A stretch of DNA of 64,000 bases from Candidatus Roizmanbacteria bacterium GW2011_GWC1_37_12 (GTDB lineage Bacteria; Patescibacteriota; Microgenomatia; UBA1406; GWC2-37-13): NCBI GenBank assembly GCA_000991135.1, contig LBST01000003.1, positions 1-64,000 on the forward strand, in the 5' to 3' direction. This document shows positions 1 through 64,000 of this stretch, in pieces (position 1 is the first letter of the stretch; every line of letters starts with the position of its first letter). The translations under genes were made by a program, and so were the position numbers. The notes beneath the pieces are model-generated. The model searched no databases and was not told where the DNA came from. It saw only the letters and a list, made by a program, of their open reading frames with translations.

Positions 1-89
1 GGATACTTTAATCATACTAAAATTATGAAATATTAACTTTGGAGCATTATATCAATTTAAAGTAGTTAATTCAGACCCATTTTTTGAAA

Positions 90-217
90 CTTAAGCCTAA
101 ATATTAAACAGTTAAAAAAACTTATAAACGGTTAAGTATTAAACACAGAGAGAAATGTTTAACAGTTTAAGGTTTTAAAAGTTTGTTTAAACTTTAACCG
201 TTTAAGACTTAACTGTT
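90..217. repeat. AT-rich inverted-repeat hairpin, family C copy 1
   Basis: Both arms are built from the words AAACAGTTAA and AACGGTTAAG on the left and their complements near 195-217 on the right. A second copy lies between uvrB and uvrA (52120-52258). The right arm touches the stop of the PEGA gene. The first 90 bases of the window are AT-rich and I see no gene in them. Confidence 0.6.
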
Positions 218-1114
218 TTATTCCTTAGTAGCGTATTCCGAAGACACCCAACCATCTGTAAAACTTCCCTCAACTAGACTATCTTTATTGTCATTAAACT
301 TAATCTTAAACCAGCCCGGTTTTTCCTCTAAAAACTCAAACTTCTCTCCTACTTTAACTTTTGCTGATTCTGTCGCGTCAATCGAGGCATCCTCCCTAAC
401 CCTCAACCAACCTTGAGGATTACTATTGATGGTAACAAAAGTCTTTCCCGAATCAACGGCGCTTTGAGTGGCTTCTTTTTCTACGTCGGCAAGTTGTTTC
501 TGACTTTGATCAAGAGCTAATTTAAAAGACGCATTAACACGATAGCCGGAATCAACATTGATCTTTTGAGTCCTCCGAAAGAACCCGGGCATAAAAACTG
601 ATAGTTCGTGATCACCTCTCAAGACGTCTTGAAGGACGAGCGGCGCGACGCCTTTTTCGTCATTGTCTAAGGTGACAATTGCCCCTTGAGGTTCGGTTTC
701 GACATAGATCTCGCCGAAGTTACTGTTTTTTGGCGGCTCCGGCATTTTCTGCGTCGTAAAAATCTCTCCAGCGGTAAATACGTCAGAAGATCCCAATTCT
801 CGGTTAACATAAGTCAACGCATTTTTATAGACATTAATTTTTCCATTCCAGGGAGCTGTTTCCGTCGCGGTTCCTTCGGGAATTAATTTCAGTAGGTACT
901 CGCCGACCTTGTATTTTTCCTCGTATGGAGTTTTACCCACCGCGGTACTATTGATAAAAACGCTCGCTGTCGGCGATGAGATTATTTTCAGTCTTCCGAA
1001 GGCGTTTTGCTTGTCCAAAATAAAAAACCTGACAACGACAAAACCGGCAAAAAGAAGAATTAAAATAAGAAGTAACATCAGCTTGCTTTTCATATCATTA
1101 TTATTGTATTCCAC
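218..1114 (-). CDS. membrane-anchored PEGA-domain protein with C-terminal SH3-like domain
   Basis: A single membrane segment at about residues 11-29 (LMLLLILILLFAGFVVVRFF) anchors the protein, with the rest probably outside. Two PEGA-type beta repeats follow, one at about 40-80 (SSPTASVFINSTAVGKTPYE) and one at about 137-195 (TEPQGAIVTLDNDEKGVAPL). A C-terminal bacterial SH3-like domain covers about 225-295 (WLRVREDAS, GWFKIKF, GWVSSEYA). PEGA and SH3 domains are known from surface proteins and often bind cell-wall material. The precise role is unknown. It is the last gene of a minus-strand group and ends in a family C hairpin. Confidence 0.8.
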   Translation of the reverse strand: MEYNNNDMKSKLMLLLILILLFAGFVVVRFFILDKQNAFGRLKIISSPTASVFINSTAVGKTPYEEKYKVGEYLLKLIPEGTATETAPWNGKINVYKNALTYVNRELGSSDVFTAGEIFTTQKMPEPPKNSNFGEIYVETEPQGAIVTLDNDEKGVAPLVLQDVLRGDHELSVFMPGFFRRTQKINVDSGYRVNASFKLALDQSQKQLADVEKEATQSAVDSGKTFVTINSNPQGWLRVREDASIDATESAKVKVGEKFEFLEEKPGWFKIKFNDNKDSLVEGSFTDGWVSSEYATKE

Positions 1115-1127
1115 TTCAAAAAATAAT

Positions 1128-1997
1128 TCAACCCACCTTAATCAAAATCACCCCAAGAAGCATTATCAAACTCCCTATCCAGACTCCTTTTTTAGGTTTA
1201 TCACCAAATATCAACCAACCTAACAGTAATACGAAAAATACTTCAAGTTTCTTTACTCCGCTAACAAGAGCTAAAGAACCGTCTGTGATTCCATAAAGAT
1301 ACGACAAAGATAATATTGTATAAACAATCCCGCTAATAAATAAAATTCCAAGGTTCGATCTAAGATCTTTTAACCAAACAGTGTCTTTTTTTATCATATA
1401 TAAACTAATTATCACTGTTGAAATAATATTGCCAAATAAAAGATAAAGAGACTGATTTGCCGGATACATATTTATTATTGCAAATTTATCAAAAACAGAA
1501 CTTAAAACAAACATCGTCATGGCAATTAAATAAAATGATGCATTTTTATTAGTTAAGAGCAGTTTAAATGGCCTCAAGAAATCTTCTTTTGCTTCTTCAA
1601 TTTTTAGTAAATATCCTCCAATAATTATTAACAACAAACCAATAAGAGAAAAAGTTTTTAAAACTTCAGAGAAAAAAATTAATCCGAAAATATACTGAAA
1701 CAGAACACTAAAGAAGGCTAAAGGAACAATTTCAGACATAAGGCTGTTTTTTAACGATCTCAAGGCCAAGGTTTTTGCGAAAGAAAATAATATTGCTGAT
1801 CCAAAAGTTCCGATCCAAAACATAAAATTTAGTTTTGGAAAACCATCCTTAAATGACGGATAGATTAAAAATGGAATGGAAAAAGCAAACAAGGCCCATG
1901 AAACTAATGAAGAATTAATATTCTTTAAAGCCTTTTTGTTCAAAATTATAGATATTGAAGAAACAAAAGCTGAAAACGTCGCATACCAAAACCACAT
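1128..1997 (-). CDS. EamA/DMT-family membrane transporter
   Basis: The 289-residue protein is almost entirely hydrophobic, with about ten transmembrane helices arranged as two similar halves of five, as expected for the drug/metabolite transporter superfamily. It opens with MWFWYATFSAFVSSISIILN and ends with a helix followed by a short basic tail (VILIKVG). The length is normal for the family. The substrate cannot be read from the sequence; related proteins export amino acids, metabolites or drugs. It lies 13 bases upstream of the PEGA gene on the same strand. Confidence 0.8.
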   Translation of the reverse strand: MWFWYATFSAFVSSISIILNKKALKNINSSLVSWALFAFSIPFLIYPSFKDGFPKLNFMFWIGTFGSAILFSFAKTLALRSLKNSLMSEIVPLAFFSVLFQYIFGLIFFSEVLKTFSLIGLLLIIIGGYLLKIEEAKEDFLRPFKLLLTNKNASFYLIAMTMFVLSSVFDKFAIINMYPANQSLYLLFGNIISTVIISLYMIKKDTVWLKDLRSNLGILFISGIVYTILSLSYLYGITDGSLALVSGVKKLEVFFVLLLGWLIFGDKPKKGVWIGSLIMLLGVILIKVG

Positions 1998-2028
1998 ATA
2001 GTTTTTAATTTTACCAGAGAATCTCGCT

Positions 2029-2382
2029 TTAATCTAAGCTAACCGTAAATTTTTTTAGGTCTAAAATAAACCTGAGACCTGTTAAAAATTCTATTCCTAT
2101 TAATGCCTCCTTGCTTTTTGTAAAAAACCCGCTTACTACTTTATTAATATTTTTGTATCCAACTCTAATTTTATATAGTCCAACCGGCATAAGTGAACCA
2201 TCGGCCAATATAAATCTTTGCATAAAATTAGGTTTATCCTGAAAGTAATTTTTATATTTTATTGGTAAAATAATCCCGCCAGTAAATCCGGTATCTATAA
2301 AACAATCAATTACGAAAGATTCTTTTCCGTCAACTTTTACCTGAATATGAGGATTTTTCTGGATATCTAAATATGGATTCAT
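2029..2382 (-). CDS. retropepsin-like aspartyl protease
   Basis: This 117-residue protein carries the active-site motif of single-lobe (clan AA) aspartic proteases, D-T-G in CFIDTGFTGGIILP (about residues 27-40), followed by strands resembling the flap and the second hydrophobic-hydrophobic-Gly element (ALIGIEFLTGLRFILDL). Such proteins act as homodimers. It starts one base after the stop of the 83-residue gene upstream, so the two are probably co-translated. The fold call is fairly safe, but its substrate and any toxin-antitoxin role are inference. Confidence 0.75.
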   Translation of the reverse strand: MNPYLDIQKNPHIQVKVDGKESFVIDCFIDTGFTGGIILPIKYKNYFQDKPNFMQRFILADGSLMPVGLYKIRVGYKNINKVVSGFFTKSKEALIGIEFLTGLRFILDLKKFTVSLD

Positions 2383-2383
2383 A

Positions 2384-2635
2384 TTAGAGACTCATCAGTC
2401 TACCCGCGAGTCTGCCTACTTGAGCTAAAAAGAATGTTGTATTAGGAAATTTCTTTTCTGCCTTATTCATAGCCTCAATTGGTGTTTTTCCAACAAAATA
2501 TTTCCCCGTTTTCACTTCAATTGTGACATAATAGCTTGGGTCGTATTTTTTTTCTATTAATGGCTTGATTCGATAATAAATCTTCTCTCCGCGATCTGCA
2601 ATTTGTTTCCCTTTTTTATCTATAGTGATTGACAT
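2384..2635 (-). CDS. small protein paired with aspartyl protease
   Basis: An 83-residue protein with an N-terminal charged helix and a C-terminal half (YYVTIEVKTGKYFVGKTPIE, then EKKFPNTTFFLAQVGRLAG). This resembles the small DUF5678-like or unnamed partners found upstream of single-domain aspartyl proteases in many genomes. The protease gene starts one base after this stop, so the two form a tight pair. Its ATG overlaps the -35 box of the opposite-strand promoter at 2629, so the two promoters probably compete. Function unknown. Confidence 0.65.
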   Translation of the reverse strand: MSITIDKKGKQIADRGEKIYYRIKPLIEKKYDPSYYVTIEVKTGKYFVGKTPIEAMNKAEKKFPNTTFFLAQVGRLAGRLMSL

Positions 2636-2656
2636 ATGGAATAATTGTAGTATAAT
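2629..2656 (+). promoter_or_regulatory. consensus sigma70-type promoter
   Basis: A perfect TTGACA (2629-2634) and a perfect TATAAT (2651-2656) are separated by 16 bases. Transcription would start near 2663, exactly at the first hairpin of the predicted RNA. The -35 box overlaps the first codon of the minus-strand gene ending at 2635. Confidence 0.85.
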
Positions 2657-2662
2657 GATTCC

Positions 2663-2801
2663 AAGTTTGCAATAAACTTATGAAAATACTATTCATTTCC
2701 AATTCGTCTTCAAGGAGACTCTTTGGGGAGGGTAGTATTTTTATGGCCTAAAGAGTAAAAAAAATTACCAATCCCCCGCCCGAAAAAAGGGCGGTTTTTT
2801 T
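2663..2801 (+). ncRNA. predicted structured small RNA or 5' leader with intrinsic terminator
   Basis: Downstream of a consensus promoter, about 139 bases fold into consecutive helices. P1 is AAGTTT/AAACTT (2663-2668 with 2674-2679). P2 is a 12-bp helix (2680-2691 with 2733-2744, one G-U). Inside P2 lie CCAA/TTGG (2699-2702 with 2723-2726) and GTCT/AGAC (2706-2709 with 2716-2719), separated by a symmetric internal loop. A GC-rich terminator closes the RNA. A 23-codon ORF (2680-2751) overlaps P2 but its ATG is part of the helix, so I treat it as secondary. It could be a free sRNA or a riboswitch-like leader of the operon at 2828. No known family was recognised. Confidence 0.6.
2776..2801 (+). 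terminator. intrinsic terminator
   Basis: CCGCCC, loop GAAAAAA, GGGCGG, then seven T residues. This is a textbook rho-independent terminator, 26 bases before the first gene of the following operon, so it must be read through, or another promoter used, for the operon to be expressed. Confidence 0.9.
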
Positions 2802-2827
2802 ATGGTTATAAATTTAAAAAAATAAAT

Positions 2828-3172
2828 ATGGAACCAGGAGTTCATAAGAAAGGAAACGTATTATTAATTCACGTTCACGCAGATCAAAAGAATTTATCAC
2901 CTCAAGCGTTGCTTGGTGAAGGATATTCTTTTACACCTGAACCGTTAGGCGTATGGGCAATAGTAGCTTGTAATTTATTGACTACGATTTCCCCTCCAAA
3001 GAACTGGGGTAAAAAAATCGTTACTTGGTATCGCAAAATTCATGTTAAATATTACAAAAGCAGTTCTCAACATGAAATTGTTGATCCTCAAGCTCACGTT
3101 CAAGCTGCAGATATTTCATTCAAATTTGATAAATCCGTCGAAACTAGTTATGAACCTGGTGGAGGACGTTAA
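2828..3172 (+). CDS. hypothetical protein, first gene of unknown operon
   Basis: The 114-residue product is not recognised. It has a histidine-rich start (VHKKGNVLLIHVHADQ), a hydrophobic stretch (PLGVWAIVACNLLTTI, about residues 39-54), a basic middle (KKIVTWYRKIHVKYYK) and a Gly-rich end. No Shine-Dalgarno sequence is visible. It follows the terminator of the predicted leader RNA and precedes a small lipoprotein gene by 17 bases, so it probably opens a four-gene operon. Confidence 0.6.
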   Translation: MEPGVHKKGNVLLIHVHADQKNLSPQALLGEGYSFTPEPLGVWAIVACNLLTTISPPKNWGKKIVTWYRKIHVKYYKSSSQHEIVDPQAHVQAADISFKFDKSVETSYEPGGGR

Positions 3173-3189
3173 AAAAATTAAATAAAACT

Positions 3190-3345
3190 ATGGAAAACAA
3201 AAAATTTCAAATTAAAACAGAAAAAGTTAAAACAACGTTAAAAAAAATTGCCTTAATAGCTTTTGGGGCGTTGTTTTTAACAGCTTGTGAAATATCAATT
3301 AAATTGCCACCGAATGCTTGGAAGTTTACACATTTTGGCAGATAA
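3190..3345 (+). CDS. small putative lipoprotein (51 aa), absent from the ORF track
   Basis: ATG at 3190 opens a 51-residue frame with a basic N terminus, a hydrophobic core and a lipobox (IALIAFGALFLTAC, about residues 21-34), ending in a short tail of about 17 residues. The pattern fits a lipoprotein processed by signal peptidase II at the cysteine. The stop lies 3 bases before the next ATG, which supports translation. The mature peptide would be tiny, so it may tether or mark something rather than act as an enzyme. Confidence 0.6.
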   Translation: MENKKFQIKTEKVKTTLKKIALIAFGALFLTACEISIKLPPNAWKFTHFGR

Positions 3346-3348
3346 AAT

Positions 3349-5343
3349 ATGGATCGACAAAAACCAGAAATATCTAATTTTAACTTTAGCTTAAAACATG
3401 CGCTTTTAATTGGCGCTTATACTGGTATCGATCAATCACAAATAACTACGTTATTACCACAACAAAAACAAAAAATATATCTAGGTCTAGTTAAGCAGTT
3501 AGAATTAGTATCGTTTTTACATCAACCGAAACCTGACCAACCGCTACCAAAGGACGTTTTGAAAACGACTATAACTCATTTTACTAACACAAACCAGTTA
3601 TCTATAGATCAACTAATTGCTCAAGTAAATTCTATATTATTATTTGGAGAAGTTAGAGATATAAATGGCACCCCTGCTGAATCTTTACATAATGAGCTTA
3701 GTCACTTTTGGAGAATTCTAGGCTGGGAAGAACTCTCGGAGATAACAGAAAAATCAAAACATATACCAGGAACGCTTGATGATATTGAAGCTAATTGTGG
3801 TAATTTAATACGAACGATGACATTACTAAAAGAGTATTGGGAAGAATCAAAAATTGGACCAAAACTGGTTAATCCTGAAAAAAATATAAAAACGTCGATT
3901 GAGTCTACCGATGGATATGCTTTTGTAAGACAATTAAATTATCCTTATGCCTCGGCGATTGTTACCGGTCGGGACAAAGGTTATCCGAAGGCTAATGGAA
4001 AACAGGATTATAAAGAAAAAGCCCAATTATTAGAACAACTTTTATCTAAGTTTCCTGCCGAGTTTGCCTTTTTAGTTTTTGAATACTATGCCTTTACCAA
4101 AGGCTGGTCTACAGAAAATTACAATATAGCTGTTGCACAAGAATATATTGATCAACACGGAAATAGAAAAATAAAAGGTTACACAGTCGGTAGATTTGCC
4201 TTTTTGTTAACCCAAGACGCTGGGACTTCAATTATTTCTAACTCAGATAATCACGTTCCTGTTGGGTCTCCTGACAAAACAAGTGTTACTTCCTTTGACA
4301 TTGACGCTGAAGCAGGAAATGTTTTGTCAATTGTTCATGGAGAAACAGCTCGTTTTATTACAAGATTTCCAGATGTCTGTAATGTGCTCACAGGAAACAA
4401 AAACCAGTTAATTAACCTAACCAGTGCTTTAACAGTTGCTCACGAAAAAAAACCAATTGTTACTATTATTTTAGGAAAAGCAACAAAAAAGCAGGTTGTT
4501 GAAATAAATGAAGACGGAATTGACCAATCTCTTAGTAAAGTGGTGAAATTTTTGAGAACAAATAAAATAAACGTGGTTAGTTTAGAGGCTGGTCACATTC
4601 ATGCCGACCGAAAACCGACTAATTTACAAAAATTAGGTATAACAATTGGGGCAAAATTATACTCTCAACTTGAGCAAATGGGAATCAATGTCAAGAAACA
4701 ACCGATAATCGATGAAGACCATGTGATAAATAGTTTGGATTATGTAAGTTATCTAAATCTTATGTATTCTTTGGGGTACGACGCCGAAGAATTAATCTTT
4801 GAATCGTCACCTGTTATCCGAGAAATTGCTGTTGCTACAATAGTAACACTTTTATCTCAACAGCCCGAAAGCTTTTCTATGAATGGAAACGCATTAATAT
4901 TTAATGTTCCTGATACCGAGCTCCAAGTCGAGTTTATAAAAGATATAACCGAACCCGTGATTGAATTGGGTTGTGTTATTTTTGACGTTGGATTGAGTTT
5001 ATATAAAGCTTTTCCAGAACTTGAATATTTATATAGTAATGTTCCAGGTAAAAATATTCACCAAGAAATGTTAAAAATATATAATGAAAAGGTTTCTTCT
5101 GCTGAACGATCAAAGAGTTCAAAAGAAAAATTCCCTGTCAAAACTAAAACCTATAGCGAACTTGAAAGTCACGAAGGATTACCCCAATTACCAAGCAAAA
5201 ATATTGCTGTTTGTAATGTATTGGAAGGATTTTATGCGCCTCAGCAGGAAAAATTAAAAGCCGTACTCACTTCTCTTGGAATAGATTTAAATATAATTGG
5301 CATATCGATCACTGATCAAGGACTAAAAGTTAGTTTAAATTAA
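3349..5343 (+). CDS. large protein of unknown function (664 aa)
   Basis: I do not recognise this protein. It has no signal peptide or membrane helix and appears cytosolic. Residues 1-200 look helical. A central alpha/beta region contains NVLSIVHGETARFITRF and a strand-rich stretch (KKPIVTIILGKATKKQVVEI, then INVVSLEAGHIHADRKPTNL) with several His and Asp residues that could bind metal or phosphate. After a Ser/Lys-rich linker (SSAERSKSSKEK, about residue 585) comes a short C-terminal unit (NIAVCNVLEGFYAP). It starts 3 bases after the lipoprotein stop and ends 1 base before the PLP-enzyme gene, so it is co-translated with them. Confidence 0.75.
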   Translation: MDRQKPEISNFNFSLKHALLIGAYTGIDQSQITTLLPQQKQKIYLGLVKQLELVSFLHQPKPDQPLPKDVLKTTITHFTNTNQLSIDQLIAQVNSILLFGEVRDINGTPAESLHNELSHFWRILGWEELSEITEKSKHIPGTLDDIEANCGNLIRTMTLLKEYWEESKIGPKLVNPEKNIKTSIESTDGYAFVRQLNYPYASAIVTGRDKGYPKANGKQDYKEKAQLLEQLLSKFPAEFAFLVFEYYAFTKGWSTENYNIAVAQEYIDQHGNRKIKGYTVGRFAFLLTQDAGTSIISNSDNHVPVGSPDKTSVTSFDIDAEAGNVLSIVHGETARFITRFPDVCNVLTGNKNQLINLTSALTVAHEKKPIVTIILGKATKKQVVEINEDGIDQSLSKVVKFLRTNKINVVSLEAGHIHADRKPTNLQKLGITIGAKLYSQLEQMGINVKKQPIIDEDHVINSLDYVSYLNLMYSLGYDAEELIFESSPVIREIAVATIVTLLSQQPESFSMNGNALIFNVPDTELQVEFIKDITEPVIELGCVIFDVGLSLYKAFPELEYLYSNVPGKNIHQEMLKIYNEKVSSAERSKSSKEKFPVKTKTYSELESHEGLPQLPSKNIAVCNVLEGFYAPQQEKLKAVLTSLGIDLNIIGISITDQGLKVSLN

Positions 5344-5344
5344 T

Positions 5345-6325
5345 ATGACTAAACAAAAATTAATCTGCATTAAATGTGGAAGAACTAATCCTAAAAAAAG
5401 TTTAAATTGTATATCTTGCAAAGGATTTTATTCTTTGTTAACAGTTGAATACTCTTCAAATAAATTACTTAACATTAAAGAACTCTATAACAATTATTTG
5501 CCCTATCATCTTTTTAAAGATAACGATTTCAAAAACTGTTCTTTAACTAAATTTAATAAAAATATATGGCTAAAAAATGAGGGAGAAAACGAAAGTAAAT
5601 CTATTAAGGAAAAAGATATTTTTGTTGGTTTGAAAGTCGCTTCTTATCTAGGCTATAAAAAAACATTATGCGTTTCAGGTGGAAGTGGAAAAAATGTTGT
5701 TAATTTTTTTCAAAAACAAGCTAACTTTCCACTAATAAAACTTTATTCTCCAAAAGGAGAAGACTACGAAAAAACTTTTAAACTTGCTTTGTATAACAAA
5801 AATAAAAACGTTTGGAATATTACTCCGGGTATAAACCCTTACTCTCAAGAAGGATCTAAAACTATAGCTTGGCAGATTATAGACTCAAAAATTGATTTTG
5901 AAACCATCCTTATTCCTTGTGGTAACGGATCTTCTCTTTGGGGAATATATAAAGGATTTTTAGAAGCTAAAGAACAAGGATTTGTCAAAAAAGTGCCCAA
6001 AATATTTGGAGTTGAACTAAAAAATGGTCCTATCGGAAAAAGTCTTAGAAGCGGTAAAATGGAAAAAAACGGAAAAATACTAAATTCAAAAGCTCATTCT
6101 ATCGATGTTAAAGAGAGTTTCAGCTTACAAAAAGCCGTAATGGTAATAAAACTAACAGCCGGAGGTATAATAAATGTTAGCGAAAAAGAAATTAATAAGG
6201 CTTATAAAGTACTCCATAAAAAAAAATATCTATCTAATTTTACAGCAGCAGCAGCATTGGCGGGTGCAAATAAACTCAAAAGATTTAATAAAATCTGCTG
6301 TATTTTAACCGCCGATGAGTTTTAA
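5345..6325 (+). CDS. threonine-synthase-like PLP-dependent enzyme with zinc-ribbon N terminus
   Basis: Residues 9-26 form a two-CxxC zinc ribbon (CIKCG, CISC) as in threonine synthase and related fold-type II PLP enzymes. The presumed PLP lysine lies in ESKSIKEKD (about residue 88), where the family has SFKDR. The phosphate-binding glycine loop is PCGNGSSLWG (about 194-203). At 326 residues it is shorter than ThrC. The altered lysine motif and short length argue against ordinary threonine synthase, and no other threonine gene is nearby. Substrate unknown; it probably works with the 664-residue protein one base upstream. Confidence 0.7.
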   Translation: MTKQKLICIKCGRTNPKKSLNCISCKGFYSLLTVEYSSNKLLNIKELYNNYLPYHLFKDNDFKNCSLTKFNKNIWLKNEGENESKSIKEKDIFVGLKVASYLGYKKTLCVSGGSGKNVVNFFQKQANFPLIKLYSPKGEDYEKTFKLALYNKNKNVWNITPGINPYSQEGSKTIAWQIIDSKIDFETILIPCGNGSSLWGIYKGFLEAKEQGFVKKVPKIFGVELKNGPIGKSLRSGKMEKNGKILNSKAHSIDVKESFSLQKAVMVIKLTAGGIINVSEKEINKAYKVLHKKKYLSNFTAAAALAGANKLKRFNKICCILTADEF

Positions 6326-6346
6326 TAGTCTTTATTCCTATTTTTT

Positions 6347-6354
6347 GCTATCAT
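6347..6354 (+). promoter_or_regulatory. extended -10 promoter of argS
   Basis: TGC followed by TATCAT (6349-6354) ends 7 bases before the argS ATG, with no clear -35 box. If used, the argS transcript would begin at or next to the start codon. Confidence 0.5.
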
Positions 6355-6361
6355 AGTAACC

Positions 6362-8080
6362 ATGATTAAAAATAAAATTATTCAAAATTTAAAAACGGCT
6401 CTAAAAAAATCCGGCATTAAGGATGACTCCTTGATTGATCTTCAGCCACCAACCAATGCACAATTTGGTGATTACTCCACTTCAGTGGCCCTAAAGTTAA
6501 CAAAACTTTTCAAAAAAAATCCCATGGAAATTGCAGAAGAAATTAAGAAGAATTTTCCAAAGAGTGAATTTGTCGAAAAAATTGAGATTGTCAAACCAGG
6601 ATTTATAAATTTTTGGGTAAGTAACAATAATCTTCTCGACTTTGCTCAAAAAATAAACGAAGATAAATTCGAATTTCCGTCATTTCATCTAGGAAAAAAC
6701 AAAAAAATTATGGTTGAGTTTGCTCATCCAAATACTCATAAACTTTTTCATATCGGCCATTTGAGAAACATTTCTACCGGTGAATCAATCGTAAGAATTT
6801 TTGAAGCCGTCGGAAATAAGGTCATTCGAACAAACTATCAGGGTGATATCGGTTTACATATAGCCAAATGTTTGTATGGAATCCGTAATTCGCAATCCGT
6901 AATTAAAAAATTAAATAATTTACAGGAAAGGATTGAATTTATAGGTAAGATGTATACCGAGGGAACCAAAGCTTACGACAATCCAAAAGCTAAAGAGGAA
7001 ATCAACAAAATAAATAAAATGATTTATAATCAAGACCCGGAAATTCTCCCGCTTTGGCAGGAAACCAAGAAATGGAGCTTGGATTATTTTGACGAGGTTT
7101 ACAAACGGGTTTACAGTCATTTCGACCGTTTATATTTGGAAAGCGATGTGACAAAAAGAGGTCTGGAAATTTCCAAAGAAATATATAAAAAAGGGGTTCT
7201 TGAAAAAAGCCAGGGAGCGATCGTTTTTAACGGAAAAAAATACGGACTAGATATAAGAGTCTTTATCAACTCCCTTGGATTTCCCACCTATGAGGGAAAA
7301 GAGATGGGATTAGCAGAAAAAGAATTTTATGATTTTGGAGAACTAGATAAAAATATTCACGTCGTCACTCCAGAACAAACAAGTTTTTTTAAAATCACTT
7401 TTAAAGTCGAAGAGTTAATCAACGAAAAAAAATATAAAGGTAAGCAATATCATCTTATCTATGAATGGGTAAAACTTAAGGAAGGTAAAATGTCTTCCCG
7501 CGAAGGCAATATAATCGAGGCCAACTGGCTAATCGACCAAATAAAAACTAAAATCTTAGAAAGATTTAAATGCGATGAAAAAACTGCCGAAACCCTTGCT
7601 GTTGCGTCGGCTAAATATTCATTTCTAAAAAACAGTACGCAAACCATAATTCATTTTGATATCGACGAATCGATTGCTGTCGATGGAAATTCTGCGCCTT
7701 ATATCGTTTATACTTACGTCCGCTGCCAGTCGGTCCTCCGTCGTCATTCTGGCAAGGCCGAAGGCCGCGTCCAGAATCTAAACGACGATTCTGGAGTCGC
7801 TCCGCTCCCCAGAATGACAGAAAGTGAGTCTAATCTATTACGAAAACTTTATCAGTTTCCAGAAGTTGTTTTAAAATCCGCCGAACAATATTCGCCCAAC
7901 TTCATCGCCACTTATCTTTATGAGTTAGCGTCGCAATTCAATCTTTTCTATCAAAAAAATCCAATCCTCAAAGCCGAAAAAGAAACAAAGGAATTAAGAT
8001 TATTGATCACCCAAACAACGGCGAATGTTATAAAGAAAGGGCTGGAATTGCTGGGAATAAAGACGGTAGAGCGCATGTGA
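6362..8080 (+). CDS. argS: arginyl-tRNA synthetase
   Basis: A class I aminoacyl-tRNA synthetase charging tRNA-Arg. It has the N-terminal Arg-tRNA synthetase domain (FGDYSTSVALKL), the HIGH signature in HPNTHKLFHIGHLRN (about residues 123-137), KMSSREGN near residue 376, and a DALR-type anticodon domain at the C end (ASQFNLFYQKNPIL). At 572 residues it is of normal length. Two in-frame low-complexity or palindromic insertions are visible: IRNSQSVIKKLNN near residue 180, and about 26 residues around SGKAEGRVQNLNDDSGVAPL encoded by a palindromic element. Both lie at positions where orthologues have variable loops, so the enzyme should still work. Confidence 0.95.
   Translation: MIKNKIIQNLKTALKKSGIKDDSLIDLQPPTNAQFGDYSTSVALKLTKLFKKNPMEIAEEIKKNFPKSEFVEKIEIVKPGFINFWVSNNNLLDFAQKINEDKFEFPSFHLGKNKKIMVEFAHPNTHKLFHIGHLRNISTGESIVRIFEAVGNKVIRTNYQGDIGLHIAKCLYGIRNSQSVIKKLNNLQERIEFIGKMYTEGTKAYDNPKAKEEINKINKMIYNQDPEILPLWQETKKWSLDYFDEVYKRVYSHFDRLYLESDVTKRGLEISKEIYKKGVLEKSQGAIVFNGKKYGLDIRVFINSLGFPTYEGKEMGLAEKEFYDFGELDKNIHVVTPEQTSFFKITFKVEELINEKKYKGKQYHLIYEWVKLKEGKMSSREGNIIEANWLIDQIKTKILERFKCDEKTAETLAVASAKYSFLKNSTQTIIHFDIDESIAVDGNSAPYIVYTYVRCQSVLRRHSGKAEGRVQNLNDDSGVAPLPRMTESESNLLRKLYQFPEVVLKSAEQYSPNFIATYLYELASQFNLFYQKNPILKAEKETKELRLLITQTTANVIKKGLELLGIKTVERM
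7742..7818 (+). repeat. compound palindromic element inside argS
   Basis: Four related words alternate orientation: CATTCTGG, CCAGAATC, GATTCTGG, CCAGAATG. They give two adjacent hairpins plus a long outer pairing. It is read in frame without a stop as ...SGKAEGRVQNLNDDSGVAPL... A related element lies just upstream of the epmA-like gene (11689-11747). Confidence 0.8.
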
Positions 8081-8085
8081 AAATT

Positions 8086-8192
8086 GACCTAATTAACCTA
8101 ATTTCTAATTAATCTAAATAATGACCAATTGTTCCCAATTGGGATTTGGATATTTTTTAGGTCAATTAGGTTAATTAGAAATTAGAAATTTT
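8086..8192. repeat. AT-rich inverted-repeat hairpin, family A copy 1 (argS-radA)
   Basis: The left arm TGACCTAATTAACCTAATTT and the right arm AGGTCAATTAGGTTAATTAG are complementary around an inner stem containing CCAATTGTTCCCAATTGG. Nearly the same arms recur at 39598-39704, and a diverged copy lies at 12931-13057. It sits between two co-directional genes and has no terminal T-run, so it is unlikely to be a plain terminator. Confidence 0.8.
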
Positions 8193-9488
8193 ATGGCGTT
8201 ATTTGTCTGTAAAAATTGCGGCTTCGGTTCAGCCTCATGGTATGGCAAATGTCCTGACTGTGGCAAATGGAATACTTTAACAGAACGACCCGACTTCGGC
8301 CCGCACAGCGGGCCTTCGGCGGGTAAAAAAGAATCCCTTAAAAAAATTTCCGTCACGCCTCTCAAGAAAATCAAAACCCAAGCAAAATCAAGAATTAAAA
8401 CAGGGCTTTTTGAATTTGACCGAGTGCTTGGAGGAGGTTTTGTTCCCGGGGAAGTCATTCTTCTAACAGGAGAGCCGGGTATCGGCAAATCAACTTTGAT
8501 CCTCCAATCTCTAAAAAATATCCGGACTCTTTATATCTCCGGCGAAGAATCAGGAGAACAAGTCAAAAACCGGGCGGATAGACTTGGTGTCGATCTAAAC
8601 CGATTTTTATTTTCAAGTGACCTTCAGGTCGAAGGGATAATCGAATCGGCAAGAGAGATGAAAGACGAAATCGACATCATCGTCATCGACTCTGTACAAA
8701 CAATCTACTCCAAAGAAATCGAAGGCGCCACTGCCAGTATCAGTCAGCTAAAAGAGGTAACAAAATTGCTGGTAAATTTTGCCAAAAGAAATAATGTTAC
8801 CATAATTTTAATAGGTCACATTACCAAAGAAGGTGAAATCGCCGGGCCAAAAAGCCTCGAGCACTTTGTCGACTGCGTCCTTAACTTTGAAGGAGAAAAG
8901 GTTTCTAATTACCGGTTGATTAGGGCTTCGAAAAATCGTTTCGGCGGTACCGATGAAATCGGCATCTTTGAAATGACAGGAAAAGGATTAAAGGAAATCA
9001 GCAACCCTCTGGTTTTCTTGGAGGAAAAAAAATCGCTTGAACCGGGAAAAGCCATCGTCGGTGTCACCGAAGGGCAAAGACCCCTTTTTTTTGAAATCCA
9101 AACTCTGGCCGTCCCTACGGTTTTACCGGTTCCAAGACGAGTCGTCAAAGGATTTGACTACAATAAAGTTTTACTTCTTCTGGCTGTTGTCAGAAAAAAT
9201 TTAAATCTAACACTCGATAATTTTGACATCTATGTCAACGTTGTCGGTGGCGTCTCGATAAAAAGCACCAGCGCGGATTTAGGATTAATAGCCGCTTTAA
9301 TTTCTTCCTTTAAAAACATTCCCCTTTCTCCGTCAACATTATTTATTGGCGAAGTCGGTTTATTAGGCGAGATAAGAAAAACTTATTTTGAAGAAAAAAT
9401 TATCTCTGAAGGAAAACGATTGGGGTTCAGAAAAATTTTCTCGAGTAAAAATTTAAACAGCGTTAAAGACCTAAAAAAAGTCATTTAG
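8193..9488 (+). CDS. radA: DNA repair protein RadA (Sms)
   Basis: A RecA-like ATPase that helps process recombination intermediates. It shows the N-terminal C4 zinc finger (CKNCG, CPDCG, residues 5-24), Walker A GEPGIGKST (about 91-99), Walker B IIVIDSVQT, the RadA-specific KNRFG motif (about 247) and the C-terminal Lon-like domain (GGVSIKSTSADLGLIAALIS). At 431 residues it is close to normal. The linker between zinc finger and ATPase carries a palindrome-encoded insert (DFGPHSGPSAG). It converges with the rodZ-like gene and overlaps it by 8 bases. Confidence 0.95.
   Translation: MALFVCKNCGFGSASWYGKCPDCGKWNTLTERPDFGPHSGPSAGKKESLKKISVTPLKKIKTQAKSRIKTGLFEFDRVLGGGFVPGEVILLTGEPGIGKSTLILQSLKNIRTLYISGEESGEQVKNRADRLGVDLNRFLFSSDLQVEGIIESAREMKDEIDIIVIDSVQTIYSKEIEGATASISQLKEVTKLLVNFAKRNNVTIILIGHITKEGEIAGPKSLEHFVDCVLNFEGEKVSNYRLIRASKNRFGGTDEIGIFEMTGKGLKEISNPLVFLEEKKSLEPGKAIVGVTEGQRPLFFEIQTLAVPTVLPVPRRVVKGFDYNKVLLLLAVVRKNLNLTLDNFDIYVNVVGGVSIKSTSADLGLIAALISSFKNIPLSPSTLFIGEVGLLGEIRKTYFEEKIISEGKRLGFRKIFSSKNLNSVKDLKKVI
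8300..8316 (+). repeat. GC-rich palindrome inside radA
   Basis: GGCCCGC-ACA-GCGGGCC is a perfect 7-bp stem in a gene that is otherwise AT-rich. It is translated in frame as part of DFGPHSGPSAG in the interdomain linker. Confidence 0.75.
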
Positions 9489-10107
9489 ACCTTTTTATAA
9501 ATACTTTTTCCACTTTTGACTTTCTTCCGTTGGCACCTGTTAATTCAATAGTCAATTTGTTTTCCCCATCATGGAGCGGAAAATCATACTCAAAAATGCC
9601 TTCTTTATTTTGATAGACCCGTGCTCCGGAAATCACGACCATGGCGTCTTTTTCTGTCTCTCCGATAATCTTTACTCTGTCTTCACGGAAAAAGCTTCTT
9701 TCCTTAGGAGCTATAATTGTCAATTTTGGCGGAGAAAAATAAAGCTTCAGCTGATACCCAAAATAAAAGACAAAAAAAAGAATAAGAATCATAAATCCCT
9801 GTTTTAAAACTTGTCTCGTTTCCGGAGTCAAATACCGTTGAGAAACTTTTCCTTTAAATCTAACTTCGTCTTTTTTTTCGTAGTCTCGTCGGAAGAAAGC
9901 GGAAATCTTTTTCTCGTCGAGACCAAGCATCTTTGAATAATTCTTGATTATTCCTGTTATGTAGATCTTTGAGGAAAAAAAATCCCATTTGTTTTCCTCA
10001 ATTGCACGAAGGTATTTTTCTCTGACTTTAATTTTTTTTTCGATGTCAAGAAGGGTTAGGCCTTTGTTGATTCGTTCTTTTTGTAAAATCTCACCGACTG
10101 TTGTCAT
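9481..10107 (-). CDS. RodZ-like membrane-anchored HTH protein
   Basis: The N-terminal xre-type helix-turn-helix domain (about residues 4-75, GEILQKERINKGLTLLDIEK) is followed by a basic linker, one membrane helix (GFMILILFFVFYFGYQL, about 110-126) and an extracellular beta domain (KLTIIAPKERSFFREDRVKI) of the glucodextranase-B-like type. This is the RodZ/YmfM layout, a cell-shape factor that links the cytoskeleton to wall synthesis. I use ATG at 10107 rather than the TTG at 10113. It starts 6 bases after the efp stop and probably belongs to the efp transcript. Confidence 0.75.
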   Translation of the reverse strand: MTTVGEILQKERINKGLTLLDIEKKIKVREKYLRAIEENKWDFFSSKIYITGIIKNYSKMLGLDEKKISAFFRRDYEKKDEVRFKGKVSQRYLTPETRQVLKQGFMILILFFVFYFGYQLKLYFSPPKLTIIAPKERSFFREDRVKIIGETEKDAMVVISGARVYQNKEGIFEYDFPLHDGENKLTIELTGANGRKSKVEKVFIKRSK

Positions 10108-10113
10108 ACCCAA

Positions 10114-10677
10114 TTATACTCTCCCGGTATACTCGCCTGTTTCGGGGTTTACGGAAATAGTCTCGCCGACTTTGACAAAAAGCGGGACTAAGACAGTGGC
10201 GCCCGTCTCGACTTTAATGGCTTTTTTGGATCCGCCAGTCACCGTATCTCCTTTGACGGCATCTTGGGCCTCGACGACCTTAAGTCTGACACTCAAAGGC
10301 GGACGGATAGTAAGAGGTTTATCATCATAAAGGTAGACATATATTTTCTCACCTTCTTTAAAAAATTTATAAACGTCGCCGACGATGTTTAGAGGCAGGG
10401 AAAATTGATTATACGTCCTCTCGTCCATAAAATAGAGATTTTCATTATCATGATATAAATACTGCATCTCTATTGATTGGACGTCTAAAACTTCGACCTG
10501 CTCGTTTGACTTATAAGCGTATTCGATATTTTTTCCCGATACTAAATTTTTTATTCTCGCTTTCATCAGAGCCGATCCCTTGCCGGGCGAATAAAAATCA
10601 GCCTTTTGCACCTGCCAGACTTCTCCCTGATAATAAACGAATTCGCCTTTTTTTAAGTTTCCCGCATTAGTTCTCAT
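10114..10677 (-). CDS. efp: translation elongation factor P
   Basis: EF-P relieves ribosome stalling at proline runs. The 187 residues show the KOW-like first domain (LKKGEFVYYQGEVWQVQKAD) and two OB domains ending in the family motif VNPETGEYTGRV. The loop that reaches the peptidyl-transferase centre is YSPGKGSA, with Lys33 at the position of E. coli Lys34, the residue that EpmA modifies. The start overlaps the stop of the epmA-like gene by 4 bases, so the modifier and its target are translationally coupled. Confidence 0.95.
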   Translation of the reverse strand: MRTNAGNLKKGEFVYYQGEVWQVQKADFYSPGKGSALMKARIKNLVSGKNIEYAYKSNEQVEVLDVQSIEMQYLYHDNENLYFMDERTYNQFSLPLNIVGDVYKFFKEGEKIYVYLYDDKPLTIRPPLSVRLKVVEAQDAVKGDTVTGGSKKAIKVETGATVLVPLFVKVGETISVNPETGEYTGRV

Positions 10678-11675
10678 TTGATGTTAATTAATTTTAACTT
10701 ATCAATTGATTTTACATTAGTTAAGGTCATCACTAATCTCTCAAACCCTATCCCCGCTCCTGTGCAATTCGGAAGACCATATTTTAATGCTTCAATGAAT
10801 CCTTTGTCAATCGAATGACTGACCATTTGTGAAAAAAACCTTTTTTCCTGCTCTTTATAATCATTGAGTTCTGTGCAAAAACCGCCGACTTCCAGTCCGT
10901 CGATATAAAATTCGCAACGCTCCGCGGTCTTTCTGTCTTTGGATAACTTTGCTAAAGAAGCTAACTGCTTGGGGTAGTCATACAGTAATGTCGCTCTTCC
11001 ATTTTTACCTAATTTTGGCTCGATCTCTGCTGCCAATATCTGTGAAAATAAATCTTCATATGTGGCACCTGTTATTTTATATCCTTTATTTTTGATTTTT
11101 TTAATAAATAATTTTTCATCGAATAATTCTTTTTTAGATATTTCGGCAAACTTTTCAAAAGCTTGTCCCACCGAATACTTTTCCCACCTGTCAAATTTTA
11201 ACTTTTGACTTGAACTTTTGCCTTTTAATTTTTGCCTTTTGACTTTACTGTCTATAAAACAAAGTAACTCCAGTACTTCATCAGCCATTTCCAAATAATT
11301 AACTCCTAGTTTATAAAACTCCAACATCGTAAATTCAGGTTGGTGCCAGCTCGAATTCGGTTCACTGTTTCTGAAACTCTTGCCTAAGTAATAACAATTA
11401 CCTACTCCTGCCATTAACAGTCTTTTTAAAAATAATTCCGGCGAAGGAGTCAGATAAAGCTTTTCCCTGCCTGCCGGCAGGCAGGTTTTTTCCCAAGATA
11501 ATCTAAATTCTGTCTCAAAAACTTCCAGATATGATTCAGGGATAAGTGCAGGTGACAAAACCGGTAAATCAACTTTAAGATATCCCTTCCTCTTAAAAAA
11601 CTCATACACTGCCTCTTCAACTTTAAGATATACTCTATAGTTTTCTAAATTTTCTAATGAAGTTCTAATTTTCAT
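10674..11675 (-). CDS. epmA: EpmA-like EF-P lysine ligase (LysRS paralogue)
   Basis: A class II synthetase catalytic domain without the N-terminal OB anticodon-binding domain of LysRS; 333 residues, like EpmA/GenX/PoxA. It matches E. coli EpmA in TPSPELFLKRLLMAGVGNCY, SFRNSEPNSSWHQPEFTMLE (motif 2), ASLAKLSKDRKTAERCEFYI and GAGIGFERLVM (motif 3). The function, joining lysine to EF-P, is supported by overlap with efp. I reject the ORF-track start at 11888, because its extra 71 residues are encoded by a palindromic element and by DNA antisense to another gene. Two inserts are visible: CLPAGR from a palindrome and VKRQKLKGKSSSQKLKF from AT-rich words. No epmB is seen in the window. Confidence 0.85.
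   Translation of the reverse strand: MKIRTSLENLENYRVYLKVEEAVYEFFKRKGYLKVDLPVLSPALIPESYLEVFETEFRLSWEKTCLPAGREKLYLTPSPELFLKRLLMAGVGNCYYLGKSFRNSEPNSSWHQPEFTMLEFYKLGVNYLEMADEVLELLCFIDSKVKRQKLKGKSSSQKLKFDRWEKYSVGQAFEKFAEISKKELFDEKLFIKKIKNKGYKITGATYEDLFSQILAAEIEPKLGKNGRATLLYDYPKQLASLAKLSKDRKTAERCEFYIDGLEVGGFCTELNDYKEQEKRFFSQMVSHSIDKGFIEALKYGLPNCTGAGIGFERLVMTLTNVKSIDKLKLINIK
11466..11485 (-). repeat. 20-bp perfect palindrome inside epmA
   Basis: CCTGCCTGCCGGCAGGCAGG is its own reverse complement. In the minus-strand frame it encodes CLPAGR between the catalytic-domain strands ETEFRLSWE and KLYLTPSP, where E. coli EpmA has an unrelated loop. Confidence 0.85.
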
Positions 11676-11688
11676 AATATCAACTAAC

Positions 11689-11747
11689 GTCATTCTGGCA
11701 AGTGAACAAAGTGAACGCGTCCCAGAATCGTAGTTTAATTCTACGAT
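11689..11747 (-). repeat. palindromic element upstream of epmA
   Basis: GTCATTCTGG (11689-11698) pairs with CCCAGAATC (11721-11729), and ATCGTAG (11727-11733) pairs with CTACGAT (11741-11747). The first hairpin matches the argS element, and both give the peptide signature DSG...RMT when read in the open frame. It lies in the short intergenic region. Confidence 0.75.
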
Positions 11748-11759
11748 GTTCTCCGCCTC

Positions 11760-11788
11760 TTGACAACTATTAATTACTTTAGTATTAT
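11760..11788 (+). promoter_or_regulatory. promoter of the 82-aa gene
   Basis: TTGACA (11760-11765), a 17-base spacer and TATTAT (11783-11788). The start codon follows 8 bases later, so a leaderless or nearly leaderless mRNA is expected. Confidence 0.7.
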
Positions 11789-11796
11789 TCACTCTG

Positions 11797-12045
11797 ATGA
11801 TTATAAAAGGGCGACTACATCGACCTAAATACGTTAAGTTAGGCGATCTTGTTACATTGAATTCTACGCTCACTGATATATCAGTCATTGCAAGGGTTAT
11901 ACAAGTATTAAATCGTAGCTTCGAACCTGTAGAAGGAAAAGTCGTATTTCCAAAAGAAGAATACGGGGAAATCGTCGAGTGGCCTTTAGGTAATATTTAT
12001 AAAGTTACTCCGAGTAAATATGACCTTTTACGAGGAAGAAAATAA
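11797..12045 (+). CDS. small hypothetical protein (82 aa)
   Basis: The product is unrecognised. It is strand-rich and basic (KYVKLGDLVTLNSTLTDISV, then EPVEGKVVFPKEEYGEIVEW) and could be a small beta-barrel such as a KOW/SH3-type fold, but that is only an impression. A good -35/-10 pair immediately upstream supports the start. It is divergent from epmA and converges with the dnaJ-like gene, 15 bases away. Confidence 0.6.
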   Translation: MIIKGRLHRPKYVKLGDLVTLNSTLTDISVIARVIQVLNRSFEPVEGKVVFPKEEYGEIVEWPLGNIYKVTPSKYDLLRGRK

Positions 12046-12060
12046 TTATTTAATATTCCT

Positions 12061-12930
12061 CTAAATTTCTGTCTCTAACTCTTCTAAAATCCTTTTCGCC
12101 TTAGAAGAAACGCGCGATGGAGTATTTATTTTAAAAACTACATACTGATCGCCTTTATTATAAGACTGGGGATGAGGGACACCCTGGCCGCGAAGTCGAA
12201 CAGTCGTTCCAGATTGAGTCCCCGGTCTGACTTTGAGTTTCACCATTCCGTTGACTGTTGGCACTTCAACCGCTCCTCCCAATACTGCCAATGAGTAAGA
12301 GATTTCTTTTTCAAAATATACATCCTGACCTTGTCTTTTAAAGTAGGCGTGCGGTTTGACATGAAGGAGCAAATCAAAATCGGAAAATCTAATTCTCATC
12401 CCTTCATCAACTCCTGCAGGGATTTTGATAGTCTTTGTCTCTCCTTTGACAACAACGTCTTTTTTCACGCCGTTGACTGCTTCCTCAAATGTCAAAGTCG
12501 CCTCATAAACGTCGCGACGCTGTTGACGTCTTCTCCCACCAAATGGCGACTGAAAACCGAAAAACTGCTCAAAAATTTCAAAAGGATCGGAAAATCCGCC
12601 AAAGTCAATATTTTCAAAAGGGTTTCCCTCACCTCCAAAATTAGTATAAACTTTAAACGGACCTTGCTGATAGTACTGTTCTCCTGCTCCACCAGGTGAT
12701 GCTCCTGGTCCGCCTCTTTGGAAAGCAGCTTCGCCGTACTGGTCATACATCTGTTTCTTTTGAGGATTAGACAACACTTCAAAAGCCTTGTTGATCTCTT
12801 TGAATTTGTCTGCCGCGTCCGTTGATTTATTACGATCAGGGTGCCACTTTAAAGCCTGCTTTCGATAAGCAGTTTTGATTTCTTGATCACTGGCATTTTT
12901 GGATACGCCAAGGGTTTCGTAATAATCCAT
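12061..12930 (-). CDS. dnaJ: DnaJ-family co-chaperone without zinc finger (CbpA-like)
   Basis: The J domain is at residues 1-70 with HPD at 30-32, followed by a Gly/Phe-rich linker (GGPGASPGGAGEQYY, FGGEGNPFENIDFGGFSDPF) and the C-terminal peptide-binding domains (VPTVNGMVKLKVRPGTQSGT). The four CxxCxGxG repeats of classical DnaJ are absent, so this is the class II form, like CbpA. It stimulates DnaK ATPase and delivers substrates. Its place as last gene of the hrcA-grpE-dnaK group suggests it is the main J-protein. A family A hairpin separates it from dnaK. Confidence 0.9.
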   Translation of the reverse strand: MDYYETLGVSKNASDQEIKTAYRKQALKWHPDRNKSTDAADKFKEINKAFEVLSNPQKKQMYDQYGEAAFQRGGPGASPGGAGEQYYQQGPFKVYTNFGGEGNPFENIDFGGFSDPFEIFEQFFGFQSPFGGRRRQQRRDVYEATLTFEEAVNGVKKDVVVKGETKTIKIPAGVDEGMRIRFSDFDLLLHVKPHAYFKRQGQDVYFEKEISYSLAVLGGAVEVPTVNGMVKLKVRPGTQSGTTVRLRGQGVPHPQSYNKGDQYVVFKINTPSRVSSKAKRILEELETEI

Positions 12931-13057
12931 AAAAATTTCTAATTACTAATTTCTAATTAACCTAAAAAAATCCCAATGACCAATTTTACCAATTAATTGG
13001 TTCATTGGGACTTGGTCATTTTTTAGAAATTAGACCAATTAGATTAATTAGGTTAAT
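12931..13057. repeat. AT-rich inverted-repeat hairpin, family A copy 2 (dnaK-dnaJ)
   Basis: The left arm AATTTCTAATTAACCTAAAA and the right arm AATTAGATTAATTAGGTTAA enclose an inner stem (TCCCAATGACCAA with TTGGTTCATTGGGA). It fills the whole gap between dnaK and dnaJ on their shared transcript and is more diverged than copies 1 and 3. Confidence 0.75.
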
Positions 13058-14965
13058 TTAGTTAACAACCTCTCCTTCTTCAACTTTTCCCTTGTCCGCC
13101 GAAGCCTTGGCGGAGGCGGATTTTTTATCTTCAGATTTTTCTTCTGTTTTTTGTTCTCCACCTTCTGGTTTTTGATTCTGGTACATCGCCTGGCCAATTT
13201 TGGCTAACTCGTCAGACAGATCCTTTGTCTTTGATTCGATTTCCTCTTTTGTTCCTTTTCCGAGAGTTTCCTTTAACTCTTTAATCTTTTTTTCGACATT
13301 TTCCTTGACGTCTTTTGGTGCTTTATCTCCGGCATCTTTTAAGGACTTCTCTGCCACATAAATCATATTGTCTGCCTTATTTCTTACCTCGATTTTTTCT
13401 TTTTCTTCCTTGTCTTTCTCGGCATTTTTCTCTGCTTCTTCTTTCATCTTTTCAATTTCCTCCTTATTCAAACCAGTTGAGCCGGTGATTTTTATTCCTT
13501 GTGATTTGCCAGTGGCTTTGTCTTTGGCGTTAACCGACAAAATACCAGAAGCATCGATGTCAAAAGTCACCTCGATTTGAGGCACGCCTCGTGGCGCCGG
13601 CGGAATGCCGTCGAGAATAAATCGGCCCAATGATTTATTGTCTCGAGCCATCGGCCGCTCTCCCTGCAAAATGTGAATCTCTACCTGAGTCTGATTGTCT
13701 CCAGCTGTCGAGAACGTTTCTGTTTTGGCAGTTGGAATTGTGGTGTTTCTATTAATTAGGGGCGTCAATACGCCGCCTAAAGTTTCCACGCCCAAAGTCA
13801 AAGGCGTGACGTCGAGTAAAACGACGTCCTTGGTCTCGCCGGTTAAAACTCCAGCTTGTACCGCCGCCCCGACCGCCACCACTTCATCCGGATTAACAGA
13901 TTTATTTGGTTCTTTTCCAAAAAATTTCTTGACTTCGGAAACAACCAAAGGCATCCTTGTCATGCCCCCGACCAAAACAATTTCGTCAATTTTAGATACG
14001 TCAACTTTTGCGTCCTTGAGACATTTTTTCACTGGTTCAAATGATTTTTCAACTAATCCTCCCACCAAAGACTCTAGTTTGGCTCGAGTCAGTTTTGTGA
14101 CAAAGTGCAAGGGCTGGCCGTCTTTGACGGTGACAAACGGCAGGTTGACATCGGCCTGCATCGATGAGGACAGCTCGATCTTGGCTTTCTCCGCGGCATC
14201 GCGTAGGCGCTGCAAGGCTTGAGCGTCGTGACGAAGATCGATCCCATTGTCCTTTTTAAACTCATCGGCAAAGTAGTCTAGAATAACTTTATCAAAATCA
14301 TCACCTCCCAGATGGGTATCGCCGTTGGTCGCCTTAACCTGGAAGACTCCTTCTCCCAATTCCAAAATCGTGATATCAAAAGTCCCGCCGCCCAAGTCAT
14401 AGACGGCAATCGTGTGGGCGTGTTTTTTGTCTAAACCATAAGCGAGGGAGGCTGCTGTCGGTTCATTAATGATTCTTACTACTTCCAATCCGGCAATTTC
14501 ACCTGCTTGTTTGGTCGCTTGTCTTTGGGCGTCGTCAAAATAAGCCGGGACTGTAATAACAGCTTTTTCAACTTTTTCACCCAAGTGGGCTTCGGCATCA
14601 GCCTTAATTTTTTGTAAAATCATCGCGGAAATTTCCTGGGGAGTATAGGTCTTTCCTTCAATCTCGACATCAGCCATATTGTCCCTTCCTTCTTTTATCT
14701 TATAAGGAAGCCATTTCATATCGTATTTAACCGACTCGTCGGAAAATCTTCTTCCCATCAATCTTTTAATAGAGAAAATCGTGTTTTTCGGATTAACTAC
14801 CGTTTGTCTTTTTGCCACGTCACCAACGATCCTTTTCACAGGATCAACTACTGACGGAATGACATTCCTTCCTTCAGCTGAATAGATAACTTTGGGTTTT
14901 CCACCCTCCATAACTGCAACACATGAGTTGGTTGTGCCTAGATCGATCCCGATTATTTTTGCCAT
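13058..14965 (-). CDS. dnaK: molecular chaperone DnaK (Hsp70)
   Basis: ATP-dependent chaperone of 635 residues. The N-terminal signature [13 protein letters not shown] starts at residue 5. [15 protein letters not shown] and [10 protein letters not shown] mark the nucleotide-binding domain. [14 protein letters not shown] opens the substrate-binding domain, and a charged helical lid follows. The C terminus is extended by [12 protein letters not shown], encoded by a palindromic element, before a short acidic end. It lies between grpE and the dnaJ-like gene under HrcA/CIRCE control. Confidence 0.98.
13095..13120 (-). repeat. GCCAAGGC-core palindrome inside dnaK
   Basis: Outer stem TCCGCC/GGCGGA around the core GCC-AA-GGC. 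It is translated as [10 protein letters not shown] in the disordered C-terminal tail. The same core with different but still paired outer stems occurs in uvrC (47004-47029) and between genes at 58697-58725. Confidence 0.8.
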
Positions 14966-14981
14966 ATTTGTTTTTTGAAAT

Positions 14982-15404
14982 TTATAATTTTTTTGATACT
15001 TTAACTTGTGCTACTCTCAAAATCCTATCTCCTAATTTATAACCCTTTCTTAATACTTCCACTACCACATCATCTTTGTCCCCTTTAACTATGTCTATCG
15101 CCTCACTTGTAACCGGATCAAATTGTTTATTCAGTACTTCTATTTCTTCAACTCCAACTTCTTTTAACATCTGAAAAAGATGATCTTTAGCCATTTTTAA
15201 TCCTTGATCTTTGACAAAAACTTCTGCTTTCTCTAAATTATCAAGAAAAGGCAATAATTTTAAAATCAAATTTAAATTGGCGGTTCTTATTAATTGATCC
15301 TTCTCTTCCCTGACTCTTTTTTCAAAGTTCTGATAGTCTGCCAAGGCTCTTAAATATTTATTTTTCCATTCGTCAATTTCTAGTTTCTTTGTTTCTTTTT
15401 TCAT
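14982..15404 (-). CDS. grpE: nucleotide exchange factor GrpE
   Basis: A 140-residue GrpE that speeds ADP release from DnaK. It has the long coiled-coil helix ([20 protein letters not shown]) and a C-terminal beta wing ending in the family motif [20 protein letters not shown]. It is shorter than E. coli GrpE (about 197), lacking most of the disordered N terminus. It overlaps hrcA by 4 bases and precedes dnaK by 16. Confidence 0.95.
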
Positions 15405-16141
15405 AAATTCTGCTCTTTGGCAATTGTTTCAATTAGATTAGAAAAATATTTTATCTGGGGGATAATTAAATCATAATACATTCTTTTTGAGCCAACTACC
15501 CCAATCATGCCTTTAATTTTTTTTCCTTCAAATTCTCCCCAAACGCTGGCACAAGCGTCAAAAGTAGCGTCGTGGAAATCTTCTTCTCCCAACATGCATT
15601 TAATTTCATCTTCGACTCCAACAAATTCGTCTAAAATTCTTTCCCAAAAATTGACTTCGTCCAGACGGCTGAACAAACTTCGAGACAAATTAAGATCCAA
15701 AAATTCCGGCTGCGTCAATAAATTGGCCATTCCAGAATAATATAAATCTCCATCATTTGTCGTCACAAGAGATAGAAGTCCTGTTCTCTGGGAAAGAACC
15801 TTGACAGCTTGTGAAAGCAGGCGATGACTTTCAGCTCTCTCATCCCAAATGCTGTTTTTGTAAGCGACTTCGTCAGTCGTCGATAGATCTTTCTGCTTCA
15901 TCAGATGTTTAATATAAAATCGAAAGCCTTTGGCAGAAGGGACTCTTCCTGAAGAAAAATGGGTTTTTTTGAGGTAGCTCTTTTTTGCCAACTCAACCAT
16001 TTCATTGCGGATGGTGGCCGGAGAGACGCCGAGTTTGTATTTTTTTTCCAGAATCTCGCTGCCAACGGCAACACCAGTTTCCGAATACTCTTTGATGATT
16101 GTTCTTAAAATGTCTACCTGTCTCTGCGTTAAATCCTCCAT
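15401..16141 (-). CDS. hrcA: heat-inducible transcription repressor HrcA
   Basis: The N-terminal winged helix (LTQRQVDILRTIIKEYSETG, SPATIRNEMVELAKKSYL) binds CIRCE operators, and the rest is the GAF-like and dimerisation domain ending in MIGVVGSKRMYYDLIIPQIK. At 246 residues it is shorter than typical HrcA (about 340), mainly in the insert domain. First gene of the heat-shock operon, with a CIRCE-like operator over its own promoter, so it should be autoregulated. Confidence 0.93.
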   Translation of the reverse strand: MEDLTQRQVDILRTIIKEYSETGVAVGSEILEKKYKLGVSPATIRNEMVELAKKSYLKKTHFSSGRVPSAKGFRFYIKHLMKQKDLSTTDEVAYKNSIWDERAESHRLLSQAVKVLSQRTGLLSLVTTNDGDLYYSGMANLLTQPEFLDLNLSRSLFSRLDEVNFWERILDEFVGVEDEIKCMLGEEDFHDATFDACASVWGEFEGKKIKGMIGVVGSKRMYYDLIIPQIKYFSNLIETIAKEQNL

Positions 16142-16152
16142 AGTTAAATTTT

Positions 16153-16176
16153 ATCAGGTACCGAATGGTACCTGAT
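16153..16176. repeat. palindrome CAGGTACC-GAAT-GGTACCTG upstream of hrcA
   Basis: A 10-bp stem (ATCAGGTACC) with loop GAAT. It lies in the hrcA 5' leader between the operator and the ATG. The same type occurs at 28896-28919 and, with a GC-richer stem, at the tRNA-Tyr 3' end (60813-60836). Confidence 0.8.
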
Positions 16177-16210
16177 TAGCAATCATACATCACGTCTGCT
16201 AACGTGTCAA
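16176..16210 (-). promoter_or_regulatory. hrcA promoter overlapped by CIRCE-like operator
   Basis: On the minus strand, TTGACA (16210-16205), a 17-base spacer and TATGAT (16187-16182) form a near-consensus promoter. Superimposed is TTAGCAATC-N9-GTCTGCTAA (16176-16202), which matches CIRCE (TTAGCACTC-N9-GAGTGCTAA) in spacing and in both outer hexamers. HrcA bound here would block polymerase. Confidence 0.85.
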
Positions 16211-16334
16211 GGGCAATTTTTAACTAACAATTTATATACAAAATTGCCCGCACCCGCCAATAATTTTGGCACGAGGCGTGTTCGAATAGAACTGAAAAGC
16301 CAAGTGCGAAAATTAAGGCGGGAAGGGGTATTTT

Positions 16335-16343
16335 TGCTATAAT
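16335..16343 (+). promoter_or_regulatory. extended -10 promoter of Nudix gene
   Basis: TGC-TATAAT with the hexamer at 16338-16343, 6 bases before the ATG at 16350. There is no clear -35 box. A leaderless mRNA is predicted. Confidence 0.6.
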
Positions 16344-16349
16344 TTAACC

Positions 16350-16763
16350 ATGCTTCAAAAATATCACGTCATCTTGGCAGTCGGCGCCTTTGTCATTAAA
16401 AACAATAAGCTATTAATTGTTAAGAAGTCCCCTCTTGAAAGGGTTGACCCTGGCCTCTGGACAATTCCCGGAGGAAAAATCGAACCAAACGAACCAATTG
16501 TCATCGGTTTAAAAAGGGAGGTTCTCGAGGAAGTCGGTCTCAGAATTAACTCTTTCAAATGGATTGGTGAAGATGTCTTTGAAAGTAACAGCTTTTACTT
16601 TCATGCCCAGCATTTCCTTTGTTACCCACTACACTCTAATATTAGACTAGAGAAAAATCTAGTCGACTTTCATTGGATGGAGAAAAAAGAAATCAATAAC
16701 TTTCAATTTCCAGTAAATATCAAAAAAAGAATTAAGGAAATCTTTGACTATAAGCATGAATAA
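16350..16763 (+). CDS. Nudix hydrolase
   Basis: A 137-residue pyrophosphohydrolase. The Nudix box is PGGKIEPNEPIVIGLKREVL followed by EEVGL (about residues 41-65), with the G, E, RE and EExG positions conserved. The substrate, a nucleoside diphosphate linked to some group, cannot be deduced. It starts a plus-strand run and overlaps the next gene by 8 bases. Confidence 0.85.
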   Translation: MLQKYHVILAVGAFVIKNNKLLIVKKSPLERVDPGLWTIPGGKIEPNEPIVIGLKREVLEEVGLRINSFKWIGEDVFESNSFYFHAQHFLCYPLHSNIRLEKNLVDFHWMEKKEINNFQFPVNIKKRIKEIFDYKHE

Positions 16764-17442
16764 AAAACTAAACATTACTTACAACAAAAACAAAAAAATA
16801 ATCGGAAACCTTCATGTTAATGAAAAATCTAAAGACCTAATTATTTTGTGTCACGGATATAAAGATACAAAAGACCTTCACGTTTACAAAAAGATTTCTG
16901 AATTATTACAAGATAGATACAACGTCTATAGATTTAACTTTACAGATAATACTGAACCCAATCTTTTTGAAGAAGTAGACAATATCACCGTAATAACCGA
17001 ATACTTTTCTAAAAAATATAAAGAGATAATCATAATAGGAGCAAGTATCGGAGGACTGTCGACTATTTTAAACCTCGTAAGCAATTCTAGAATCAATAAG
17101 ACAATTTTTGTCAATCCTTTTATCTTTTTCTTTAAAAGAGTTGCCTGGCGCTTCAGAAAAATACTAATATCTATGTTGCTGTTTTATCCATTTATTAAAA
17201 GCACCAGAAACAATTTGAACTTTTATTTTAAGTTTCTCAAACCCCAACTCATTACAATACCTTCTCTACTAATAGTTGCTGAAAACGACGATAAAGTCGA
17301 CTCATCTCATGGAAAAACTTTCTATAATCAATTAAGCTCAAAACAAAAAAAACTAATTGTTGATGAAAATATTGACCATGGACTCACTAAAGAAGTCTAT
17401 ATAGAAACTGTAGTAAATTATATTATTGAGTGGCTTAAATAA
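16756..17442 (+). CDS. alpha/beta hydrolase
   Basis: An alpha/beta-hydrolase fold with the nucleophile elbow GASIGGLS (about residues 93-100), an acid in AENDDKVD and a catalytic histidine in DENIDHGL. I take ATG at 16756 instead of the TTG at 16744; this gives 228 residues and an 8-base overlap with the Nudix gene. Probably a small esterase or acyl hydrolase. Confidence 0.8.
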   Translation: MNKKLNITYNKNKKIIGNLHVNEKSKDLIILCHGYKDTKDLHVYKKISELLQDRYNVYRFNFTDNTEPNLFEEVDNITVITEYFSKKYKEIIIIGASIGGLSTILNLVSNSRINKTIFVNPFIFFFKRVAWRFRKILISMLLFYPFIKSTRNNLNFYFKFLKPQLITIPSLLIVAENDDKVDSSHGKTFYNQLSSKQKKLIVDENIDHGLTKEVYIETVVNYIIEWLK

Positions 17443-17463
17443 AAACTTTTTAAAGCTTTTTTT

Positions 17464-18129
17464 ATGATAAAAAAAACAGTCCTTAATAAAGTAAAACTTG
17501 ATTTACTAGGAGGAAGACCGATTATGCTTTTTGATTTTCCAAATAGAGAAAACGAAACTGATCTTGTTTATTATGGAAAAAACGTTAAACCGAATAGTAT
17601 AAAAGATTTAAGAATAAATGCAGGAGCGCCATTAACAGTATATATTGATTATGAGAGTGCTGAAAAAATTGGTATTACTACATATGTAAATCTTATTAGT
17701 AAAATTAAATCTAATAATTTTCTTACATATAAGGCTCTAATAAAAAATAAAAAAGAGATGATTGATGCACGTTTCTCATTAAGCTTTGATTATAGAAATA
17801 ACAAAACAGGTTGTTCACATTATGAAACTTCTATAACAATTAGGAAACTTGCCGAACTTATTAAGAAAAACAAATATAATGAATTTGGGAGAGTATTTAA
17901 AAGTCCAGGTCACGTGCCTTTAATCATATCTTCTAAAAGATTATTATTAGATCGGAGAGGTCATTCGGAGATGTTAATTAAACTTACAAGAATCTTACAT
18001 ATGCTTCCAATTGTGATTGCTTCAGAAATGATTCATCCTATTACATTAAAATCAATGAATTATTCTGAAGCAAAAAAATATGCTAGGAAAAAAAATATAA
18101 TTTTTCTTGAAGGAAAAGACTTATTATGA
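17464..18129 (+). CDS. ribB: RibB-like 3,4-dihydroxy-2-butanone-4-phosphate synthase
   Basis: RibB makes the four-carbon unit of riboflavin from ribulose 5-phosphate. The order of family motifs is kept: GRPIMLFDFPNRENETDLVY (RibB has DDEDRENEGD), SPGHVPLI (RPGHVFPL), DRRGHSEMLIKLTRI (RxGHTEA) and ASEMI (CE). The TTGxSAxDR segment is altered to KTGCSHYET. At 221 residues the length is normal. It stands alone, without other riboflavin genes. It overlaps nfo by 4 bases. Confidence 0.75.
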   Translation: MIKKTVLNKVKLDLLGGRPIMLFDFPNRENETDLVYYGKNVKPNSIKDLRINAGAPLTVYIDYESAEKIGITTYVNLISKIKSNNFLTYKALIKNKKEMIDARFSLSFDYRNNKTGCSHYETSITIRKLAELIKKNKYNEFGRVFKSPGHVPLIISSKRLLLDRRGHSEMLIKLTRILHMLPIVIASEMIHPITLKSMNYSEAKKYARKKNIIFLEGKDLL

Positions 18130-18962
18130 TTAAACTCGGAGCTCATCAATCTATTGCTGGCGGTTATTCCGAAGCACTTAAGAGGATTAACAAAATTGGT
18201 GGAAACTGTTTGCAGATTTTTTCATCGTCGCCACGGGTATGGAATTTCGCAAAAATGAACGAAGGGGAAATAAAAAAATTCTTAATTCTTAATTCTAAAC
18301 TATTAATTCATCCTATTTATTTCCATGCTTCATATCTAGTCAATCTCGCCGATGAGAGTCGAATCGGCCACTTGTCTAAAATGTCTTTAATTGCCGAGAT
18401 GAATATTGCTCCCCTACTTAAAATCAAAGGCTCAATTGTTCATCTTGGATCATACAAAGAAGAAAAAACTAACTCTAAATACGATAGTCTCATTGAGAAC
18501 ATCAAGGAAATCTTAAAAAAAACACCCAAAGAGTCGTTGTTTATTATTGAAAACGCAGGCAACAGAAAAATTGGGCAAACCTTAGAAGAAATTGCTCAAA
18601 TCATTAAAGAACTCAACGACAAACGTATCCGGCTCTGTCTTGATACTTGCCATTTGTTTTCCAACTGTTACCGCTTTTCTAATGACAAAGAACTGGACTT
18701 ATTTCTTGAAAAACTAGACGGACTTGATTTACTCGATAAACTCGAACTCTGGCATGTCAATGACAGCCGCGATTCCTTTAACTCCGGAAAAGACAGACAC
18801 GCTAACATCGGCCAGGGGACAATCGGTACAAATGAATTTAAAACTCTTTTAAATCACCCAAAAACAAAAAACTACCCTTTCATCATCGAAACCCCGGGCT
18901 TCAACGACGAAGGGCCGGACAAAAAAAACTTAGATATCTTAAAATCTTTAATTTTAGTATAA
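18126..18962 (+). CDS. nfo: deoxyribonuclease IV (AP endonuclease)
   Basis: A TIM-barrel AP endonuclease that nicks DNA at abasic sites using three metal ions. The start LGAHQSIAGGYSEALKRINK, the central FIIENAGN and LCLDTCHLFSN, and the HVNDSRDSFNSGKDRHANIG and IIETPGF signatures carry the metal-binding His, Glu and Asp residues. 278 residues, normal length. The start overlaps the ribB-like stop (ATGA). Confidence 0.95.
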   Translation: MIKLGAHQSIAGGYSEALKRINKIGGNCLQIFSSSPRVWNFAKMNEGEIKKFLILNSKLLIHPIYFHASYLVNLADESRIGHLSKMSLIAEMNIAPLLKIKGSIVHLGSYKEEKTNSKYDSLIENIKEILKKTPKESLFIIENAGNRKIGQTLEEIAQIIKELNDKRIRLCLDTCHLFSNCYRFSNDKELDLFLEKLDGLDLLDKLELWHVNDSRDSFNSGKDRHANIGQGTIGTNEFKTLLNHPKTKNYPFIIETPGFNDEGPDKKNLDILKSLILV

Positions 18963-18991
18963 TTCTAGAGCTTTATCACAGGCCGATCGGC

Positions 18992-19004
18992 AACCTCCGA
19001 GGTT
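18992..19004. repeat. AACCTCCGAGGTT palindrome (single half-element)
   Basis: The 13-base palindrome AACCTCCGAGGTT is identical to the arm of the paired elements inside recJ and the gene at 26844, but here it stands alone in the 74-base gap after nfo, next to another small palindrome (GCCGATCGGC). Confidence 0.7.
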
Positions 19005-19036
19005 GAGAACGACTCGTCAAAACAATCTAAATACCT

Positions 19037-19582
19037 ATGAAAAATGACTATATTTCACAGCTAAAAAAGGAAGTATTGAAGTTTAAGGGTAAAAAAGTCG
19101 ATATTAACCTTATTGAGAAATTTCTAAAAAAACTTTCTTCGACAGATAAAGTTACAAAAGAGCTAAACATTGACGAACACCTTTGTGCTTTCTTTATCCC
19201 TATCAATAAAAAAACCAAATCGATATATTTAGGTCATCATATTAAGGCAAATAGTTGGATCCCACCAGGAGGCCATATCAAATGGAATGAACACCCGATA
19301 AAAACTGTTATCAGAGAATTTGAGGAGGAATTAACCCACAAAATAAGTAAAACTCAAATACGGCTTTTCAATCTATCGATTACCAATGTCAAATCAAACC
19401 CTCGTCATCCTTGTAAAATTCACTACGATTTCTGGTATTTGGTCAATGTCCCAAAAGTCAAATTCGACTTTCTCAAAAAAGAATTCTACGATGCCTATTG
19501 GCACGATTTTGACGAAGCAATAAATAAAATAACGGTTCCCCACTATAAAAAGATTGTAACATCGGTGAAAGACGCGATATAA
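19037..19582 (+). CDS. Nudix hydrolase
   Basis: 181 residues with a Nudix box PPGGHIKWNEHPIKTVIREF followed by EEEL (about residues 76-99). An N-terminal helical extension of about 45 residues precedes it. Aromatic residues near the end (FYDAYWHDFDEA) resemble substrate-binding loops of this family. It lies 7 bases before cca, so the pair may be co-transcribed. Substrate unknown. Confidence 0.8.
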   Translation: MKNDYISQLKKEVLKFKGKKVDINLIEKFLKKLSSTDKVTKELNIDEHLCAFFIPINKKTKSIYLGHHIKANSWIPPGGHIKWNEHPIKTVIREFEEELTHKISKTQIRLFNLSITNVKSNPRHPCKIHYDFWYLVNVPKVKFDFLKKEFYDAYWHDFDEAINKITVPHYKKIVTSVKDAI

Positions 19583-19589
19583 TTACTTC

Positions 19590-20915
19590 ATGAGCAAACT
19601 TCCCAAGTCAGTCATTGAATTCATAGAAAAATTCAGGAAAAACAAGTTTCAGATTTATATAGTCGGAGGAGCGGTCAGAAATTTGTTGCTCGACAAGCCT
19701 ATTATCAACTGGGACTTTACCACCAATGCTACCCCCGAACAAATTCAAAAATTATTCAAAGACGCTTTTTATAACAATACCTACGGAACGGTTTCCATTC
19801 CTGTCGATAATTTAATATTTGAAGTAACGCCTTTTCGAAAAGAAGGCAGATACAACGACTTTCGTCACCCGGAAAAGGTCGAGTGGGCGAAAACCATCGA
19901 AGAAGATCTCTCAAGGCGTGACTTTACAATCAACGCCATGGCATATGACGGATCAATGATTATTGATCCCTACGATGGACAAAAACACTTAAAAGAAAAA
20001 TTAGTCGTCGCTGTTGGAAATCCTGACAAACGCTTTTCCGAGGATGCTTTGAGGTTAATGAGAGGAATCCGTTTCGCGTCTCAACTTGGATTTATGATCG
20101 AGGAAAAAACCCGCAGATCTATCGAAAAAAATGCCGAATTGATTACCAAGATTTCCTGGGAAAGGGTGAGAGACGAGTTTTTGAAAATATTGGGAAGTGA
20201 TCATCCGTCTGAAGGAGTTTTATTTTTGAAAAATACCAGCCTTCTAACATTCATTCTTCCTGAAGTAGATATCTGTTTTACCATTCCTCAAAAGAGCCCG
20301 CTTCGCCACCATATCTATGACGTCGGCACCCATTTGGTGATGTCTTTGAAACACTGTCCATCAAAAGACGTAATTACCAGATTTGCGACTTTGATTCATG
20401 ATACTGGAAAGGCGCTTACGTTTAGGCGCGACGATAAAACCGCCCTTATCACTTTTTACAACCACGAGGTCGTCGGTAAAAAACTGGCGGAAAAAATCGG
20501 TGATAGATTCAAACTTTCCAATAAAGACAAAAACAAATTAGTCACATTGGTCCAATTTCACCAATTTACTGTCTCTGAAATCCAGACTGATAAAGCTGTC
20601 AGAAGGTTTATTAAAAATGTTGGTAAAGAATATTTAGAAGATATAATCGACCTTAGATTTGGAGACAGAATCGGATCGGGAGCAAAACCAGACTCTTGGA
20701 GGTTTGATCTGTTTAGGAAAAGATTGATCGAAGTCCAAAAACAACCGTTTCAAATCAAAGATCTGAAAATAGACGGCAACGACGTCATGAAAATCTTGAA
20801 ACTTAAGCCCGGACCTAAAGTCGGTGAAATCTTGGAAAAAATCTTTGACCAGGTTGTTGAAAAGAAACTTAAAAACGAGAGAAAAGAATTACTACATTCT
20901 ATTAATAGAATGTAG
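19590..20915 (+). CDS. cca: CCA tRNA nucleotidyltransferase with HD domain
   Basis: A class II CCA-adding enzyme that completes tRNA 3' ends. Nucleotidyltransferase motif YIVGGAVRNLLLDKPIINWD (about residues 23-42), RRDFTINAMAYD, the RNA-binding RFSEDALRLMRGIRFASQLG, and an HD phosphohydrolase motif (LIHDTGKA, about 268). tRNA-Leu(GAG) in this window lacks an encoded CCA and would need it. Its last nine residues (LLHSINRM) are encoded by the palindrome shared with the opposite gene. Confidence 0.95.
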   Translation: MSKLPKSVIEFIEKFRKNKFQIYIVGGAVRNLLLDKPIINWDFTTNATPEQIQKLFKDAFYNNTYGTVSIPVDNLIFEVTPFRKEGRYNDFRHPEKVEWAKTIEEDLSRRDFTINAMAYDGSMIIDPYDGQKHLKEKLVVAVGNPDKRFSEDALRLMRGIRFASQLGFMIEEKTRRSIEKNAELITKISWERVRDEFLKILGSDHPSEGVLFLKNTSLLTFILPEVDICFTIPQKSPLRHHIYDVGTHLVMSLKHCPSKDVITRFATLIHDTGKALTFRRDDKTALITFYNHEVVGKKLAEKIGDRFKLSNKDKNKLVTLVQFHQFTVSEIQTDKAVRRFIKNVGKEYLEDIIDLRFGDRIGSGAKPDSWRFDLFRKRLIEVQKQPFQIKDLKIDGNDVMKILKLKPGPKVGEILEKIFDQVVEKKLKNERKELLHSINRM

Positions 20916-20917
20916 TA
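20890..20917. terminator. 28-bp perfect palindrome shared by two convergent stops
   Basis: The arm TACTACATTCTATT is followed directly by its reverse complement. Both convergent genes end inside it, and because the palindrome reads the same on both strands, both proteins end in LHSINRM. It probably acts as a bidirectional termination or mRNA-end hairpin, although the T-run is weak. Confidence 0.7.
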
Positions 20918-21518
20918 TATTTGTTTGTTCGTCTCTTATCGTTGTTTCTTCTCCGTGACCAGAGTAAACTACCGTATCTTTTGGTAATTTGCCTAATTTT
21001 ATTAAAGAATTTTTTAAATCTTTTTTATTGCAGTAAGAAAAATCATATCTGCCGATTGCCTCTTTAAATAAAGTGTCGCCGGTAAAGATTACTTTTTCTT
21101 TTTCTAAATAAAAACTTCTGCTTCCTGGAGTATGTCCTGGTGTTTCTAAAATTTGTAATCCGTAATTCGTAATTAAATAATTACTAATTTCTAATTTCAG
21201 ATTACTTTGTTTAACAATATCTGGTTTAAAACCAAGAAAGTATTCAGCCGTTTCAGATAATCGATCGATAAGAAATTGATCTTTTTTATTGATAAAAAGC
21301 GGAATGTTAAATGATAACTGAATTTCTCCTGTGGCCATAATGTGGTCGAAATGGCCGTGAGTTGCCAACATTCCCACGAGTTTTAGTCTCCTTCTTTGTA
21401 GCTCTTCGAGAATAAACGAGGCCTCATCCGCCGGGTCAATAATCAAGCATTCATTATCCTCAATTAAAAAATAACAATTCGCCAGAAGTTCACCAAGGGA
21501 AAATTTTACGATTGTCAT
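20892..21518 (-). CDS. metallo-beta-lactamase-fold hydrolase (glyoxalase II-like)
   Basis: The metal-binding motif THGHFDH (about residues 54-60), a histidine in TPGHTPGS, the bridging aspartate in FTGDTLF and the final SGHGEET identify a GloB-like MBL hydrolase of 208 residues. It probably cleaves a thioester. An insert KLEISNYLITNYG before LETPGHTPGS is encoded by AT-rich repeat words of the CCGTAATTCGTAATT type. It converges with cca, with overlapping ends. Confidence 0.88.
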   Translation of the reverse strand: MTIVKFSLGELLANCYFLIEDNECLIIDPADEASFILEELQRRRLKLVGMLATHGHFDHIMATGEIQLSFNIPLFINKKDQFLIDRLSETAEYFLGFKPDIVKQSNLKLEISNYLITNYGLQILETPGHTPGSRSFYLEKEKVIFTGDTLFKEAIGRYDFSYCNKKDLKNSLIKLGKLPKDTVVYSGHGEETTIRDEQTNILHSINRM

Positions 21519-21576
21519 TAATATTATTTTAAACTACACTCTAATGTTACGGTGTAGTAATTAAATTTAGCTTGGT

Positions 21577-21605
21577 TTGACAAAAAAAAGAAGAAGAAGT
21601 ATAAT
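21577..21605 (+). promoter_or_regulatory. consensus sigma70-type promoter
   Basis: Perfect TTGACA (21577-21582), a 17-base spacer and perfect TATAAT (21600-21605). The ORF track takes the TTG of the -35 box as a start codon; the real start is the ATG at 21616, 10 bases beyond the -10 box. Confidence 0.9.
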
Positions 21606-21615
21606 TCATTCTTAT

Positions 21616-21831
21616 ATGGTAATTGAAACTGGAAGAATTGGGCAGAATATTGGACCACTAAGAAAGAAAGGTGATTTTTACATTGGTATTAGAAGAAATG
21701 TAAAGGATGGACCATTTGATGCGCCTCATTCAAAAATAAATTTCTTAAGTTTAAAAGAAATTGGCGTTGTACTTCTTACTTTGAGCCTGATTAGAGTTGC
21801 TATACCAATTGCACAAGCTTTATTACACTAA
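21616..21831 (+). CDS. small single-pass membrane protein (71 aa)
   Basis: The product is unrecognised. A polar N-terminal half (TGRIGQNIGPLRKKGDFYIG) is followed by one membrane helix near the C end (EIGVVLLTLSLIRVAIPIAQ). The strong consensus promoter directly upstream argues for high expression of this orphan gene. Predicted to be leaderless. Confidence 0.65.
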   Translation: MVIETGRIGQNIGPLRKKGDFYIGIRRNVKDGPFDAPHSKINFLSLKEIGVVLLTLSLIRVAIPIAQALLH

Positions 21832-21856
21832 ATCCATTAGTCCAAATTATTTATAG

Positions 21857-22324
21857 CTATAACCATTCGACATAGTCACAGCCAGTTGCTATTTTCTGTT
21901 GCGGATCCCACTTATTAGTCGAACATTTTTTTAATTTTTTTCCTGCCGCAGTTGTAAACAATACTAATTTGGAACCGCACTTTGGGCAGTCTTCATCGAG
22001 GGCTTCAGTCGTTCCCTTTATCCACTCGATATAGTCACAGCCCCCGGCTGTCTTGGTCTTTGGATCCCAAGTGGCTGTCGAACACTTTTTCATTTTCTTC
22101 CCAAACCTCGTCACCGCCATAAGCAAAGGAGCGCCGCACTTTGGGCATTTTTCATCAAGAACAGTAGGTTCAACTGGTAACCATTTGACAAAATCACACC
22201 CTTCTGTCTGCTTTGTTTCCGGATTCCATCTTCCAGTCGAACAACGCTGCAGTTTTCTGCCTGTCTTCGTCTCAAAAACTTCGCCTAACGCTGAACCACA
22301 TTTTGGACATTTTTTGTCATCCAT
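21857..22324 (-). CDS. three tandem topoisomerase-type zinc ribbons
   Basis: The 155 residues are three repeats of about 50 residues, each with CPKCG at the front and a KKCS...GCDYVEW block at the back (starts near residues 5, 59 and 114). This is the C4 zinc ribbon found at the C end of DNA topoisomerase I, here as a free protein. Such ribbons bind single-stranded DNA or RNA. The repeats are well conserved, which suggests recent triplication or selection on all three. Confidence 0.8.
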   Translation of the reverse strand: MDDKKCPKCGSALGEVFETKTGRKLQRCSTGRWNPETKQTEGCDFVKWLPVEPTVLDEKCPKCGAPLLMAVTRFGKKMKKCSTATWDPKTKTAGGCDYIEWIKGTTEALDEDCPKCGSKLVLFTTAAGKKLKKCSTNKWDPQQKIATGCDYVEWL

Positions 22325-22360
22325 ATATTTATCTTTATAAACTTTATAACTTTACAAACT

Positions 22361-23161
22361 TTACGAACTCTTTTCCTTTTTTCTCTTTGCTAGCCACACC
22401 AGAATTGGCGTTGCTACAAATGGCGAGGAATAAGTACCGGTAATTGTACCAATAAGAAGAGTAATAATAAAGAATCTGATTGTCGATCCTCCAAGAAGAA
22501 CTAAGCTCAAAAGCATAAAGACAATCGTCATTGAATTATTGACAGACCTGACCATGGTCTCGGTTAGCGCCCGATTGGCAAAATGCTCGATGTCTTCTTT
22601 ACCTTCCGTCTGTAAGTACTCCCTGATTTTGTCGAAAATGACGATCGTGTCGTGGACTGAAAATGACATCGTCGTCAAGACTGCGGTAACAAACATAGTG
22701 TCGACTTCGGCGCCAAAAAAACGAGAAAGAAGAGAATAACTCCCGATAACAACCAAAAAATCGTGGATCATCGCTAAAATGGCGGCCATAGCATACTTGA
22801 ATCCTTTAAAGGCAAGACTCATATAAATCAGAATTCCTGCAACCGCCAACAGTGAAGCTATCACTGTTTTATTTATAGTTTCTTTTCCTAAAGTTGCCCC
22901 AACTGTTTCCAAACGGAGAACTGTCACTTTCGCCTTCATTTTTTTCTCGAGTGTTGATATTAATTTATCCTGCTCTTTCTGATTAAGAGTTTTTTCTCTT
23001 AAATTATAAGTCTTATCTCCTATTCTATATTCCAAATATGTTCCGCCGACAAAATCAATAGAATATCGATAACCCCATTTGACTATGGAAAATAAACCGG
23101 CGCTAATGACCAGAAAAGAAATTAAAAAATATATTAATCTATATTTTAAAAAGTTAAACAT
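22361..23161 (-). CDS. secF: protein translocase subunit SecF
   Basis: An inner-membrane partner of SecD that uses the proton gradient to aid export. Six membrane helices; the start YSIDFVGGTYLEYRI carries the family FxGG motif, and the fourth-helix region shows VLTTMSFSVHDTIVIFDKIR, the conserved D-IVI-D-R motif. 266 residues, normal. A family B hairpin separates it from secD on the same strand. Confidence 0.95.
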   Translation of the reverse strand: MFNFLKYRLIYFLISFLVISAGLFSIVKWGYRYSIDFVGGTYLEYRIGDKTYNLREKTLNQKEQDKLISTLEKKMKAKVTVLRLETVGATLGKETINKTVIASLLAVAGILIYMSLAFKGFKYAMAAILAMIHDFLVVIGSYSLLSRFFGAEVDTMFVTAVLTTMSFSVHDTIVIFDKIREYLQTEGKEDIEHFANRALTETMVRSVNNSMTIVFMLLSLVLLGGSTIRFFIITLLIGTITGTYSSPFVATPILVWLAKRKKEKSS

Positions 23162-23283
23162 ATTTTTAAGTCAAAATTCAAAAATCAAAAGTCAAAAATT
23201 CAAGTAAAAAGTTAAAAGTAATTGAATAAAAACTTTTTAATTTTGACTTTAACTTTTGAATTCTAACTTTTGACTTTTAACTT
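23162..23283. repeat. AT-rich inverted-repeat hairpin, family B copy 1 (secD-secF)
   Basis: Left arm words AAAATTCAAAAATCAAAAGTC and right arm words TTTTGACTTTAACTTTTGAA are complementary. The right arm runs into secD and encodes its final KLKVKS. The same words occur in copies at 32861, 49140 and 54900. Confidence 0.8.
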
Positions 23284-24582
23284 ATAAAAAGCATTAATCA
23301 ATCTTTTAGTAATTACTACTCCGGTAAAAAGGCTTGTTGCCACTCCGATTGCCAAAGTCAAAGCAAATCCCCTCACCATGCCAAACTGCGGTAAAAACTC
23401 CCAGTTTAAAGGATTAAACAAAATAAAAGCCACAGTCAAAGTCGTCACATTGGCGTCTTTAATAGCATCGATCGCCCGGCCAAATCCCAATCTAACAGCG
23501 ATATCAAACTCTCTCCCCTTTCTCAACTCTTCTTTTATCCTCTCAAAAATTAAAATGTTGGAATCAACTGCCATGCCAATCGAAAGAATAAATCCGGCAA
23601 CCCCGGGAAGAGTCAGCACAACCGGAATGGTCCTGAAAATCGCCATCGAGATCAACCCGTAGATAATCAGCGCCAATGAGGCAATCAAGCCCAATTTTCC
23701 GTAATAAAATATCATAAACAGCAAAACCGCTGTTAAACCAATTAGTCCGGCATAGACGCTTTTTTTCACTTCAGAAGCGCCAAGAGTCGGCCCGATATTT
23801 TTTTGTTCGACGAGTTTTATAGACAAAGGTAATGCTCCGGAATTGATGGCGATTGCCAGTTTTTTTGCTTCGTCAACGGTAAAGTTTCCTGTAATGACAG
23901 CGCTGCCATCCAGAATCGCCTGTTGGACTGTCGGCGCCGAAACAAGAAAATTGTCAACGACTATGGCTAAAGGTTTACCAATATTTCTTTTTGTGATGTC
24001 GCCAAAAAGCTTGGAGCCCTCGCTATTAAAAGACAGGCCGACTTGAGGTTTACCATCTTGCTGGTTAAAGTCAACATTGGCTTTTTTGATGTGTTTTCCC
24101 GTCAACCCTGTTTCGACAAGTACTGGTGTCGGGCTGGCGACTTTCTCGTCAAGAATTTTTTCTTCCCTGAAAGTCAGCTGGGCTGTTCTGCCTATAAGAG
24201 CAATCGCTTCGTCTACTTTTTCAACTCCAGGTAAATCGACACCAATTCTATAGTTACTTCCCGACTTTAAATTTTGCACCGTCGGTTCGGAAACGCCAAA
24301 AAAATTAACTCTCTTTTCTATGATGTCCCGAGCTGAAGATAGAGCATCTTGCAGATCTTCTGATTTGACTTTTTTAGTATCAGCTTCAAACACCAAATGG
24401 CTGCCGCCTTTAAGGTCAAGTCCGAAACTCGTCTTGAAATCTTTTCTTATTTTTAGTCCAAAAAAACTAAAGTTCAATGAAGAAGTAATCTTATATTTAC
24501 TCCTGATAATTTCTGGCAAATCGATCCAGATAATGGCGGCAATTATAAAAAGAAGAAAAACAATCTTTAAAAACTTCGTCAT
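23263..24582 (-). CDS. secD: protein translocase subunit SecD
   Basis: Six-helix translocase subunit with a large periplasmic domain. FGLDLKGGSHLVFEAD near residue 54 is the D1 motif; GVAGFILSIGMAVDSNILIF followed by ERIKEELRKG is the D4-like motif. At 439 residues it is shorter than E. coli SecD (615), as in Gram-positive and CPR lineages. It lies 3 bases after a winged-helix gene. Its last residues (KLKVKS) come from the family B hairpin. Confidence 0.95.
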   Translation of the reverse strand: MTKFLKIVFLLFIIAAIIWIDLPEIIRSKYKITSSLNFSFFGLKIRKDFKTSFGLDLKGGSHLVFEADTKKVKSEDLQDALSSARDIIEKRVNFFGVSEPTVQNLKSGSNYRIGVDLPGVEKVDEAIALIGRTAQLTFREEKILDEKVASPTPVLVETGLTGKHIKKANVDFNQQDGKPQVGLSFNSEGSKLFGDITKRNIGKPLAIVVDNFLVSAPTVQQAILDGSAVITGNFTVDEAKKLAIAINSGALPLSIKLVEQKNIGPTLGASEVKKSVYAGLIGLTAVLLFMIFYYGKLGLIASLALIIYGLISMAIFRTIPVVLTLPGVAGFILSIGMAVDSNILIFERIKEELRKGREFDIAVRLGFGRAIDAIKDANVTTLTVAFILFNPLNWEFLPQFGMVRGFALTLAIGVATSLFTGVVITKRLINAFYKLKVKS

Positions 24583-24585
24583 AGG

Positions 24586-25161
24586 TCACTTTAAAAGTTC
24601 GTCTTCTATCCCGACTAACATTATTTTGGGTTGTTTTAAGAAACGCCAGATAAAAGGGTCGCTGTTTTTTTTTCTAAAAATAAATTCATCTTCTGTCATG
24701 GCCGTATAGTTAATTGCTCGTCCGAAGCTTTTTTCTGCTTCGGCAATGATCGATTCAACTTCGGCAACGACAATTATTCCCACCATTAAAAGATAAATCT
24801 CATCTTCTTTAATCGGTAAATTTTTAGAAAATTTAGTGGAAAGGGCGACAAACTTTATCTTGCCAATTTTTGACAGATTTTTATGAATTGAGACGGGAAG
24901 AAGTCCTGTTTTGGTAAATATTCTTAAAAATTCATCGTAAAAAAGATAATTTTTGTTTAGAGTGTAATAAACTTTGTTTAGGCGCTTTTCCCTAAGAAGA
25001 AGTTTTTCCTCGGCAAGAATGTCTAACTCACGCTTCACCGCATTAACCTCTTCTATTGTCTCTCTGACAACTCTTCTCAAATAATAATTCTCACTAGGAT
25101 GATGAAAAAATAATTCTAGAATCTTTCTCCTCGCTTTTGATGGAATGATGTGCTGCAACAT
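24586..25161 (-). CDS. winged-helix protein with nucleotidyltransferase-like C domain
   Basis: Residues 1-80 form an ArsR/MarR-like winged helix (SKARRKILELFFHHPSENYY, LRRVVRETIEEVNAVKRELD, then a YYTLN wing). The C-terminal half (INYTAMTEDEFIFRKKNSDP, IMLVGIEDELLK) resembles the end of MNT-type nucleotidyltransferase proteins, but the catalytic GS...D.D motif is not visible. I use ATG at 25161, just after the DUF3048 stop. Probably a DNA-binding regulator with a degenerate transferase domain. Confidence 0.7.
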   Translation of the reverse strand: MLQHIIPSKARRKILELFFHHPSENYYLRRVVRETIEEVNAVKRELDILAEEKLLLREKRLNKVYYTLNKNYLFYDEFLRIFTKTGLLPVSIHKNLSKIGKIKFVALSTKFSKNLPIKEDEIYLLMVGIIVVAEVESIIAEAEKSFGRAINYTAMTEDEFIFRKKNSDPFIWRFLKQPKIMLVGIEDELLK

Positions 25162-25162
25162 T

Positions 25163-26329
25163 TTAATAAGTAACCTTATTGCCAACTGGTAGTATTTCTA
25201 CCCATATCTGTCCCCGCACCATCGATATTTCTTCGTCGGCGCTATCAAAAAACTTTACCTGATCTTCTTCCGTTTCTTTAGACCATGTTCCTTTGATTAC
25301 TTTTCCATCATGGAAAATCAAGGCGTCGCCGCTTCCGACGACTTTATAAAGGATGTGACCGCCCTCATAACCGTCATTAGCCGGAGATTCTTTAGCAAAC
25401 ATAACTATGACATTTTTTGACTCTATAGTTTTACCAGTATTTTTATCAATGTGGGGTGAACCGCCGTTATTTCGTTTATAGCTATTGGTGCTTTTATCAT
25501 AATTCCAAATGACATTAAAATCAGAGGCCAAATTGTCCCAAAAACCAAAATCTATTTTTGCTGTTGTACCTCTTTCTTCTAGTTTTGCATCGTCTTTAAA
25601 TTTCCAAGAAGAATAATTTTTGTCCCAAGCTTTCCCATCCTCATCAACATTAGTCAATTTTCTTTTATCCTTGGCATACTGCCAAAGTTTGCTGGTTGCG
25701 GAATAAACCGTATGCTCTGTCGCTCTATTAGGTAGTCTCTCGTAGTCTCGCCAAAAATAAGGAAAAGGAACAGAAAATTGATTCATATCATTATAAGAAG
25801 ACCACTCTAGTTCTTTTATATAGCCGAGGGCGTCGGCTGGACCAGGAGTATTGGCTCCACCGACGTGAACATATAGGGGATTTTTTCCAAAACCTTCAAG
25901 TAACCTTATAAAATAAATTCTCGCCGACCGTACCGGACCGACATAAGGAGCATCCTGACAGTAAAATAAACTTAAGAAACGCGTGATCCCGCCTTCGGCG
26001 ACCGCCTCAAAAACGACGTCAGCCGAGGACAATCCTGATTGTGGCCGAGCCTCGGTATGATTTTCTATCATTATTCCCATCGGTCGCCTTTTCTGCCATT
26101 TAGCCTCTTGAACCTTTGAATAAAGAGCGCCGTTTATAGAACATTCTTGAGTTTTTGGCTCGTTGTCAACAACCGCCTGGCCGTTGCCATTTGATTTGGG
26201 GGGTTTATAGTTTGACAAAGGAGATAGAATTCCTTGATCAACATTTCCGGAAAAAACCGAATAGGAAATAAAACCAGAAAATAAAAATATAAAAATAAGA
26301 AAAATAAAAGTCAATTTCTTACCAATCAT
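25163..26329 (-). CDS. DUF3048 (YerB-like) secreted or membrane-anchored protein
   Basis: A 388-residue protein with an N-terminal hydrophobic segment (FIFLIFIFLFSGFISYSVFS) and the DUF3048 core (RPMGIMIENHTEARPQSGLS, ADVVFEAVAEGGITRFLSLF, YVGPVRSAR) plus its C-terminal part (ESPANDGYEGGHILYKVVGS). YerB-family proteins are cell-surface proteins of unknown activity. It is followed immediately by the winged-helix gene and preceded by DUF4446, giving an operon with secD-secF. Confidence 0.85.
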   Translation of the reverse strand: MIGKKLTFIFLIFIFLFSGFISYSVFSGNVDQGILSPLSNYKPPKSNGNGQAVVDNEPKTQECSINGALYSKVQEAKWQKRRPMGIMIENHTEARPQSGLSSADVVFEAVAEGGITRFLSLFYCQDAPYVGPVRSARIYFIRLLEGFGKNPLYVHVGGANTPGPADALGYIKELEWSSYNDMNQFSVPFPYFWRDYERLPNRATEHTVYSATSKLWQYAKDKRKLTNVDEDGKAWDKNYSSWKFKDDAKLEERGTTAKIDFGFWDNLASDFNVIWNYDKSTNSYKRNNGGSPHIDKNTGKTIESKNVIVMFAKESPANDGYEGGHILYKVVGSGDALIFHDGKVIKGTWSKETEEDQVKFFDSADEEISMVRGQIWVEILPVGNKVTY

Positions 26330-26342
26330 ATTAACTAAATAA

Positions 26343-26822
26343 CTAATAACTTTTTTCTATCGCTTTCTTTTCTTCGTCTGAAAGATCATATTCTTCGCCT
26401 TTGCCTTTTTTTACTTTTTTAGTATAGACTCTCAACCCGTCTCTCGTATATATAAAGTTTAAAATTATACCACTATTTTCCTTATCAAGAAAAGCGGTAA
26501 CAAAACTTTGTTCGCCACCCATTCTCTCAAATGGATTAAATCTAATCAAGCCAACTTTTTGTAAATGGAGTTGTGACAATTCAATCTGTCTTTTTAATTC
26601 TGTCTTAATCAAAGAAATCTCTTGAGAGTTTTTCTTGTTTTCATTTAAAAGCAAATCTAAAATCTCGTCGAGTTTTTCCTTTTTCGTTCTTGAGGTCAAA
26701 TTGTAATAGTGGTTTCTTAGTTTGAAAACGATAAAACTCAAAAATAGAAGCCAGACAAACGCCAAAATAACTAAATAAGTGACCATTAAATACATTCTAT
26801 AAAGTTGCAATCTGACTGTCAA
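26343..26822 (-). CDS. DUF4446 family membrane protein
   Basis: An N-terminal membrane helix (LVILAFVWLLFLSFIVFKL), a coiled-coil stretch (EKLDEILDLLLNENKKNSQE) and the conserved DUF4446 end (VGLIRFNPFERMGGEQSFVT, GIILNFIYTRDGLRVYTKKV). Function unknown. Start choice is uncertain; ATG at about 26795 is an alternative that would avoid overlap with the promoter of the divergent gene. Confidence 0.8.
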   Translation of the reverse strand: MTVRLQLYRMYLMVTYLVILAFVWLLFLSFIVFKLRNHYYNLTSRTKKEKLDEILDLLLNENKKNSQEISLIKTELKRQIELSQLHLQKVGLIRFNPFERMGGEQSFVTAFLDKENSGIILNFIYTRDGLRVYTKKVKKGKGEEYDLSDEEKKAIEKSY

Positions 26823-26834
26823 TGTGATTATAAT
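26805..26834 (+). promoter_or_regulatory. promoter of the 88-aa membrane protein gene
   Basis: TTGCAA (26805-26810), an 18-base spacer and TATAAT (26829-26834). The ATG at 26844 is 9 bases beyond the -10 box. The ORF track start at 26805 lies in the -35 box and is rejected. Confidence 0.6.
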
Positions 26835-26843
26835 AACAAAGCT

Positions 26844-27110
26844 ATGCCCAAAAAGACTAAAAAAGAAAAAATTTTGGCGGCGTATAGAAAAAAACTCCGT
26901 TTACTCGAACAGTCAAACATTAAATCTCCCCCCTCGTTAACCTCCGAGGTTAACGTAAGGACGACCAACACTCGAACCTCGGAGGTTAAACAAACAGAAA
27001 AAATCGCTCCTCCAAAATACTTTTTTCTTGATTTAAGAAAAAGTCTGATTTTGGTATCAATTATCATTGCTGTTGAAATTGGCTTATATTTTGCTAAGCT
27101 GATTAAGTGA
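26844..27110 (+). CDS. small basic single-pass membrane protein with repeat-encoded linker
   Basis: From ATG 26844 the 88 residues begin with a lysine-rich helix (PKKTKKEKILAAYRKKLRLL), then a linker containing LTSEVNVRTTNTRTSEVK, then one membrane helix (SLILVSIIIAVEIGLYFAKL). The linker is encoded by a paired AACCTCCGAGGTT element, which also occurs twice in recJ. It is followed by a DUF5679 gene. Function unknown. Confidence 0.65.
   Translation: MPKKTKKEKILAAYRKKLRLLEQSNIKSPPSLTSEVNVRTTNTRTSEVKQTEKIAPPKYFFLDLRKSLILVSIIIAVEIGLYFAKLIK
26936..26990 (+). repeat. paired AACCTCCGAGGTT element inside a small gene
   Basis: AACCTCCGAGGTT (26939-26951) and AACCTCGGAGGTT (26975-26987) are reverse complements of each other, and each is nearly self-complementary. 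Both are read in frame as the tripeptide-plus TSEV. The first is embedded in a longer palindrome GTTAACC...GGTTAAC. Confidence 0.8.
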
Positions 27111-27129
27111 GAGGAGGTGAACTCTAAAT

Positions 27130-27273
27130 ATGGCATCAATGTACTGTGTAAAATGTAGAGCTAAAAGAGAAGATCCAAAAGCTGTAAAAGTTACCATGAA
27201 AAACGGTAAGCCAGCTATGAAAGGTAAATGCCCAGTCTGCGGCACCGGTATGTACAGAATCGGCGCAGCCTAA
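27130..27273 (+). CDS. DUF5679 zinc-ribbon protein (47 aa), absent from the ORF track
   Basis: MASMYCVKCRAKREDPKAVK followed by MKNGKPAMKGKCPVCGTGMY: two CxxC pairs bracket a basic middle, the DUF5679 pattern, a tiny zinc ribbon found widely in CPR and other bacteria. An unusually clear Shine-Dalgarno sequence (AGGAGGTGA, 27112-27120) precedes the ATG, in contrast to most genes here. A strong hairpin terminator follows. Role unknown, possibly ribosome- or RNA-associated. Confidence 0.8.
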   Translation: MASMYCVKCRAKREDPKAVKVTMKNGKPAMKGKCPVCGTGMYRIGAA

Positions 27274-27302
27274 TATTTTGTTTAAACAGGATATTTTTTT
27301 AT

Positions 27303-27340
27303 AAGGACAGCCCCGACTAAGTCGGGACTGTCCTTTTCTT
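27303..27340. terminator. bidirectional hairpin terminator
   Basis: AAGGACAG-C-CCCGAC...GTCGGG-A-CTGTCCTT (27303-27334) forms a long stem with one internal mismatch, followed by TTCTTTT on the plus side and preceded by an A-rich flank on the other. It separates the DUF5679 gene from the convergent thpR. Its inner loop CTAAG also matches a palindrome in recJ. Confidence 0.85.
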
Positions 27341-27883
27341 TTATTCTTTAAGAAGATTAAACACTGCAAGTTTTCTATATAAGGGTTTTTTTCCGTACAA
27401 AATGCTTTCAAAAAGAACCACTCTCTTAACAGCGAAAGATATATCAATATCAATCTTCTCCAGCCTTTTTTTTAAAACAAAATACTGTTGCTTTGAAGAC
27501 CTCGGACCGCGGGCTAGCGTCAGATGAGAAACAAATTTTCTTTCGTTAACTGAATTAACATCAAAGTTGCTTTTAATCTTTTCTGCCAACCCTTCTATTT
27601 TCTTTTCCCTTCTAAAAGTCAAGTAAACGACCAATTTGTGGTTGGCAAAAACGTCGGCATCAAAAGAATATAAATAAAATCCAGTCTGATCCCAAAGAAG
27701 GTCTTTTATCCTCTTTTTTATTTGCTCTACCTTATTAGTTTCGCCGAAAAAATGAATGGTAATGTGAAAGTTTTCCTCGCTCACCCAGTTAAACTGCGGG
27801 TATTCTTTTTTAAAATCAGAGAGCTGTTCGTCCAGTTGTTTCTTGACTTTTACCGGTAGATCAACCGCCAAAAATAATCTCAT
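27341..27883 (-). CDS. thpR: RNA 2',3'-cyclic phosphodiesterase (2H superfamily)
   Basis: LigT/ThpR protein of 180 residues with the two defining histidine motifs, FHITIHFFG (about residues 43-51) and HLTLARG (about 122-128), plus the N-terminal MRLFLAVDLP. It opens 2',3'-cyclic phosphates on RNA ends. The start overlaps the upstream flavin-binding gene by 4 bases. Confidence 0.9.
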   Translation of the reverse strand: MRLFLAVDLPVKVKKQLDEQLSDFKKEYPQFNWVSEENFHITIHFFGETNKVEQIKKRIKDLLWDQTGFYLYSFDADVFANHKLVVYLTFRREKKIEGLAEKIKSNFDVNSVNERKFVSHLTLARGPRSSKQQYFVLKKRLEKIDIDISFAVKRVVLFESILYGKKPLYRKLAVFNLLKE

Positions 27884-28365
27884 AATTTTTCTTTAATTTT
27901 GCTAAGATCTAACTCCTCACGAATATCTATAAAATTTCCACTGATATCGCTGTCGCCGTTTATCCAAATTTTTTCCGGAGTAAATCGATAGACTCGCCTT
28001 GGGAAATGAGTCAAAAATTCTTTTATTGCTCTCATTTTATGTTTTTCTCTTTTATAAATAACAGTTATGCCTATCAGCATTTCTGCAGGATTAATTAACT
28101 CCTTTGCTTTTCCAGAAAAATAAAGACCCACTCCTGTACCAGCAGGGGTTGTCGAATCATAGATCGTGACAAAAACGTTTCCGTTGTTTCTAACATTAAT
28201 TGAGTGCTGATTTTTCTTCCAAGAAAGCCAATAAAAATTAAGATTTTTGTCAAAGGACGTATAAACTGGAGTATTCCAAGGCATTCCTTCGGGTGTGATC
28301 GACGCAATATTAATATATTCAATCCTTTTAATAATTTTTGCTGCCGTCTCTATTTTTTTATTCAT
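27880..28365 (-). CDS. pyridoxamine 5'-phosphate oxidase-like flavin-binding protein
   Basis: A split beta-barrel protein of 161 residues. INIASITPEGMPWNTPVYTS (about residues 18-37) and NFYWLSWKKNQHSINVRNNG match the general-stress/PNPOx-like FMN-binding family. Such proteins reduce flavin, F420 or heme, or bind pyridoxal phosphate; which one applies cannot be read here. Overlaps thpR by 4 bases. Confidence 0.75.
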   Translation of the reverse strand: MNKKIETAAKIIKRIEYINIASITPEGMPWNTPVYTSFDKNLNFYWLSWKKNQHSINVRNNGNVFVTIYDSTTPAGTGVGLYFSGKAKELINPAEMLIGITVIYKREKHKMRAIKEFLTHFPRRVYRFTPEKIWINGDSDISGNFIDIREELDLSKIKEKL

Positions 28366-28387
28366 AGCCTATTTTACAATATTCGTG

Positions 28388-28412
28388 CCTAGACACCCGT
28401 AGGGTGACTAAG
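28388..28412. repeat. palindrome CACCC-GTA-GGGTG between genes
   Basis: CCTAGACACCC and GGGTGACTAAG form an imperfect stem. The minus-strand reading CTTAGTCACCCTA closely matches CTTTAGTCACCCTA at 43509-43535, so the two belong to one family. It overlaps the end of the next gene by a few bases. Confidence 0.65.
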
Positions 28413-28884
28413 AAAATTCGTTGATAATTTTTCTCGTCGAGTATTTTTTTAAGAGCGGTGTTACGACTTTTAACTGTCCGCCGATTTCCTTTATTTGTTT
28501 TCTTTTATTTTTCAATTGTTTATCGCCTTCGGTAACGGCAACAATTTTAGGTCTGATTGTTTTCACCATGTTGAAATATTCTTCATTACTTGAGAAATAT
28601 GGTAAAAGAACTATTATGTCAATCATATTGAGTGATGACAAAATCTCGGCCCGTTCTTCTTGATTGTGGATGGGAACTTCCCTCTTGTTTTTTCTGATAA
28701 ATTCATCTGATTCCAAAACCACTATCAGATAGTCACCATTTTCTTTAGCTTTTTTCAAAAACTGGAGATGACCAAAATGAATTAGGTCAAAACATCCCCC
28801 GACCAAAACGGTTTTTTTGTCTCTGAATATTTTTTGATAATCTTTCGCCTTTGAATAAGGAATGGTTAATGCTGTTTTTTTCAC
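28408..28884 (-). CDS. cytidylyltransferase-fold protein (RfaE2/TagD-like)
   Basis: A 158-residue nucleotidyltransferase of the HxGH family: LVGGCFDLIHFGHLQFLKKA (about residues 26-45) contains the HFGH motif, and the IRPKIVAVTEGDK and TPLLKKYSTRKII stretches match the C-terminal ISSTxI-like region. It would transfer CMP or AMP to a phosphorylated alcohol or sugar. It begins with GTG at 28884, six bases after a TATAAT, so is probably leaderless. Confidence 0.8.
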   Translation of the reverse strand: MKKTALTIPYSKAKDYQKIFRDKKTVLVGGCFDLIHFGHLQFLKKAKENGDYLIVVLESDEFIRKNKREVPIHNQEERAEILSSLNMIDIIVLLPYFSSNEEYFNMVKTIRPKIVAVTEGDKQLKNKRKQIKEIGGQLKVVTPLLKKYSTRKIINEFS

Positions 28885-28886
28885 GC

Positions 28887-28896
28887 TATAATTATA
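28887..28896. promoter_or_regulatory. overlapping divergent -10 boxes (TATAATTATA)
   Basis: TATAATTATA gives a TATAAT on the plus strand (28887-28892) for the DUF4012 gene and one on the minus strand (28896-28891) for the nucleotidyltransferase gene. Polymerase can bind in only one direction at a time. The minus-strand -35 region falls inside the adjoining palindrome. Confidence 0.6.
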
Positions 28897-28919
28897 TCAG
28901 GTACCGTCCGGTACCTGAT
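28896..28919. repeat. palindrome CAGGTACC-GTCC-GGTACCTG upstream of DUF4012 gene
   Basis: A 10-bp stem identical to that upstream of hrcA but with loop GTCC. It would form a hairpin in the roughly 27-base leader of the DUF4012 mRNA, ending 6 bases before the ATG. Confidence 0.8.
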
Positions 28920-28925
28920 TATACT

Positions 28926-31103
28926 ATGAAATTCGAAACCGAGATCGTAGAGGAAAAACAAAAAGCTCTCATCGTTTCAAAACATCACTTCGATTTTATC
29001 GATATCTTAAAAAAAAGATTAAAGGCGAATTCCGTAGAACCGTTTTTTTCGTCCATTGCTCCCAAAAATGTTAGAGCCTTTGATTACTGTTTTTTTATTT
29101 TTCTGAAAAATAAAAACTTACAAATTCAAATAAATAAACATCACAATACAAAAACAGTTGATATTACAGGAAACACTCTTTCGGAGTCAGATTTGGACAA
29201 AATTCTTTGGTTTGCTTTTTCTAAAACGAAAGAGCCTCACTTAAAAATCAAATCCCAGTCTCATGTAGTTCCTAGCGAGCCAAGGAATCCTTTCAAGAAA
29301 CATTTCACTAAAAAAAACCTTGTCTACTTTTTTGTCGCTTCTTTTGCTTTTTTCCATTTTATTTTTATTCCTTTTATTTTTATGTCGTCTTTCTTTATCT
29401 TTAGAGGTTACTCCGATTTGAGAAAAAAAGAACTTACCCGCGCCCGGACAGACGTTTTTATCGGAAGCACTCTTAATAATCTGGGGGAAAAACTCTACCT
29501 GCCCGTCAGGTCGACTTATCTTCTTTTTGGAGTAGCTCTATGGTCGGACAATCTTATCGAAATCAACAAAAACGGTATAAAAACTATTCTCAAAACAGAC
29601 GACATTCTAAATAACGCCAAAGAAATTCAAAAATTGATCTTTGCAAAAAATAAGACTAACTCCGAGAAAGATAATTTGCGCCTTCGCTTCAAAAAATTAA
29701 ACCAATCTTTGGGAGATATCAACGACAGTCTGGCAATTATCAATCAAAAACTTAATCTATCTTTTTCTTTTATAAAAAAACTAAAAAATAACTTGGTCGA
29801 AACTTCAGACCTTTTAGAAAAATCAAGAAAACTGCTCGTCTATGGTGAATCTATCTTGTCTCAACCGGAGGAAAAAAAGTATCTCGTCTTTTTCGCCAAC
29901 AATATGGAGCTTAGGCCGGGCGGAGGATTCATCGGTTCATTTGCCATCGTTAAAGTCAAAGACTACGAGATTCAGGAAATAAAAGTGGAGGACGTCTATG
30001 ACGCCGATGGTCAACTGACCGCCCACATCGATCCACCGCTTCCAATTGAAAAATATTTAAACATTCCCCATTGGTTTTTACGGGATTCAAATTTTTCTCC
30101 TGATTTTTTAGAAAATTATGAGAAAGGATTATTTTTTTTGGAAAAGGAATTGGGTCTAACCAATTTTTCCGGAAGCGTACTTTTGACGACGACCGCGGTA
30201 GAAAACATTCTTACCGCTTTTGACAATCTATATTTGTCCGACTTTAAAGAAAACATAAACTCAAAAAATTTTTATCTAAAAACCCAGTTCTATTCCGAAA
30301 AGAATTTTTTCCCCGGATCTATCCAAAAAAAAGTATTTCTTTCTTCGGTCGTCCAGCAAATCCTCCTTAACTTAAATGACGTTTCTACTGAAAATTTTTT
30401 TCTTGCCTTGAAAAAATCTCTTGACGAAAAACAAGTCGTCGTCTATTTAGAAGATCCAACGGCCCAAACTCTCTTTGACACTTCTTTTTGGGCCGGACGG
30501 GTAATCGAACCTAAGTGCCTGTCAGGATCTTCTTGTTTATCTGATTATTTGTTTCCATATGATGCCAATGTCGGCGCCAACAAGGCCAATTTTTTCATCA
30601 ACCGTTATTTTTATCTAAAAACCGCCATTGACCAACGGGGCAAAATAAACCATTTGCTCTCGATTCAATATCAAAATAATTCTCCATCAGAGATTTTCCC
30701 AACCGGCGTGTATAGAAATTACTTACAGATTCTTTTACCAAAAAATTCTCTTGTTGGAAAAGTTACCAAAGACGGAGTTTTGATTGAGGACATCGACCAA
30801 AAAGACGATCGTTTTAAACTAGTCGGTTTTTACTTCGAAGTTCCTCCCAAAAAGTCTGTCGAAATAAAAATCAACTATGAGCTTTCGGAGGAAATTAAAG
30901 ACAGCCGGGCAGTCTATCAATTGATTTTCCAAAAGCAGATCGGTGCCAATAATTCTGACCTTATTTTAGACTTTAACCTAAATAAAAACATTTCCTTGAT
31001 CAATCAAAATTTTTCTCCCCTTGTCAAAGACAATCAGATTCTTTATAATACAAGCTTGTCGACCGATAAAATATTTTTTGTCGAGTTGAAAAAAGAAATA
31101 TGA
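28926..31103 (+). CDS. DUF4012 family membrane protein
   Basis: From ATG 28926 (the track start at 28851 lies upstream of the promoter) the product has 725 residues. About 130 cytosolic residues precede a membrane segment (LVYFFVASFAFFHFIFIPFI), a coiled-coil region and the DUF4012 core (YLVFFANNMELRPGGGFIGS, then VKVEDVYDADGQL). The family is common in CPR and actinobacteria, with an outside domain resembling LytR-type surface proteins; the activity is unknown. Overlaps rplY by 4 bases. Confidence 0.8.
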   Translation: MKFETEIVEEKQKALIVSKHHFDFIDILKKRLKANSVEPFFSSIAPKNVRAFDYCFFIFLKNKNLQIQINKHHNTKTVDITGNTLSESDLDKILWFAFSKTKEPHLKIKSQSHVVPSEPRNPFKKHFTKKNLVYFFVASFAFFHFIFIPFIFMSSFFIFRGYSDLRKKELTRARTDVFIGSTLNNLGEKLYLPVRSTYLLFGVALWSDNLIEINKNGIKTILKTDDILNNAKEIQKLIFAKNKTNSEKDNLRLRFKKLNQSLGDINDSLAIINQKLNLSFSFIKKLKNNLVETSDLLEKSRKLLVYGESILSQPEEKKYLVFFANNMELRPGGGFIGSFAIVKVKDYEIQEIKVEDVYDADGQLTAHIDPPLPIEKYLNIPHWFLRDSNFSPDFLENYEKGLFFLEKELGLTNFSGSVLLTTTAVENILTAFDNLYLSDFKENINSKNFYLKTQFYSEKNFFPGSIQKKVFLSSVVQQILLNLNDVSTENFFLALKKSLDEKQVVVYLEDPTAQTLFDTSFWAGRVIEPKCLSGSSCLSDYLFPYDANVGANKANFFINRYFYLKTAIDQRGKINHLLSIQYQNNSPSEIFPTGVYRNYLQILLPKNSLVGKVTKDGVLIEDIDQKDDRFKLVGFYFEVPPKKSVEIKINYELSEEIKDSRAVYQLIFQKQIGANNSDLILDFNLNKNISLINQNFSPLVKDNQILYNTSLSTDKIFFVELKKEI

Positions 31104-31834
31104 ATAAAGTTAAACTTGTTGTCAAATCAAGAGAATTGACAGGAAAAAAAGCTCATAAATTGAGAAGAGAGGGATTAGTCTTAGCTAATGTTTATGGCCC
31201 AGAATTTAAATCTCAATCTGTCAGCGTCAACTTAAAAGACTTCATTCATACCTATAAAACAGCTAAAGAAACTGGCGTCGTCTATCTTTCTTTAGACAAG
31301 CAAGAAATACCTGTTCTTATAAAGAATATTCAAACTCACCCCGTGTCCGATGTTATTCTCCACACAGATTTCAGAAAGATCGATTTAAAAAAGAAAATTC
31401 AAACAGAGGTTCCGATCAAAGTCATCAATTCTTCAGAAGCAGTCTCCCAAAAAGCCGGCGTTCTTTTAATCCAATCAGAGACGCTGCTTGTTGAGGCCTT
31501 TCCTCAAGACATCCCTCACGAAATTGAAATTGATATTTCTTTAATCAAGGATATAGGTCAGGAAATTAAGGTCGGCGATTTGAAAAAGACGGAAAAATAC
31601 GAGATAAAAACTCCTGCCGAAAAAGTGACCGTCTCGGTCGTCGCCCATAAGGAAGAAAGCGTTACCCCAGATACGACAGCCGCTGCTGCTCCCGAAGTCA
31701 TTACCGAGGCTCCAAAAGAAGGGGAAGAAGCTGCGGAAACGACACCTACGAGCGAAGCCAAAACAGAAGTAAAAGACAAGTCTTCTAAGCCTGAAGGAAA
31801 ACCAGCCGAAAACAAGCCGGCAACTCCTACCTAA
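31100..31834 (+). CDS. rplY: ribosomal protein bL25 (TL5/Ctc form)
   Basis: Binds 5S rRNA. The N-terminal L25 domain (VKSRELTGKKAHKLRREGLV, LANVYGPEFKSQ) is followed by the TL5 beta domain (VPIKVINSSEAVSQKAGVLL) and a long disordered tail rich in Ala, Glu, Thr and Pro (about residues 190-244). 244 residues, typical of the Ctc form. Confidence 0.95.
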   Translation: MNKVKLVVKSRELTGKKAHKLRREGLVLANVYGPEFKSQSVSVNLKDFIHTYKTAKETGVVYLSLDKQEIPVLIKNIQTHPVSDVILHTDFRKIDLKKKIQTEVPIKVINSSEAVSQKAGVLLIQSETLLVEAFPQDIPHEIEIDISLIKDIGQEIKVGDLKKTEKYEIKTPAEKVTVSVVAHKEESVTPDTTAAAAPEVITEAPKEGEEAAETTPTSEAKTEVKDKSSKPEGKPAENKPATPT

Positions 31835-31865
31835 AAGAAATAAAAATTTGCTAAAATAAATACTT

Positions 31866-32858
31866 ATGACGATTATTAAAACTGAATTTGCTTTGGCCTT
31901 AAATCAAGTGGCGACCGAACGAGGCATCTCGCCAGATGACGTTATCGCATCGATTGAAGCTGCTGTTATTGCCGCCTATAAAAGAGAATATCCTGAATCA
32001 GTTGATGAAGAAATCGCTGCTAAAATTAATAAAGACAGCGGTGAGACCAAAATTGTCAAAGACGGCAAAGATATAACTCCTCCTGGATTTGGAAGAATAG
32101 CCGCTCAAACCGCCAAACAGGTCATTTTACAAAAAATCAGAGAAGTCGAGAAAAAAACCGTCGCCAGCCACTATAAATCTCAAGTAGGCACGATTATTAA
32201 GGGTCGGGTAATCCGATATGATGGATACAATGCCTATCTTGACATTGGCCGAGCTGAAGCTCTTCTTCCGAGAGAAGAACAGATCAGATCCGAACAATAC
32301 CAAGTCAATGACAGTTTAATCATCTATTTAAAAGAAATTGCCGACGACAAATTTGGCAATCCGAGGATAATTGTTTCTCGATCCGATTCTCGCTTGATTG
32401 AAGAACTGTTCAAGCGCGAAGTTCCGGAAATTGCCAATAATACGGTCGAGATAAAAAAGGTAGCCCGCGCTCCTGGCGAAAGAGCTAAGATCGCTGTTTT
32501 TTCATCCCAAGGCGGAGTTGACCCGGTCGGCGCTTGCGTCGGTCAGAAGGGCGTCCGCGTCCAGACGGTCACTGACGAGCTTGGAGGGACAGAAAAGATC
32601 GATATTATTCAATGGAACCAAGACGAAAAATTATTTCTGATGGCAGCCTTGTCACCGGCTAAAATTCAAGCCGTCGAAATTGACCAAGCCGCAAAAAGAG
32701 CTAAAGTAACAGTAGATGAAAAAGAAGCTCCCCTGGCAATCGGAAAAGGGGGCATCAATGTCAATCTAGCTTCACAACTAACTGAATTTGAGATAGACAT
32801 CATTCAAACTAAACCACAAGAAGAAAAAATAACTATTGAAAATAAATCTGTTAATTAA
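31866..32858 (+). CDS. nusA: transcription factor NusA
   Basis: 330 residues: N-terminal polymerase-binding domain (ALNQVATERGISPDDVIASI), S1 domain (GTIIKGRVIRYDGYNAYLDI), KH1 (GACVGQKGVRVQTVTDELGG) and KH2 (APLAIGKGGINVNLASQL). The acidic C-terminal repeats of E. coli NusA are absent, as in most bacteria. TGC-TAAAAT (31852-31857) lies 8 bases before the ATG. Sits before infB in the usual order, separated by a family B hairpin. Confidence 0.95.
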   Translation: MTIIKTEFALALNQVATERGISPDDVIASIEAAVIAAYKREYPESVDEEIAAKINKDSGETKIVKDGKDITPPGFGRIAAQTAKQVILQKIREVEKKTVASHYKSQVGTIIKGRVIRYDGYNAYLDIGRAEALLPREEQIRSEQYQVNDSLIIYLKEIADDKFGNPRIIVSRSDSRLIEELFKREVPEIANNTVEIKKVARAPGERAKIAVFSSQGGVDPVGACVGQKGVRVQTVTDELGGTEKIDIIQWNQDEKLFLMAALSPAKIQAVEIDQAAKRAKVTVDEKEAPLAIGKGGINVNLASQLTEFEIDIIQTKPQEEKITIENKSVN

Positions 32859-32860
32859 GT

Positions 32861-32965
32861 TAAAATTCAAAAAGCAAAAGTCAAAAATTCAAGTCAAAAT
32901 TAAAAAGTTTTAATACTTTTGACTTTTTACTTGTACTTTTGACTTCTAACTTTTAACTTTTGAAT
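32861..32965. repeat. AT-rich inverted-repeat hairpin, family B copy 2 (nusA-infB)
   Basis: Left arm AAAATTCAAAAAGCAAAAGTC, right arm TTTTGACTTCTAACTTTTAA. It fills the gap between nusA and infB. The sequence right after it supplies TATAAT (32966-32971), 6 bases before the infB start. Confidence 0.8.
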
Positions 32966-32977
32966 TATAATTAATCC

Positions 32978-34432
32978 ATGAATCAAACTCGTCCTCCCAT
33001 CGTCGCAATTTTAGGCCATGTCGATCATGGCAAAACCACTCTATTAGACTATATTAGAAAAACCAATCTCACTGAAAAAGAACACGGCGGCATTACTCAA
33101 AAAATCGGCGCCTATGAAATTACTACTAGTTTTAAAGACTATAAAACCAATAAAATCACTTTTATCGACACCCCTGGCCACGAAGCTTTCTCTTTATTGA
33201 GAGCTAGGGGGGCTAACGTAGCCGATATCGCCCTGCTTCTTATCGACGGAAAAGACTCGGTCATGCCCCAAACCGTCGAATCCATTTCCCATATTAAAAC
33301 GGCAAAAATACCTTTTATCGTCGTCATTAATAAGATCGACCTAGCGGAAACCGATCCGGAAAAAGTAAAGATTGACCTTTTAAAACACGAGGTATTAGTC
33401 GAAGGCAAAGGCGGTCATGTCCCAGTTGCCCTCGTCTCCGCCAAAACCGGCAAAGGCATAAAAGAACTACTAGAAACAATCTTGTTAATTTCCGCGGACT
33501 TAAATCTGACTTATAATCCGGAAAATCCAGTTCAGGCCTATATAATTGAAACTAAAAAAGACCGCCGAGGCATAGTTGTTTCAACCGTGATAAAAGACGG
33601 AAAAATAAAAACCGGCGACGTCCTTTATGCCCAGAACAAAAAAATCAAAGTACGATCAATCTATAACGATCGAGGTCAAACAATATCAGAAGCTGTCCCT
33701 TCAACTCCGTTTGAACTTTTGGGTTTTGACGAACTACCAGAGGTTGGCAGAACCATTCAAAATCAACCAACCTCTGACCAAAAACCAATGGTCGGAAATA
33801 AAAAAATAAAAAATGAGTTTACTCTTGAGAGCATTCTTGATACTTCAAAAAAGGAAAAAAGACTCTCTATTGTCATCAAAACCGATTCTCAAGGAAGCTT
33901 GGAGGCGATCCAAGAATCGATCAAAAATAATAAGGATATCGAGGTCATCCTCCAAGCCGTAGGCGAAATCAACAAGTCAGATATTTTCTTGGCTAAAGCA
34001 ACTAAATCGATCATTATCGGTTTTAACGTAAATCCCTCGCCAGAAGCCAAAGATTTGGCCAAACAAGAAAAAATTATCATTAAAACCTATCAGATTATAT
34101 ATGAACTGCTTGACGAAATCACCGAGGTTGCCAGTCTGATTAAGGAAAAAGAGGAGAAAGAAAAAAACCTCAAGGGCGAAGCTAAAATACTAGCCAACTT
34201 CACTATCGAGAATGAGGTCGTCTTTGGAGTCAAGGTGGTTAAAGGCAAGATTAATCTAAATGATCCTCTCGTTTGTCACCGGGAAAATAAACTTATAGGA
34301 AAAACTAAACTGGTATCTTTAAGGGTTCGCGCCAAAACTGTTTCCGAGGTAAAAAAGGGTCAGGAAGCGGGAATGATGTTTTATCCGGCTCTTGACATTA
34401 GGATAGGTGATGTGGTAAAATCTATCCTATAG
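32978..34432 (+). CDS. infB: translation initiation factor IF-2 (short form)
   Basis: GTPase that delivers initiator tRNA. GTPase motifs are G1 GHVDHGKTTL (residues 12-21), G3 DTPGH and G4 NKID. Domains II, III (RLSIVIKTDSQGSLEAIQES) and the tRNA-binding C2 domain follow. The 484 residues begin directly at the G domain, so the IF2N extension is missing, which is common in reduced genomes. Confidence 0.97.
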   Translation: MNQTRPPIVAILGHVDHGKTTLLDYIRKTNLTEKEHGGITQKIGAYEITTSFKDYKTNKITFIDTPGHEAFSLLRARGANVADIALLLIDGKDSVMPQTVESISHIKTAKIPFIVVINKIDLAETDPEKVKIDLLKHEVLVEGKGGHVPVALVSAKTGKGIKELLETILLISADLNLTYNPENPVQAYIIETKKDRRGIVVSTVIKDGKIKTGDVLYAQNKKIKVRSIYNDRGQTISEAVPSTPFELLGFDELPEVGRTIQNQPTSDQKPMVGNKKIKNEFTLESILDTSKKEKRLSIVIKTDSQGSLEAIQESIKNNKDIEVILQAVGEINKSDIFLAKATKSIIIGFNVNPSPEAKDLAKQEKIIIKTYQIIYELLDEITEVASLIKEKEEKEKNLKGEAKILANFTIENEVVFGVKVVKGKINLNDPLVCHRENKLIGKTKLVSLRVRAKTVSEVKKGQEAGMMFYPALDIRIGDVVKSIL

Positions 34433-34434
34433 TT

Positions 34435-35346
34435 ATGAATAACAACCAACAGACCTTAAGTCGCATCCTAGAAATCGTCAATAAAGGAAAATCAGGCGTA
34501 ATCATCATTCCTCCAAATTCAACTGTCGATGCCGTCGCCGCTTCAACTTCACTCTATCTTGGTTTGACTAAAATGGGTAAAAATGTTTCTCTCGCCTGTT
34601 CTCAAAAACCTACCACTGATTTAACCGCCGGAGATAAGTTCCAAAATATCATTGGTTCCGGAGGAGATTCGTTGATGATCTCCTTCCCCTACACAGACGG
34701 ATCAATCGACAAAGTCGACTATAATATCCAGGGCGAATCTTTTAATTTGGTCGTTACGCCTCGACCTGGTTTTCAAAAGCTCAACCCCTCTCAAGTCAAC
34801 TATTCTTATACTGGAGGCGTTGTCGACTTTATCATTGTTGTTGACGCCCCGACTCTTAATAGCCTTGGAGAAATTTATACCGGAAATCAGAATCAATTCA
34901 CCGGGCGCGATATTATCAATATCGACCGTCATCTGACTAATGCTTATTTTGGTACTGTCAACTTAGTCAACAAAACCATCTCTTCTATTTCCGAGCTGAT
35001 TTTATCTGTCCTCCAAAGCTTGAAAATTGAAATCGACCGTGACGTAGCTACTAATTTATATGCCGGAGTCGCATCCGCAACCAATAATTTCACTTCTTAC
35101 TCGACCAATGCCGACACTTTTGAAAACATCGCCACTTTGCTTCGAATGGGGGCTGTGAAAAAAACCTTTAAAAAACCAGCACCGGTTATGCCAAGAGTTA
35201 TCCCACCGACACCTCGACCGATTAAACCTAATTTTGCCCCATCAGTCGAATCCCAACCAGTGACTCCGATTGAAGATGTAGAAAAAGAAAAAAATCCACA
35301 AGATTGGCTCAAGCCAAAAATCTTCAAAGGCGGGGGCTTGATCTAA
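34435..35346 (+). CDS. DHH/NrnA-like protein with degenerate active site
   Basis: 303 residues with the layout of oligoribonuclease/pAp phosphatases (NrnA): an N-terminal region (GVIIIPPNSTVDAVAASTSL) where the family has a GDxDGxGS metal motif, a DHH equivalent reading DRH (IINIDRHLTNAYFGTVNLV) and SSISELILSVL. Loss of several metal ligands suggests a weakened or changed activity. A Pro-rich C-terminal tail follows. It starts 2 bases after infB and converges with rmuC. Confidence 0.7.
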   Translation: MNNNQQTLSRILEIVNKGKSGVIIIPPNSTVDAVAASTSLYLGLTKMGKNVSLACSQKPTTDLTAGDKFQNIIGSGGDSLMISFPYTDGSIDKVDYNIQGESFNLVVTPRPGFQKLNPSQVNYSYTGGVVDFIIVVDAPTLNSLGEIYTGNQNQFTGRDIINIDRHLTNAYFGTVNLVNKTISSISELILSVLQSLKIEIDRDVATNLYAGVASATNNFTSYSTNADTFENIATLLRMGAVKKTFKKPAPVMPRVIPPTPRPIKPNFAPSVESQPVTPIEDVEKEKNPQDWLKPKIFKGGGLI

Positions 35347-36398
35347 GTAAGAAGCTTATTTGATGATGAGTCTTCGATTTTGATTTTATCTATAGACCTT
35401 GTCAGTTGATTACTTCTGGTCGAATTAACCACGTTATACTGTTTTGACAGCGAATCTATTCTTTCGCCGATCTTTAAAAATTCTTCGTTATATTTGACAA
35501 ACTCTACTTCAAAGTTCTTGATATAACCGATGATCTTTTGGACATTTTTCTGATATTTAAAGTTGTCATATGCTTGGCGGACGAGGCGAAGAATCGCCGT
35601 AAAACTAAAAGGACCTGCTAAAACTACCTTTTGTTTCATTGCTTCAACCCAAAGATCATTCATTTTTTCATAGATATAGGAAAAAATCATTTCATTGGGA
35701 ATAAACATGACGACAAAATCGACCGTATCCCCCTCCGGATTTATATATTCGCGTCCTGTTACCTGTTTTATCTTCTCCCTGACATCTCTTTCAAAAGTCT
35801 TTTCCAGCTCGTTTTTTGTCGCCTTATCCTGGGTTTCCGTCATCTTCTGTAAGCTTTGATAAGGAAATTTCACATCAACATTTATTTTGATTTTATTTGG
35901 TAAATAAATTACAAAGTCCGGCCTAGTCCCCGAAGATTTTTGTTCTTTATTAAAATCATAGTCAACTCCTTTGACAAAACCGCTCATTTTGAGTAGATTT
36001 TCTGCCACTTGTTCTCCAAATTGACCGCGCATCTGGTTATTGGATAACACTCTTTTTAAACTTTCTGTTGTTACTGACAGTTGTTCTGTCACTTTGGCCT
36101 GATTCTCAATTGCTTGCTTTAACTGTCCAAAAGACCCTATTCTTTCTTTGTCTGTTTTCTCAATTTTGTTTTCTGTTTTTTCGACTAGCTCTTTTATGTC
36201 TCTGGCAATTTTCTCAAAGGCAGATTTTTTATTATCCAGATCAGTCTTAATATCTTGTTTCTCCGCGCCAAGCTTTTCATTACTCATCTGAACGAGCTGT
36301 TCAATGGCTTTTTTTGTTATGTCGGGAAGGATAAAACGGAAAGTGACAAATATTAAGGCTAGTGCGATAACAACCGTAACAATGATATAAACAATCAT
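35343..36398 (-). CDS. rmuC: RmuC family protein
   Basis: 351 residues: N-terminal membrane helix (MIVYIIVTVVIALALIFVTF), a long coiled coil (about 35-125) and a PD-(D/E)XK-like nuclease domain (GTRPDFVIYLPNKIKINVDV, KFPYQSLQ). RmuC limits recombination at short inverted repeats in E. coli (known), which is notable in a genome so rich in palindromes, though no functional link is shown here. Confidence 0.9.
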   Translation of the reverse strand: MIVYIIVTVVIALALIFVTFRFILPDITKKAIEQLVQMSNEKLGAEKQDIKTDLDNKKSAFEKIARDIKELVEKTENKIEKTDKERIGSFGQLKQAIENQAKVTEQLSVTTESLKRVLSNNQMRGQFGEQVAENLLKMSGFVKGVDYDFNKEQKSSGTRPDFVIYLPNKIKINVDVKFPYQSLQKMTETQDKATKNELEKTFERDVREKIKQVTGREYINPEGDTVDFVVMFIPNEMIFSYIYEKMNDLWVEAMKQKVVLAGPFSFTAILRLVRQAYDNFKYQKNVQKIIGYIKNFEVEFVKYNEEFLKIGERIDSLSKQYNVVNSTRSNQLTRSIDKIKIEDSSSNKLLT

Positions 36399-36424
36399 AT
36401 GATATATAATAACAAATATTTATT

Positions 36425-38167
36425 ATGAAAATATCCTTTAAATACGAAGTCAAACCTGCTGATAAACTTTCACCTTATGAACTCGTTAATTTAATTATCT
36501 CTCACCGGCAGATCAAAAACGTCAAAGAATTTCTTAATCCTCCTTCTCCTTTAACAATCTCCCTCTTGGACTTTGACAAAAAATACAGACCCCGCTTAGG
36601 CGGGGTGATTAAATTACTCAAAGAAATAAAAAAGAATAATCAAATGATTGTCGTCTATACCGACTATGACGCCGACGGTATAACCGGCGGCGCTATACTC
36701 TGGGAAACTCTTCATTTGCTTGGATTCAAAGTCATGCCTTATGTACCTGACCGAAAAAAAGAAGGTTATGGATTCTTAGTCATAGGAATTGACAACGTCA
36801 TTAAAGAATTCGACCCTGTTTTAATAATTAGCGTCGATCACGGAATTACTAAAGTAAAAGAAATTGAATATGCCAAGAAAAAAGGTATAAAAATAATTAT
36901 TACCGATCACCATCTCAAAGCGGAAAAAACCCCAAAAGCCGAGGCGATCTTTCATGTTCCGGCTCTCTCCGGCTCGGGCGTCGCCTACTTTTTCGCCAAA
37001 GAAATTTTTAACCAATTCCAAAAACAACTAAGCGGTAGAACCTCCGAGGTTGAGGAGGAGCGAAGCGACGGGAAAACCTCGGAGGTTAAATTACGGGCAA
37101 ATTTCCAAACCGACTACCTTGCTCTTGCTTCAATCGGCACCATCGCCGATCTTGTTTCCTTAGTCGGCCCTTCTCGATCGATCGTTAAACATGGTCTGGA
37201 AGCTTTTTCTAAAGTAAAACGTTTCGGAATAAAACATATTCTCAAACAGGCCGGAATCGAAGGTAAAAAAATCACTCCTTATGAAGTCGGCTTTATCATC
37301 GCTCCCCGGATCAATGCAGTCGGCCGACTCAAACACGCTCTTGATGCGCTGCGTCTACTTTGTACGACTGACGAAAAAAAAGCCTATGAACTCTCTCACC
37401 AAATAGGAAATCTAAATACCGAACGTCAAGACCTCGTTGAAAAATCTGTAACAGAGGCTAAAAACATCATTAGAGGTAGAACCTCCGAGGTTGAGGAGCG
37501 AAGCGGGAAAACCTCGGAGGTTAAATTAAAGGATAAAATGATTATTCTTGTTTCGGAAAAATGGCACGAAGGCATCATCGGCCTGATCGCCTCAAAAATC
37601 GCCGAAGAATTTTACCGACCAACTATAGTTTTGACAAAGACCGACGGCCACTATAAGGGATCAGCTCGATCAATCCCCTCTTTTCATATCACTGAATTTT
37701 TACGATCATTAAAAAAACACCTTGTTGACGTTGGTGGTCACGCCCAGGCAGCGGGATTCACAATCGAAGAAAAAAAATTAACAAGTTTTACTACGACGGC
37801 GACAAAACTTGCAAATAAATTAATCAAAGATAAAGATCTCGAAAGAATTATTATTGTCGACATTAAAATTCCAGTTTCAAAAATCAATCTGGAAATCGTA
37901 AAGTCATTAGAAACTCTTGAACCTTTTGGCATTGGCAATCCCCGTCCTACTTTTTATAGCGAAGGAATACTGACTGACGCAAAACTCTTCGGAAAAACCA
38001 ATAACCATCTAAAAATATTTGTCGATAGTCTCGAACTAATCGCTTTTAATCAAGGAGAAAAATTCAAACAACTCTCCCGCGGACAAAAAATCAAAGTTGT
38101 CTATAGTTTGGAGATTGATAGGTGGAATGGAAGAGAAAAATTGAGAGGGAAAATAGTATTTATGTAA
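36425..38167 (+). CDS. recJ: single-stranded-DNA exonuclease RecJ
   Basis: 5'-3' exonuclease with DHH (VVYTDYDADGITGGAILWE, SVDHG, ITDHHL), DHHA1 (VGGHAQAAGFTI, GGHA motif) and the OB domain (ETLEPFGIGNPRPTFYSEGI). 580 residues. Three palindromic elements are read in frame: RPRLGG near residue 58, SGRTSEVEEERSDGKTSEVK near 205 and RTSEVEERSGKTSEVK near 353. The last two are copies of the same element. All lie at loop positions by comparison with the family pattern. Confidence 0.95.
   Translation: MKISFKYEVKPADKLSPYELVNLIISHRQIKNVKEFLNPPSPLTISLLDFDKKYRPRLGGVIKLLKEIKKNNQMIVVYTDYDADGITGGAILWETLHLLGFKVMPYVPDRKKEGYGFLVIGIDNVIKEFDPVLIISVDHGITKVKEIEYAKKKGIKIIITDHHLKAEKTPKAEAIFHVPALSGSGVAYFFAKEIFNQFQKQLSGRTSEVEEERSDGKTSEVKLRANFQTDYLALASIGTIADLVSLVGPSRSIVKHGLEAFSKVKRFGIKHILKQAGIEGKKITPYEVGFIIAPRINAVGRLKHALDALRLLCTTDEKKAYELSHQIGNLNTERQDLVEKSVTEAKNIIRGRTSEVEERSGKTSEVKLKDKMIILVSEKWHEGIIGLIASKIAEEFYRPTIVLTKTDGHYKGSARSIPSFHITEFLRSLKKHLVDVGGHAQAAGFTIEEKKLTSFTTTATKLANKLIKDKDLERIIIVDIKIPVSKINLEIVKSLETLEPFGIGNPRPTFYSEGILTDAKLFGKTNNHLKIFVDSLELIAFNQGEKFKQLSRGQKIKVVYSLEIDRWNGREKLRGKIVFM
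36590..36605 (+). repeat. palindrome CCCCGC-TTAG-GCGGGG inside recJ
   Basis: A perfect 6-bp GC stem, translated as RPRLGG. The loop and stem resemble the inner hairpin of the terminator at 27311-27326 (CCCCGA-CTAAG-TCGGGA), suggesting one family. Confidence 0.7.
37039..37087 (+). repeat. paired AACCTCCGAGGTT element, recJ copy 1
   Basis: AACCTCCGAGGTT (37039-37051) and AACCTCGGAGGTT (37075-37087) flank a 23-base loop rich in GAGGAG and GCGA. In frame: TSEVEEERSDGKTSEV. The flanks GGTAG and AAATTA are shared with copy 2. Confidence 0.85.
37480..37522 (+). repeat. paired AACCTCCGAGGTT element, recJ copy 2
   Basis: The same arms as copy 1 (37480-37492 and 37510-37522), with a loop 6 bases shorter. 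In frame: TSEVEERSGKTSEV. The length difference is a multiple of three, as expected if frame is selected. Confidence 0.85.
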
Positions 38168-38174
38168 ATTTATC

Positions 38175-38203
38175 TTGTCAAAGATAAGAAAAAAGGATAC
38201 AAT
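38175..38203 (+). promoter_or_regulatory. promoter of aspS
   Basis: TTGTCA (38175-38180), a 17-base spacer and TACAAT (38198-38203), 6 bases before the GTG start. A leaderless mRNA is predicted. Confidence 0.7.
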
Positions 38204-38209
38204 TGTTTT

Positions 38210-39598
38210 GTGAAAAATCTATTTGTTGATCAAACAGTTGATAAAATCGGTGAAACTGTTGAACTCTATGGTTGGGTTGATAGCAAACGTGACCATAAAA
38301 AAATTGTTTTCATCGATTTAAGAGATAGAACAGGTACAGTCCAGGTCGTCGGCGGTGAAAACTTTAAGGAGATTTCAACCGAGGACGTCATTTGGGTTAA
38401 AGGAATCGTCAAGAAACGCCCGGAAAAATTGATAAACCGAAAGATAAAAACTGGAGAAATTGAACTTGAAACTAAAGAAATTAAGATATTAAGTAAAGCT
38501 AAACCTCTTCCCATTCCAGTCAATACCGAAGGTTATGATATAGACGAAGAAATCCGCCTCAAGTATCGTTATCTAGACCTGCGCCGACCGAGAATGTTTC
38601 GCAATCTGTTTTTGAAATCGAAAACAGTCACCTTCATTAGAAACTACCTCACTAAACGAGATTTTTTGGAAATAGAAACACCAATTCTCACCAAGACTAC
38701 TCCTGAAGGCGCCCGCGACTTCCTGGTTCCCTCCCGTCTGCAAAAAGGAAAGTTCTATGCCCTTCCTCAATCACCCCAACAGTACAAACAGCTTTTGATG
38801 GTCGCCGGCATCGAAAGATATTTTCAGATTGCCCGCTGTTTCCGCGACGAAGACCCACGGGCCGACCGCGCTTACGGCGAATTCACCCAGCTTGATCTGG
38901 AAATGTCTTTTGTAGACCAAAACGATATTCTCACTCTAACAGAAGATTTGTTTACCCAGTTAGTCAAAGAGGTATTTCCAGAAAAACACTTTACCCAAAC
39001 TCCCTGGCCGCGTCTCTCTCATAAATTCGTCAAAGAAAAATACGGAACTGACAAACCAGATTTGAGAAAGAATAAAAAAGATCCGGATGAACTAGCTTTT
39101 TCCTGGACGATCGACTTTCCTCTTTTTACAGAACAGTCCGAAGAAGATTATTTCTATGGGTCTGGTAAGGCTAAATTTGCTCCTTCCCACCACATGTTTA
39201 CCGCTCCCAATCCTGATGATATTCCTCTTTTGAATAAAGATCCTCTAAAAGTCCGCGGACTCCAGCACGATTTGGTTTTAAACGGCTATGAGGTCGGCGG
39301 CGGGTCAATCAGAATCCACCAATCCGAAGTCCAAAACAAAGTCTTTGAACTGATTGGCTTTACTGAAGAACAAAAAAAACAGTTCAATCACATGTTGGAG
39401 GCTTTTTCCTATGGCGTCCCGCCACACGGCGGTATTGCTCCTGGAATTGACAGATTTTTAATGGCAGCCTTAGGCGAGCCATCAGTCCGTGAGGTCATCG
39501 CTTTCCCCGCCTCATCAGGTGGAAAAATCTCCATTATGGATGCACCATCTGAAGCCGGTGAAGAACAGTTGAGAGAACTTGGAATAAAACTTAGATAA
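38210..39598 (+). CDS. aspS: aspartyl-tRNA synthetase lacking GAD domain
   Basis: Class II synthetase, GTG start. The N-terminal OB fold (ELYGWVDSKRDHKKIVFIDL) is followed by motif 2 (IARCFRDEDPRADRAYGEFT) and motif 3 (GGIAPGIDRFLMAAL). It is of bacterial type, yet at 462 residues it is about 120 shorter than usual: after the YGTDKPDLR motif it goes almost directly to DELAFSWTIDFPLF, so the GAD insertion is missing. Whether it is discriminating or also charges tRNA-Asn cannot be told. Confidence 0.93.
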   Translation: MKNLFVDQTVDKIGETVELYGWVDSKRDHKKIVFIDLRDRTGTVQVVGGENFKEISTEDVIWVKGIVKKRPEKLINRKIKTGEIELETKEIKILSKAKPLPIPVNTEGYDIDEEIRLKYRYLDLRRPRMFRNLFLKSKTVTFIRNYLTKRDFLEIETPILTKTTPEGARDFLVPSRLQKGKFYALPQSPQQYKQLLMVAGIERYFQIARCFRDEDPRADRAYGEFTQLDLEMSFVDQNDILTLTEDLFTQLVKEVFPEKHFTQTPWPRLSHKFVKEKYGTDKPDLRKNKKDPDELAFSWTIDFPLFTEQSEEDYFYGSGKAKFAPSHHMFTAPNPDDIPLLNKDPLKVRGLQHDLVLNGYEVGGGSIRIHQSEVQNKVFELIGFTEEQKKQFNHMLEAFSYGVPPHGGIAPGIDRFLMAALGEPSVREVIAFPASSGGKISIMDAPSEAGEEQLRELGIKLR

Positions 39599-39704
39599 TT
39601 GACCTAATTAACCTAATTTCTAATTGATCTAAATAATTACCAATAACCCAATTGGAACTTGGTTATTTTTTAGGTCAATTAGGTTAATTAGAAATTAGAA
39701 ATTA
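39598..39704. repeat. AT-rich inverted-repeat hairpin, family A copy 3 (aspS-dacA)
   Basis: The arms are almost identical to copy 1 after argS (TGACCTAATTAACCTAATTT and AGGTCAATTAGGTTAATTAG). The inner stem differs but keeps the CCCAATTGG core and the TTATTTTTTAGG junction. Again it follows an aminoacyl-tRNA synthetase gene. Confidence 0.8.
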
Positions 39705-39707
39705 TAA

Positions 39708-40619
39708 ATGCGCCTTCGACTTTACTTATTATTTATTTTTTTTACTCTCTTATTCCTCTTCTATCCCGGTGACTCCTATTATCTCCATCTTTTCTCCTAC
39801 GATCGTCCTCTCTTTGAAAAAAAAGAAGCTAAAGCAGAAACAAAAATTAATCCCGTTCCCTACCTCAAAAACCCTTTTTATTTTCCAGAAACGACCGGAG
39901 AGGGAATCTATGTCGTCGATCTGCCGTCTTTTACTCCGGTATTGGAAAGAAACAAACACCTAAAATTTCTGCCAGCTTCAACAGCCAAAATCATTACCGC
40001 TTTAGTGGCTTTTGATATTTATAAACCAGACCAGGTCATCACTATAAAAAAAACTATTAGCGAAGGACAACTGATGGAACTTCAAATTGGTGAAAAAATT
40101 ACAGTTGAAAATCTTCTCTACGGAACATTGGTCCACTCCGGAAACGACGCTGCTTATGTTTTAGCTGATAACTACGATTACAACAAATTCATTGACCTGA
40201 TGAACAAAAAAGCGCTTCAATTGAAGATGAATAGCAGCCATTTTACCGACCCTTCGGGTCTGGAAGAAGCAAATCAATATGCTACGCCATTTGACCTCGC
40301 CCTTGCCGCCCGAGAGCTACTCAAGAATAACTATCTCTCAAAAATTGTTTCGACTAAAGAAATCATTATTTCCGACGTCGACTTTAAATACTTTCACAAA
40401 TTGACCAACGTTAATAAACTGCTTGGAGAAATTGCCGGGCTGGGAGGATTAAAAACTGGCTATACTGAAGAAGCCGGGGAAAATCTTGTTTCTTTTTACA
40501 AAAAAAATGGCCACCAATTCGTAATCGTAATCTTAAAAAGCTTAGACAGATTTAACGATACAACTAATATTATTAGATGGATAGAAGAGAATGTAAAATA
40601 CGTAAATCCTAAATTCTAA
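39708..40619 (+). CDS. D-alanyl-D-alanine carboxypeptidase (PBP5/6-like)
   Basis: A serine-type peptidase that trims peptidoglycan stem peptides. N-terminal signal or anchor (LYLLFIFFTLLFLFYPG), then SxxK as STAK in PASTAKIITAL (about residue 91), SGN in HSGNDAAYV (about 145) and KTG in LKTGYTEEAG (about 248). 303 residues, without the C-terminal amphipathic anchor of PBP5. It implies the cell makes peptidoglycan. Confidence 0.9.
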   Translation: MRLRLYLLFIFFTLLFLFYPGDSYYLHLFSYDRPLFEKKEAKAETKINPVPYLKNPFYFPETTGEGIYVVDLPSFTPVLERNKHLKFLPASTAKIITALVAFDIYKPDQVITIKKTISEGQLMELQIGEKITVENLLYGTLVHSGNDAAYVLADNYDYNKFIDLMNKKALQLKMNSSHFTDPSGLEEANQYATPFDLALAARELLKNNYLSKIVSTKEIIISDVDFKYFHKLTNVNKLLGEIAGLGGLKTGYTEEAGENLVSFYKKNGHQFVIVILKSLDRFNDTTNIIRWIEENVKYVNPKF

Positions 40620-40730
40620 ATTACAAATAAATCATAAATCTCAAATAACAAAATCTAAACAGTTTGAAATTTAAAAATTAGAATTTGAAATTTATTTGGA
40701 ACTTGAGATTTAGTATTTAGAATTTTACTC
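40608..40730. repeat. AT-rich inverted-repeat hairpin, family D
   Basis: Left arm CCTAAATTCTAAATTACAAA, right arm ATTTAGTATTTAGAATTTTA, with intermediate AATTAGAATTTGAAATTTAT. It separates two convergent genes and forms both of their 3' ends. Fragments of the same words appear inside rsmI and the MBL gene. Confidence 0.7.
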
Positions 40731-41771
40731 AGTTACGTACTCATTTGTAATCGCCGGAACATAGGCAACGAAGTCTTTGTCGTCGTAAAATACATAGACT
40801 GGTTGAAGATATGTCTGATAAATATCAGGGTCAAGATAATACAGTTTCATATTTTTTATAGTAATATTTTTTATCCCCATTCTGGCCGAAACCACGATTC
40901 CCGAGCCCGCCAAAAGCTCCTGCCAGGCTGCCTCACCGGACTTAACCGGATAAATGCCTGTCTGGACTTCTGATTTTTCAAAAAAAGCAATCTGGCTTTT
41001 GATCACTTTATACCCGTCTTTGGTAAAAAGCATGATCACATAATTCTGGCTGTTAAAGAATCTCGGCGTCGTCACCGCCACCCCATCGACATCAGATCGA
41101 TAAAAATCTACTTCGACTAAGTTGGCGTCCTTTCGATTTTCGACATTAATATAGTTGTCAAAATTAGGATTATATTTGAGATAAATAATCCTCATCGTTC
41201 CTTTGGCTAATTCGTCGGGGTATCGCCCGATGCTTTTTAAAAAATCAGTGGCTTTATTCTCGATTTCTTTCTTTGAAGGTATATACAAAGCTGACTCTGC
41301 TAAAGAATTACTATCGGGCTGGTTCTCATATTTGAAGTTAAAATTGCCTAAATTAACTGTCAACTTCTGCCTGTCATCGTCAAAAGTAGCTAGATTGTCA
41401 GCCAATTTGTGTTTTACTAACTCTGTATCGATGCCAAAAGTCCTCGCCATTAAATAAATTTTCTCCCTATAGCCAAAGCGGGTGACCGGCCGGGGTAAAA
41501 AATAAATCTTCGCCGTATCGGTCGAGGTCACTGGTACTCCTTCAACCGTGTCCAGAGTAAATTTAAATCCCGCACTTCTCGTAGCTTCATTAATAGCCGG
41601 CCTGTCAATCTTCCCAAAAATTATGTTGGTAAAGGTCGTCTTTGGTTTAGTCGATTCAAGATAGATGAAAAATAATTTGAAAGAATAAAATATGATCAAA
41701 AAAATCAGCCCAAAAAGGAAGATAAAAGGCAGAGCTCTTCTGAAATAATAGGAAAATTCTGTTAATGTCAT
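40725..41771 (-). CDS. membrane-anchored hypothetical protein
   Basis: From ATG 41771, 348 residues: a membrane helix (ALPFIFLFGLIFLIIFYSFK), then a large outside domain with NPNFDNYINVENRKDANLVE and VVSARMGIKNITIKNMKLYY and several short repeats of beta-type sequence. Not recognised. It begins 2 bases after a 24-codon ORF and closes a minus-strand group starting with an aldehyde dehydrogenase. Confidence 0.65.
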   Translation of the reverse strand: MTLTEFSYYFRRALPFIFLFGLIFLIIFYSFKLFFIYLESTKPKTTFTNIIFGKIDRPAINEATRSAGFKFTLDTVEGVPVTSTDTAKIYFLPRPVTRFGYREKIYLMARTFGIDTELVKHKLADNLATFDDDRQKLTVNLGNFNFKYENQPDSNSLAESALYIPSKKEIENKATDFLKSIGRYPDELAKGTMRIIYLKYNPNFDNYINVENRKDANLVEVDFYRSDVDGVAVTTPRFFNSQNYVIMLFTKDGYKVIKSQIAFFEKSEVQTGIYPVKSGEAAWQELLAGSGIVVSARMGIKNITIKNMKLYYLDPDIYQTYLQPVYVFYDDKDFVAYVPAITNEYVTE

Positions 41772-41773
41772 AG

Positions 41774-41848
41774 TTAATCTGCACAACAATTAAATATTTT
41801 TTTGAAAAATTCAGCGACCACTTTAAAAAATCCGGAAATTAAATCCAT
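41774..41848 (-). CDS. candidate amphipathic microprotein (24 aa), too short for the ORF track
   Basis: ATG to TAA encodes a 24-residue peptide beginning MDLISGFFKVVAEFF and ending KKIFNCCAD. Hydrophobic and charged residues alternate with helical periodicity, and two cysteines lie near the end. The frame fits exactly into the gap, 7 bases after the upstream stop and 2 bases before the next ATG, which favours real translation. No homologue is known to me. Confidence 0.45.
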   Translation of the reverse strand: MDLISGFFKVVAEFFKKIFNCCAD

Positions 41849-41855
41849 AACCTAT

Positions 41856-42083
41856 TTATAGCAGAAATTTAGAGAGGAGGATAGCGATAAATAGAAGAAC
41901 GGCCGGGATAATTATTCTTTGATAAGGAAAGAAAACTTTTCCGTGATTTAAAGACCTTAAGAATTTGTCTAAAATTATTGAAAAAATAAAAGTCACAACT
42001 CCGATCGCCAAAAGATCATTCACTCCAAGTTTTTTAGCTATCAACAACCCTCCGCCAATCGTCAATATGCACGCCGGACACAT
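41856..42083 (-). CDS. small membrane protein with CPAC motif
   Basis: From ATG 42083, 75 residues with two or three membrane helices (ILTIGGGLLIAKKL, LLAIGVVTFIFSIILDKFL, IIIPAVLLFIAILLSKFLL). It begins MCPACIL, so a redox- or metal-active CxxC sits at the very N terminus, at the membrane face. Related small CPAC membrane proteins occur in CPR genomes without a known role. The start is 14 bases after the aldehyde dehydrogenase stop. Confidence 0.6.
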   Translation of the reverse strand: MCPACILTIGGGLLIAKKLGVNDLLAIGVVTFIFSIILDKFLRSLNHGKVFFPYQRIIIPAVLLFIAILLSKFLL

Positions 42084-42097
42084 AGTTTTTATTAAAT

Positions 42098-43459
42098 TTA
42101 ACCTAGGGCAATATTTTTTATCTGGCAAAACTCTTGTAAACCCCATTTACCGTGTTCTCTGCCAATTCCAGAATCTTTGTAGCCTCCGAAAGGATTACAA
42201 GGCAACCAATGGTTGCCTTTGTTTATATTAATTGTTCCTGCTTCTATAGCAAAACCAACTCTTAATGCTCTTTCTTGATTCTTTGAATAAACCTCTGCTC
42301 CGAGCCCATAATTAGAATCATTGGCTAGTCTTATCGCTTCTTCTTCTGTTTTGAAACTAACAACAGCTAGAACCGGACCAAAAACTTCTTCTTTCCAAAC
42401 TCTCATATCTTTCGTTATGTTTGTCAATATTGTTGGTAGATAGTAAGCGCCTTTTAAACCTCCTGGTCTTTTTCCACCGGTAATTATTTTGGCTCCTTTT
42501 TTAATCGCATCCTCTACTTGCGACTCTAATAACTCTAGCTGCCTTTTGGCTACTAAACTTCCTATATCGGTTTTTTTGTCTTCTGGGTCGCCGACTTTTC
42601 TAGATTCAATAACTTCTTTCAAAGTATCTATTGTTTTCTTAAATATTGCTTCATGAATAATCAATCTTTTAACTGCATCACAAACCTGGCCGCAGTTTAA
42701 AAATCTTTTATAATAAAGCTTGTCTTTAATTTCGTCAATAGAAACATCACTAAAAATAACTGCCGGATTAGAACCACCAAGTTCTAATATTGCCTTAATA
42801 AATTTTTTGCCGGCAATTTCATATAATTTTTTTCCGACTTTCGAACTCCCGGTAAACCAAATCAAATCTATATCCTGATTAACCAATTGTTCTCCAACTT
42901 GACTATCTCCATAAACCTCGGAAAAAACTCCTAGAGGTAGTTTTAATTCGTCCATTATTTTTTCTAATAATTTCCCAGTCAATGGGCATTCTTCAGAATG
43001 TTTGAAAACAACAGTGTTACCGGCAATCAGATTGGGAATGACTCCCCAAAGAAAATTACCAAAAGGAAAATTCCAAGGGACGATTGAAGCGACTGTACCA
43101 ATCGGTTCATAAATAACTTTATGAACAACATTGCCTTCTTTATGAGTAATTTCATCGTTCAAATATTTTTCACCGTTTTCTAAATACCATTTCAAATAAA
43201 TCAGATCCCAATTAATATCTTCGACTGCTTCTTTTATTGGTTTTCCAATCTCCTTCGTTATTAATAAAGCAATTTCTTTCTTATTCTTGTCAATTAGGTT
43301 ATAAAGAGGTGTAAGTCTTTTGATTCTTTCTTTGATTCTAATATTCTTCCAGGCCTCTTTCGCCTGATTAGCTAATCTTACTTTTTCTTTTATTTCTGAT
43401 AACAAAGATATATTTACTTCTCCTAATTTCTCGTAATTCTTAGCAGGATTAGTTGACAT
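42098..43459 (-). CDS. NAD(P)-dependent aldehyde dehydrogenase
   Basis: Succinate-semialdehyde-dehydrogenase-like enzyme of about 453 residues. It has the cofactor loop FTGSSKVGKKL, the general base in LELGGSNPAVI and the catalytic cysteine in LNCGQVCDAVKRL, and a normal C terminus (NPFGGYKDSGIGREHGKWGL). In this reduced setting it may detoxify aldehydes or feed fermentation. The substrate is not determinable. Confidence 0.9.
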   Translation of the reverse strand: MSTNPAKNYEKLGEVNISLLSEIKEKVRLANQAKEAWKNIRIKERIKRLTPLYNLIDKNKKEIALLITKEIGKPIKEAVEDINWDLIYLKWYLENGEKYLNDEITHKEGNVVHKVIYEPIGTVASIVPWNFPFGNFLWGVIPNLIAGNTVVFKHSEECPLTGKLLEKIMDELKLPLGVFSEVYGDSQVGEQLVNQDIDLIWFTGSSKVGKKLYEIAGKKFIKAILELGGSNPAVIFSDVSIDEIKDKLYYKRFLNCGQVCDAVKRLIIHEAIFKKTIDTLKEVIESRKVGDPEDKKTDIGSLVAKRQLELLESQVEDAIKKGAKIITGGKRPGGLKGAYYLPTILTNITKDMRVWKEEVFGPVLAVVSFKTEEEAIRLANDSNYGLGAEVYSKNQERALRVGFAIEAGTININKGNHWLPCNPFGGYKDSGIGREHGKWGLQEFCQIKNIALG

Positions 43460-43508
43460 TAAACGCATGAATTACATTATACAGAAAGATTTCTAATTGT
43501 AAAAACCT

Positions 43509-43535
43509 TCTTTAGTCACCCTAGGGGTGATCAAA
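43509..43535. repeat. palindrome TCACCC-TA-GGGGTGA between genes
   Basis: CTTTAGTCACCC and GGGGTGATCAAAG pair. Same family as 28388-28412. It lies in the 177-base gap upstream of the aldehyde dehydrogenase; nothing else is recognised there apart from AT-rich sequence. Confidence 0.65.
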
Positions 43536-43636
43536 GGGGTATATCGTATTTTTTATACTTTCATAACAATCTGAGCGTATATTTTTGTAGGTTATAGTCT
43601 ATAGACAAAAGATTCTTTTGAATTTATCATTTAAAA

Positions 43637-43828
43637 ATGACAATAATACCAATAAATATTTCCTTTCTAAAAATTACTTCTTCCTTTTTTAATAATATTG
43701 GCGCAACTCTTTTTTTAACACTTTTTGCTATTAAGGATCCATGGGTATTGTTTAAAACTTTGCTCTTTGTTATTATTAGTTTATCTTTCGCCTATATCTG
43801 CAAAAGTTTAATTAAACAATATGCCTGA
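43637..43828 (+). CDS. small membrane protein (63 aa)
   Basis: Two hydrophobic helices (FFNNIGATLFLTLFAIKDPW, LLFVIISLSFAYICKSL) separated by a short turn. Not recognised. It overlaps the following 39-residue ORF by 8 bases, so the two could form a small membrane complex. Confidence 0.45.
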   Translation: MTIIPINISFLKITSSFFNNIGATLFLTLFAIKDPWVLFKTLLFVIISLSFAYICKSLIKQYA

Positions 43829-43940
43829 TTTAACTGAATTCTTTAAAAAATTTGACGTCGGTTTCGGATTGGCCTTAACTGCTTTTTTCTTGATGCTGAT
43901 CTTTTTCTCAAAAGTCGATCGCCAGCTAAGAAAGAAATAA
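43821..43940 (+). CDS. small membrane protein (39 aa), absent from the ORF track
   Basis: MPDLTEFFKKFDVGFGLALT, then one helix (AFFLMLIFFSKVD) and a basic end (RQLRKK). Overlap with the upstream ORF suggests coupled translation. It ends 31 bases before tRNA-Leu. Function unknown. Confidence 0.45.
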   Translation: MPDLTEFFKKFDVGFGLALTAFFLMLIFFSKVDRQLRKK

Positions 43941-43954
43941 TTCTTCTAAAATGA

Positions 43955-43960
43955 TATAAT
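43955..43960 (+). promoter_or_regulatory. -10 box of tRNA-Leu
   Basis: TATAAT ends 11 bases before the mature tRNA 5' end, so the primary transcript would need little 5' trimming. Confidence 0.6.
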
Positions 43961-43971
43961 TTTCTCTACTA

Positions 43972-44055
43972 GTCGGGGTGGCGGAACTGGCAGACGCGCA
44001 AGCTTGAGGGGCTTGTGGCCGCAAGGCTGTGGAGGTTCAAGTCCTCTCCCCGACA
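43972..44055 (+). tRNA. tRNA-Leu (anticodon GAG)
   Basis: Acceptor stem GTCGGGG/CCCCGAC with discriminator A, type II variable arm (GGCCGCAAGGCT), D loop AACTGGCAGA and T loop TTCAAGT. The anticodon stem CAAGC/GCTTG holds the loop TTGAGGG, giving GAG (reads CUC/CUU). The CCA is not encoded; a T-run follows directly. Confidence 0.93.
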
Positions 44056-44088
44056 CTTTTTTTGGCCAGAAATTAACCTCCTCTTACT

Positions 44089-44100
44089 ACCTCGGAGGTT
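44089..44100. repeat. ACCTCGGAGGTT half-element
   Basis: A single arm of the paired AACCTCCGAGGTT element, between tRNA-Leu and the solute-binding gene. AACCTCC at 44075-44081 can also pair with its GGAGGTT. Confidence 0.6.
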
Positions 44101-44104
44101 TGAA

Positions 44105-45469
44105 CTATTTTCTCTTAATCGTATAAACGTAAGGATAATAAAGAAATATGGCTGGCGGATCGTCTTGAATTGCCTTCTGCAGGTCAAAATAATTTTTTTC
44201 TCTCTCCTCGATGTTGATTGTCGACCTGCCTTTTTCCAAAAGCAGATCAACCTTGACGTTTTTATAGCTACCTATGTTACCTACTTTTTGGGTCGAGTGC
44301 CAAAAATAATATTGATCAGGGTCGGCGGGAATTTTCAAAAACGCCAAAAATAAATCAAAATTATCCGGCCTGTCTAAAGAAACAACGTTAAGGTCGGCGG
44401 AAAGGCCGGCTTTTTCAATTTCAGAAACAAATTCATCGGCAACATCGTAGTAGTCAAAAAACGTCACAAAATTGAGCTTGGCTGACGAAGACGCTGGAGC
44501 TCCTTTTTCAATTATCTTTCCCGCCGTCTCTAAATCATAGACATAATCTTTTAGGTCAGGATTGTAGCCCCAAGAATTTGGCGGAATCGGACCCTTGGCT
44601 AACTCGCCAAACTCCGACAGCTTTTTCGTATTAATAAGCATTGACAGCGCTTCTCTTATATCTTTTTCTTCAAAAATCGGGTTATTAAAATTAAAAAAGA
44701 TCGTCAAAAGACGCGTATAATCTACTGATTTTGAAACCGTTGAGTTTTTCCAGTTTAAAAAAGTGTCGGCAACAGTTTTTTTGGTAAGCGTCATTTGGCT
44801 GATTTCTCCTTTTTTGTAGGCGTCGGTCAGCTGTGAATCGCTTCCATAAAATCTGTATCTTAAAGGAGTGATGTTTTTAGTATTAGGCGTTAGAGTGACT
44901 TCTTTTAAATAACCATACTCTGTTTTTATCTTACCGACTTTATAATACCCCGCAACGCCGATTAAAGGATAACGTAGAAGCGGCTTATTTAAATAGGTAG
45001 GAAAAATTTCGAGGGGCTTATTGAGAAAAAAATCGATCGTCCTTTCGTCGACTGGTTTTATTTTGATATCGGCAAATTGGTATTTGATGTCGGAGGCGGA
45101 AAACTTCTCTCCGTCACCCCAGAGTAAATTGTCTTTGAGATGAAATCGATATTCTTGACCTCCTTGTTTTACCTCCCAGGAATTAGCGATGACCGGAATT
45201 ATTTCCCCTTTTTCACTGACTGACACGAGGCCATTAGATATCCTAGCCGCTAATTCTTCTGGAGGATTATTTATATCGTATCTGCCGACGAGTCCAATTA
45301 CTTCTTCTTTAGTCAAAATAATTTTTATGTAGGGTGAAATCGAAAGAAAACCGATAATGGCAATAAAACTAACAAAAAAACTAATAGCAATTAAGCGTCC
45401 ATATTTCTTAAAGAATTCTAGAACCAACCAGTAATAGTAGCGAAAGGCTTTTTTTTGGAACACGATCAT
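44105..45469 (-). CDS. ABC-type oligopeptide solute-binding protein (family 5)
   Basis: 454 residues: N-terminal anchor helix (LIAISFFVSFIAIIGFLSIS), then a family 5 solute-binding domain (FHLKDNLLWGDGEKFSASDI, VKSVDYTR-like pocket strands, DIREALSMLINTKKL, AKGPIPPNSWGYNPDLKDYV). These proteins capture peptides or similar ligands. No permease or ATPase gene is adjacent. Overlaps secG by 4 bases. Confidence 0.85.
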   Translation of the reverse strand: MIVFQKKAFRYYYWLVLEFFKKYGRLIAISFFVSFIAIIGFLSISPYIKIILTKEEVIGLVGRYDINNPPEELAARISNGLVSVSEKGEIIPVIANSWEVKQGGQEYRFHLKDNLLWGDGEKFSASDIKYQFADIKIKPVDERTIDFFLNKPLEIFPTYLNKPLLRYPLIGVAGYYKVGKIKTEYGYLKEVTLTPNTKNITPLRYRFYGSDSQLTDAYKKGEISQMTLTKKTVADTFLNWKNSTVSKSVDYTRLLTIFFNFNNPIFEEKDIREALSMLINTKKLSEFGELAKGPIPPNSWGYNPDLKDYVYDLETAGKIIEKGAPASSSAKLNFVTFFDYYDVADEFVSEIEKAGLSADLNVVSLDRPDNFDLFLAFLKIPADPDQYYFWHSTQKVGNIGSYKNVKVDLLLEKGRSTINIEEREKNYFDLQKAIQDDPPAIFLYYPYVYTIKRK

Positions 45470-45684
45470 TTTGCAAAAAGATTAACAAGAGAGACGACAA
45501 AAAAAACGAAAATCGAAATTGTTGTTATCATCAATACTACTTTTTCTATCCCTCGTCTCGTCTGGAATCTTTCACCCCCTCCACCCCAAGCGCTGCCCAG
45601 CCCGGCTCCTCTTCCTTGAATCAAAATAAAGACTACAATCATTGCGCTCAAAATAATATTAAGAACTAAAAGAAAATTCTTCAT
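45466..45684 (-). CDS. secG: protein translocase subunit SecG
   Basis: 72 residues with two membrane helices (VLNIILSAMIVVFILIQGRG, VVLMITTISIFVFFVVSLVN) flanking the conserved loop GRGAGLGSAWGGGGERFQTR. Accessory subunit of SecYEG. It complements secD-secF, 23 kb away. Overlaps both neighbours by 4 bases. Confidence 0.92.
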   Translation of the reverse strand: MKNFLLVLNIILSAMIVVFILIQGRGAGLGSAWGGGGERFQTRRGIEKVVLMITTISIFVFFVVSLVNLFAK

Positions 45685-46049
45685 AAGATCTTTTCAAGAA
45701 AATTAATAATCGTCGATATCGAAAAGGCCGACAAAAAAATATTGGCCGATTGGCTAATCGTCTGCCCGGAAAAATCCCAAGATTTAATTTGAATCAAGGA
45801 AAATTTATTTAAGAAAAAATAAAGGACCAGTGAATAAAAAATAACCGAAACCAAACCCAAGGTAATAATATTTAGAGGTAAAAGAATCAGTTTGGATACA
45901 GGTATGATCAAATAATAAATCGCCGCTATGACAAGAGATGCTTTTAGATAGACGATCCAATCGTTCTCTATGACAAATCCTTTATTCCAATAGGACGTCA
46001 GATAAATAGCCGCGGCCGAAAAAATAATCTTCCGGAAAATCTTTTTCAT
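45681..46049 (-). CDS. phage-holin-family (Hol4_1-like) membrane protein
   Basis: 122 residues with about four membrane helices (SLVIAAIYYLIIPVSKLILL, PLNIITLGLVSVIFYSLVLY). The LPLNIITLGL motif matches the PF04020-type family, which is named after holins but is mostly chromosomal with an unknown role. Lies between secG and uvrC in one operon. Confidence 0.75.
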   Translation of the reverse strand: MKKIFRKIIFSAAAIYLTSYWNKGFVIENDWIVYLKASLVIAAIYYLIIPVSKLILLPLNIITLGLVSVIFYSLVLYFFLNKFSLIQIKSWDFSGQTISQSANIFLSAFSISTIINFLEKIL

Positions 46050-46060
46050 AGGGTAAACTA

Positions 46061-47377
46061 TTATACCAAAAATTCCCTTTTCCGAAGATACAGGTGGTAT
46101 TTTTTGGCGAAACGATGCGACTCGTCCCTGATGAGTCTTATAATATTAAAGGCTTTATTTGTTTGGGGAAATCTGATCGTCGAATAACCATCGGTTCCAA
46201 TTACCAGTCTGTCAGGATTTTTAGCGATCCCCAAAACAGGGATTTTTTGATTGATTTCTTTTAGCGTTTCCATGACAACCCTTACTTGTGGTCGACCACC
46301 GTCAACGATGATCAAATTAGGAAGCTGCCAGGCGTTTTTAAAACGGCGCCGAATAACTTCTTTTAATCGATCGAAGTCGGATTTTAACCCTTGATCCTTG
46401 ATCCGAAAACGTCGATATTCGTCTTTGTCGATAACTCCTTTTGTTAAAACGACCATTGAACCGACCTGATTTGACTTTTGCAAATTGCTGATGTCATATG
46501 CTTCAATTCTATCTAATCTCTCCAGCGTTGGGAAATATTTTTTTATTTCTTTTAAGAAAATCGCCAGATGATTTTCCTTCTGTAGAGACAATTCATGAAT
46601 TGTCTCTACGTTTGATGTCGGATGGTTAATCAGTCTTTCTAACCTAAAAATTTTATTCCTGATAAAAATTGCTTCTTCATATTTTTTTTCTTTTGTCAAA
46701 GACTTTAGCTGTTTATAGAGATTGTTTAGAATGTCTGTCACTCCTCCATGTAAGACCTTAACCACGCGCCTTATATTATTGCGGTATATTCTTTTTAGGA
46801 CAGGTCGCGACCTGTCCCTACAATTGTTGATAAAATTTGGGCAAGGTTGACAAAGGCCAATCTTTGAATAAAAACAGGAAGATCTAGAAAGATTTTTTTC
46901 TGTGCAAAAAGGGACAATGTGTCTAATGTCGTCCAGCAAAGATTCAGCGACTTTGGTTGAAGAAAAAGGTCCAAAATATAGGGATTGACCATCATTTTCC
47001 TTGCCCGACGAAGCCTTGGCGAAGTCGGGTTTGCGAGATAATAATACCTTTGGATAATCCTCTCTCGTCGTTATTTTAATATAAAGATAGCTCTTGCCGT
47101 CTTTCCAGACGACATTATACTTCGGGTGAAATTTTTTAATCAGCTGCGATTCAAGAATCAATGCCTTAAATTCGTTTTCAACGACAACGGCCTCGATCCG
47201 ATCTGAACTCTCAACAATTAAAGATTCTTTTCTGTCAAGCTTCGCATTTTCCAAATGAGATCTCACTCTGGCCTTGATATTGACTGACTTGCCGATATAG
47301 AGAACTTTGCTGTCTTTCTTAAAAAAGTAGACGCCTATATTCGAAGGAAGATTATCAATCTCATTTTTTTCTATCAT
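46061..47377 (-). CDS. uvrC: excinuclease subunit UvrC, compact form
   Basis: Makes both incisions in nucleotide excision repair. GIY-YIG nuclease (GVYFFKKDSKVLYIGKSVNI), UVR motif (LTKEKKYEEAIFIRNKIFRL, about residue 245) and the RNase H-like nuclease (EAYDISNLQKSNQVGSMVVL, IVDGG, DESHRFA), so catalytic residues are present. At 438 residues it lacks the C-terminal helix-hairpin-helix pair and much of the central region of a roughly 600-residue UvrC. Three palindromes are read in frame (DFAKASSGK, CRDRSRPVL, NVETIHELSL). Confidence 0.93.
   Translation of the reverse strand: MIEKNEIDNLPSNIGVYFFKKDSKVLYIGKSVNIKARVRSHLENAKLDRKESLIVESSDRIEAVVVENEFKALILESQLIKKFHPKYNVVWKDGKSYLYIKITTREDYPKVLLSRKPDFAKASSGKENDGQSLYFGPFSSTKVAESLLDDIRHIVPFCTEKNLSRSSCFYSKIGLCQPCPNFINNCRDRSRPVLKRIYRNNIRRVVKVLHGGVTDILNNLYKQLKSLTKEKKYEEAIFIRNKIFRLERLINHPTSNVETIHELSLQKENHLAIFLKEIKKYFPTLERLDRIEAYDISNLQKSNQVGSMVVLTKGVIDKDEYRRFRIKDQGLKSDFDRLKEVIRRRFKNAWQLPNLIIVDGGRPQVRVVMETLKEINQKIPVLGIAKNPDRLVIGTDGYSTIRFPQTNKAFNIIRLIRDESHRFAKKYHLYLRKREFLV
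46582..46609 (-). repeat. 28-bp palindrome inside uvrC (GTAGAGACA type)
   Basis: GTAGAGACAATTCA is followed directly by its reverse complement. Read in frame as NVETIHELSL between the UVR motif and the RNase H domain. It shares its GTAGRGACA ends with the palindrome at 46798. Confidence 0.8.
46798..46817 (-). repeat. 20-bp palindrome inside uvrC (GGACAGGTCG type)
   Basis: GGACAGGTCGCGACCTGTCC is a perfect palindrome, flanked by CTACA on one side. Read in frame as CRDRSRPVL in a region where E. coli UvrC has an unrelated linker. Confidence 0.8.
47004..47029 (-). repeat. GCCAAGGC-core palindrome inside uvrC
   Basis: Outer stem CCCGAC/GTCGGG around the core TTC-GCC-AA-GGC-TTC. In frame: PDFAKASSGK, just before SLYFGPF. 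Same core as in dnaK and at 58697. Confidence 0.85.
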
Positions 47378-49227
47378 CTTTTCTTTTTTTTCAAAATTAG
47401 TTTTCCAAGAGAAAAAATGGCAAAAATAACTACCAACGACGATGCACCTATTGCGACTACAAAATAAGTAAAAGGAATGACTTCCGTGGTCTCCTCTAAT
47501 AATTTGTTGTTGAGGACAAAGATCTTGATCTTTCCTTGATTTTTTTTGTTTTTACTTGACGACGAATATTTAAAATTAATTTCTTTTTCTTCATATGGCG
47601 CCAACGAAGCCACGATGGTCTTTTGTCGGTCAATTTTTATATTTTCTCCTTTTATTTCAACCGGAATCCCCAAAAGATAAACATTGCTCTTATTTTTAAT
47701 AGAAAATTTTCCCTGGTAGTCTTTGTTGTCAGAAATCCTAGATGATAAATTGAAATTTTCAATGCCAACGGATTTTTTTTCTATAGGAGTTTCTGTCGTC
47801 GCTTTAATAGAAATGTCTTTAGAATCGCCTGTTTTATACATACCTGCCGGTAACGGATAGTCAGATTTTCTTCCGTGAATGGCAAGGACAATGTGGTTTA
47901 AATCAAACGAGGTAAAATAATCGATCCCTGATGTATTTTCCCAGGTCGGATCAATCGGCACCCAAATATTTTTTTCTATATCATAAAATTCTGGCCAAGC
48001 ATGAAGGACATCGGAAACCAAAGACAGCGGCTGTAATTGAGGATCGTAAGAAAAACCATAACCTTCAATCTCGCGGGCCATGATTCCTTTTTCTCTTGAA
48101 ATACCGACAAAAAGATCGGTAAACTCCATGCAGACGGCTTGATCAGGTTTTGATAAAACCGCTTCTGCTCCAAGCCTGGCGTTATCCGAATCAATTTTAT
48201 CGTAGTTATATTTTAATTTTCCAACGGTAAAATCATAGATCTCCTTGGCACTATTAAGCCCATTAATTTTTTCCAGGCTGTTGATCGTCCAATACTTTTG
48301 TTGACTCAATAAATAATTTTTTTGAGAAGAAATCTTATTTTCTACAACACCCAACATCTCTTCTCTTGGTCGTGAAGAAACTTGAATCAGTCCTTTGAAT
48401 ACGACTGTTTTTGATTCGAGGGATTTTAATAAATATTTACCAAGATAGTTGCCGTCTTCGTCTTGATATACATTTACCGGCTCCGGGCTGATCGATTCGA
48501 TGAATATTCTTTGATAAAGGCTATCTGGAGGAAAAGCCACTTCGGTGATTACAGGAAAAATTTCGTTATTTTTTAAATGAAAGTTCAAAATCGCTTTATA
48601 AATCTGGTTTTCACCGAAAACGGCATAAATAGTTTTTGTCTGTGGGTTATCCCAGACAATCTGATTTCCACTAACTAAATCGGGTTTTGGTTTAGAAATC
48701 GAGATTTTTTTGTCTGTCCCCGTTGGAAGCGTCACAACAACTTTGTAATTGTCTTCTTTATTTTCAATCACCGGTATCGCCACCTCCCAGACATTGCCGT
48801 TGACTTTAAAAAGATTGATTTGGTCAAAACTGAGGTAAAAATTGTTCACCGAATCTCGACCGATATTGGGATTAGAAAATTCCATTTCGACTTTAGTATT
48901 ATCTGCATCAGCAATAACCTTTGGTGAAATTTCGCCGTGGTCATCGGAGACTTTGAGATTACTTATGGCGAACGATTTGGGAAAACTTATGGCAAATTTA
49001 TTGACGTAGACATCTCCTCTTAAGTTGGTAATTCTTATGTTAAACCCGACATTCGAACTTAAATTTTCTCTAAATTTGGAAAGGTTGTATTCGACTTGAT
49101 AGTCAGTTTTGAAATCAGCAGCACCGACTTCAGAAGGAGTCAAAAGTAAAAAGGCAAAAGTCAAAAATACAAGTAAAAAGTTAAAAGTTTTAAAAAAAAA
49201 TTTTAATTTTGACTTTAACTTTTGCAT
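47374..49227 (-). CDS. secreted transglutaminase-like protein with C-terminal membrane anchor
   Basis: 617 residues. Signal peptide (LLVFLTFAFLLLTPSEVGA), a large beta-rich outside region, a transglutaminase-like core with the Cys-His-Asp triad (QAVCMEFTDL at about 372, LHAWPEFYD, PIDPTW) and a C-terminal membrane helix (FVVAIGASSLVVIFAIFSLG) with a basic tail. It may cross-link or hydrolyse surface proteins. The start codon and signal peptide are encoded by the family B hairpin. Overlaps uvrC by 4 bases. Confidence 0.8.
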   Translation of the reverse strand: MQKLKSKLKFFFKTFNFLLVFLTFAFLLLTPSEVGAADFKTDYQVEYNLSKFRENLSSNVGFNIRITNLRGDVYVNKFAISFPKSFAISNLKVSDDHGEISPKVIADADNTKVEMEFSNPNIGRDSVNNFYLSFDQINLFKVNGNVWEVAIPVIENKEDNYKVVVTLPTGTDKKISISKPKPDLVSGNQIVWDNPQTKTIYAVFGENQIYKAILNFHLKNNEIFPVITEVAFPPDSLYQRIFIESISPEPVNVYQDEDGNYLGKYLLKSLESKTVVFKGLIQVSSRPREEMLGVVENKISSQKNYLLSQQKYWTINSLEKINGLNSAKEIYDFTVGKLKYNYDKIDSDNARLGAEAVLSKPDQAVCMEFTDLFVGISREKGIMAREIEGYGFSYDPQLQPLSLVSDVLHAWPEFYDIEKNIWVPIDPTWENTSGIDYFTSFDLNHIVLAIHGRKSDYPLPAGMYKTGDSKDISIKATTETPIEKKSVGIENFNLSSRISDNKDYQGKFSIKNKSNVYLLGIPVEIKGENIKIDRQKTIVASLAPYEEKEINFKYSSSSKNKKNQGKIKIFVLNNKLLEETTEVIPFTYFVVAIGASSLVVIFAIFSLGKLILKKKKR

Positions 49228-49250
49228 TTTGACTTCTAACTTTTAACTTT
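49140..49250. repeat. AT-rich inverted-repeat hairpin, family B copy 3 (uvrA-transglutaminase gene)
   Basis: Left words GCAAAAGTCAAAAATACAAG and right words TTTTGACTTTAACTTTTGCA pair. On the minus strand the element contains the end of uvrA (RKVKS), the whole intergenic gap, and the start codon and most of the signal peptide of the next protein. Confidence 0.8.
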
Positions 49251-52115
49251 TCTTAAGTATTGCCCTGTATATGATTCCTTCACCTTCATTATACCCTCAA
49301 TTTCTCCCTGATAAATCACCTTGCCGCCTTTATCTCCTCCCTCCGGTCCAAGATCGATAATGTACTGGCAGTTTTTTATGACGTCTAAATTGTGTTCGAT
49401 AACAATAACCGTATTGCCTCGATTGACCAATTCCTGAAGCGTATGCAATAATTTTTCAATGTCATAAAAATGAAGGCCAGTCGTCGGCTCGTCGAGAATA
49501 TAGACTGCCCTGCCGGTTTCCCGACGAGATAATTCGTTGACCAATTTTAATCTCTGGGCTTCTCCCCCTGATAGAGTCGGCGCCGGCTGACCCAATTCCA
49601 GATAACCGAGTCCTGTTTTTTTCAAGAAATCCAATTTGGAAAAAATTTTAAAATGGTTTGTAAAAAAATCGGCTGCTTCATCAACCGTCATTTTCAGGAT
49701 CTCATAAATGCTTTTGCCTTTATATTCAATTTCTAGCGTCTCTTTGTTATAACGCCTGCCTTCGCAGACATCACAGGTCACGTAGACGTCTGACAAAAAC
49801 TGCATCTCGATTTTTAAGAGGCCAGCTCCTTGGCATTTTTCACAGCGGCCACCCTTAATATTAAAAGAAAACCGTCCTTTTTTAAATCCGGACATTCGCG
49901 CGTCAACAGTGGTCGCAAAAATTTCCCTGATTTCGTCAAAAAAACCGACATAGGTCGATGGATTTGATCGAGGAGTACGGCCGATCGGTGACTGATCAAC
50001 TAAGTAAACTTTATCAATGTATTGATGGCCTTCAAGTTTTTCGAATTCGCCGATTTTTTGATTGTAATATCCATCGAGATAATACTTTAAGGCTGGATAG
50101 ATCGTTTCTGTTATCAAGGTCGATTTGCCAGATCCGGAAACGCCGGTAACCGCGATTAAATTGCCCAAGGGCAACCTGATGGTGATATCCTTTAGATTGT
50201 GTTCCTTGGCGCCTCTTATGATTATTTCTCCGTTATTTTTATTTAATTTTTTTTGCCTCAATTCTATCTTTTTTCTGCCCGACAAAAATTGTCCCGTTAA
50301 AGACGAAGAATTTTTTTTAATTTCCGACAACGTTCCGCTGAAAACTACTTTTCCTCCATGTTTGCCGGCATTAGGACCCAATTCTATCAAGTAGTCTCCT
50401 GACTCGATTGTCTCCCAATCGTGTTCAACGACAATCAAGCTATTACCCAAATCTCTTAACTTTTTCAAAGTGGTTATTAAAGAAAAAACATCTTTAGGGT
50501 GAAGGCCGATCGACGGCTCATCCAAAACGTACAAAACCCCGGTCAAACCAGTCCCAATCTGGGAAGCCAAACGAATTCTCTGCAACTCTCCTCCAGATAA
50601 AGTCTTGGCGGTTCGACCGACTGACAGATAAGACAATCCGACATTGTTTAAAAAATTAAGACGAGAGATTATTTCTTTAACAATTGGTTTGGCTATTTGT
50701 TTTTCGTATAAAGATAGAGTCGGCGGCAAAACTGTTTGAAAATAATTGGTCAAAAAATCAATGGAATAAGTGGATAATTGAGCGATATTTTTTTTGTCAA
50801 TCGTAACAGAAAGTATCTCTGGTTTTAATTTGTCTCCCCTACACTTAGGGCAAGTTTCTTCTTTCATATACTTTTGAATCTCAAAACTACTATAGTCGCC
50901 TGTTGATTCAAAGTATCTTCGTTCCAATTCAGAAATAATTCCGGAAAATTTTTCGTAAATAACAGTCGATTTTCCAAATCTATTAGTCCCTGGGACTCGA
51001 TAGACCTTATCAGTTCCGTAAAGTAAAATGTTTATTTGTCTATTTGAATATTTGTTTATTTGTAGATTTAAGTCTATCCCTTCTTCTTCTGCCATTTGTT
51101 TGATCAATCTCATATACCAAGTTTCATGAAAAAAGAATCTATTGAATGGTAAAATACCCCCTTCTAGAATGCTTAAATTTTTATTTAAAATCAGATTTTT
51201 ATCGACGGCGAAAATCGTCCCAATGCCCTTGCACTGTTCACAAGCGCCAAGAGGCGAATTGAAAGAAAACATCCTCGGCTCCAATTCTGATAAAGAAATA
51301 TTATCTATCGGACAAGAAAATTTTTCCGAATAAAGATGACTTTCTTTTCCAAAATCAACGACTACTAAACCATCAGAAAGATTTAGCGATTGTTCAATTG
51401 TTGTTGTCAACCTCGATCTAAAATTGGACATGAAGACTTTATCCCTTGATTGTTTTAAGTTAAAAGAAAAACTGTCGACAATAACCTCAATGTCGTGTTT
51501 ATTCGTCTTTATTAGATTGATTTCTTCACTGGTATTTTTTTCTTTTCCATCAACTCTAATCTTAGAAAAACCTTTGGCTGAAAGATTGTCAAAAAGATCT
51601 TTAAACTCTCCCTTTTTTGACCGTACCACAGGTGAAAGAATAACGAATTGGTGAGGTTTAACCTTGTCTCCCTGAACCTTGTCCTGAACTTGTTTTAGGA
51701 TCTGATCAATAATTTCGTCGACTGACATTTTACTAATTTCTCGACCGCATTTAGGACAGTGAGGATGGCCGACGCGAGCAAAAAGAAGACGAAAATAGTC
51801 ATATATTTCCGTGATTGTCCCGACAGTTGATCGGGGGTTGTGAGAAACGGTTTTTTGGTCGATAGAAATCGACGGCGACAGACCCTCAATAAGATCGACG
51901 TCTGGTTTATCCATAATCCCTAAAAATTGACGGGCATAAGCCGAAAGCGATTCAACGTAGCGCCTTTGTCCCTCGGCGTAGATCGTGTCAAAAGCCAAAG
52001 ACGATTTCCCCGAACCCGATATGCCGGTAATTATTACTAATTTATTCTTTGGGATATCTAGATCAATATTTTTAAGATTGTGCTGACGAGCACCCTTTAT
52101 ACGAATGTAATCCAT
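49236..52115 (-). CDS. uvrA: excinuclease subunit UvrA
   Basis: Damage-recognition ATPase of nucleotide excision repair; 959 residues, full length. Two ABC ATPase halves with Walker [15 protein letters not shown] (about 31) and [13 protein letters not shown] (about 655), signatures [12 protein letters not shown] and [11 protein letters not shown], and zinc modules ([29 protein letters not shown]). Its C-terminal RKVKS is encoded by the family B hairpin. Next to uvrB and uvrC on the same strand. Confidence 0.98.
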
Positions 52116-52119
52116 AATA

Positions 52120-52258
52120 AAACAGTTAAATATTAAAACTTAAACAGTTAAAAAAAACTATTAAACGGTTAAGTATCAAACAAAACATTTTGTTCTATGT
52201 TTAAAGTTTTAATGTTTAATAAGTTTTTTTAGGTTTTAACCGTTTAACTGTTTAACTT
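52120..52258. repeat. AT-rich inverted-repeat hairpin, family C copy 2 (uvrB-uvrA)
   Basis: Left arm AAACAGTTAAATATTAAAAC plus TTAAACGGTTAAG; right arm AACCGTTTAACTGTTTAAC. It fills the gap between the two co-directional genes, and the right arm encodes the last residues of UvrB (EKVKQLNG). Confidence 0.75.
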
Positions 52259-54224
52259 TTTCTCTTATCTTAATTGCCAATTCAAAATTCAATTCCTCCG
52301 CCTGTCTTTTCATTTCTTGTTCTAATTTCTTAATGGTTTTTTTCTTGTCATATGGAGTCAAAGACTCTGGTTTAAGATTTTTTAGATAATCGTGGTCAAA
52401 CGGCCGATCAAATAATAAAGCCTCTTGCTCCTTATCGATAATCCTTTCTCTTATTGGTTTATAAATAGTCCTTGGGGTGATATTATGTTTTTTGTTATAG
52501 TCCGTTTGATACCGCCTTCTTCGTTCGATCTCACTAACTGCTTGTTTAATTGACTTGGTAATTGTATCGGCATAAAGGATCACTTGACTAGTAATATTTC
52601 TCGCCGCCCTCCCCATGGTCTGAACAAGAGAAGTTTTTGATCTTAAAAACCCTTCTTTATCAGCGTCCAAAATTGCCACCAACGATACTTCAGGAAGATC
52701 CAATCCCTCGCGGAGCAAATTTACACCAATCAATACGTCGAATTCGCCTTTTCTTAGATTATCTAAAATATCAGATCTTTCTAATGTTTTAATGTCTGAA
52801 TGTAAATATGAGGCTCGAATATTTTTTTCTTTCAAATAGCTAGAAAGATCTTCGGCAGTTTTTTTAGTGAGCGTGGTTACTAAAACTTTGTCTCCTTTTT
52901 TCGCCCTGATTTCAATTTCTTTTACGAGGTCGGGAATTTCTCCAGTTGCTTTCCTTATGATTATTTGAGGGTCGATTATTCCCGTTGGTCTGATTAATTG
53001 CTCCGCCACTTGCGATCTTTTTAGCTCCCATTCGTCAGGCGTGGCAGAAACATAAATCATTTTTGACGCCATTGGATAAAATTCTTCGAACTTCAGCGGC
53101 CGGTTGTCTAAAGATGCCTTTAACCGAAAACCAAATTCTATTAAAGTTTTTTTTCTTGAATGATCGCCATTATACATTCCTCGAAGTTGCGGAACCGTCA
53201 TATGGGATTCGTCAATGAACAAGAGCCAGTTGTCTTTATAGGTCTCTTTAAAATAATCAACCAAAGAATAAGGTGGATCACCGATCGATCTTCCGTCAAA
53301 ATAACGCGAATAGTTTTCTATACCGTTGACGTAGCCGACTTCTTTGATCATCTCCAGATCATAATTTACCCTTTGAATCAATCTCTGCATTTCAATCAGC
53401 TTATTTTGTTTTTTCAGCTGTTCCGACTCTTTTTTTAAATCGCCACGAATCTGTTGCTCGACGGATCCAAAAACATCCGGATCCATCATATAATGCTTGG
53501 CGGGATAGATTATTAATTTTTGTACATTAGTTATTCGTCCACCGGTTAACGGATCGAACTTTTCAAACTTTTTAACTTTACTACTGTCTATTAATACACT
53601 GTAGCCAAAGTCTTCATAAGCCGGATAGATGTCAATTCTCTCTCCTCTAACTCTGAATGTTCCCCTTTTAAACTCAAACTCGCTTCTTTCATACTGGAGT
53701 TCTGTCAATCTCTTAAGAATACTTTTTTGATCAACTTCCTGGCCGACTTCCAATTCAAGGATGAACTTTCCATATTCAGCTGGCGAACCGATATTATAAA
53801 TACAAGAAACCGAAGCAACGACAATTACGTCTTTCCTTGTCAAAATATTGGTCGTCGATTGTAACCGGAGCTTATCGATTAACTCATTTATCTGGGCTTC
53901 TTTTTCAATGTAGGTGTCGGTCGTCGGGATATAGGCTTCCGGCTGATAGTAGTCATAGTAAGAAATAAAATAAGATACGGCGTTTTCTGGAAAAAAATCG
54001 CGAAATTCTTGGTAAAGCTGACCAGCTAAAGTTTTGTTGTGGGAGATAATCAAAGTTGGTAGTTGGGTTTTTTGGATGACATTGGCCATGGTAAACGTCT
54101 TCCCCGACCCTGTCACTCCCAAAAGCACTTGATTCTTCAGTTTTTTTTCAATACTCTTAACTAATTTCTCAATCGCCTGCGGCTGATCACCTGTTGGTAA
54201 AAATGATGAAGTTAATTTAAACAT
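52236..54224 (-). CDS. uvrB: excinuclease subunit UvrB
   Basis: Helicase-like subunit that verifies damage; 662 residues. Walker A GVTGSGKTFTMANV (about 38), the beta-hairpin YYDYYQPEAYIPTTDTYIEK, DESH box (FIDESHMTVPQ), motif VI TMGRAARN and the C-terminal UVR domain (LEQEMKRQAEELNFELAIKI). First gene of the minus-strand repair block, divergent from the DedA gene. Confidence 0.98.
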   Translation of the reverse strand: MFKLTSSFLPTGDQPQAIEKLVKSIEKKLKNQVLLGVTGSGKTFTMANVIQKTQLPTLIISHNKTLAGQLYQEFRDFFPENAVSYFISYYDYYQPEAYIPTTDTYIEKEAQINELIDKLRLQSTTNILTRKDVIVVASVSCIYNIGSPAEYGKFILELEVGQEVDQKSILKRLTELQYERSEFEFKRGTFRVRGERIDIYPAYEDFGYSVLIDSSKVKKFEKFDPLTGGRITNVQKLIIYPAKHYMMDPDVFGSVEQQIRGDLKKESEQLKKQNKLIEMQRLIQRVNYDLEMIKEVGYVNGIENYSRYFDGRSIGDPPYSLVDYFKETYKDNWLLFIDESHMTVPQLRGMYNGDHSRKKTLIEFGFRLKASLDNRPLKFEEFYPMASKMIYVSATPDEWELKRSQVAEQLIRPTGIIDPQIIIRKATGEIPDLVKEIEIRAKKGDKVLVTTLTKKTAEDLSSYLKEKNIRASYLHSDIKTLERSDILDNLRKGEFDVLIGVNLLREGLDLPEVSLVAILDADKEGFLRSKTSLVQTMGRAARNITSQVILYADTITKSIKQAVSEIERRRRYQTDYNKKHNITPRTIYKPIRERIIDKEQEALLFDRPFDHDYLKNLKPESLTPYDKKKTIKKLEQEMKRQAEELNFELAIKIREKVKQLNG

Positions 54225-54281
54225 AAAAGTAACCTTTAATTTTACCTCACTTTATACCCAATTAACAACTATAATAGTAAG

Positions 54282-54950
54282 ATGGAAGTCTTGAACTACC
54301 TTGTTGATTTTATCATTCATATCGATGTTCATCTCGGCCAATTAATCTCAACCTACGGACTGCTTACTTACTTAATCTTATTTCTTATCATCTTTATGGA
54401 AACCGGTTTGGTTTTTACCCCTTTTTTGCCAGGTGACTCTCTTCTTTTTGCAACCGGCGCCTTTGCCGCTTTAAATTATTTAAATGTTTGGTTGGTTTTT
54501 CTTCTATTATCAACCGCGGCCATACTCGGAGATACGGTTAATTACTGGATCGGTCACTTTTTTGGAAAAAAAATTGTTGCCCATCCTAAAATTCCGATTG
54601 ACGAAACTCACATCATGGAAACTCAAAAATTTTTCCATACTCACGGAGGTAAAACGATTATATTGGCAAGGTTTATGCCTTTCATCCGTACCTTTGCTCC
54701 ATTTGTAGCAGGCATCAGTCGTATGAAATATGATCGATTCCTTTTTTATAATGTCATCGGCGGTTTACTTTGGGTGGCGATCGGGGTTTTTGCCGGTTAT
54801 TTTTTCGGTAACTTAAAATTTATCAGGGAAAACTTTTCTCTAGTTATTATAGGAATAATAATAATCTCTCTAATACCAATTGCTGTCGAAATAATTAGAA
54901 AAAAGTTAAAAGGCAAAAGTCAAGATTCAAAAGTTAAAGTAAAAAGTTAA
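54282..54950 (+). CDS. DedA family membrane protein
   Basis: 222 residues with several membrane helices and the DedA signatures FMETGLVFTPFLPGDSLLFA and GKTIILARFMPFIRTFAPFV followed by AGISRM. Family members are lipid flippases or support proton-dependent transport. TATAAT (54270-54275) ends 6 bases before the ATG. The final residues KKLKGKSQDSKVKVKS come from the left arm of the family B hairpin. Confidence 0.9.
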   Translation: MEVLNYLVDFIIHIDVHLGQLISTYGLLTYLILFLIIFMETGLVFTPFLPGDSLLFATGAFAALNYLNVWLVFLLLSTAAILGDTVNYWIGHFFGKKIVAHPKIPIDETHIMETQKFFHTHGGKTIILARFMPFIRTFAPFVAGISRMKYDRFLFYNVIGGLLWVAIGVFAGYFFGNLKFIRENFSLVIIGIIIISLIPIAVEIIRKKLKGKSQDSKVKVKS

Positions 54951-55012
54951 AAGTTTTAATACTTTTTAATTTTTATTTGTATTTTTGACTTTTGATTTTT
55001 GAATTTTGACTT
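54900..55012. repeat. AT-rich inverted-repeat hairpin, family B copy 4 (DedA-rsmI)
   Basis: Left words AAAAGTTAAAAGGCAAAAGTC and right words TTTTTGACTTTTGATTTTTG pair. It contains the end of the DedA gene and stops a few bases before the rsmI ATG. Confidence 0.8.
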
Positions 55013-55016
55013 AATA

Positions 55017-55697
55017 ATGTTATATATAGTCTCTACCCCTATCGGAAACCTCGACGATCTATCAATTCGTCAAGCAAAGACTCTTATATCATCCGACATT
55101 ATTCTTGCTGAAGACACGAGATCTGCTGCAATATTGTTAAAAGCTTGCGCAGCAAATTTTAAATTTCAAATTACAAATTTCAAATTAATATCATATTACA
55201 AAGAAAAAGAGTTTGAAAAACTTCCAGAAGTGATTGAATATCTAAAAGAAGGAAAGAACGTCTCTCTTATCTGCGAGTCAGGCACTCCTCTTATCTCTGA
55301 CCCGGGATATCTATTAGTCAAAACCTGCATCAAAAAAAATATTCCCTTTACTGTCATCCCTGGTCCATCAGCAGTAATCAGTTCAATGGTCCTTTCTGGA
55401 TTTGACCCATCGAAATTTATGTTTCTTGGATTTTTGCCAAAACGAGAGAATGAAAAACTTAAACTTTTCAAGAAACTTCTCTCAATCAAAGAAATTTTTC
55501 CAGAGATGTCTTTTGTCTTTTATGAATCTCCCAAACGAATTAATGAAACACTACATTATATTAATAAAATGGGGTGGAATCCTGATGTAGTGATCTGCCG
55601 CGAAATCACCAAAAAATTCGAAGAAGTCATCCGAGGAAAGGCAGAAGATTTAATGAACAAACAATATAAGGGAGAAATAACTATTATTGTTAAATAA
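55017..55697 (+). CDS. rsmI: 16S rRNA 2'-O-methyltransferase RsmI
   Basis: Methylates C1402 of 16S rRNA using SAM. MLYIVSTPIGNLDDLSIRQA at the start (ATG 55017), LAEDTRSA, SLICESGTPLISDPGYLLVK and TVIPGPSAVISSMVLSGF are family signatures. 226 residues. After the EDTR motif there is an insert NFKFQITNFK encoded by AT-rich words (AAATTTCAAATTACAAATTT) of hairpin family D. The C-terminal domain is mostly absent. It converges with the dehydrogenase gene, overlapping by 8 bases. Confidence 0.93.
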   Translation: MLYIVSTPIGNLDDLSIRQAKTLISSDIILAEDTRSAAILLKACAANFKFQITNFKLISYYKEKEFEKLPEVIEYLKEGKNVSLICESGTPLISDPGYLLVKTCIKKNIPFTVIPGPSAVISSMVLSGFDPSKFMFLGFLPKRENEKLKLFKKLLSIKEIFPEMSFVFYESPKRINETLHYINKMGWNPDVVICREITKKFEEVIRGKAEDLMNKQYKGEITIIVK

Positions 55698-56607
55698 ACT
55701 TCTTTAAAGTCTCAACCGATTTTTTCATCATTTTTTTCTCTTCATCAGATAGGCCGAGTTCGATGATTTTTTCGACGCCATCTTTCCCCAGGACACACGG
55801 AACGCTTAAAGAAACTTCATTAAATCCATACTCGCCTTCAAGGGGTACGGAAACAGGAAAGATTCTTTTACTGTCGTTAAGACAGGTCTGCACCAATTGA
55901 TCAACGACAACTGCAATAGAATAATAAGTCGCGCCCTTACCGGCGATGATTTCATAGGCGGCATCTCTGGCTTTTTTATAAGCTTCCATTACCATATCTT
56001 TTGAATAACCTTTGAGTGCCTCAATTAATTCTCCTCCGACGTTGGCTGTTGACACAGTCGGAAAGGAGCTGTCTCCATGTTCGCCCAGTATATAACCGTG
56101 AATATTGATCGGGCTGACTTTCAAAGACTCTGATAAATAATAACGAAAACGGGCCGTATCAAGGGTCGTCCCCGATCCAAATATTTTTCCTCTTTTTACT
56201 TTTGCTAATTTATAGGCTTTATAGGTTAAGATATCAACTGGATTGGCAACGATGATAATCGTGCTATTTGGAGAATGACTCAATATTTCCGGGAGAGTTG
56301 ATTTCAAGATCTCCGTATTTTTTTTTACCAAATCCAGCCGGGTTTCGCCGGGTGCTTGAGCCGCTCCCGCCGCATGAACAATGACATCGCTGTCTTTTAA
56401 ATCCTCTGGGGAGTCGGCGACCTTTACTTTGGTCGTTCCCAAAAAAGATAGGCTGTGCAAAAAATCTAAGCGTTCGGCGGCGATTTTTTCTTTATCCCGA
56501 TCATAAAGAAAGATTTCGCCGATGTTATTTTTCAGATACATCGTATAAGCAGCCGTAATCCCAACCCTGCCGCAGCCGACGACCGACACTTTAGTTTTAT
56601 TTCCCAT
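55690..56607 (-). CDS. ldh: L-lactate dehydrogenase (LDH/MDH family)
   Basis: 305 residues. NAD-binding VVGCGRVGITAAYTM at the start, HAAGAAQAPGETRLDLVKKN (substrate loop with Arg), VANPVD, and the active-site histidine in ILGEHGDSSFP, which matches the lactate dehydrogenase signature. It would regenerate NAD in fermentation, as expected for a CPR cell lacking respiration. Malate dehydrogenase activity cannot be fully excluded. Confidence 0.9.
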   Translation of the reverse strand: MGNKTKVSVVGCGRVGITAAYTMYLKNNIGEIFLYDRDKEKIAAERLDFLHSLSFLGTTKVKVADSPEDLKDSDVIVHAAGAAQAPGETRLDLVKKNTEILKSTLPEILSHSPNSTIIIVANPVDILTYKAYKLAKVKRGKIFGSGTTLDTARFRYYLSESLKVSPINIHGYILGEHGDSSFPTVSTANVGGELIEALKGYSKDMVMEAYKKARDAAYEIIAGKGATYYSIAVVVDQLVQTCLNDSKRIFPVSVPLEGEYGFNEVSLSVPCVLGKDGVEKIIELGLSDEEKKMMKKSVETLKKFI

Positions 56608-56610
56608 AAA

Positions 56611-56748
56611 TTAGTGGCCGAGAATCATCCCTGCCAGGATAAGAGAAAGAAGAGCGATCACCACTACCTGAAAACCAAAAATTCCCACCAAGAAGTTAAA
56701 GATGAAAAATAAAACAACCGCTAAAAGGATAACCAAAATAGGATTCAT
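56611..56748 (-). CDS. small membrane protein (45 aa), absent from the ORF track
   Basis: MNPILVILLAVVLFFIFNFL, then VGIFGFQVVVIALLSLILAG: two hydrophobic helices joined by a Gly turn. It lies 3 bases upstream of ldh on the same strand. Small two-helix proteins like this are frequent and unassigned in CPR genomes. Confidence 0.55.
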   Translation of the reverse strand: MNPILVILLAVVLFFIFNFLVGIFGFQVVVIALLSLILAGMILGH

Positions 56749-56787
56749 AGATCAATACTCAAATAGTATAAGTTAAAAAAAGGAATG

Positions 56788-57744
56788 TCAAGAGATTAAA
56801 TTTTCCAACTTGTTTAGGCCCATCTGAATCAAAAGCGATATCGATATTATTTCCAAAAAAAAGAGCGGCCAAACAGGAGGAAGAATGCCGAGCCAACTTA
56901 TCATAAACATGACGATGATGTGGATAAAATAGAGAGAGTAAGAGTTGATGCTCAAGAAGTTAAAAAATCTATCCGATTTTAAAAAATTAAAAACGTTTTT
57001 TTCAGATAGCCAATAAAGAATTATTATCCAGAAAATGCCAAAGCTCAAATGGTAGAGGGTCGGCGGATATTTGTTGGTAAATTGGGTCAGATTATGACCG
57101 ATGTTGGTTTCTATGATCCGCAAATAAATAAAGACAATCAGAGACAGCGACCCCGTCAGCAATAGTACTTTTGCTTTCGTCTTGTTTTTTAGGAAAAATA
57201 TCGTGAAATAGATGTAGGCAGTCCAAGGCAACCACATGATCGCCCGATAATTTATGGGTTTGAAAATAAAGTAGATTGAAGAAATAAAAGATATGATAAA
57301 AAATCCATAAAATAGAACTTTATTTTTTTTGATAATTAATACCAAAGGCATGATGAATGTCAAATAAAGAAAAAGTAAAACTAGCCAATTGAAATCGAGG
57401 CCTTTGTAAAGAAAGACATTGGCAAAAAAATATTTTAAATTAAATTTATTTTTTTCAAAAAAGAACAGAAGTGGAAAAAAAACGGCTAAAAAATAATAAT
57501 AAGGGGTAAGCAGTTTCGTCAACCTTTTTTTTAAATAAGGAAGCCAATCAGAAGCGGAAAACTTGTCTTTTCTTCCGAAAAAAAGATAGAACGAACAAAA
57601 TACAAATACCGGGACTGCCCATTGAAGATTGTCCCAGATAAACAGCGTCGTTTTATCTTTCAGATAATATGAGCAGGCGTGAATAACCATCATGGCAAAC
57701 ATCGCCAACCCGCGCAAAGTATCAATAGTCCTATCCCGCTTCAT
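56788..57744 (-). CDS. acyltransferase-3-like membrane protein
   Basis: 318 residues, about ten membrane helices. The start RDRTIDTLRGLAMFAMMVIH has the RxxxxDxxRGxA pattern and a candidate catalytic histidine of the acyltransferase 3 / HGSNAT-like families, which O- or N-acetylate surface sugars. The final helices (YSLYFIHIIVMFMISWLG) fit as well. TATAAT on the minus strand (57758-57753) lies 8 bases before the ATG. Confidence 0.75.
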   Translation of the reverse strand: MKRDRTIDTLRGLAMFAMMVIHACSYYLKDKTTLFIWDNLQWAVPVFVFCSFYLFFGRKDKFSASDWLPYLKKRLTKLLTPYYYFLAVFFPLLFFFEKNKFNLKYFFANVFLYKGLDFNWLVLLFLYLTFIMPLVLIIKKNKVLFYGFFIISFISSIYFIFKPINYRAIMWLPWTAYIYFTIFFLKNKTKAKVLLLTGSLSLIVFIYLRIIETNIGHNLTQFTNKYPPTLYHLSFGIFWIIILYWLSEKNVFNFLKSDRFFNFLSINSYSLYFIHIIVMFMISWLGILPPVWPLFFLEIISISLLIQMGLNKLENLIS

Positions 57745-57796
57745 ATGGAATTATTATATCAGTCAGATTTAGAAGTTTTTATGCTCAAATTTAGAT

Positions 57797-58405
57797 TTAA
57801 GAAAGGCTGATTTTTTCAAGAAACTGTTTTATATCTTTATCTTTTTTTTCTAATCCCACCATATATTCAATTTCTTCGGAATGATCAATGTCTTCAAAAT
57901 AACTAAGTTGAGTACGAAATAGTTTTTCATTAAACTCTGATTTAAAAATTGAATTCGTTTTATCAATCAAGTCTTTAAACGAATATTTCTGAAAAATAAA
58001 ATGAAGATCTACGTAATCTTTCCATTTAGCTCTTTTTCCGAGAGCAAATGCTTTCATGGCACCAAGTGTTAGAAGGTCTGGCAAATTAATTACACTTTCA
58101 AAATTTACTGGTCGTTCAATAACAAAAGGATAATGAAAAAAAGTTACCTTAACCTTATTAATAAGAATTGTCAATTCTCCTTCTCCTTGGGAAAAAGTCT
58201 GATCGATTTTATGAGTACTTAATATTTTTGTTCGCACATGCATCGGATCAAAAGTTTTATCAGTAAATAAATCAAAATCAATTGATCTTCTATGACCCAA
58301 GTGAAGTGCAATTGCAGTTCCTCCAACGAGATAATAATCCGGTGAAAAGGACTTTATTAATGGAAGTAATTTTACTTGATCAATATTTAAAATGTTTTTA
58401 AACAT
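57797..58405 (-). CDS. AbiEii-like nucleotidyltransferase
   Basis: 202 residues with YYLVGGTAIALHLGHRRSID followed by FDLFTD (about residues 24-50). The GGT and the DFDLF metal motif define the AbiEii/AbiGii nucleotidyltransferase toxin family (DUF1814). Overlaps the upstream 84-residue gene by 8 bases, the usual antitoxin-toxin arrangement. Related toxins add nucleotides to tRNA 3' ends; a tRNA gene lies 2.4 kb away but no direct link is shown. Confidence 0.8.
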   Translation of the reverse strand: MFKNILNIDQVKLLPLIKSFSPDYYLVGGTAIALHLGHRRSIDFDLFTDKTFDPMHVRTKILSTHKIDQTFSQGEGELTILINKVKVTFFHYPFVIERPVNFESVINLPDLLTLGAMKAFALGKRAKWKDYVDLHFIFQKYSFKDLIDKTNSIFKSEFNEKLFRTQLSYFEDIDHSEEIEYMVGLEKKDKDIKQFLEKISLS

Positions 58406-58652
58406 GATTATTAAAATATCGATAAAAATATGATTTAATAGCTGGTTGATAATTTGTTCTTCTGTTTTTTAAAGATTTGTTAAATAATTTTGCTGTTTCA
58501 TTTAAACCCTTAACTTTTATGAATAATTGGACGTCGTCCCAATTGCCGTAATTTAGTACGTGTTCTAAAATTGATTCTTCTGAAAGTTTTCCTGGATCTT
58601 TTACATACCAGGCAAGATAAGGTTTGTTTTTGATGATACTATTAACAATCAT
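58398..58652 (-). CDS. small partner of the AbiEii-like protein (putative antitoxin)
   Basis: From ATG 58652, 84 residues, compact and mixed-charge (NKPYLAWYVKDPGKLSEESI, LEHVLNYGNWDDVQLFIKV). It lacks the winged helix of classical AbiEi and is about one third of its length. The -10 (TAAAAT, 58663-58658) is 5 bases from this ATG, so the track start at 58667 is rejected. The antitoxin role is inferred from overlap with the toxin-like gene. Confidence 0.6.
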   Translation of the reverse strand: MIVNSIIKNKPYLAWYVKDPGKLSEESILEHVLNYGNWDDVQLFIKVKGLNETAKLFNKSLKNRRTNYQPAIKSYFYRYFNNHV

Positions 58653-58683
58653 ATAACATTTTACCAATAATTTAATTATTATT

Positions 58684-58739
58684 CCAGACTCGCTTTACCC
58701 TTCCGAAGCCTTGGCGAAGGAGGGTGAAGGATGTTAGAA
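58684..58739. repeat. direct repeat interrupted by palindrome (filled copy)
   Basis: CCAGACT (58684-58690) and GGTGAAGGATGTTAGAA (58723-58739) together match the uninterrupted sequence at 59590-59613 with one mismatch. The 32 bases between them carry the GCCAAGGC-core palindrome. Confidence 0.75.
58697..58725. repeat. GCCAAGGC-core palindrome, intergenic copy
   Basis: Outer stem ACCCTTCC/GGAGGGT around TTC-GCC-AA-GGC-TTC. Same core as the copies in dnaK and uvrC, with different outer stem bases that still pair. Confidence 0.8.
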
Positions 58740-58749
58740 CCTATTTTAG

Positions 58750-58755
58750 TATAAT
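58750..58755 (+). promoter_or_regulatory. -10 box of the membrane protein gene
   Basis: TATAAT, 7 bases before the ATG at 58763. No good -35 box. A leaderless transcript is predicted. Confidence 0.55.
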
Positions 58756-58762
58756 TTGATTT

Positions 58763-59557
58763 ATGGATCCTTTTATTATTAAAGTATTTCTTTCTTTAAT
58801 TACTGGAATAATTTTTGTTGCTATTTCAACTTATTTAGCTGAAAGAGTAAGTGGAAAACTTGGTGGAATAATTGTAGGTCTACCCTCAACAGCTGTTATT
58901 AGTATTTTATTTGTCGGTTTGACGCAAGGAATATCTGCTGCAAAAACGGCAGCGGCAATAGTTCCGTACAGTAGTGGTTTATATTGTTTCTTTTTTATTG
59001 TTTACCTACTAACAACTAAAAAGGATTTTAGAACTGGTTTTACTTTTTCCTTACTCGTTTGGTTATTTTTTGCTTTTTTTGCATTTTTTATTTCACCTAA
59101 AAATTTATTTAATTCAGTTATTATTGGATTTACTCTAATTACATTAACTATTTATTGGGCAGTAAAAAATATACATATAAATCACAGTCTTATACCAAAA
59201 AAAATTATTAGTAGCCCTATTTGGTTAAAAGCACTTTTAACTGGAACAGTAATTGCCTCAATTGTAATAATTAGTAAATTAGCAGGTCCAAAGTGGGGAG
59301 GAATTTTTGCAACATTTCCAGCATTAACAATATCAACCATTTTAATTACAGTTAAATCGGGCGGAACAGAATTTACAAGATTAATTGCAAAAAATGTATT
59401 AATTAGCACCACAACAACTATTAGTCTTTTTGCTATTTTTAGTTATTATCTTTTTCCGTTAGTTGGACTAATCTTTGGAAGCATTTTGGCTTATATAGGA
59501 CTTTTAGTAGTAAGTGTTCCTTTATATCTACTTATTTTTAATAAATTAAAAGAATAA
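58763..59557 (+). CDS. multi-pass membrane protein with internal duplication
   Basis: 264 residues, about eight helices. GKLGGIIVGLPSTAVISILF in the first half and PKWGGIFATFPALTISTILI in the second are clearly related, so the protein is two similar halves, as in many transporters. DUF3147-like proteins have this GG-FPA pattern, but I am not certain of the family. It lies between two copies of a 24-base direct repeat, which suggests acquisition or duplication as a unit. Confidence 0.7.
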   Translation: MDPFIIKVFLSLITGIIFVAISTYLAERVSGKLGGIIVGLPSTAVISILFVGLTQGISAAKTAAAIVPYSSGLYCFFFIVYLLTTKKDFRTGFTFSLLVWLFFAFFAFFISPKNLFNSVIIGFTLITLTIYWAVKNIHINHSLIPKKIISSPIWLKALLTGTVIASIVIISKLAGPKWGGIFATFPALTISTILITVKSGGTEFTRLIAKNVLISTTTTISLFAIFSYYLFPLVGLIFGSILAYIGLLVVSVPLYLLIFNKLKE

Positions 59558-59589
59558 TTAGATTGTTATGATAGCCTAAAACTATATGT

Positions 59590-59613
59590 CCAGACTGGTG
59601 AAGAATGTTAGAA
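59590..59613. repeat. direct repeat (empty copy)
   Basis: CCAGACT followed without interruption by GGTGAAGAATGTTAGAA. It matches the interrupted copy at 58684-58739. Confidence 0.75.
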
Positions 59614-59637
59614 TTTTTTACTCACGAATTTAATAAA

Positions 59638-60393
59638 TCAAATTAGTTTAAGAATAAAATTTTCAACTTTCTCTTCCCATTCACCCGGTTGCATTTTGTC
59701 TCCAAACCGATGACCACCTCCAGAAACTAACACTAATTCAATATTTGAGTTTTTTGATTTTGCTTCATAGGCTTGACTGATAGGAACCGTCATATCGTCG
59801 GAACCATGAAACCATAAAATAGGTATTTTGAGATTAGGAATTACTTTTATTGCATTCAAATTCACTAGATCTTCATAGAAGTCATAATTCATATGAACAC
59901 CCCAAACATTTGTAACTCCATTTGTTTTCCAATTTTTCAATTCGTTTTGATCTATAGTTGATTCAACGCATATATGAGCTTTTACTGCTGCACAATTGAG
60001 AATAAGTCCTTTTATATTTGGAGAATATATTGCCGAGTTTAAAGTGATTAATCCTCCAAGGCTTGAGCCAATAAGTATTATTGATGACTTATATTTTTTA
60101 TTTACATAGTCAATAACTGTCTCAACATCTTTTACACGATTACTATACCGGAGTTCACTTATCGGTTGGTCTTTTTGAGTTCCGTTATTAGAGAGGTCAA
60201 TCGATATATAGTTGATGTTATTTTTTGAAGCAAACTCAATAAGTTTCTTATTATCTTCAGCTACTTTTTCTTTTGTTCCAATATATCCTCCATGTGACTC
60301 AATAAGAGTAAATCTTGGTTTAAGAGAAGTTTCAAAAACTATTATGGATATTTTCTTTCCAGATTTACTAATGAAATCTTCTGAATATTGCAT
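59638..60393 (-). CDS. alpha/beta hydrolase
   Basis: 251 residues. Nucleophile elbow GSSLGGL (about residues 110-116), acid in HGSDDMTVP (about 196) and histidine in SGGGHRFG (about 226) make a complete catalytic triad of a serine hydrolase, similar to dienelactone hydrolases and acyl-peptide-type esterases. TATACT on the minus strand lies 6 bases before the ATG. Confidence 0.82.
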   Translation of the reverse strand: MQYSEDFISKSGKKISIIVFETSLKPRFTLIESHGGYIGTKEKVAEDNKKLIEFASKNNINYISIDLSNNGTQKDQPISELRYSNRVKDVETVIDYVNKKYKSSIILIGSSLGGLITLNSAIYSPNIKGLILNCAAVKAHICVESTIDQNELKNWKTNGVTNVWGVHMNYDFYEDLVNLNAIKVIPNLKIPILWFHGSDDMTVPISQAYEAKSKNSNIELVLVSGGGHRFGDKMQPGEWEEKVENFILKLI

Positions 60394-60434
60394 ATAAAAA
60401 GTATATCAAAAGCGGTAAACTGGAATTAGAAGGC

Positions 60435-60707
60435 TTAAATGCTGGAGTGTTTTAAAAAATATTCTTTTAGCATTGTTTTTAACGTTGTTTTTCCCCGATT
60501 ACATTTAAGATATTCTTCCCGTCGTTTGGCGTCCTTTTCATTTCGATAAGCTTCGTAGTGGATAATTTCAAAAGGTGCATAATGTTTTGTTGAAATATTT
60601 AATTTTGAATTATGTTCTTTAAATCGACGTTTGAGATTGTCAGTAAATCCAATGTAAATAAAATCAGAATTTAAACTTCGGAGAACATAAACGTAGTAGA
60701 AGATCAT
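60435..60707 (-). CDS. GIY-YIG nuclease-domain protein
   Basis: A single GIY-YIG domain in 90 residues (YYVYVLRSLNSDFIYIGFTD, NLKRRFKEHNSK, then KRREEYLKC). The family (UPF0213/YhbQ-like) is common in CPR genomes and its small members nick DNA. The first motif reads YVY-YIG and the arginine and glutamate ligands are present. Confidence 0.85.
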   Translation of the reverse strand: MIFYYVYVLRSLNSDFIYIGFTDNLKRRFKEHNSKLNISTKHYAPFEIIHYEAYRNEKDAKRREEYLKCNRGKTTLKTMLKEYFLKHSSI

Positions 60708-60728
60708 AAAATGATTATATATCTTTTT

Positions 60729-60754
60729 GGGGAGGTAGCATTCGCCACCTCCCT
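60729..60754. repeat. palindrome GGAGGTAGC-ATTC-GCCACCTCC
   Basis: A stem of about 10 bp with one mismatch and loop ATTC, downstream of tRNA-Tyr. The ATTC/GAAT loop is shared with the palindromes at 16153 and 60813. Confidence 0.6.
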
Positions 60755-60812
60755 GCGGCTCTCTTCGTAGATAATAATGTTAGGATTGTTATCCTACATT
60801 GTTTGGCGCGGA

Positions 60813-60836
60813 ACCAGGCGCCGAATGGTGCCTGGT
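60813..60836. repeat. palindrome ACCAGGCGCC-GAAT-GGTGCCTGGT abutting tRNA-Tyr
   Basis: A 10-bp stem with loop GAAT. Its outer ACCA/TGGT arm overlaps the encoded CCA end of tRNA-Tyr (60833-60836), so the tRNA acceptor end is part of the palindrome. Confidence 0.75.
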
Positions 60837-60918
60837 CCAGAGGGGAGGATTCGAACCTCCGTAGCCTTACGGCGCGAGATTTACAGTCTCGTGCAATTGT
60901 CCGCTCTGCCACCTCTGG
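60833..60918 (-). tRNA. tRNA-Tyr (anticodon GTA), CCA encoded
   Basis: Acceptor stem CCAGAGG/CCTCTGG with discriminator A and encoded CCA. Anticodon stem CGAGA/TCTCG around CTGTAAA, anticodon GTA. Long type II variable arm (GCCGTAAGGCTACG) as expected for bacterial tRNA-Tyr, and T loop TTCGAAT. Confidence 0.93.
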
Positions 60919-60922
60919 TAAA

Positions 60923-61294
60923 TTAAACTAGATATTTTTGATATTTTTTATCATCAATAGTTATTTCATTTCGAATAGTAATTTCATTCCATTTTATTAA
61001 ATAACTTCGATTATCTTCTGTAAAGATAAAAAGAAAATCAAAATCATTTTTTTTGTATTTTTTTACATAATTAAAACTTCTATTCCCACCAGCAATTCTT
61101 AAACCAGCTTTATAATCTCCTCTAGAACTTTTTCCAGCAAATTTTACTTGAACTTTATAAAGTCTCTTGCCATTATCAAACACTAAATCATATGGATTTC
61201 TATCGCCTACAGGTAATAACACTTCGTACCCTAATTTATATAATTTAGCAATGCATTGAGCTACGGCAATCGATCCTTTTTGTTTACTATTCAT
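60923..61294 (-). CDS. PD-(D/E)XK endonuclease-like protein
   Basis: 123 residues. GSIAVAQCIAKLYKLGYEVL, then NPYDLVFDNG and YKVQVKFA give the E/D-x-QVK core of the PF11645-type PD-(D/E)XK family, once described as intron-associated nucleases. The final part is strand-rich (FDFLFIFTEDNRSYLIKW). It lies 4 bases upstream of the tRNA-Tyr 5' end, on the same strand, a typical site for integrated genes. Confidence 0.75.
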   Translation of the reverse strand: MNSKQKGSIAVAQCIAKLYKLGYEVLLPVGDRNPYDLVFDNGKRLYKVQVKFAGKSSRGDYKAGLRIAGGNRSFNYVKKYKKNDFDFLFIFTEDNRSYLIKWNEITIRNEITIDDKKYQKYLV

Positions 61295-61405
61295 TAGTAA
61301 CAGTGTATAAGACTGTTATTATTTTGTCAATGTGCTTCTTCTTCAATGTGTTTGGTAACATATAAATTATATCACGACTTTGATATAATTTTTTTGTGAA
61401 AATAT

Positions 61406-62097
61406 TTGATAAATCTCTCCAAAAAGGCTCAAACAGAGGTAATAAATGAAATAGAAAAACAAGCCAGTGCAAATATAATGCAGTTTAGCACTGTTTTGCC
61501 GGTTGAGAACTATGCTAACGATCCGAGGATCGCTTTGACAAGTGTTCATTTTCCCAAAAATTTTTTTAAAGAGGCGATTTTTGACAAAATATTAAAACCG
61601 CTAAAACAGATATCACCAGACCATTATTATTATCCGTCGGATTCGCTTCATCTGACAATTAAAAATATTCGCTTAATAAACGATCCGCCGACTTTCAATG
61701 AAGAAGACGTCATAAGGTAAAAAAAGTATTTGAAAAGTCGATGTCAAAATATAAAAAGTTTAAAGTTTATTTTTACAAACTGCTTTTGTTTCCGGCAAAT
61801 TTGTCTTTAATTGGTACGACTGATCCGGAACTGGATTTTATCCATTTAGATCTAGATGAAAAATTAAAATCAATAGGAGTTCCTGATGATAAAAAATATT
61901 TTAACCCAAGGTTTTTCTTTGCCAACATGACTCTTGTCAGGTTTACCGGGTCTCTGACAAAACAATATTTGGATAAAATTCAAGGGATTTCTGAAAGCTT
62001 GGAACTTGATCCATATGAAGTTGATTCTGTGACTCTTTTGACCTGCAATGCCGTATTGGAAAAGAGGCAGATCGTCGGCTCTTGGAATCTAAAATAA
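61406..62097 (+). pseudogene. 2H-phosphoesterase-like gene split by a frameshift
   Basis: The first ORF (61406-61720) holds the first motif (DSLHLTIKNI) and ends EEDVIR. The second ORF (61741-62097) continues in another frame with FFANMTLVRF, where the second histidine motif is expected but reads NMT. Reading through the boundary one base over gives VKKVFEKSMSKYKKFKVY, a natural helix, so one base has been lost near 61716. The first ORF also lacks a good start (TTG only). Either a real pseudogene or a sequencing error. Confidence 0.6.
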
Positions 62098-62190
62098 AAT
62101 TTTGTTGGTCATTTTCCACGAGTCTGGAAGTTGAACTCAAATGCTTATTCTACTACAATTAAAGTATTAGTTATGCTATGATTTTCAGAT

Positions 62191-62628
62191 ATGAGAAATT
62201 TAATAATTGTTGGTGGTTTTATTATACTCGTTGGAGCATCATTATTTGTTATCTTTGGCAACAACCAACAAAAATCAATGACAAAGATAAAGCCGACTGT
62301 CCAGCAAAATGGTTCACAAATCGTCAGTCGTTATATTCCTTACTCAAAAGATCTATTTGAAAAAAATTTGGGTAAAAAGCGAGTTTATTTCTTTCATGCA
62401 AAATGGTGCCCTACCTGTAAAGCGGCAGATGCAGAATTTACCCAAAATGGCAATAAAATCCCCGATGATGTCGTCTTGTACAAAACAGATTATGATAACG
62501 AAAAAGAGTTAAAAACGAAATACGGCATTACTTATCAACATACATTCGTATTAGTGGACGAAAATGGCAATGAAATTAGAAAGTGGAACGGCGGAGACAT
62601 TGCAGAGTTGGAAGAAAATACCCAATGA
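62191..62628 (+). CDS. membrane-anchored thioredoxin-like protein
   Basis: 145 residues: an N-terminal membrane helix (LIIVGGFIILVGASLFVIFG), then a thioredoxin fold with active site FFHAKWCPTCKAADAEF (CPTC, about residues 73-76) and cis-proline region QHTFVLVDENG (here with a His-Thr, not a Pro). TGC-TATGAT (62177-62182) lies 8 bases before the ATG. Overlaps the DipZ-like gene by 4 bases; the two likely pass electrons across the membrane. Confidence 0.82.
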   Translation: MRNLIIVGGFIILVGASLFVIFGNNQQKSMTKIKPTVQQNGSQIVSRYIPYSKDLFEKNLGKKRVYFFHAKWCPTCKAADAEFTQNGNKIPDDVVLYKTDYDNEKELKTKYGITYQHTFVLVDENGNEIRKWNGGDIAELEENTQ

Positions 62629-64000
62629 TACTTTTAATATTTTTTTCGTTTTTAGGCGGAATCGTCACCATTCTTTCGCCATGCATTTTGCCGATACTTC
62701 CGGTTGTTTTGTCAGGGGCAGTAGGAGAAGGAAAAAGAAAACCGTTTGGAATTATTCTTGGTTTTGTTTTTAGTTTTACTTTTTTTACTCTTTTTCTCTC
62801 ATTGATAATCAAAATTACGGGAATATCTGCAGACATTTTGAGGAATATCTCTGTCTTCGTTCTTTTTGGATTTGGTTTGAGTTTATTGATTCCAAAACTT
62901 CAAGATCTGGTGGAAAAAATCTTTTCCAGACTGTCTGGTAAGGCAGCGGTTAAAGTTAAAGGGGGAGGGTTTTTTGGCGGCATACTAATAGGATTAAGCT
63001 TAGGATTGGTCTGGACTCCATGCGTTGGACCGATTCTGGCGTCGATCATAACTCTGGCGGCAGCCAATACGATCACTAGTTCAACCATACTCATAACCTT
63101 AGCCTATTCAATAGGAACAGCGATACCGATGTTGGCGATTATGATTGGAGGAAGGGGTTTGATTAACAAGATGCCTTGGCTTTTGTCAAATACGTCAAGG
63201 ATTCAGAAACTGTTTGGTTTGCTGATGGTTATCACGGCTTTTGCCATTTATTTTAACTTTGACCGAAAATTCCAGGCCTATATCTTGGATAAATTCCCAA
63301 ATTACGGCGTAGGTTTAACAAAATTTGAAGATAATCAAGAAGTTAAAAATGATCTCAAAAAACTGTCTGAAAAAAAAGAAGACTCAATTAACGATTTAAG
63401 AACGACGTTCTATCCAGCTTCGCCTGAGTTAATTCAAGGAGGCGAATGGTTCAATAGCAAACCACTTAAATTATCACAACTTCGGGGTAAGGTTGTTCTT
63501 ATCGATTTTTGGACCTATACTTGCATCAACTGTATTCGAACTCTTCCTTATCTTAAGTCCTGGCATGAAAAGTACAAAGACAAGGATTTAGTAATAATTG
63601 GCGTTCATACTCCGGAATTTGAATTTGAGAAGAATCCTGACAACGTCGCCAAAGCAATCAAAGACTTTGATTTAAAATATCCAATAATTCAAGATAATGA
63701 TTATGCAACTTGGAACGCATACAACAATCGCTATTGGCCTGCAAAATATTTTATCGACAAGAATGGCCGGATCCGATCGACTCATTTTGGCGAAGGCGAC
63801 TATGACGAATCAGAAGCAATAATCCAAGATCTCCTTAAGGAAGCGGGAACTATAAAGTCAGACATGCCCATAGATAATCTAGATTATTCAATTGATGCCA
63901 GGACTCCGGAGACTTATCTTGGCGCTTTGCGCCGGACAGAAAATAGTGATTTAAAATATTTTGGTGATTGGACTGTCGAAGCAGAAAGAGCACTACCGAA
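62625..64000 (+). CDS. DipZ-like protein: CcdA membrane domain fused to thioredoxin (partial)
   Basis: Runs off the window edge, so it is missing from the ORF track. Residues 1-230 are a CcdA/DsbD membrane domain with the paired cysteines in ILSPCILPILPVVLSGAVGE and LGLVWTPCVGPILASIITLA. A thioredoxin-like domain follows (FWTYTCINCIRTLPYLKSWH, active site CINC, about 298-301; then VHTPEFEFEK), and the start of the C-terminal DipZ domain (YLGALRR) is visible. It moves electrons from cytosolic thioredoxin to outside thiols. Confidence 0.88.
   Translation, partial: MILLIFFSFLGGIVTILSPCILPILPVVLSGAVGEGKRKPFGIILGFVFSFTFFTLFLSLIIKITGISADILRNISVFVLFGFGLSLLIPKLQDLVEKIFSRLSGKAAVKVKGGGFFGGILIGLSLGLVWTPCVGPILASIITLAAANTITSSTILITLAYSIGTAIPMLAIMIGGRGLINKMPWLLSNTSRIQKLFGLLMVITAFAIYFNFDRKFQAYILDKFPNYGVGLTKFEDNQEVKNDLKKLSEKKEDSINDLRTTFYPASPELIQGGEWFNSKPLKLSQLRGKVVLIDFWTYTCINCIRTLPYLKSWHEKYKDKDLVIIGVHTPEFEFEKNPDNVAKAIKDFDLKYPIIQDNDYATWNAYNNRYWPAKYFIDKNGRIRSTHFGEGDYDESEAIIQDLLKEAGTIKSDMPIDNLDYSIDARTPETYLGALRRTENSDLKYFGDWTVEAERALP

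Follow-up and report, generated by a model that had tools for sequence, protein, structure and literature searches.

What is the function of the structured segment that lies, at positions 2629 to 2827, between a consensus promoter and an operon that begins with genes of no recognized family? We addressed this question in a 64,000-nucleotide stretch of a Candidatus Roizmanbacteria genome (hereafter, the window) and in the homologous loci of related genomes. A preliminary description had placed here a promoter, an AAGTTT/AAACTT hairpin, a multi-helix fold and a terminator, and all of these are present in the sequence, none displaced by more than one base from its stated position. That description had assigned the element to no known class. 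An Rfam search returned no family for the window element at the gathering score or at relaxed thresholds. The best sub-threshold matches were at chance level (Phe_leader, E = 1.1 and 19 bits versus a gathering score of 55), and the T-box family (RF00230) had no match in the window. The segment folds at -52 kcal/mol, compared with -35.3 ± 4.0 kcal/mol for 200 dinucleotide shuffles (z = -4.2), none of which equalled it. Based on a conserved Arg-Arg leader peptide, two alternative pairings, a terminator, downstream arginine genes and matched leaders elsewhere, all of them read from sequence, we estimate a probability of roughly 90% that the element is a ribosome-mediated transcription attenuator sensing charged tRNA-Arg. 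Its principal features are as follows.

2629..2656, + strand: promoter, with TTGACA (2629-2634), a 16-bp spacer and TATAAT (2651-2656) in the sequence.
2663..2679, + strand: 5'UTR hairpin AAGTTT-GCAAT-AAACTT (arms 2663-2668 and 2674-2679), abutting the leader start codon.
2680..2751, + strand: leader peptide ORF of 23 codons, MKILFISNSSSRRLFGEGSIFMA followed by a stop; start, Arg-Arg and stop are kept in homologues.
2713..2718, + strand: candidate regulatory tandem Arg codons AGG AGA; synonymous codons vary among leaders.
2683-2694 / 2730-2741, + strand: 12-bp helix, enclosing the helices 2696-2702 / 2723-2729 and 2706-2710 / 2715-2719.
2776..2801, + strand: intrinsic terminator CCGCCC-GAAAAAA-GGGCGG-T7 (arms 2776-2781 and 2789-2794, T tract 2795-2801), folded at -12.3 kcal/mol and followed by 26 bases up to the ATG at 2828.

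The 23-codon ORF, which the preliminary description had treated as a side issue, emerged as the functional core of the element. In a BLAST search with positions 2600-2850, about 20 genomes of the same family yielded homologues, and an exact pattern of the conserved core matched 12 contigs (nine Candidatus Roizmanbacteria, one Patescibacteria group bacterium and two other bacteria). Of 72 family genomes, 40 contained a match to a covariance model of the element at E 0.01, and matches were rare outside the family; the weakest of the 40 were other leaders or ambiguous, and several weak matches were rejected by eye as leaders for other amino acids. The collected set comprised 39 Arg leaders, found in Candidatus Roizmanbacteria (Patescibacteria/CPR) and two outlying genomes. 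Arg-Arg was present in 38 of these 39, whereas a random 23-mer with 3.9% Arg would contain it in about 3% of cases. This count is somewhat circular, because some weak model matches had been admitted by visual inspection for Arg-Arg. The lone exception (G051) has Arg-Lys in a truncated leader and precedes an argH with an in-frame stop. Across the 19 loci that were found by BLAST and selected without regard to the ORF (including L011), Arg-Arg occurred in 19. Homologous leaders keep the start, the stop and the tandem Arg-Arg, while their lengths differ by whole codons, mainly between region 1 and Arg-Arg (regions are defined below), and the first Arg codon lies 12 nt 5' of region 2 in the aligned leaders. 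The arginines are encoded by AGG, AGA, CGA and CGT; as AGG and CGA differ at two positions, it is the identity of the amino acid, and not the DNA, that is kept.

The position of the promoter relative to the leader was also consistent among homologues, with TATAAT ending 6-11 nt upstream of the leader ATG in 27 of 39 loci (23 nt in the window copy), and from the predicted start sites these transcripts would therefore be nearly leaderless. The 5'UTR hairpin of the window recurs within a near-identical 5'UTR in G002 and G096 and is missing from most homologues, so it is not essential to the mechanism. As a separate observation, a GGCC at 2745-2748, just 5' of the leader stop, recurs at 2804-2807 just past the terminator; many homologues have either this repeat or a GGYY counterpart in the latter position, with a compensatory GACC/GGTC in L008. 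Several leaders, L007, L011, L014 and L016 among them, are followed by a second terminator-like hairpin after the first.

Two mutually incompatible pairings can be drawn across the leader, involving three regions.

2683..2702, + strand: region 1, the 5' arm of the 1:2 hairpin (AAAATACTATTC...TTTCCAA); cognate versus swapped pairing, z = -8.4.
2725..2744, + strand: region 2 (GGGGAGGGTAGTATTTTTAT), which pairs with region 1 or region 3.
2755..2776, + strand: region 3, the putative antiterminator 3' arm (GTAAAAAAAATTACCAATCCCC); RNAduplex with region 2, -18.5 kcal/mol.

The 3' half of the peptide (GGGGAGGGTAGTATTTT) is constrained as RNA, its partner being either the 5' half of the peptide or the pre-terminator segment. 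Both pairings were stronger between regions of the same locus than between regions swapped among 38 loci, with mean energies of -17.0 versus -13.6 kcal/mol for 1:2 (z = -8.4) and -19.6 versus -16.3 kcal/mol for 2:3 (z = -8.1), and no permutation of 2,000 was as good in either case. Cognate pairings still won outside the genus of the window (z = -6.5 for 1:2 and -6.0 for 2:3). In a fixed-column alignment, the 12-bp helix of 1:2 displayed 12 double-change cells against 3.3 ± 2.4 in shuffled alignments (reached in 0 of 500), whereas covariation of 2:3 in the same kind of alignment was not above shuffles, though the pairing is conserved.

Codon by codon, the leader is under two kinds of constraint. 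Over 29 leaders, the second Arg codon carries 0.80 synonymous versus 0.07 non-synonymous differences per site, while the region 2 codons GGG, GGT, AGT and ATT carry 0.00-0.10 synonymous and 0.11-0.17 non-synonymous differences per site, so Arg is selected for its meaning as a codon and GEGSI as RNA. The preliminary description had set conservation of the helices against conservation of the codons as opposing outcomes; compensatory changes did appear in the 12-bp helix, but the Arg codons are conserved as codons and the 3' half of the ORF as RNA, and this mixture is the signature of an attenuator.

These counts also bear on whether the leader might act as an arrest peptide, with the nascent chain stalling the ribosome once it has bound free arginine, or a metabolite related to it, inside the exit tunnel, as TnaC does with tryptophan and SpeFL with ornithine. 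SpeFL and the fungal arginine attenuator peptide (arg-2/CPA1) are likewise small peptides tied to arginine or ornithine metabolism, but they act by metabolite-induced nascent-chain arrest and not by starvation stalling at Arg codons. Conservation that extends past Arg-Arg, into GEGSI and MKIL, would suit arrest. However, synonymous sites of GEGSI are more conserved than its amino-acid sites at most codons, which points to an RNA constraint, and the residues themselves vary (GVG, GSDS, GRDS, GEE, RWGN) while the pairing stays. In the present layout, a stall induced by arginine would probably also regulate biosynthesis genes and argS in the wrong direction. Constraint on GEGSI as RNA argues against an arrest peptide, which we consider very unlikely.

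Under the attenuator reading, transcription would begin just past 2656 and a ribosome would translate the leader. When Arg-tRNA is scarce, the ribosome would stall at AGG-AGA (2713-2718) inside the 1:2 hairpin, parting regions 1 and 2; the freed region 2 would pair with region 3 and occupy the 5' arm of the terminator at its base, and the polymerase would continue into the operon that ends in argS. When Arg-tRNA is plentiful, the ribosome would reach the UAA at 2749-2751 and cover region 2, region 3 would be free, and the terminator would form and end transcription. If the leader were not translated, the 1:2 hairpin and the terminator would both form. What is sensed would be the charging of tRNA-Arg and not free arginine.

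We modeled these states by folding, representing a stalled ribosome by masking all sequence up to 12 nt beyond the first Arg codon. With this mask, the expected number of 2:3 pairs rose from a median of 4.4 to 15.3, and with the ribosome at the stop it was 0. Even with this mask, the terminator stem formed at equilibrium in 32 of 39 loci, since the 2:3 helix either ends next to the 5' arm or takes only its base (2-3 nt). Since a model of mutually exclusive folds failed in most loci, we asked instead how much of the terminator arm is sequestered. In transcripts that have yet to include the 3' arm of the terminator, a stalled ribosome leaves region 2 paired with at least 2 nt of the 5' arm in 30 of 39 loci; when the ribosome is at the stop, none are held. 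The energy gained by terminator formation was -8.6 kcal/mol in the stalled state versus -13.1 kcal/mol with the ribosome at the stop, and it was weaker by at least 2 kcal/mol in 32 of 39 loci. In the window copy, the antiterminator and terminator overlap by about one base, C2776 alone, which in the folded stem is the neighbour of the T tract. Antitermination in this copy would therefore have to be kinetic or depend on slippage, and this step is the weakest link of the proposed mechanism for the window copy.

The small overlap of the window 2:3 helix with the terminator stem would also fit a genuine leader peptide that acts on first-gene translation or on Rho-dependent termination, with the hairpin and T tract not being the decision point. 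Nevertheless, a terminator-like hairpin with a T run follows 39 of 39 leaders, and the first gene varies by genome (argG, argH, argS, GNAT, ATP-grasp-like or orphan), which makes a start-site mechanism specific to one gene unlikely; overall, we regard this alternative as exceedingly improbable. Although a stable fold between a strong promoter and a terminator would also suit a trans-acting small RNA of about 140 nt with incidental read-through, the fixed Arg-Arg of a conserved peptide, the indels that keep the frame, the competition between two pairings and the conserved arginine-gene linkage are not expected of one, its probability is close to negligible, and of the two options left by the preliminary description, a small RNA or a transcription-controlling leader, the leader stands and a stand-alone small RNA is unneeded to explain the data.

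The genes downstream of the window element are the following.

2828..3172, + strand: first downstream gene, 114 aa, no family match.
3349..5343, + strand: 664-aa orphan protein, probably in the same operon, no Pfam or NCBIfam match.
5345..6325, + strand: PLP enzyme of the threonine-synthase type (PF00291).
6362..8080, + strand: argS, arginyl-tRNA synthetase (Pfam; NCBIfam TIGR00456, 364.6 bits).

The preliminary description had called this an unknown operon, which holds for its first genes; its last gene, however, is argS, and the genes preceded by homologous leaders include argG, argH and argS. A known connection to arginine is lacking for the initial genes, and 76 related genomes contained no relative of the 664-aa protein; the PLP enzyme is 28% identical to a gene behind the Arg leader in G063. 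This argS, the last gene of the putative operon, is the only one found in the window genome, in which neither argG nor argH was found. Overall, 35 of 36 testable in-family leader loci are followed on the same strand by argG, argH and/or argS, a tally made by reading leader tables against argG/argH/argS tables and not by script. G041 is the single testable family locus with none of these genes downstream, and the G054 locus ends at a contig end. For example, argS immediately follows the Arg leader in G097, and first genes elsewhere also include GNAT acetyltransferases and ATP-grasp-like proteins. In two relatives, G047 and G056, a T-box upstream of argH replaces the leader peptide, with scores of 68.5 and 40.9 bits, both under the curated 93, and E-values of 9e-15 and 1e-7; Rfam gathering thresholds gave no match across 20 argS/argH loci, and the two T-boxes emerged only at an E-value threshold. 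Longer argG paralogues of about 550 aa (L093-L107, L114) had no clear Arg leader upstream and were excluded from the counts. This second argG-like protein (L093-L107) occurs in many genomes, sometimes behind an AT-rich short leader and terminator with no Arg codons.

We also scanned the whole window genome for short ORFs followed by a terminator before a gene. This yielded few candidates, and those at amino-acid genes match the cognate residue, giving about ten matched leaders in this 1-Mb genome (Arg, His, Thr, Trp, Leu, Ile/Val, Ser and Phe/Tyr). Besides the Arg leader, they include the following.

G000:C10 near 36866, - strand: Thr leader (for example, MKKEIIVATTTVSC followed by a stop) before thrS.
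G000:C2 near 13329, + strand: His leader (MKIFCLSNGVHHFLPNGG followed by a stop) before hisS.
G000:C6 near 60474, + strand: Trp leader before a TrpB-like gene.
G000:C4 near 68341, 74861 and 76447, + strand: Leu leader (leuA) and two Ile/Val leaders (pyruvate kinase; aminotransferase-ilv).
G000:C5 near 64218, - strand: Ser leader before a serB-like gene.
G000:C7 near 30961, - strand: Phe/Tyr leader before a DAHP synthase gene.
G000:C6 near 70751, + strand: His-His leader before a histidine ammonia-lyase gene (hutH), a degradative enzyme for which starvation-triggered read-through would be unexpected.

When gene-leader assignments were shuffled, the observed score was reached in 1 of 100,000 permutations, a figure that is only indicative because the ten pairs were chosen by gene function after the list had been seen. 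Across the family (loci L271-L300 for Thr and L241-L270 for His), genes with an upstream terminator had a Thr-run leader in 12 of 14 cases for thrS and a His-run leader in 4 of 5 for hisS, counts that include the window's own hisS. There was no such terminator at about half of the thrS and most of the hisS genes examined, so the device is frequent but not universal. Other loci caught our attention individually: a possible Gln/Asn leader (beginning MERSYLDQQNQQQNSAQGG) before an apparent gatC/gatA (L080, G054:C16), a leader with His-Pro-Ala-Trp-Tyr-His before an Asp/Glu racemase-like gene (L069, G032:C97) and, outside the family, a His-containing leader near hisS (L056, G337).

Leader-peptide attenuators have been reported in Proteobacteria, Actinobacteria and some Firmicutes (PMC1262725, PMC2965389). 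The window element resembles the trp, his, leu, thr, phe and ilv attenuators (PMC1262725; Rfam Phe_leader) in its short ORF, tandem codons, 1:2 and 2:3 pairings, terminator and cognate genes. Unlike them, it would sense arginine, occurs in Patescibacteria and has no Rfam match; the start codon also lies mostly at or near the predicted transcription start, and the antiterminator reaches no further into the terminator stem than its base. Another parallel is uORFC-8-2, the Rhodobacterales cysS leader, also a predicted ribosome-mediated attenuator with tandem cognate codons at an aminoacyl-tRNA synthetase gene, which differs in sensing cysteine, in being alphaproteobacterial and in its restriction to cysS (PMC8632094). 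The His leader of hisS/hisZ in bacilli likewise extends attenuation beyond Proteobacteria and Actinobacteria, acts at a tRNA synthetase gene and exchanges with T-boxes among relatives, but concerns histidine and Firmicutes (PMC2965389); the words arginine, arginyl, argG and argS are absent from the main text of that paper. The T-box riboswitch (RF00230), found before argH in the two relatives above, also senses charging of the cognate tRNA, but does so by binding tRNA directly, and the window element does not match it. Our literature search returned no arginine leader-peptide attenuator and none in candidate phyla, which is weak evidence given that subscription journals were mostly uncovered. 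Such putative switches are widespread in these little-known tiny bacteria, and to our knowledge none had previously been described for arginine.

Together, these results suggest that in Roizmanbacteria, and possibly in CPR more widely, leader-peptide attenuators, many of them on nearly leaderless transcripts, are probably a general means of controlling amino-acid genes, with leaders recurring at thrS and hisS and T-boxes substituting at some loci. Arginine is apparently added to the amino acids sensed by leader-peptide attenuators, and the mechanism is placed in the candidate phyla radiation. The proposed attenuator would give a concrete rule for spotting regulation in the genomes of uncultured bacteria, would tie orphan genes (those for the 114-aa protein, the 664-aa protein and the PLP enzyme) to arginine supply, and would be a natural example of starvation sensing on almost leaderless transcripts.
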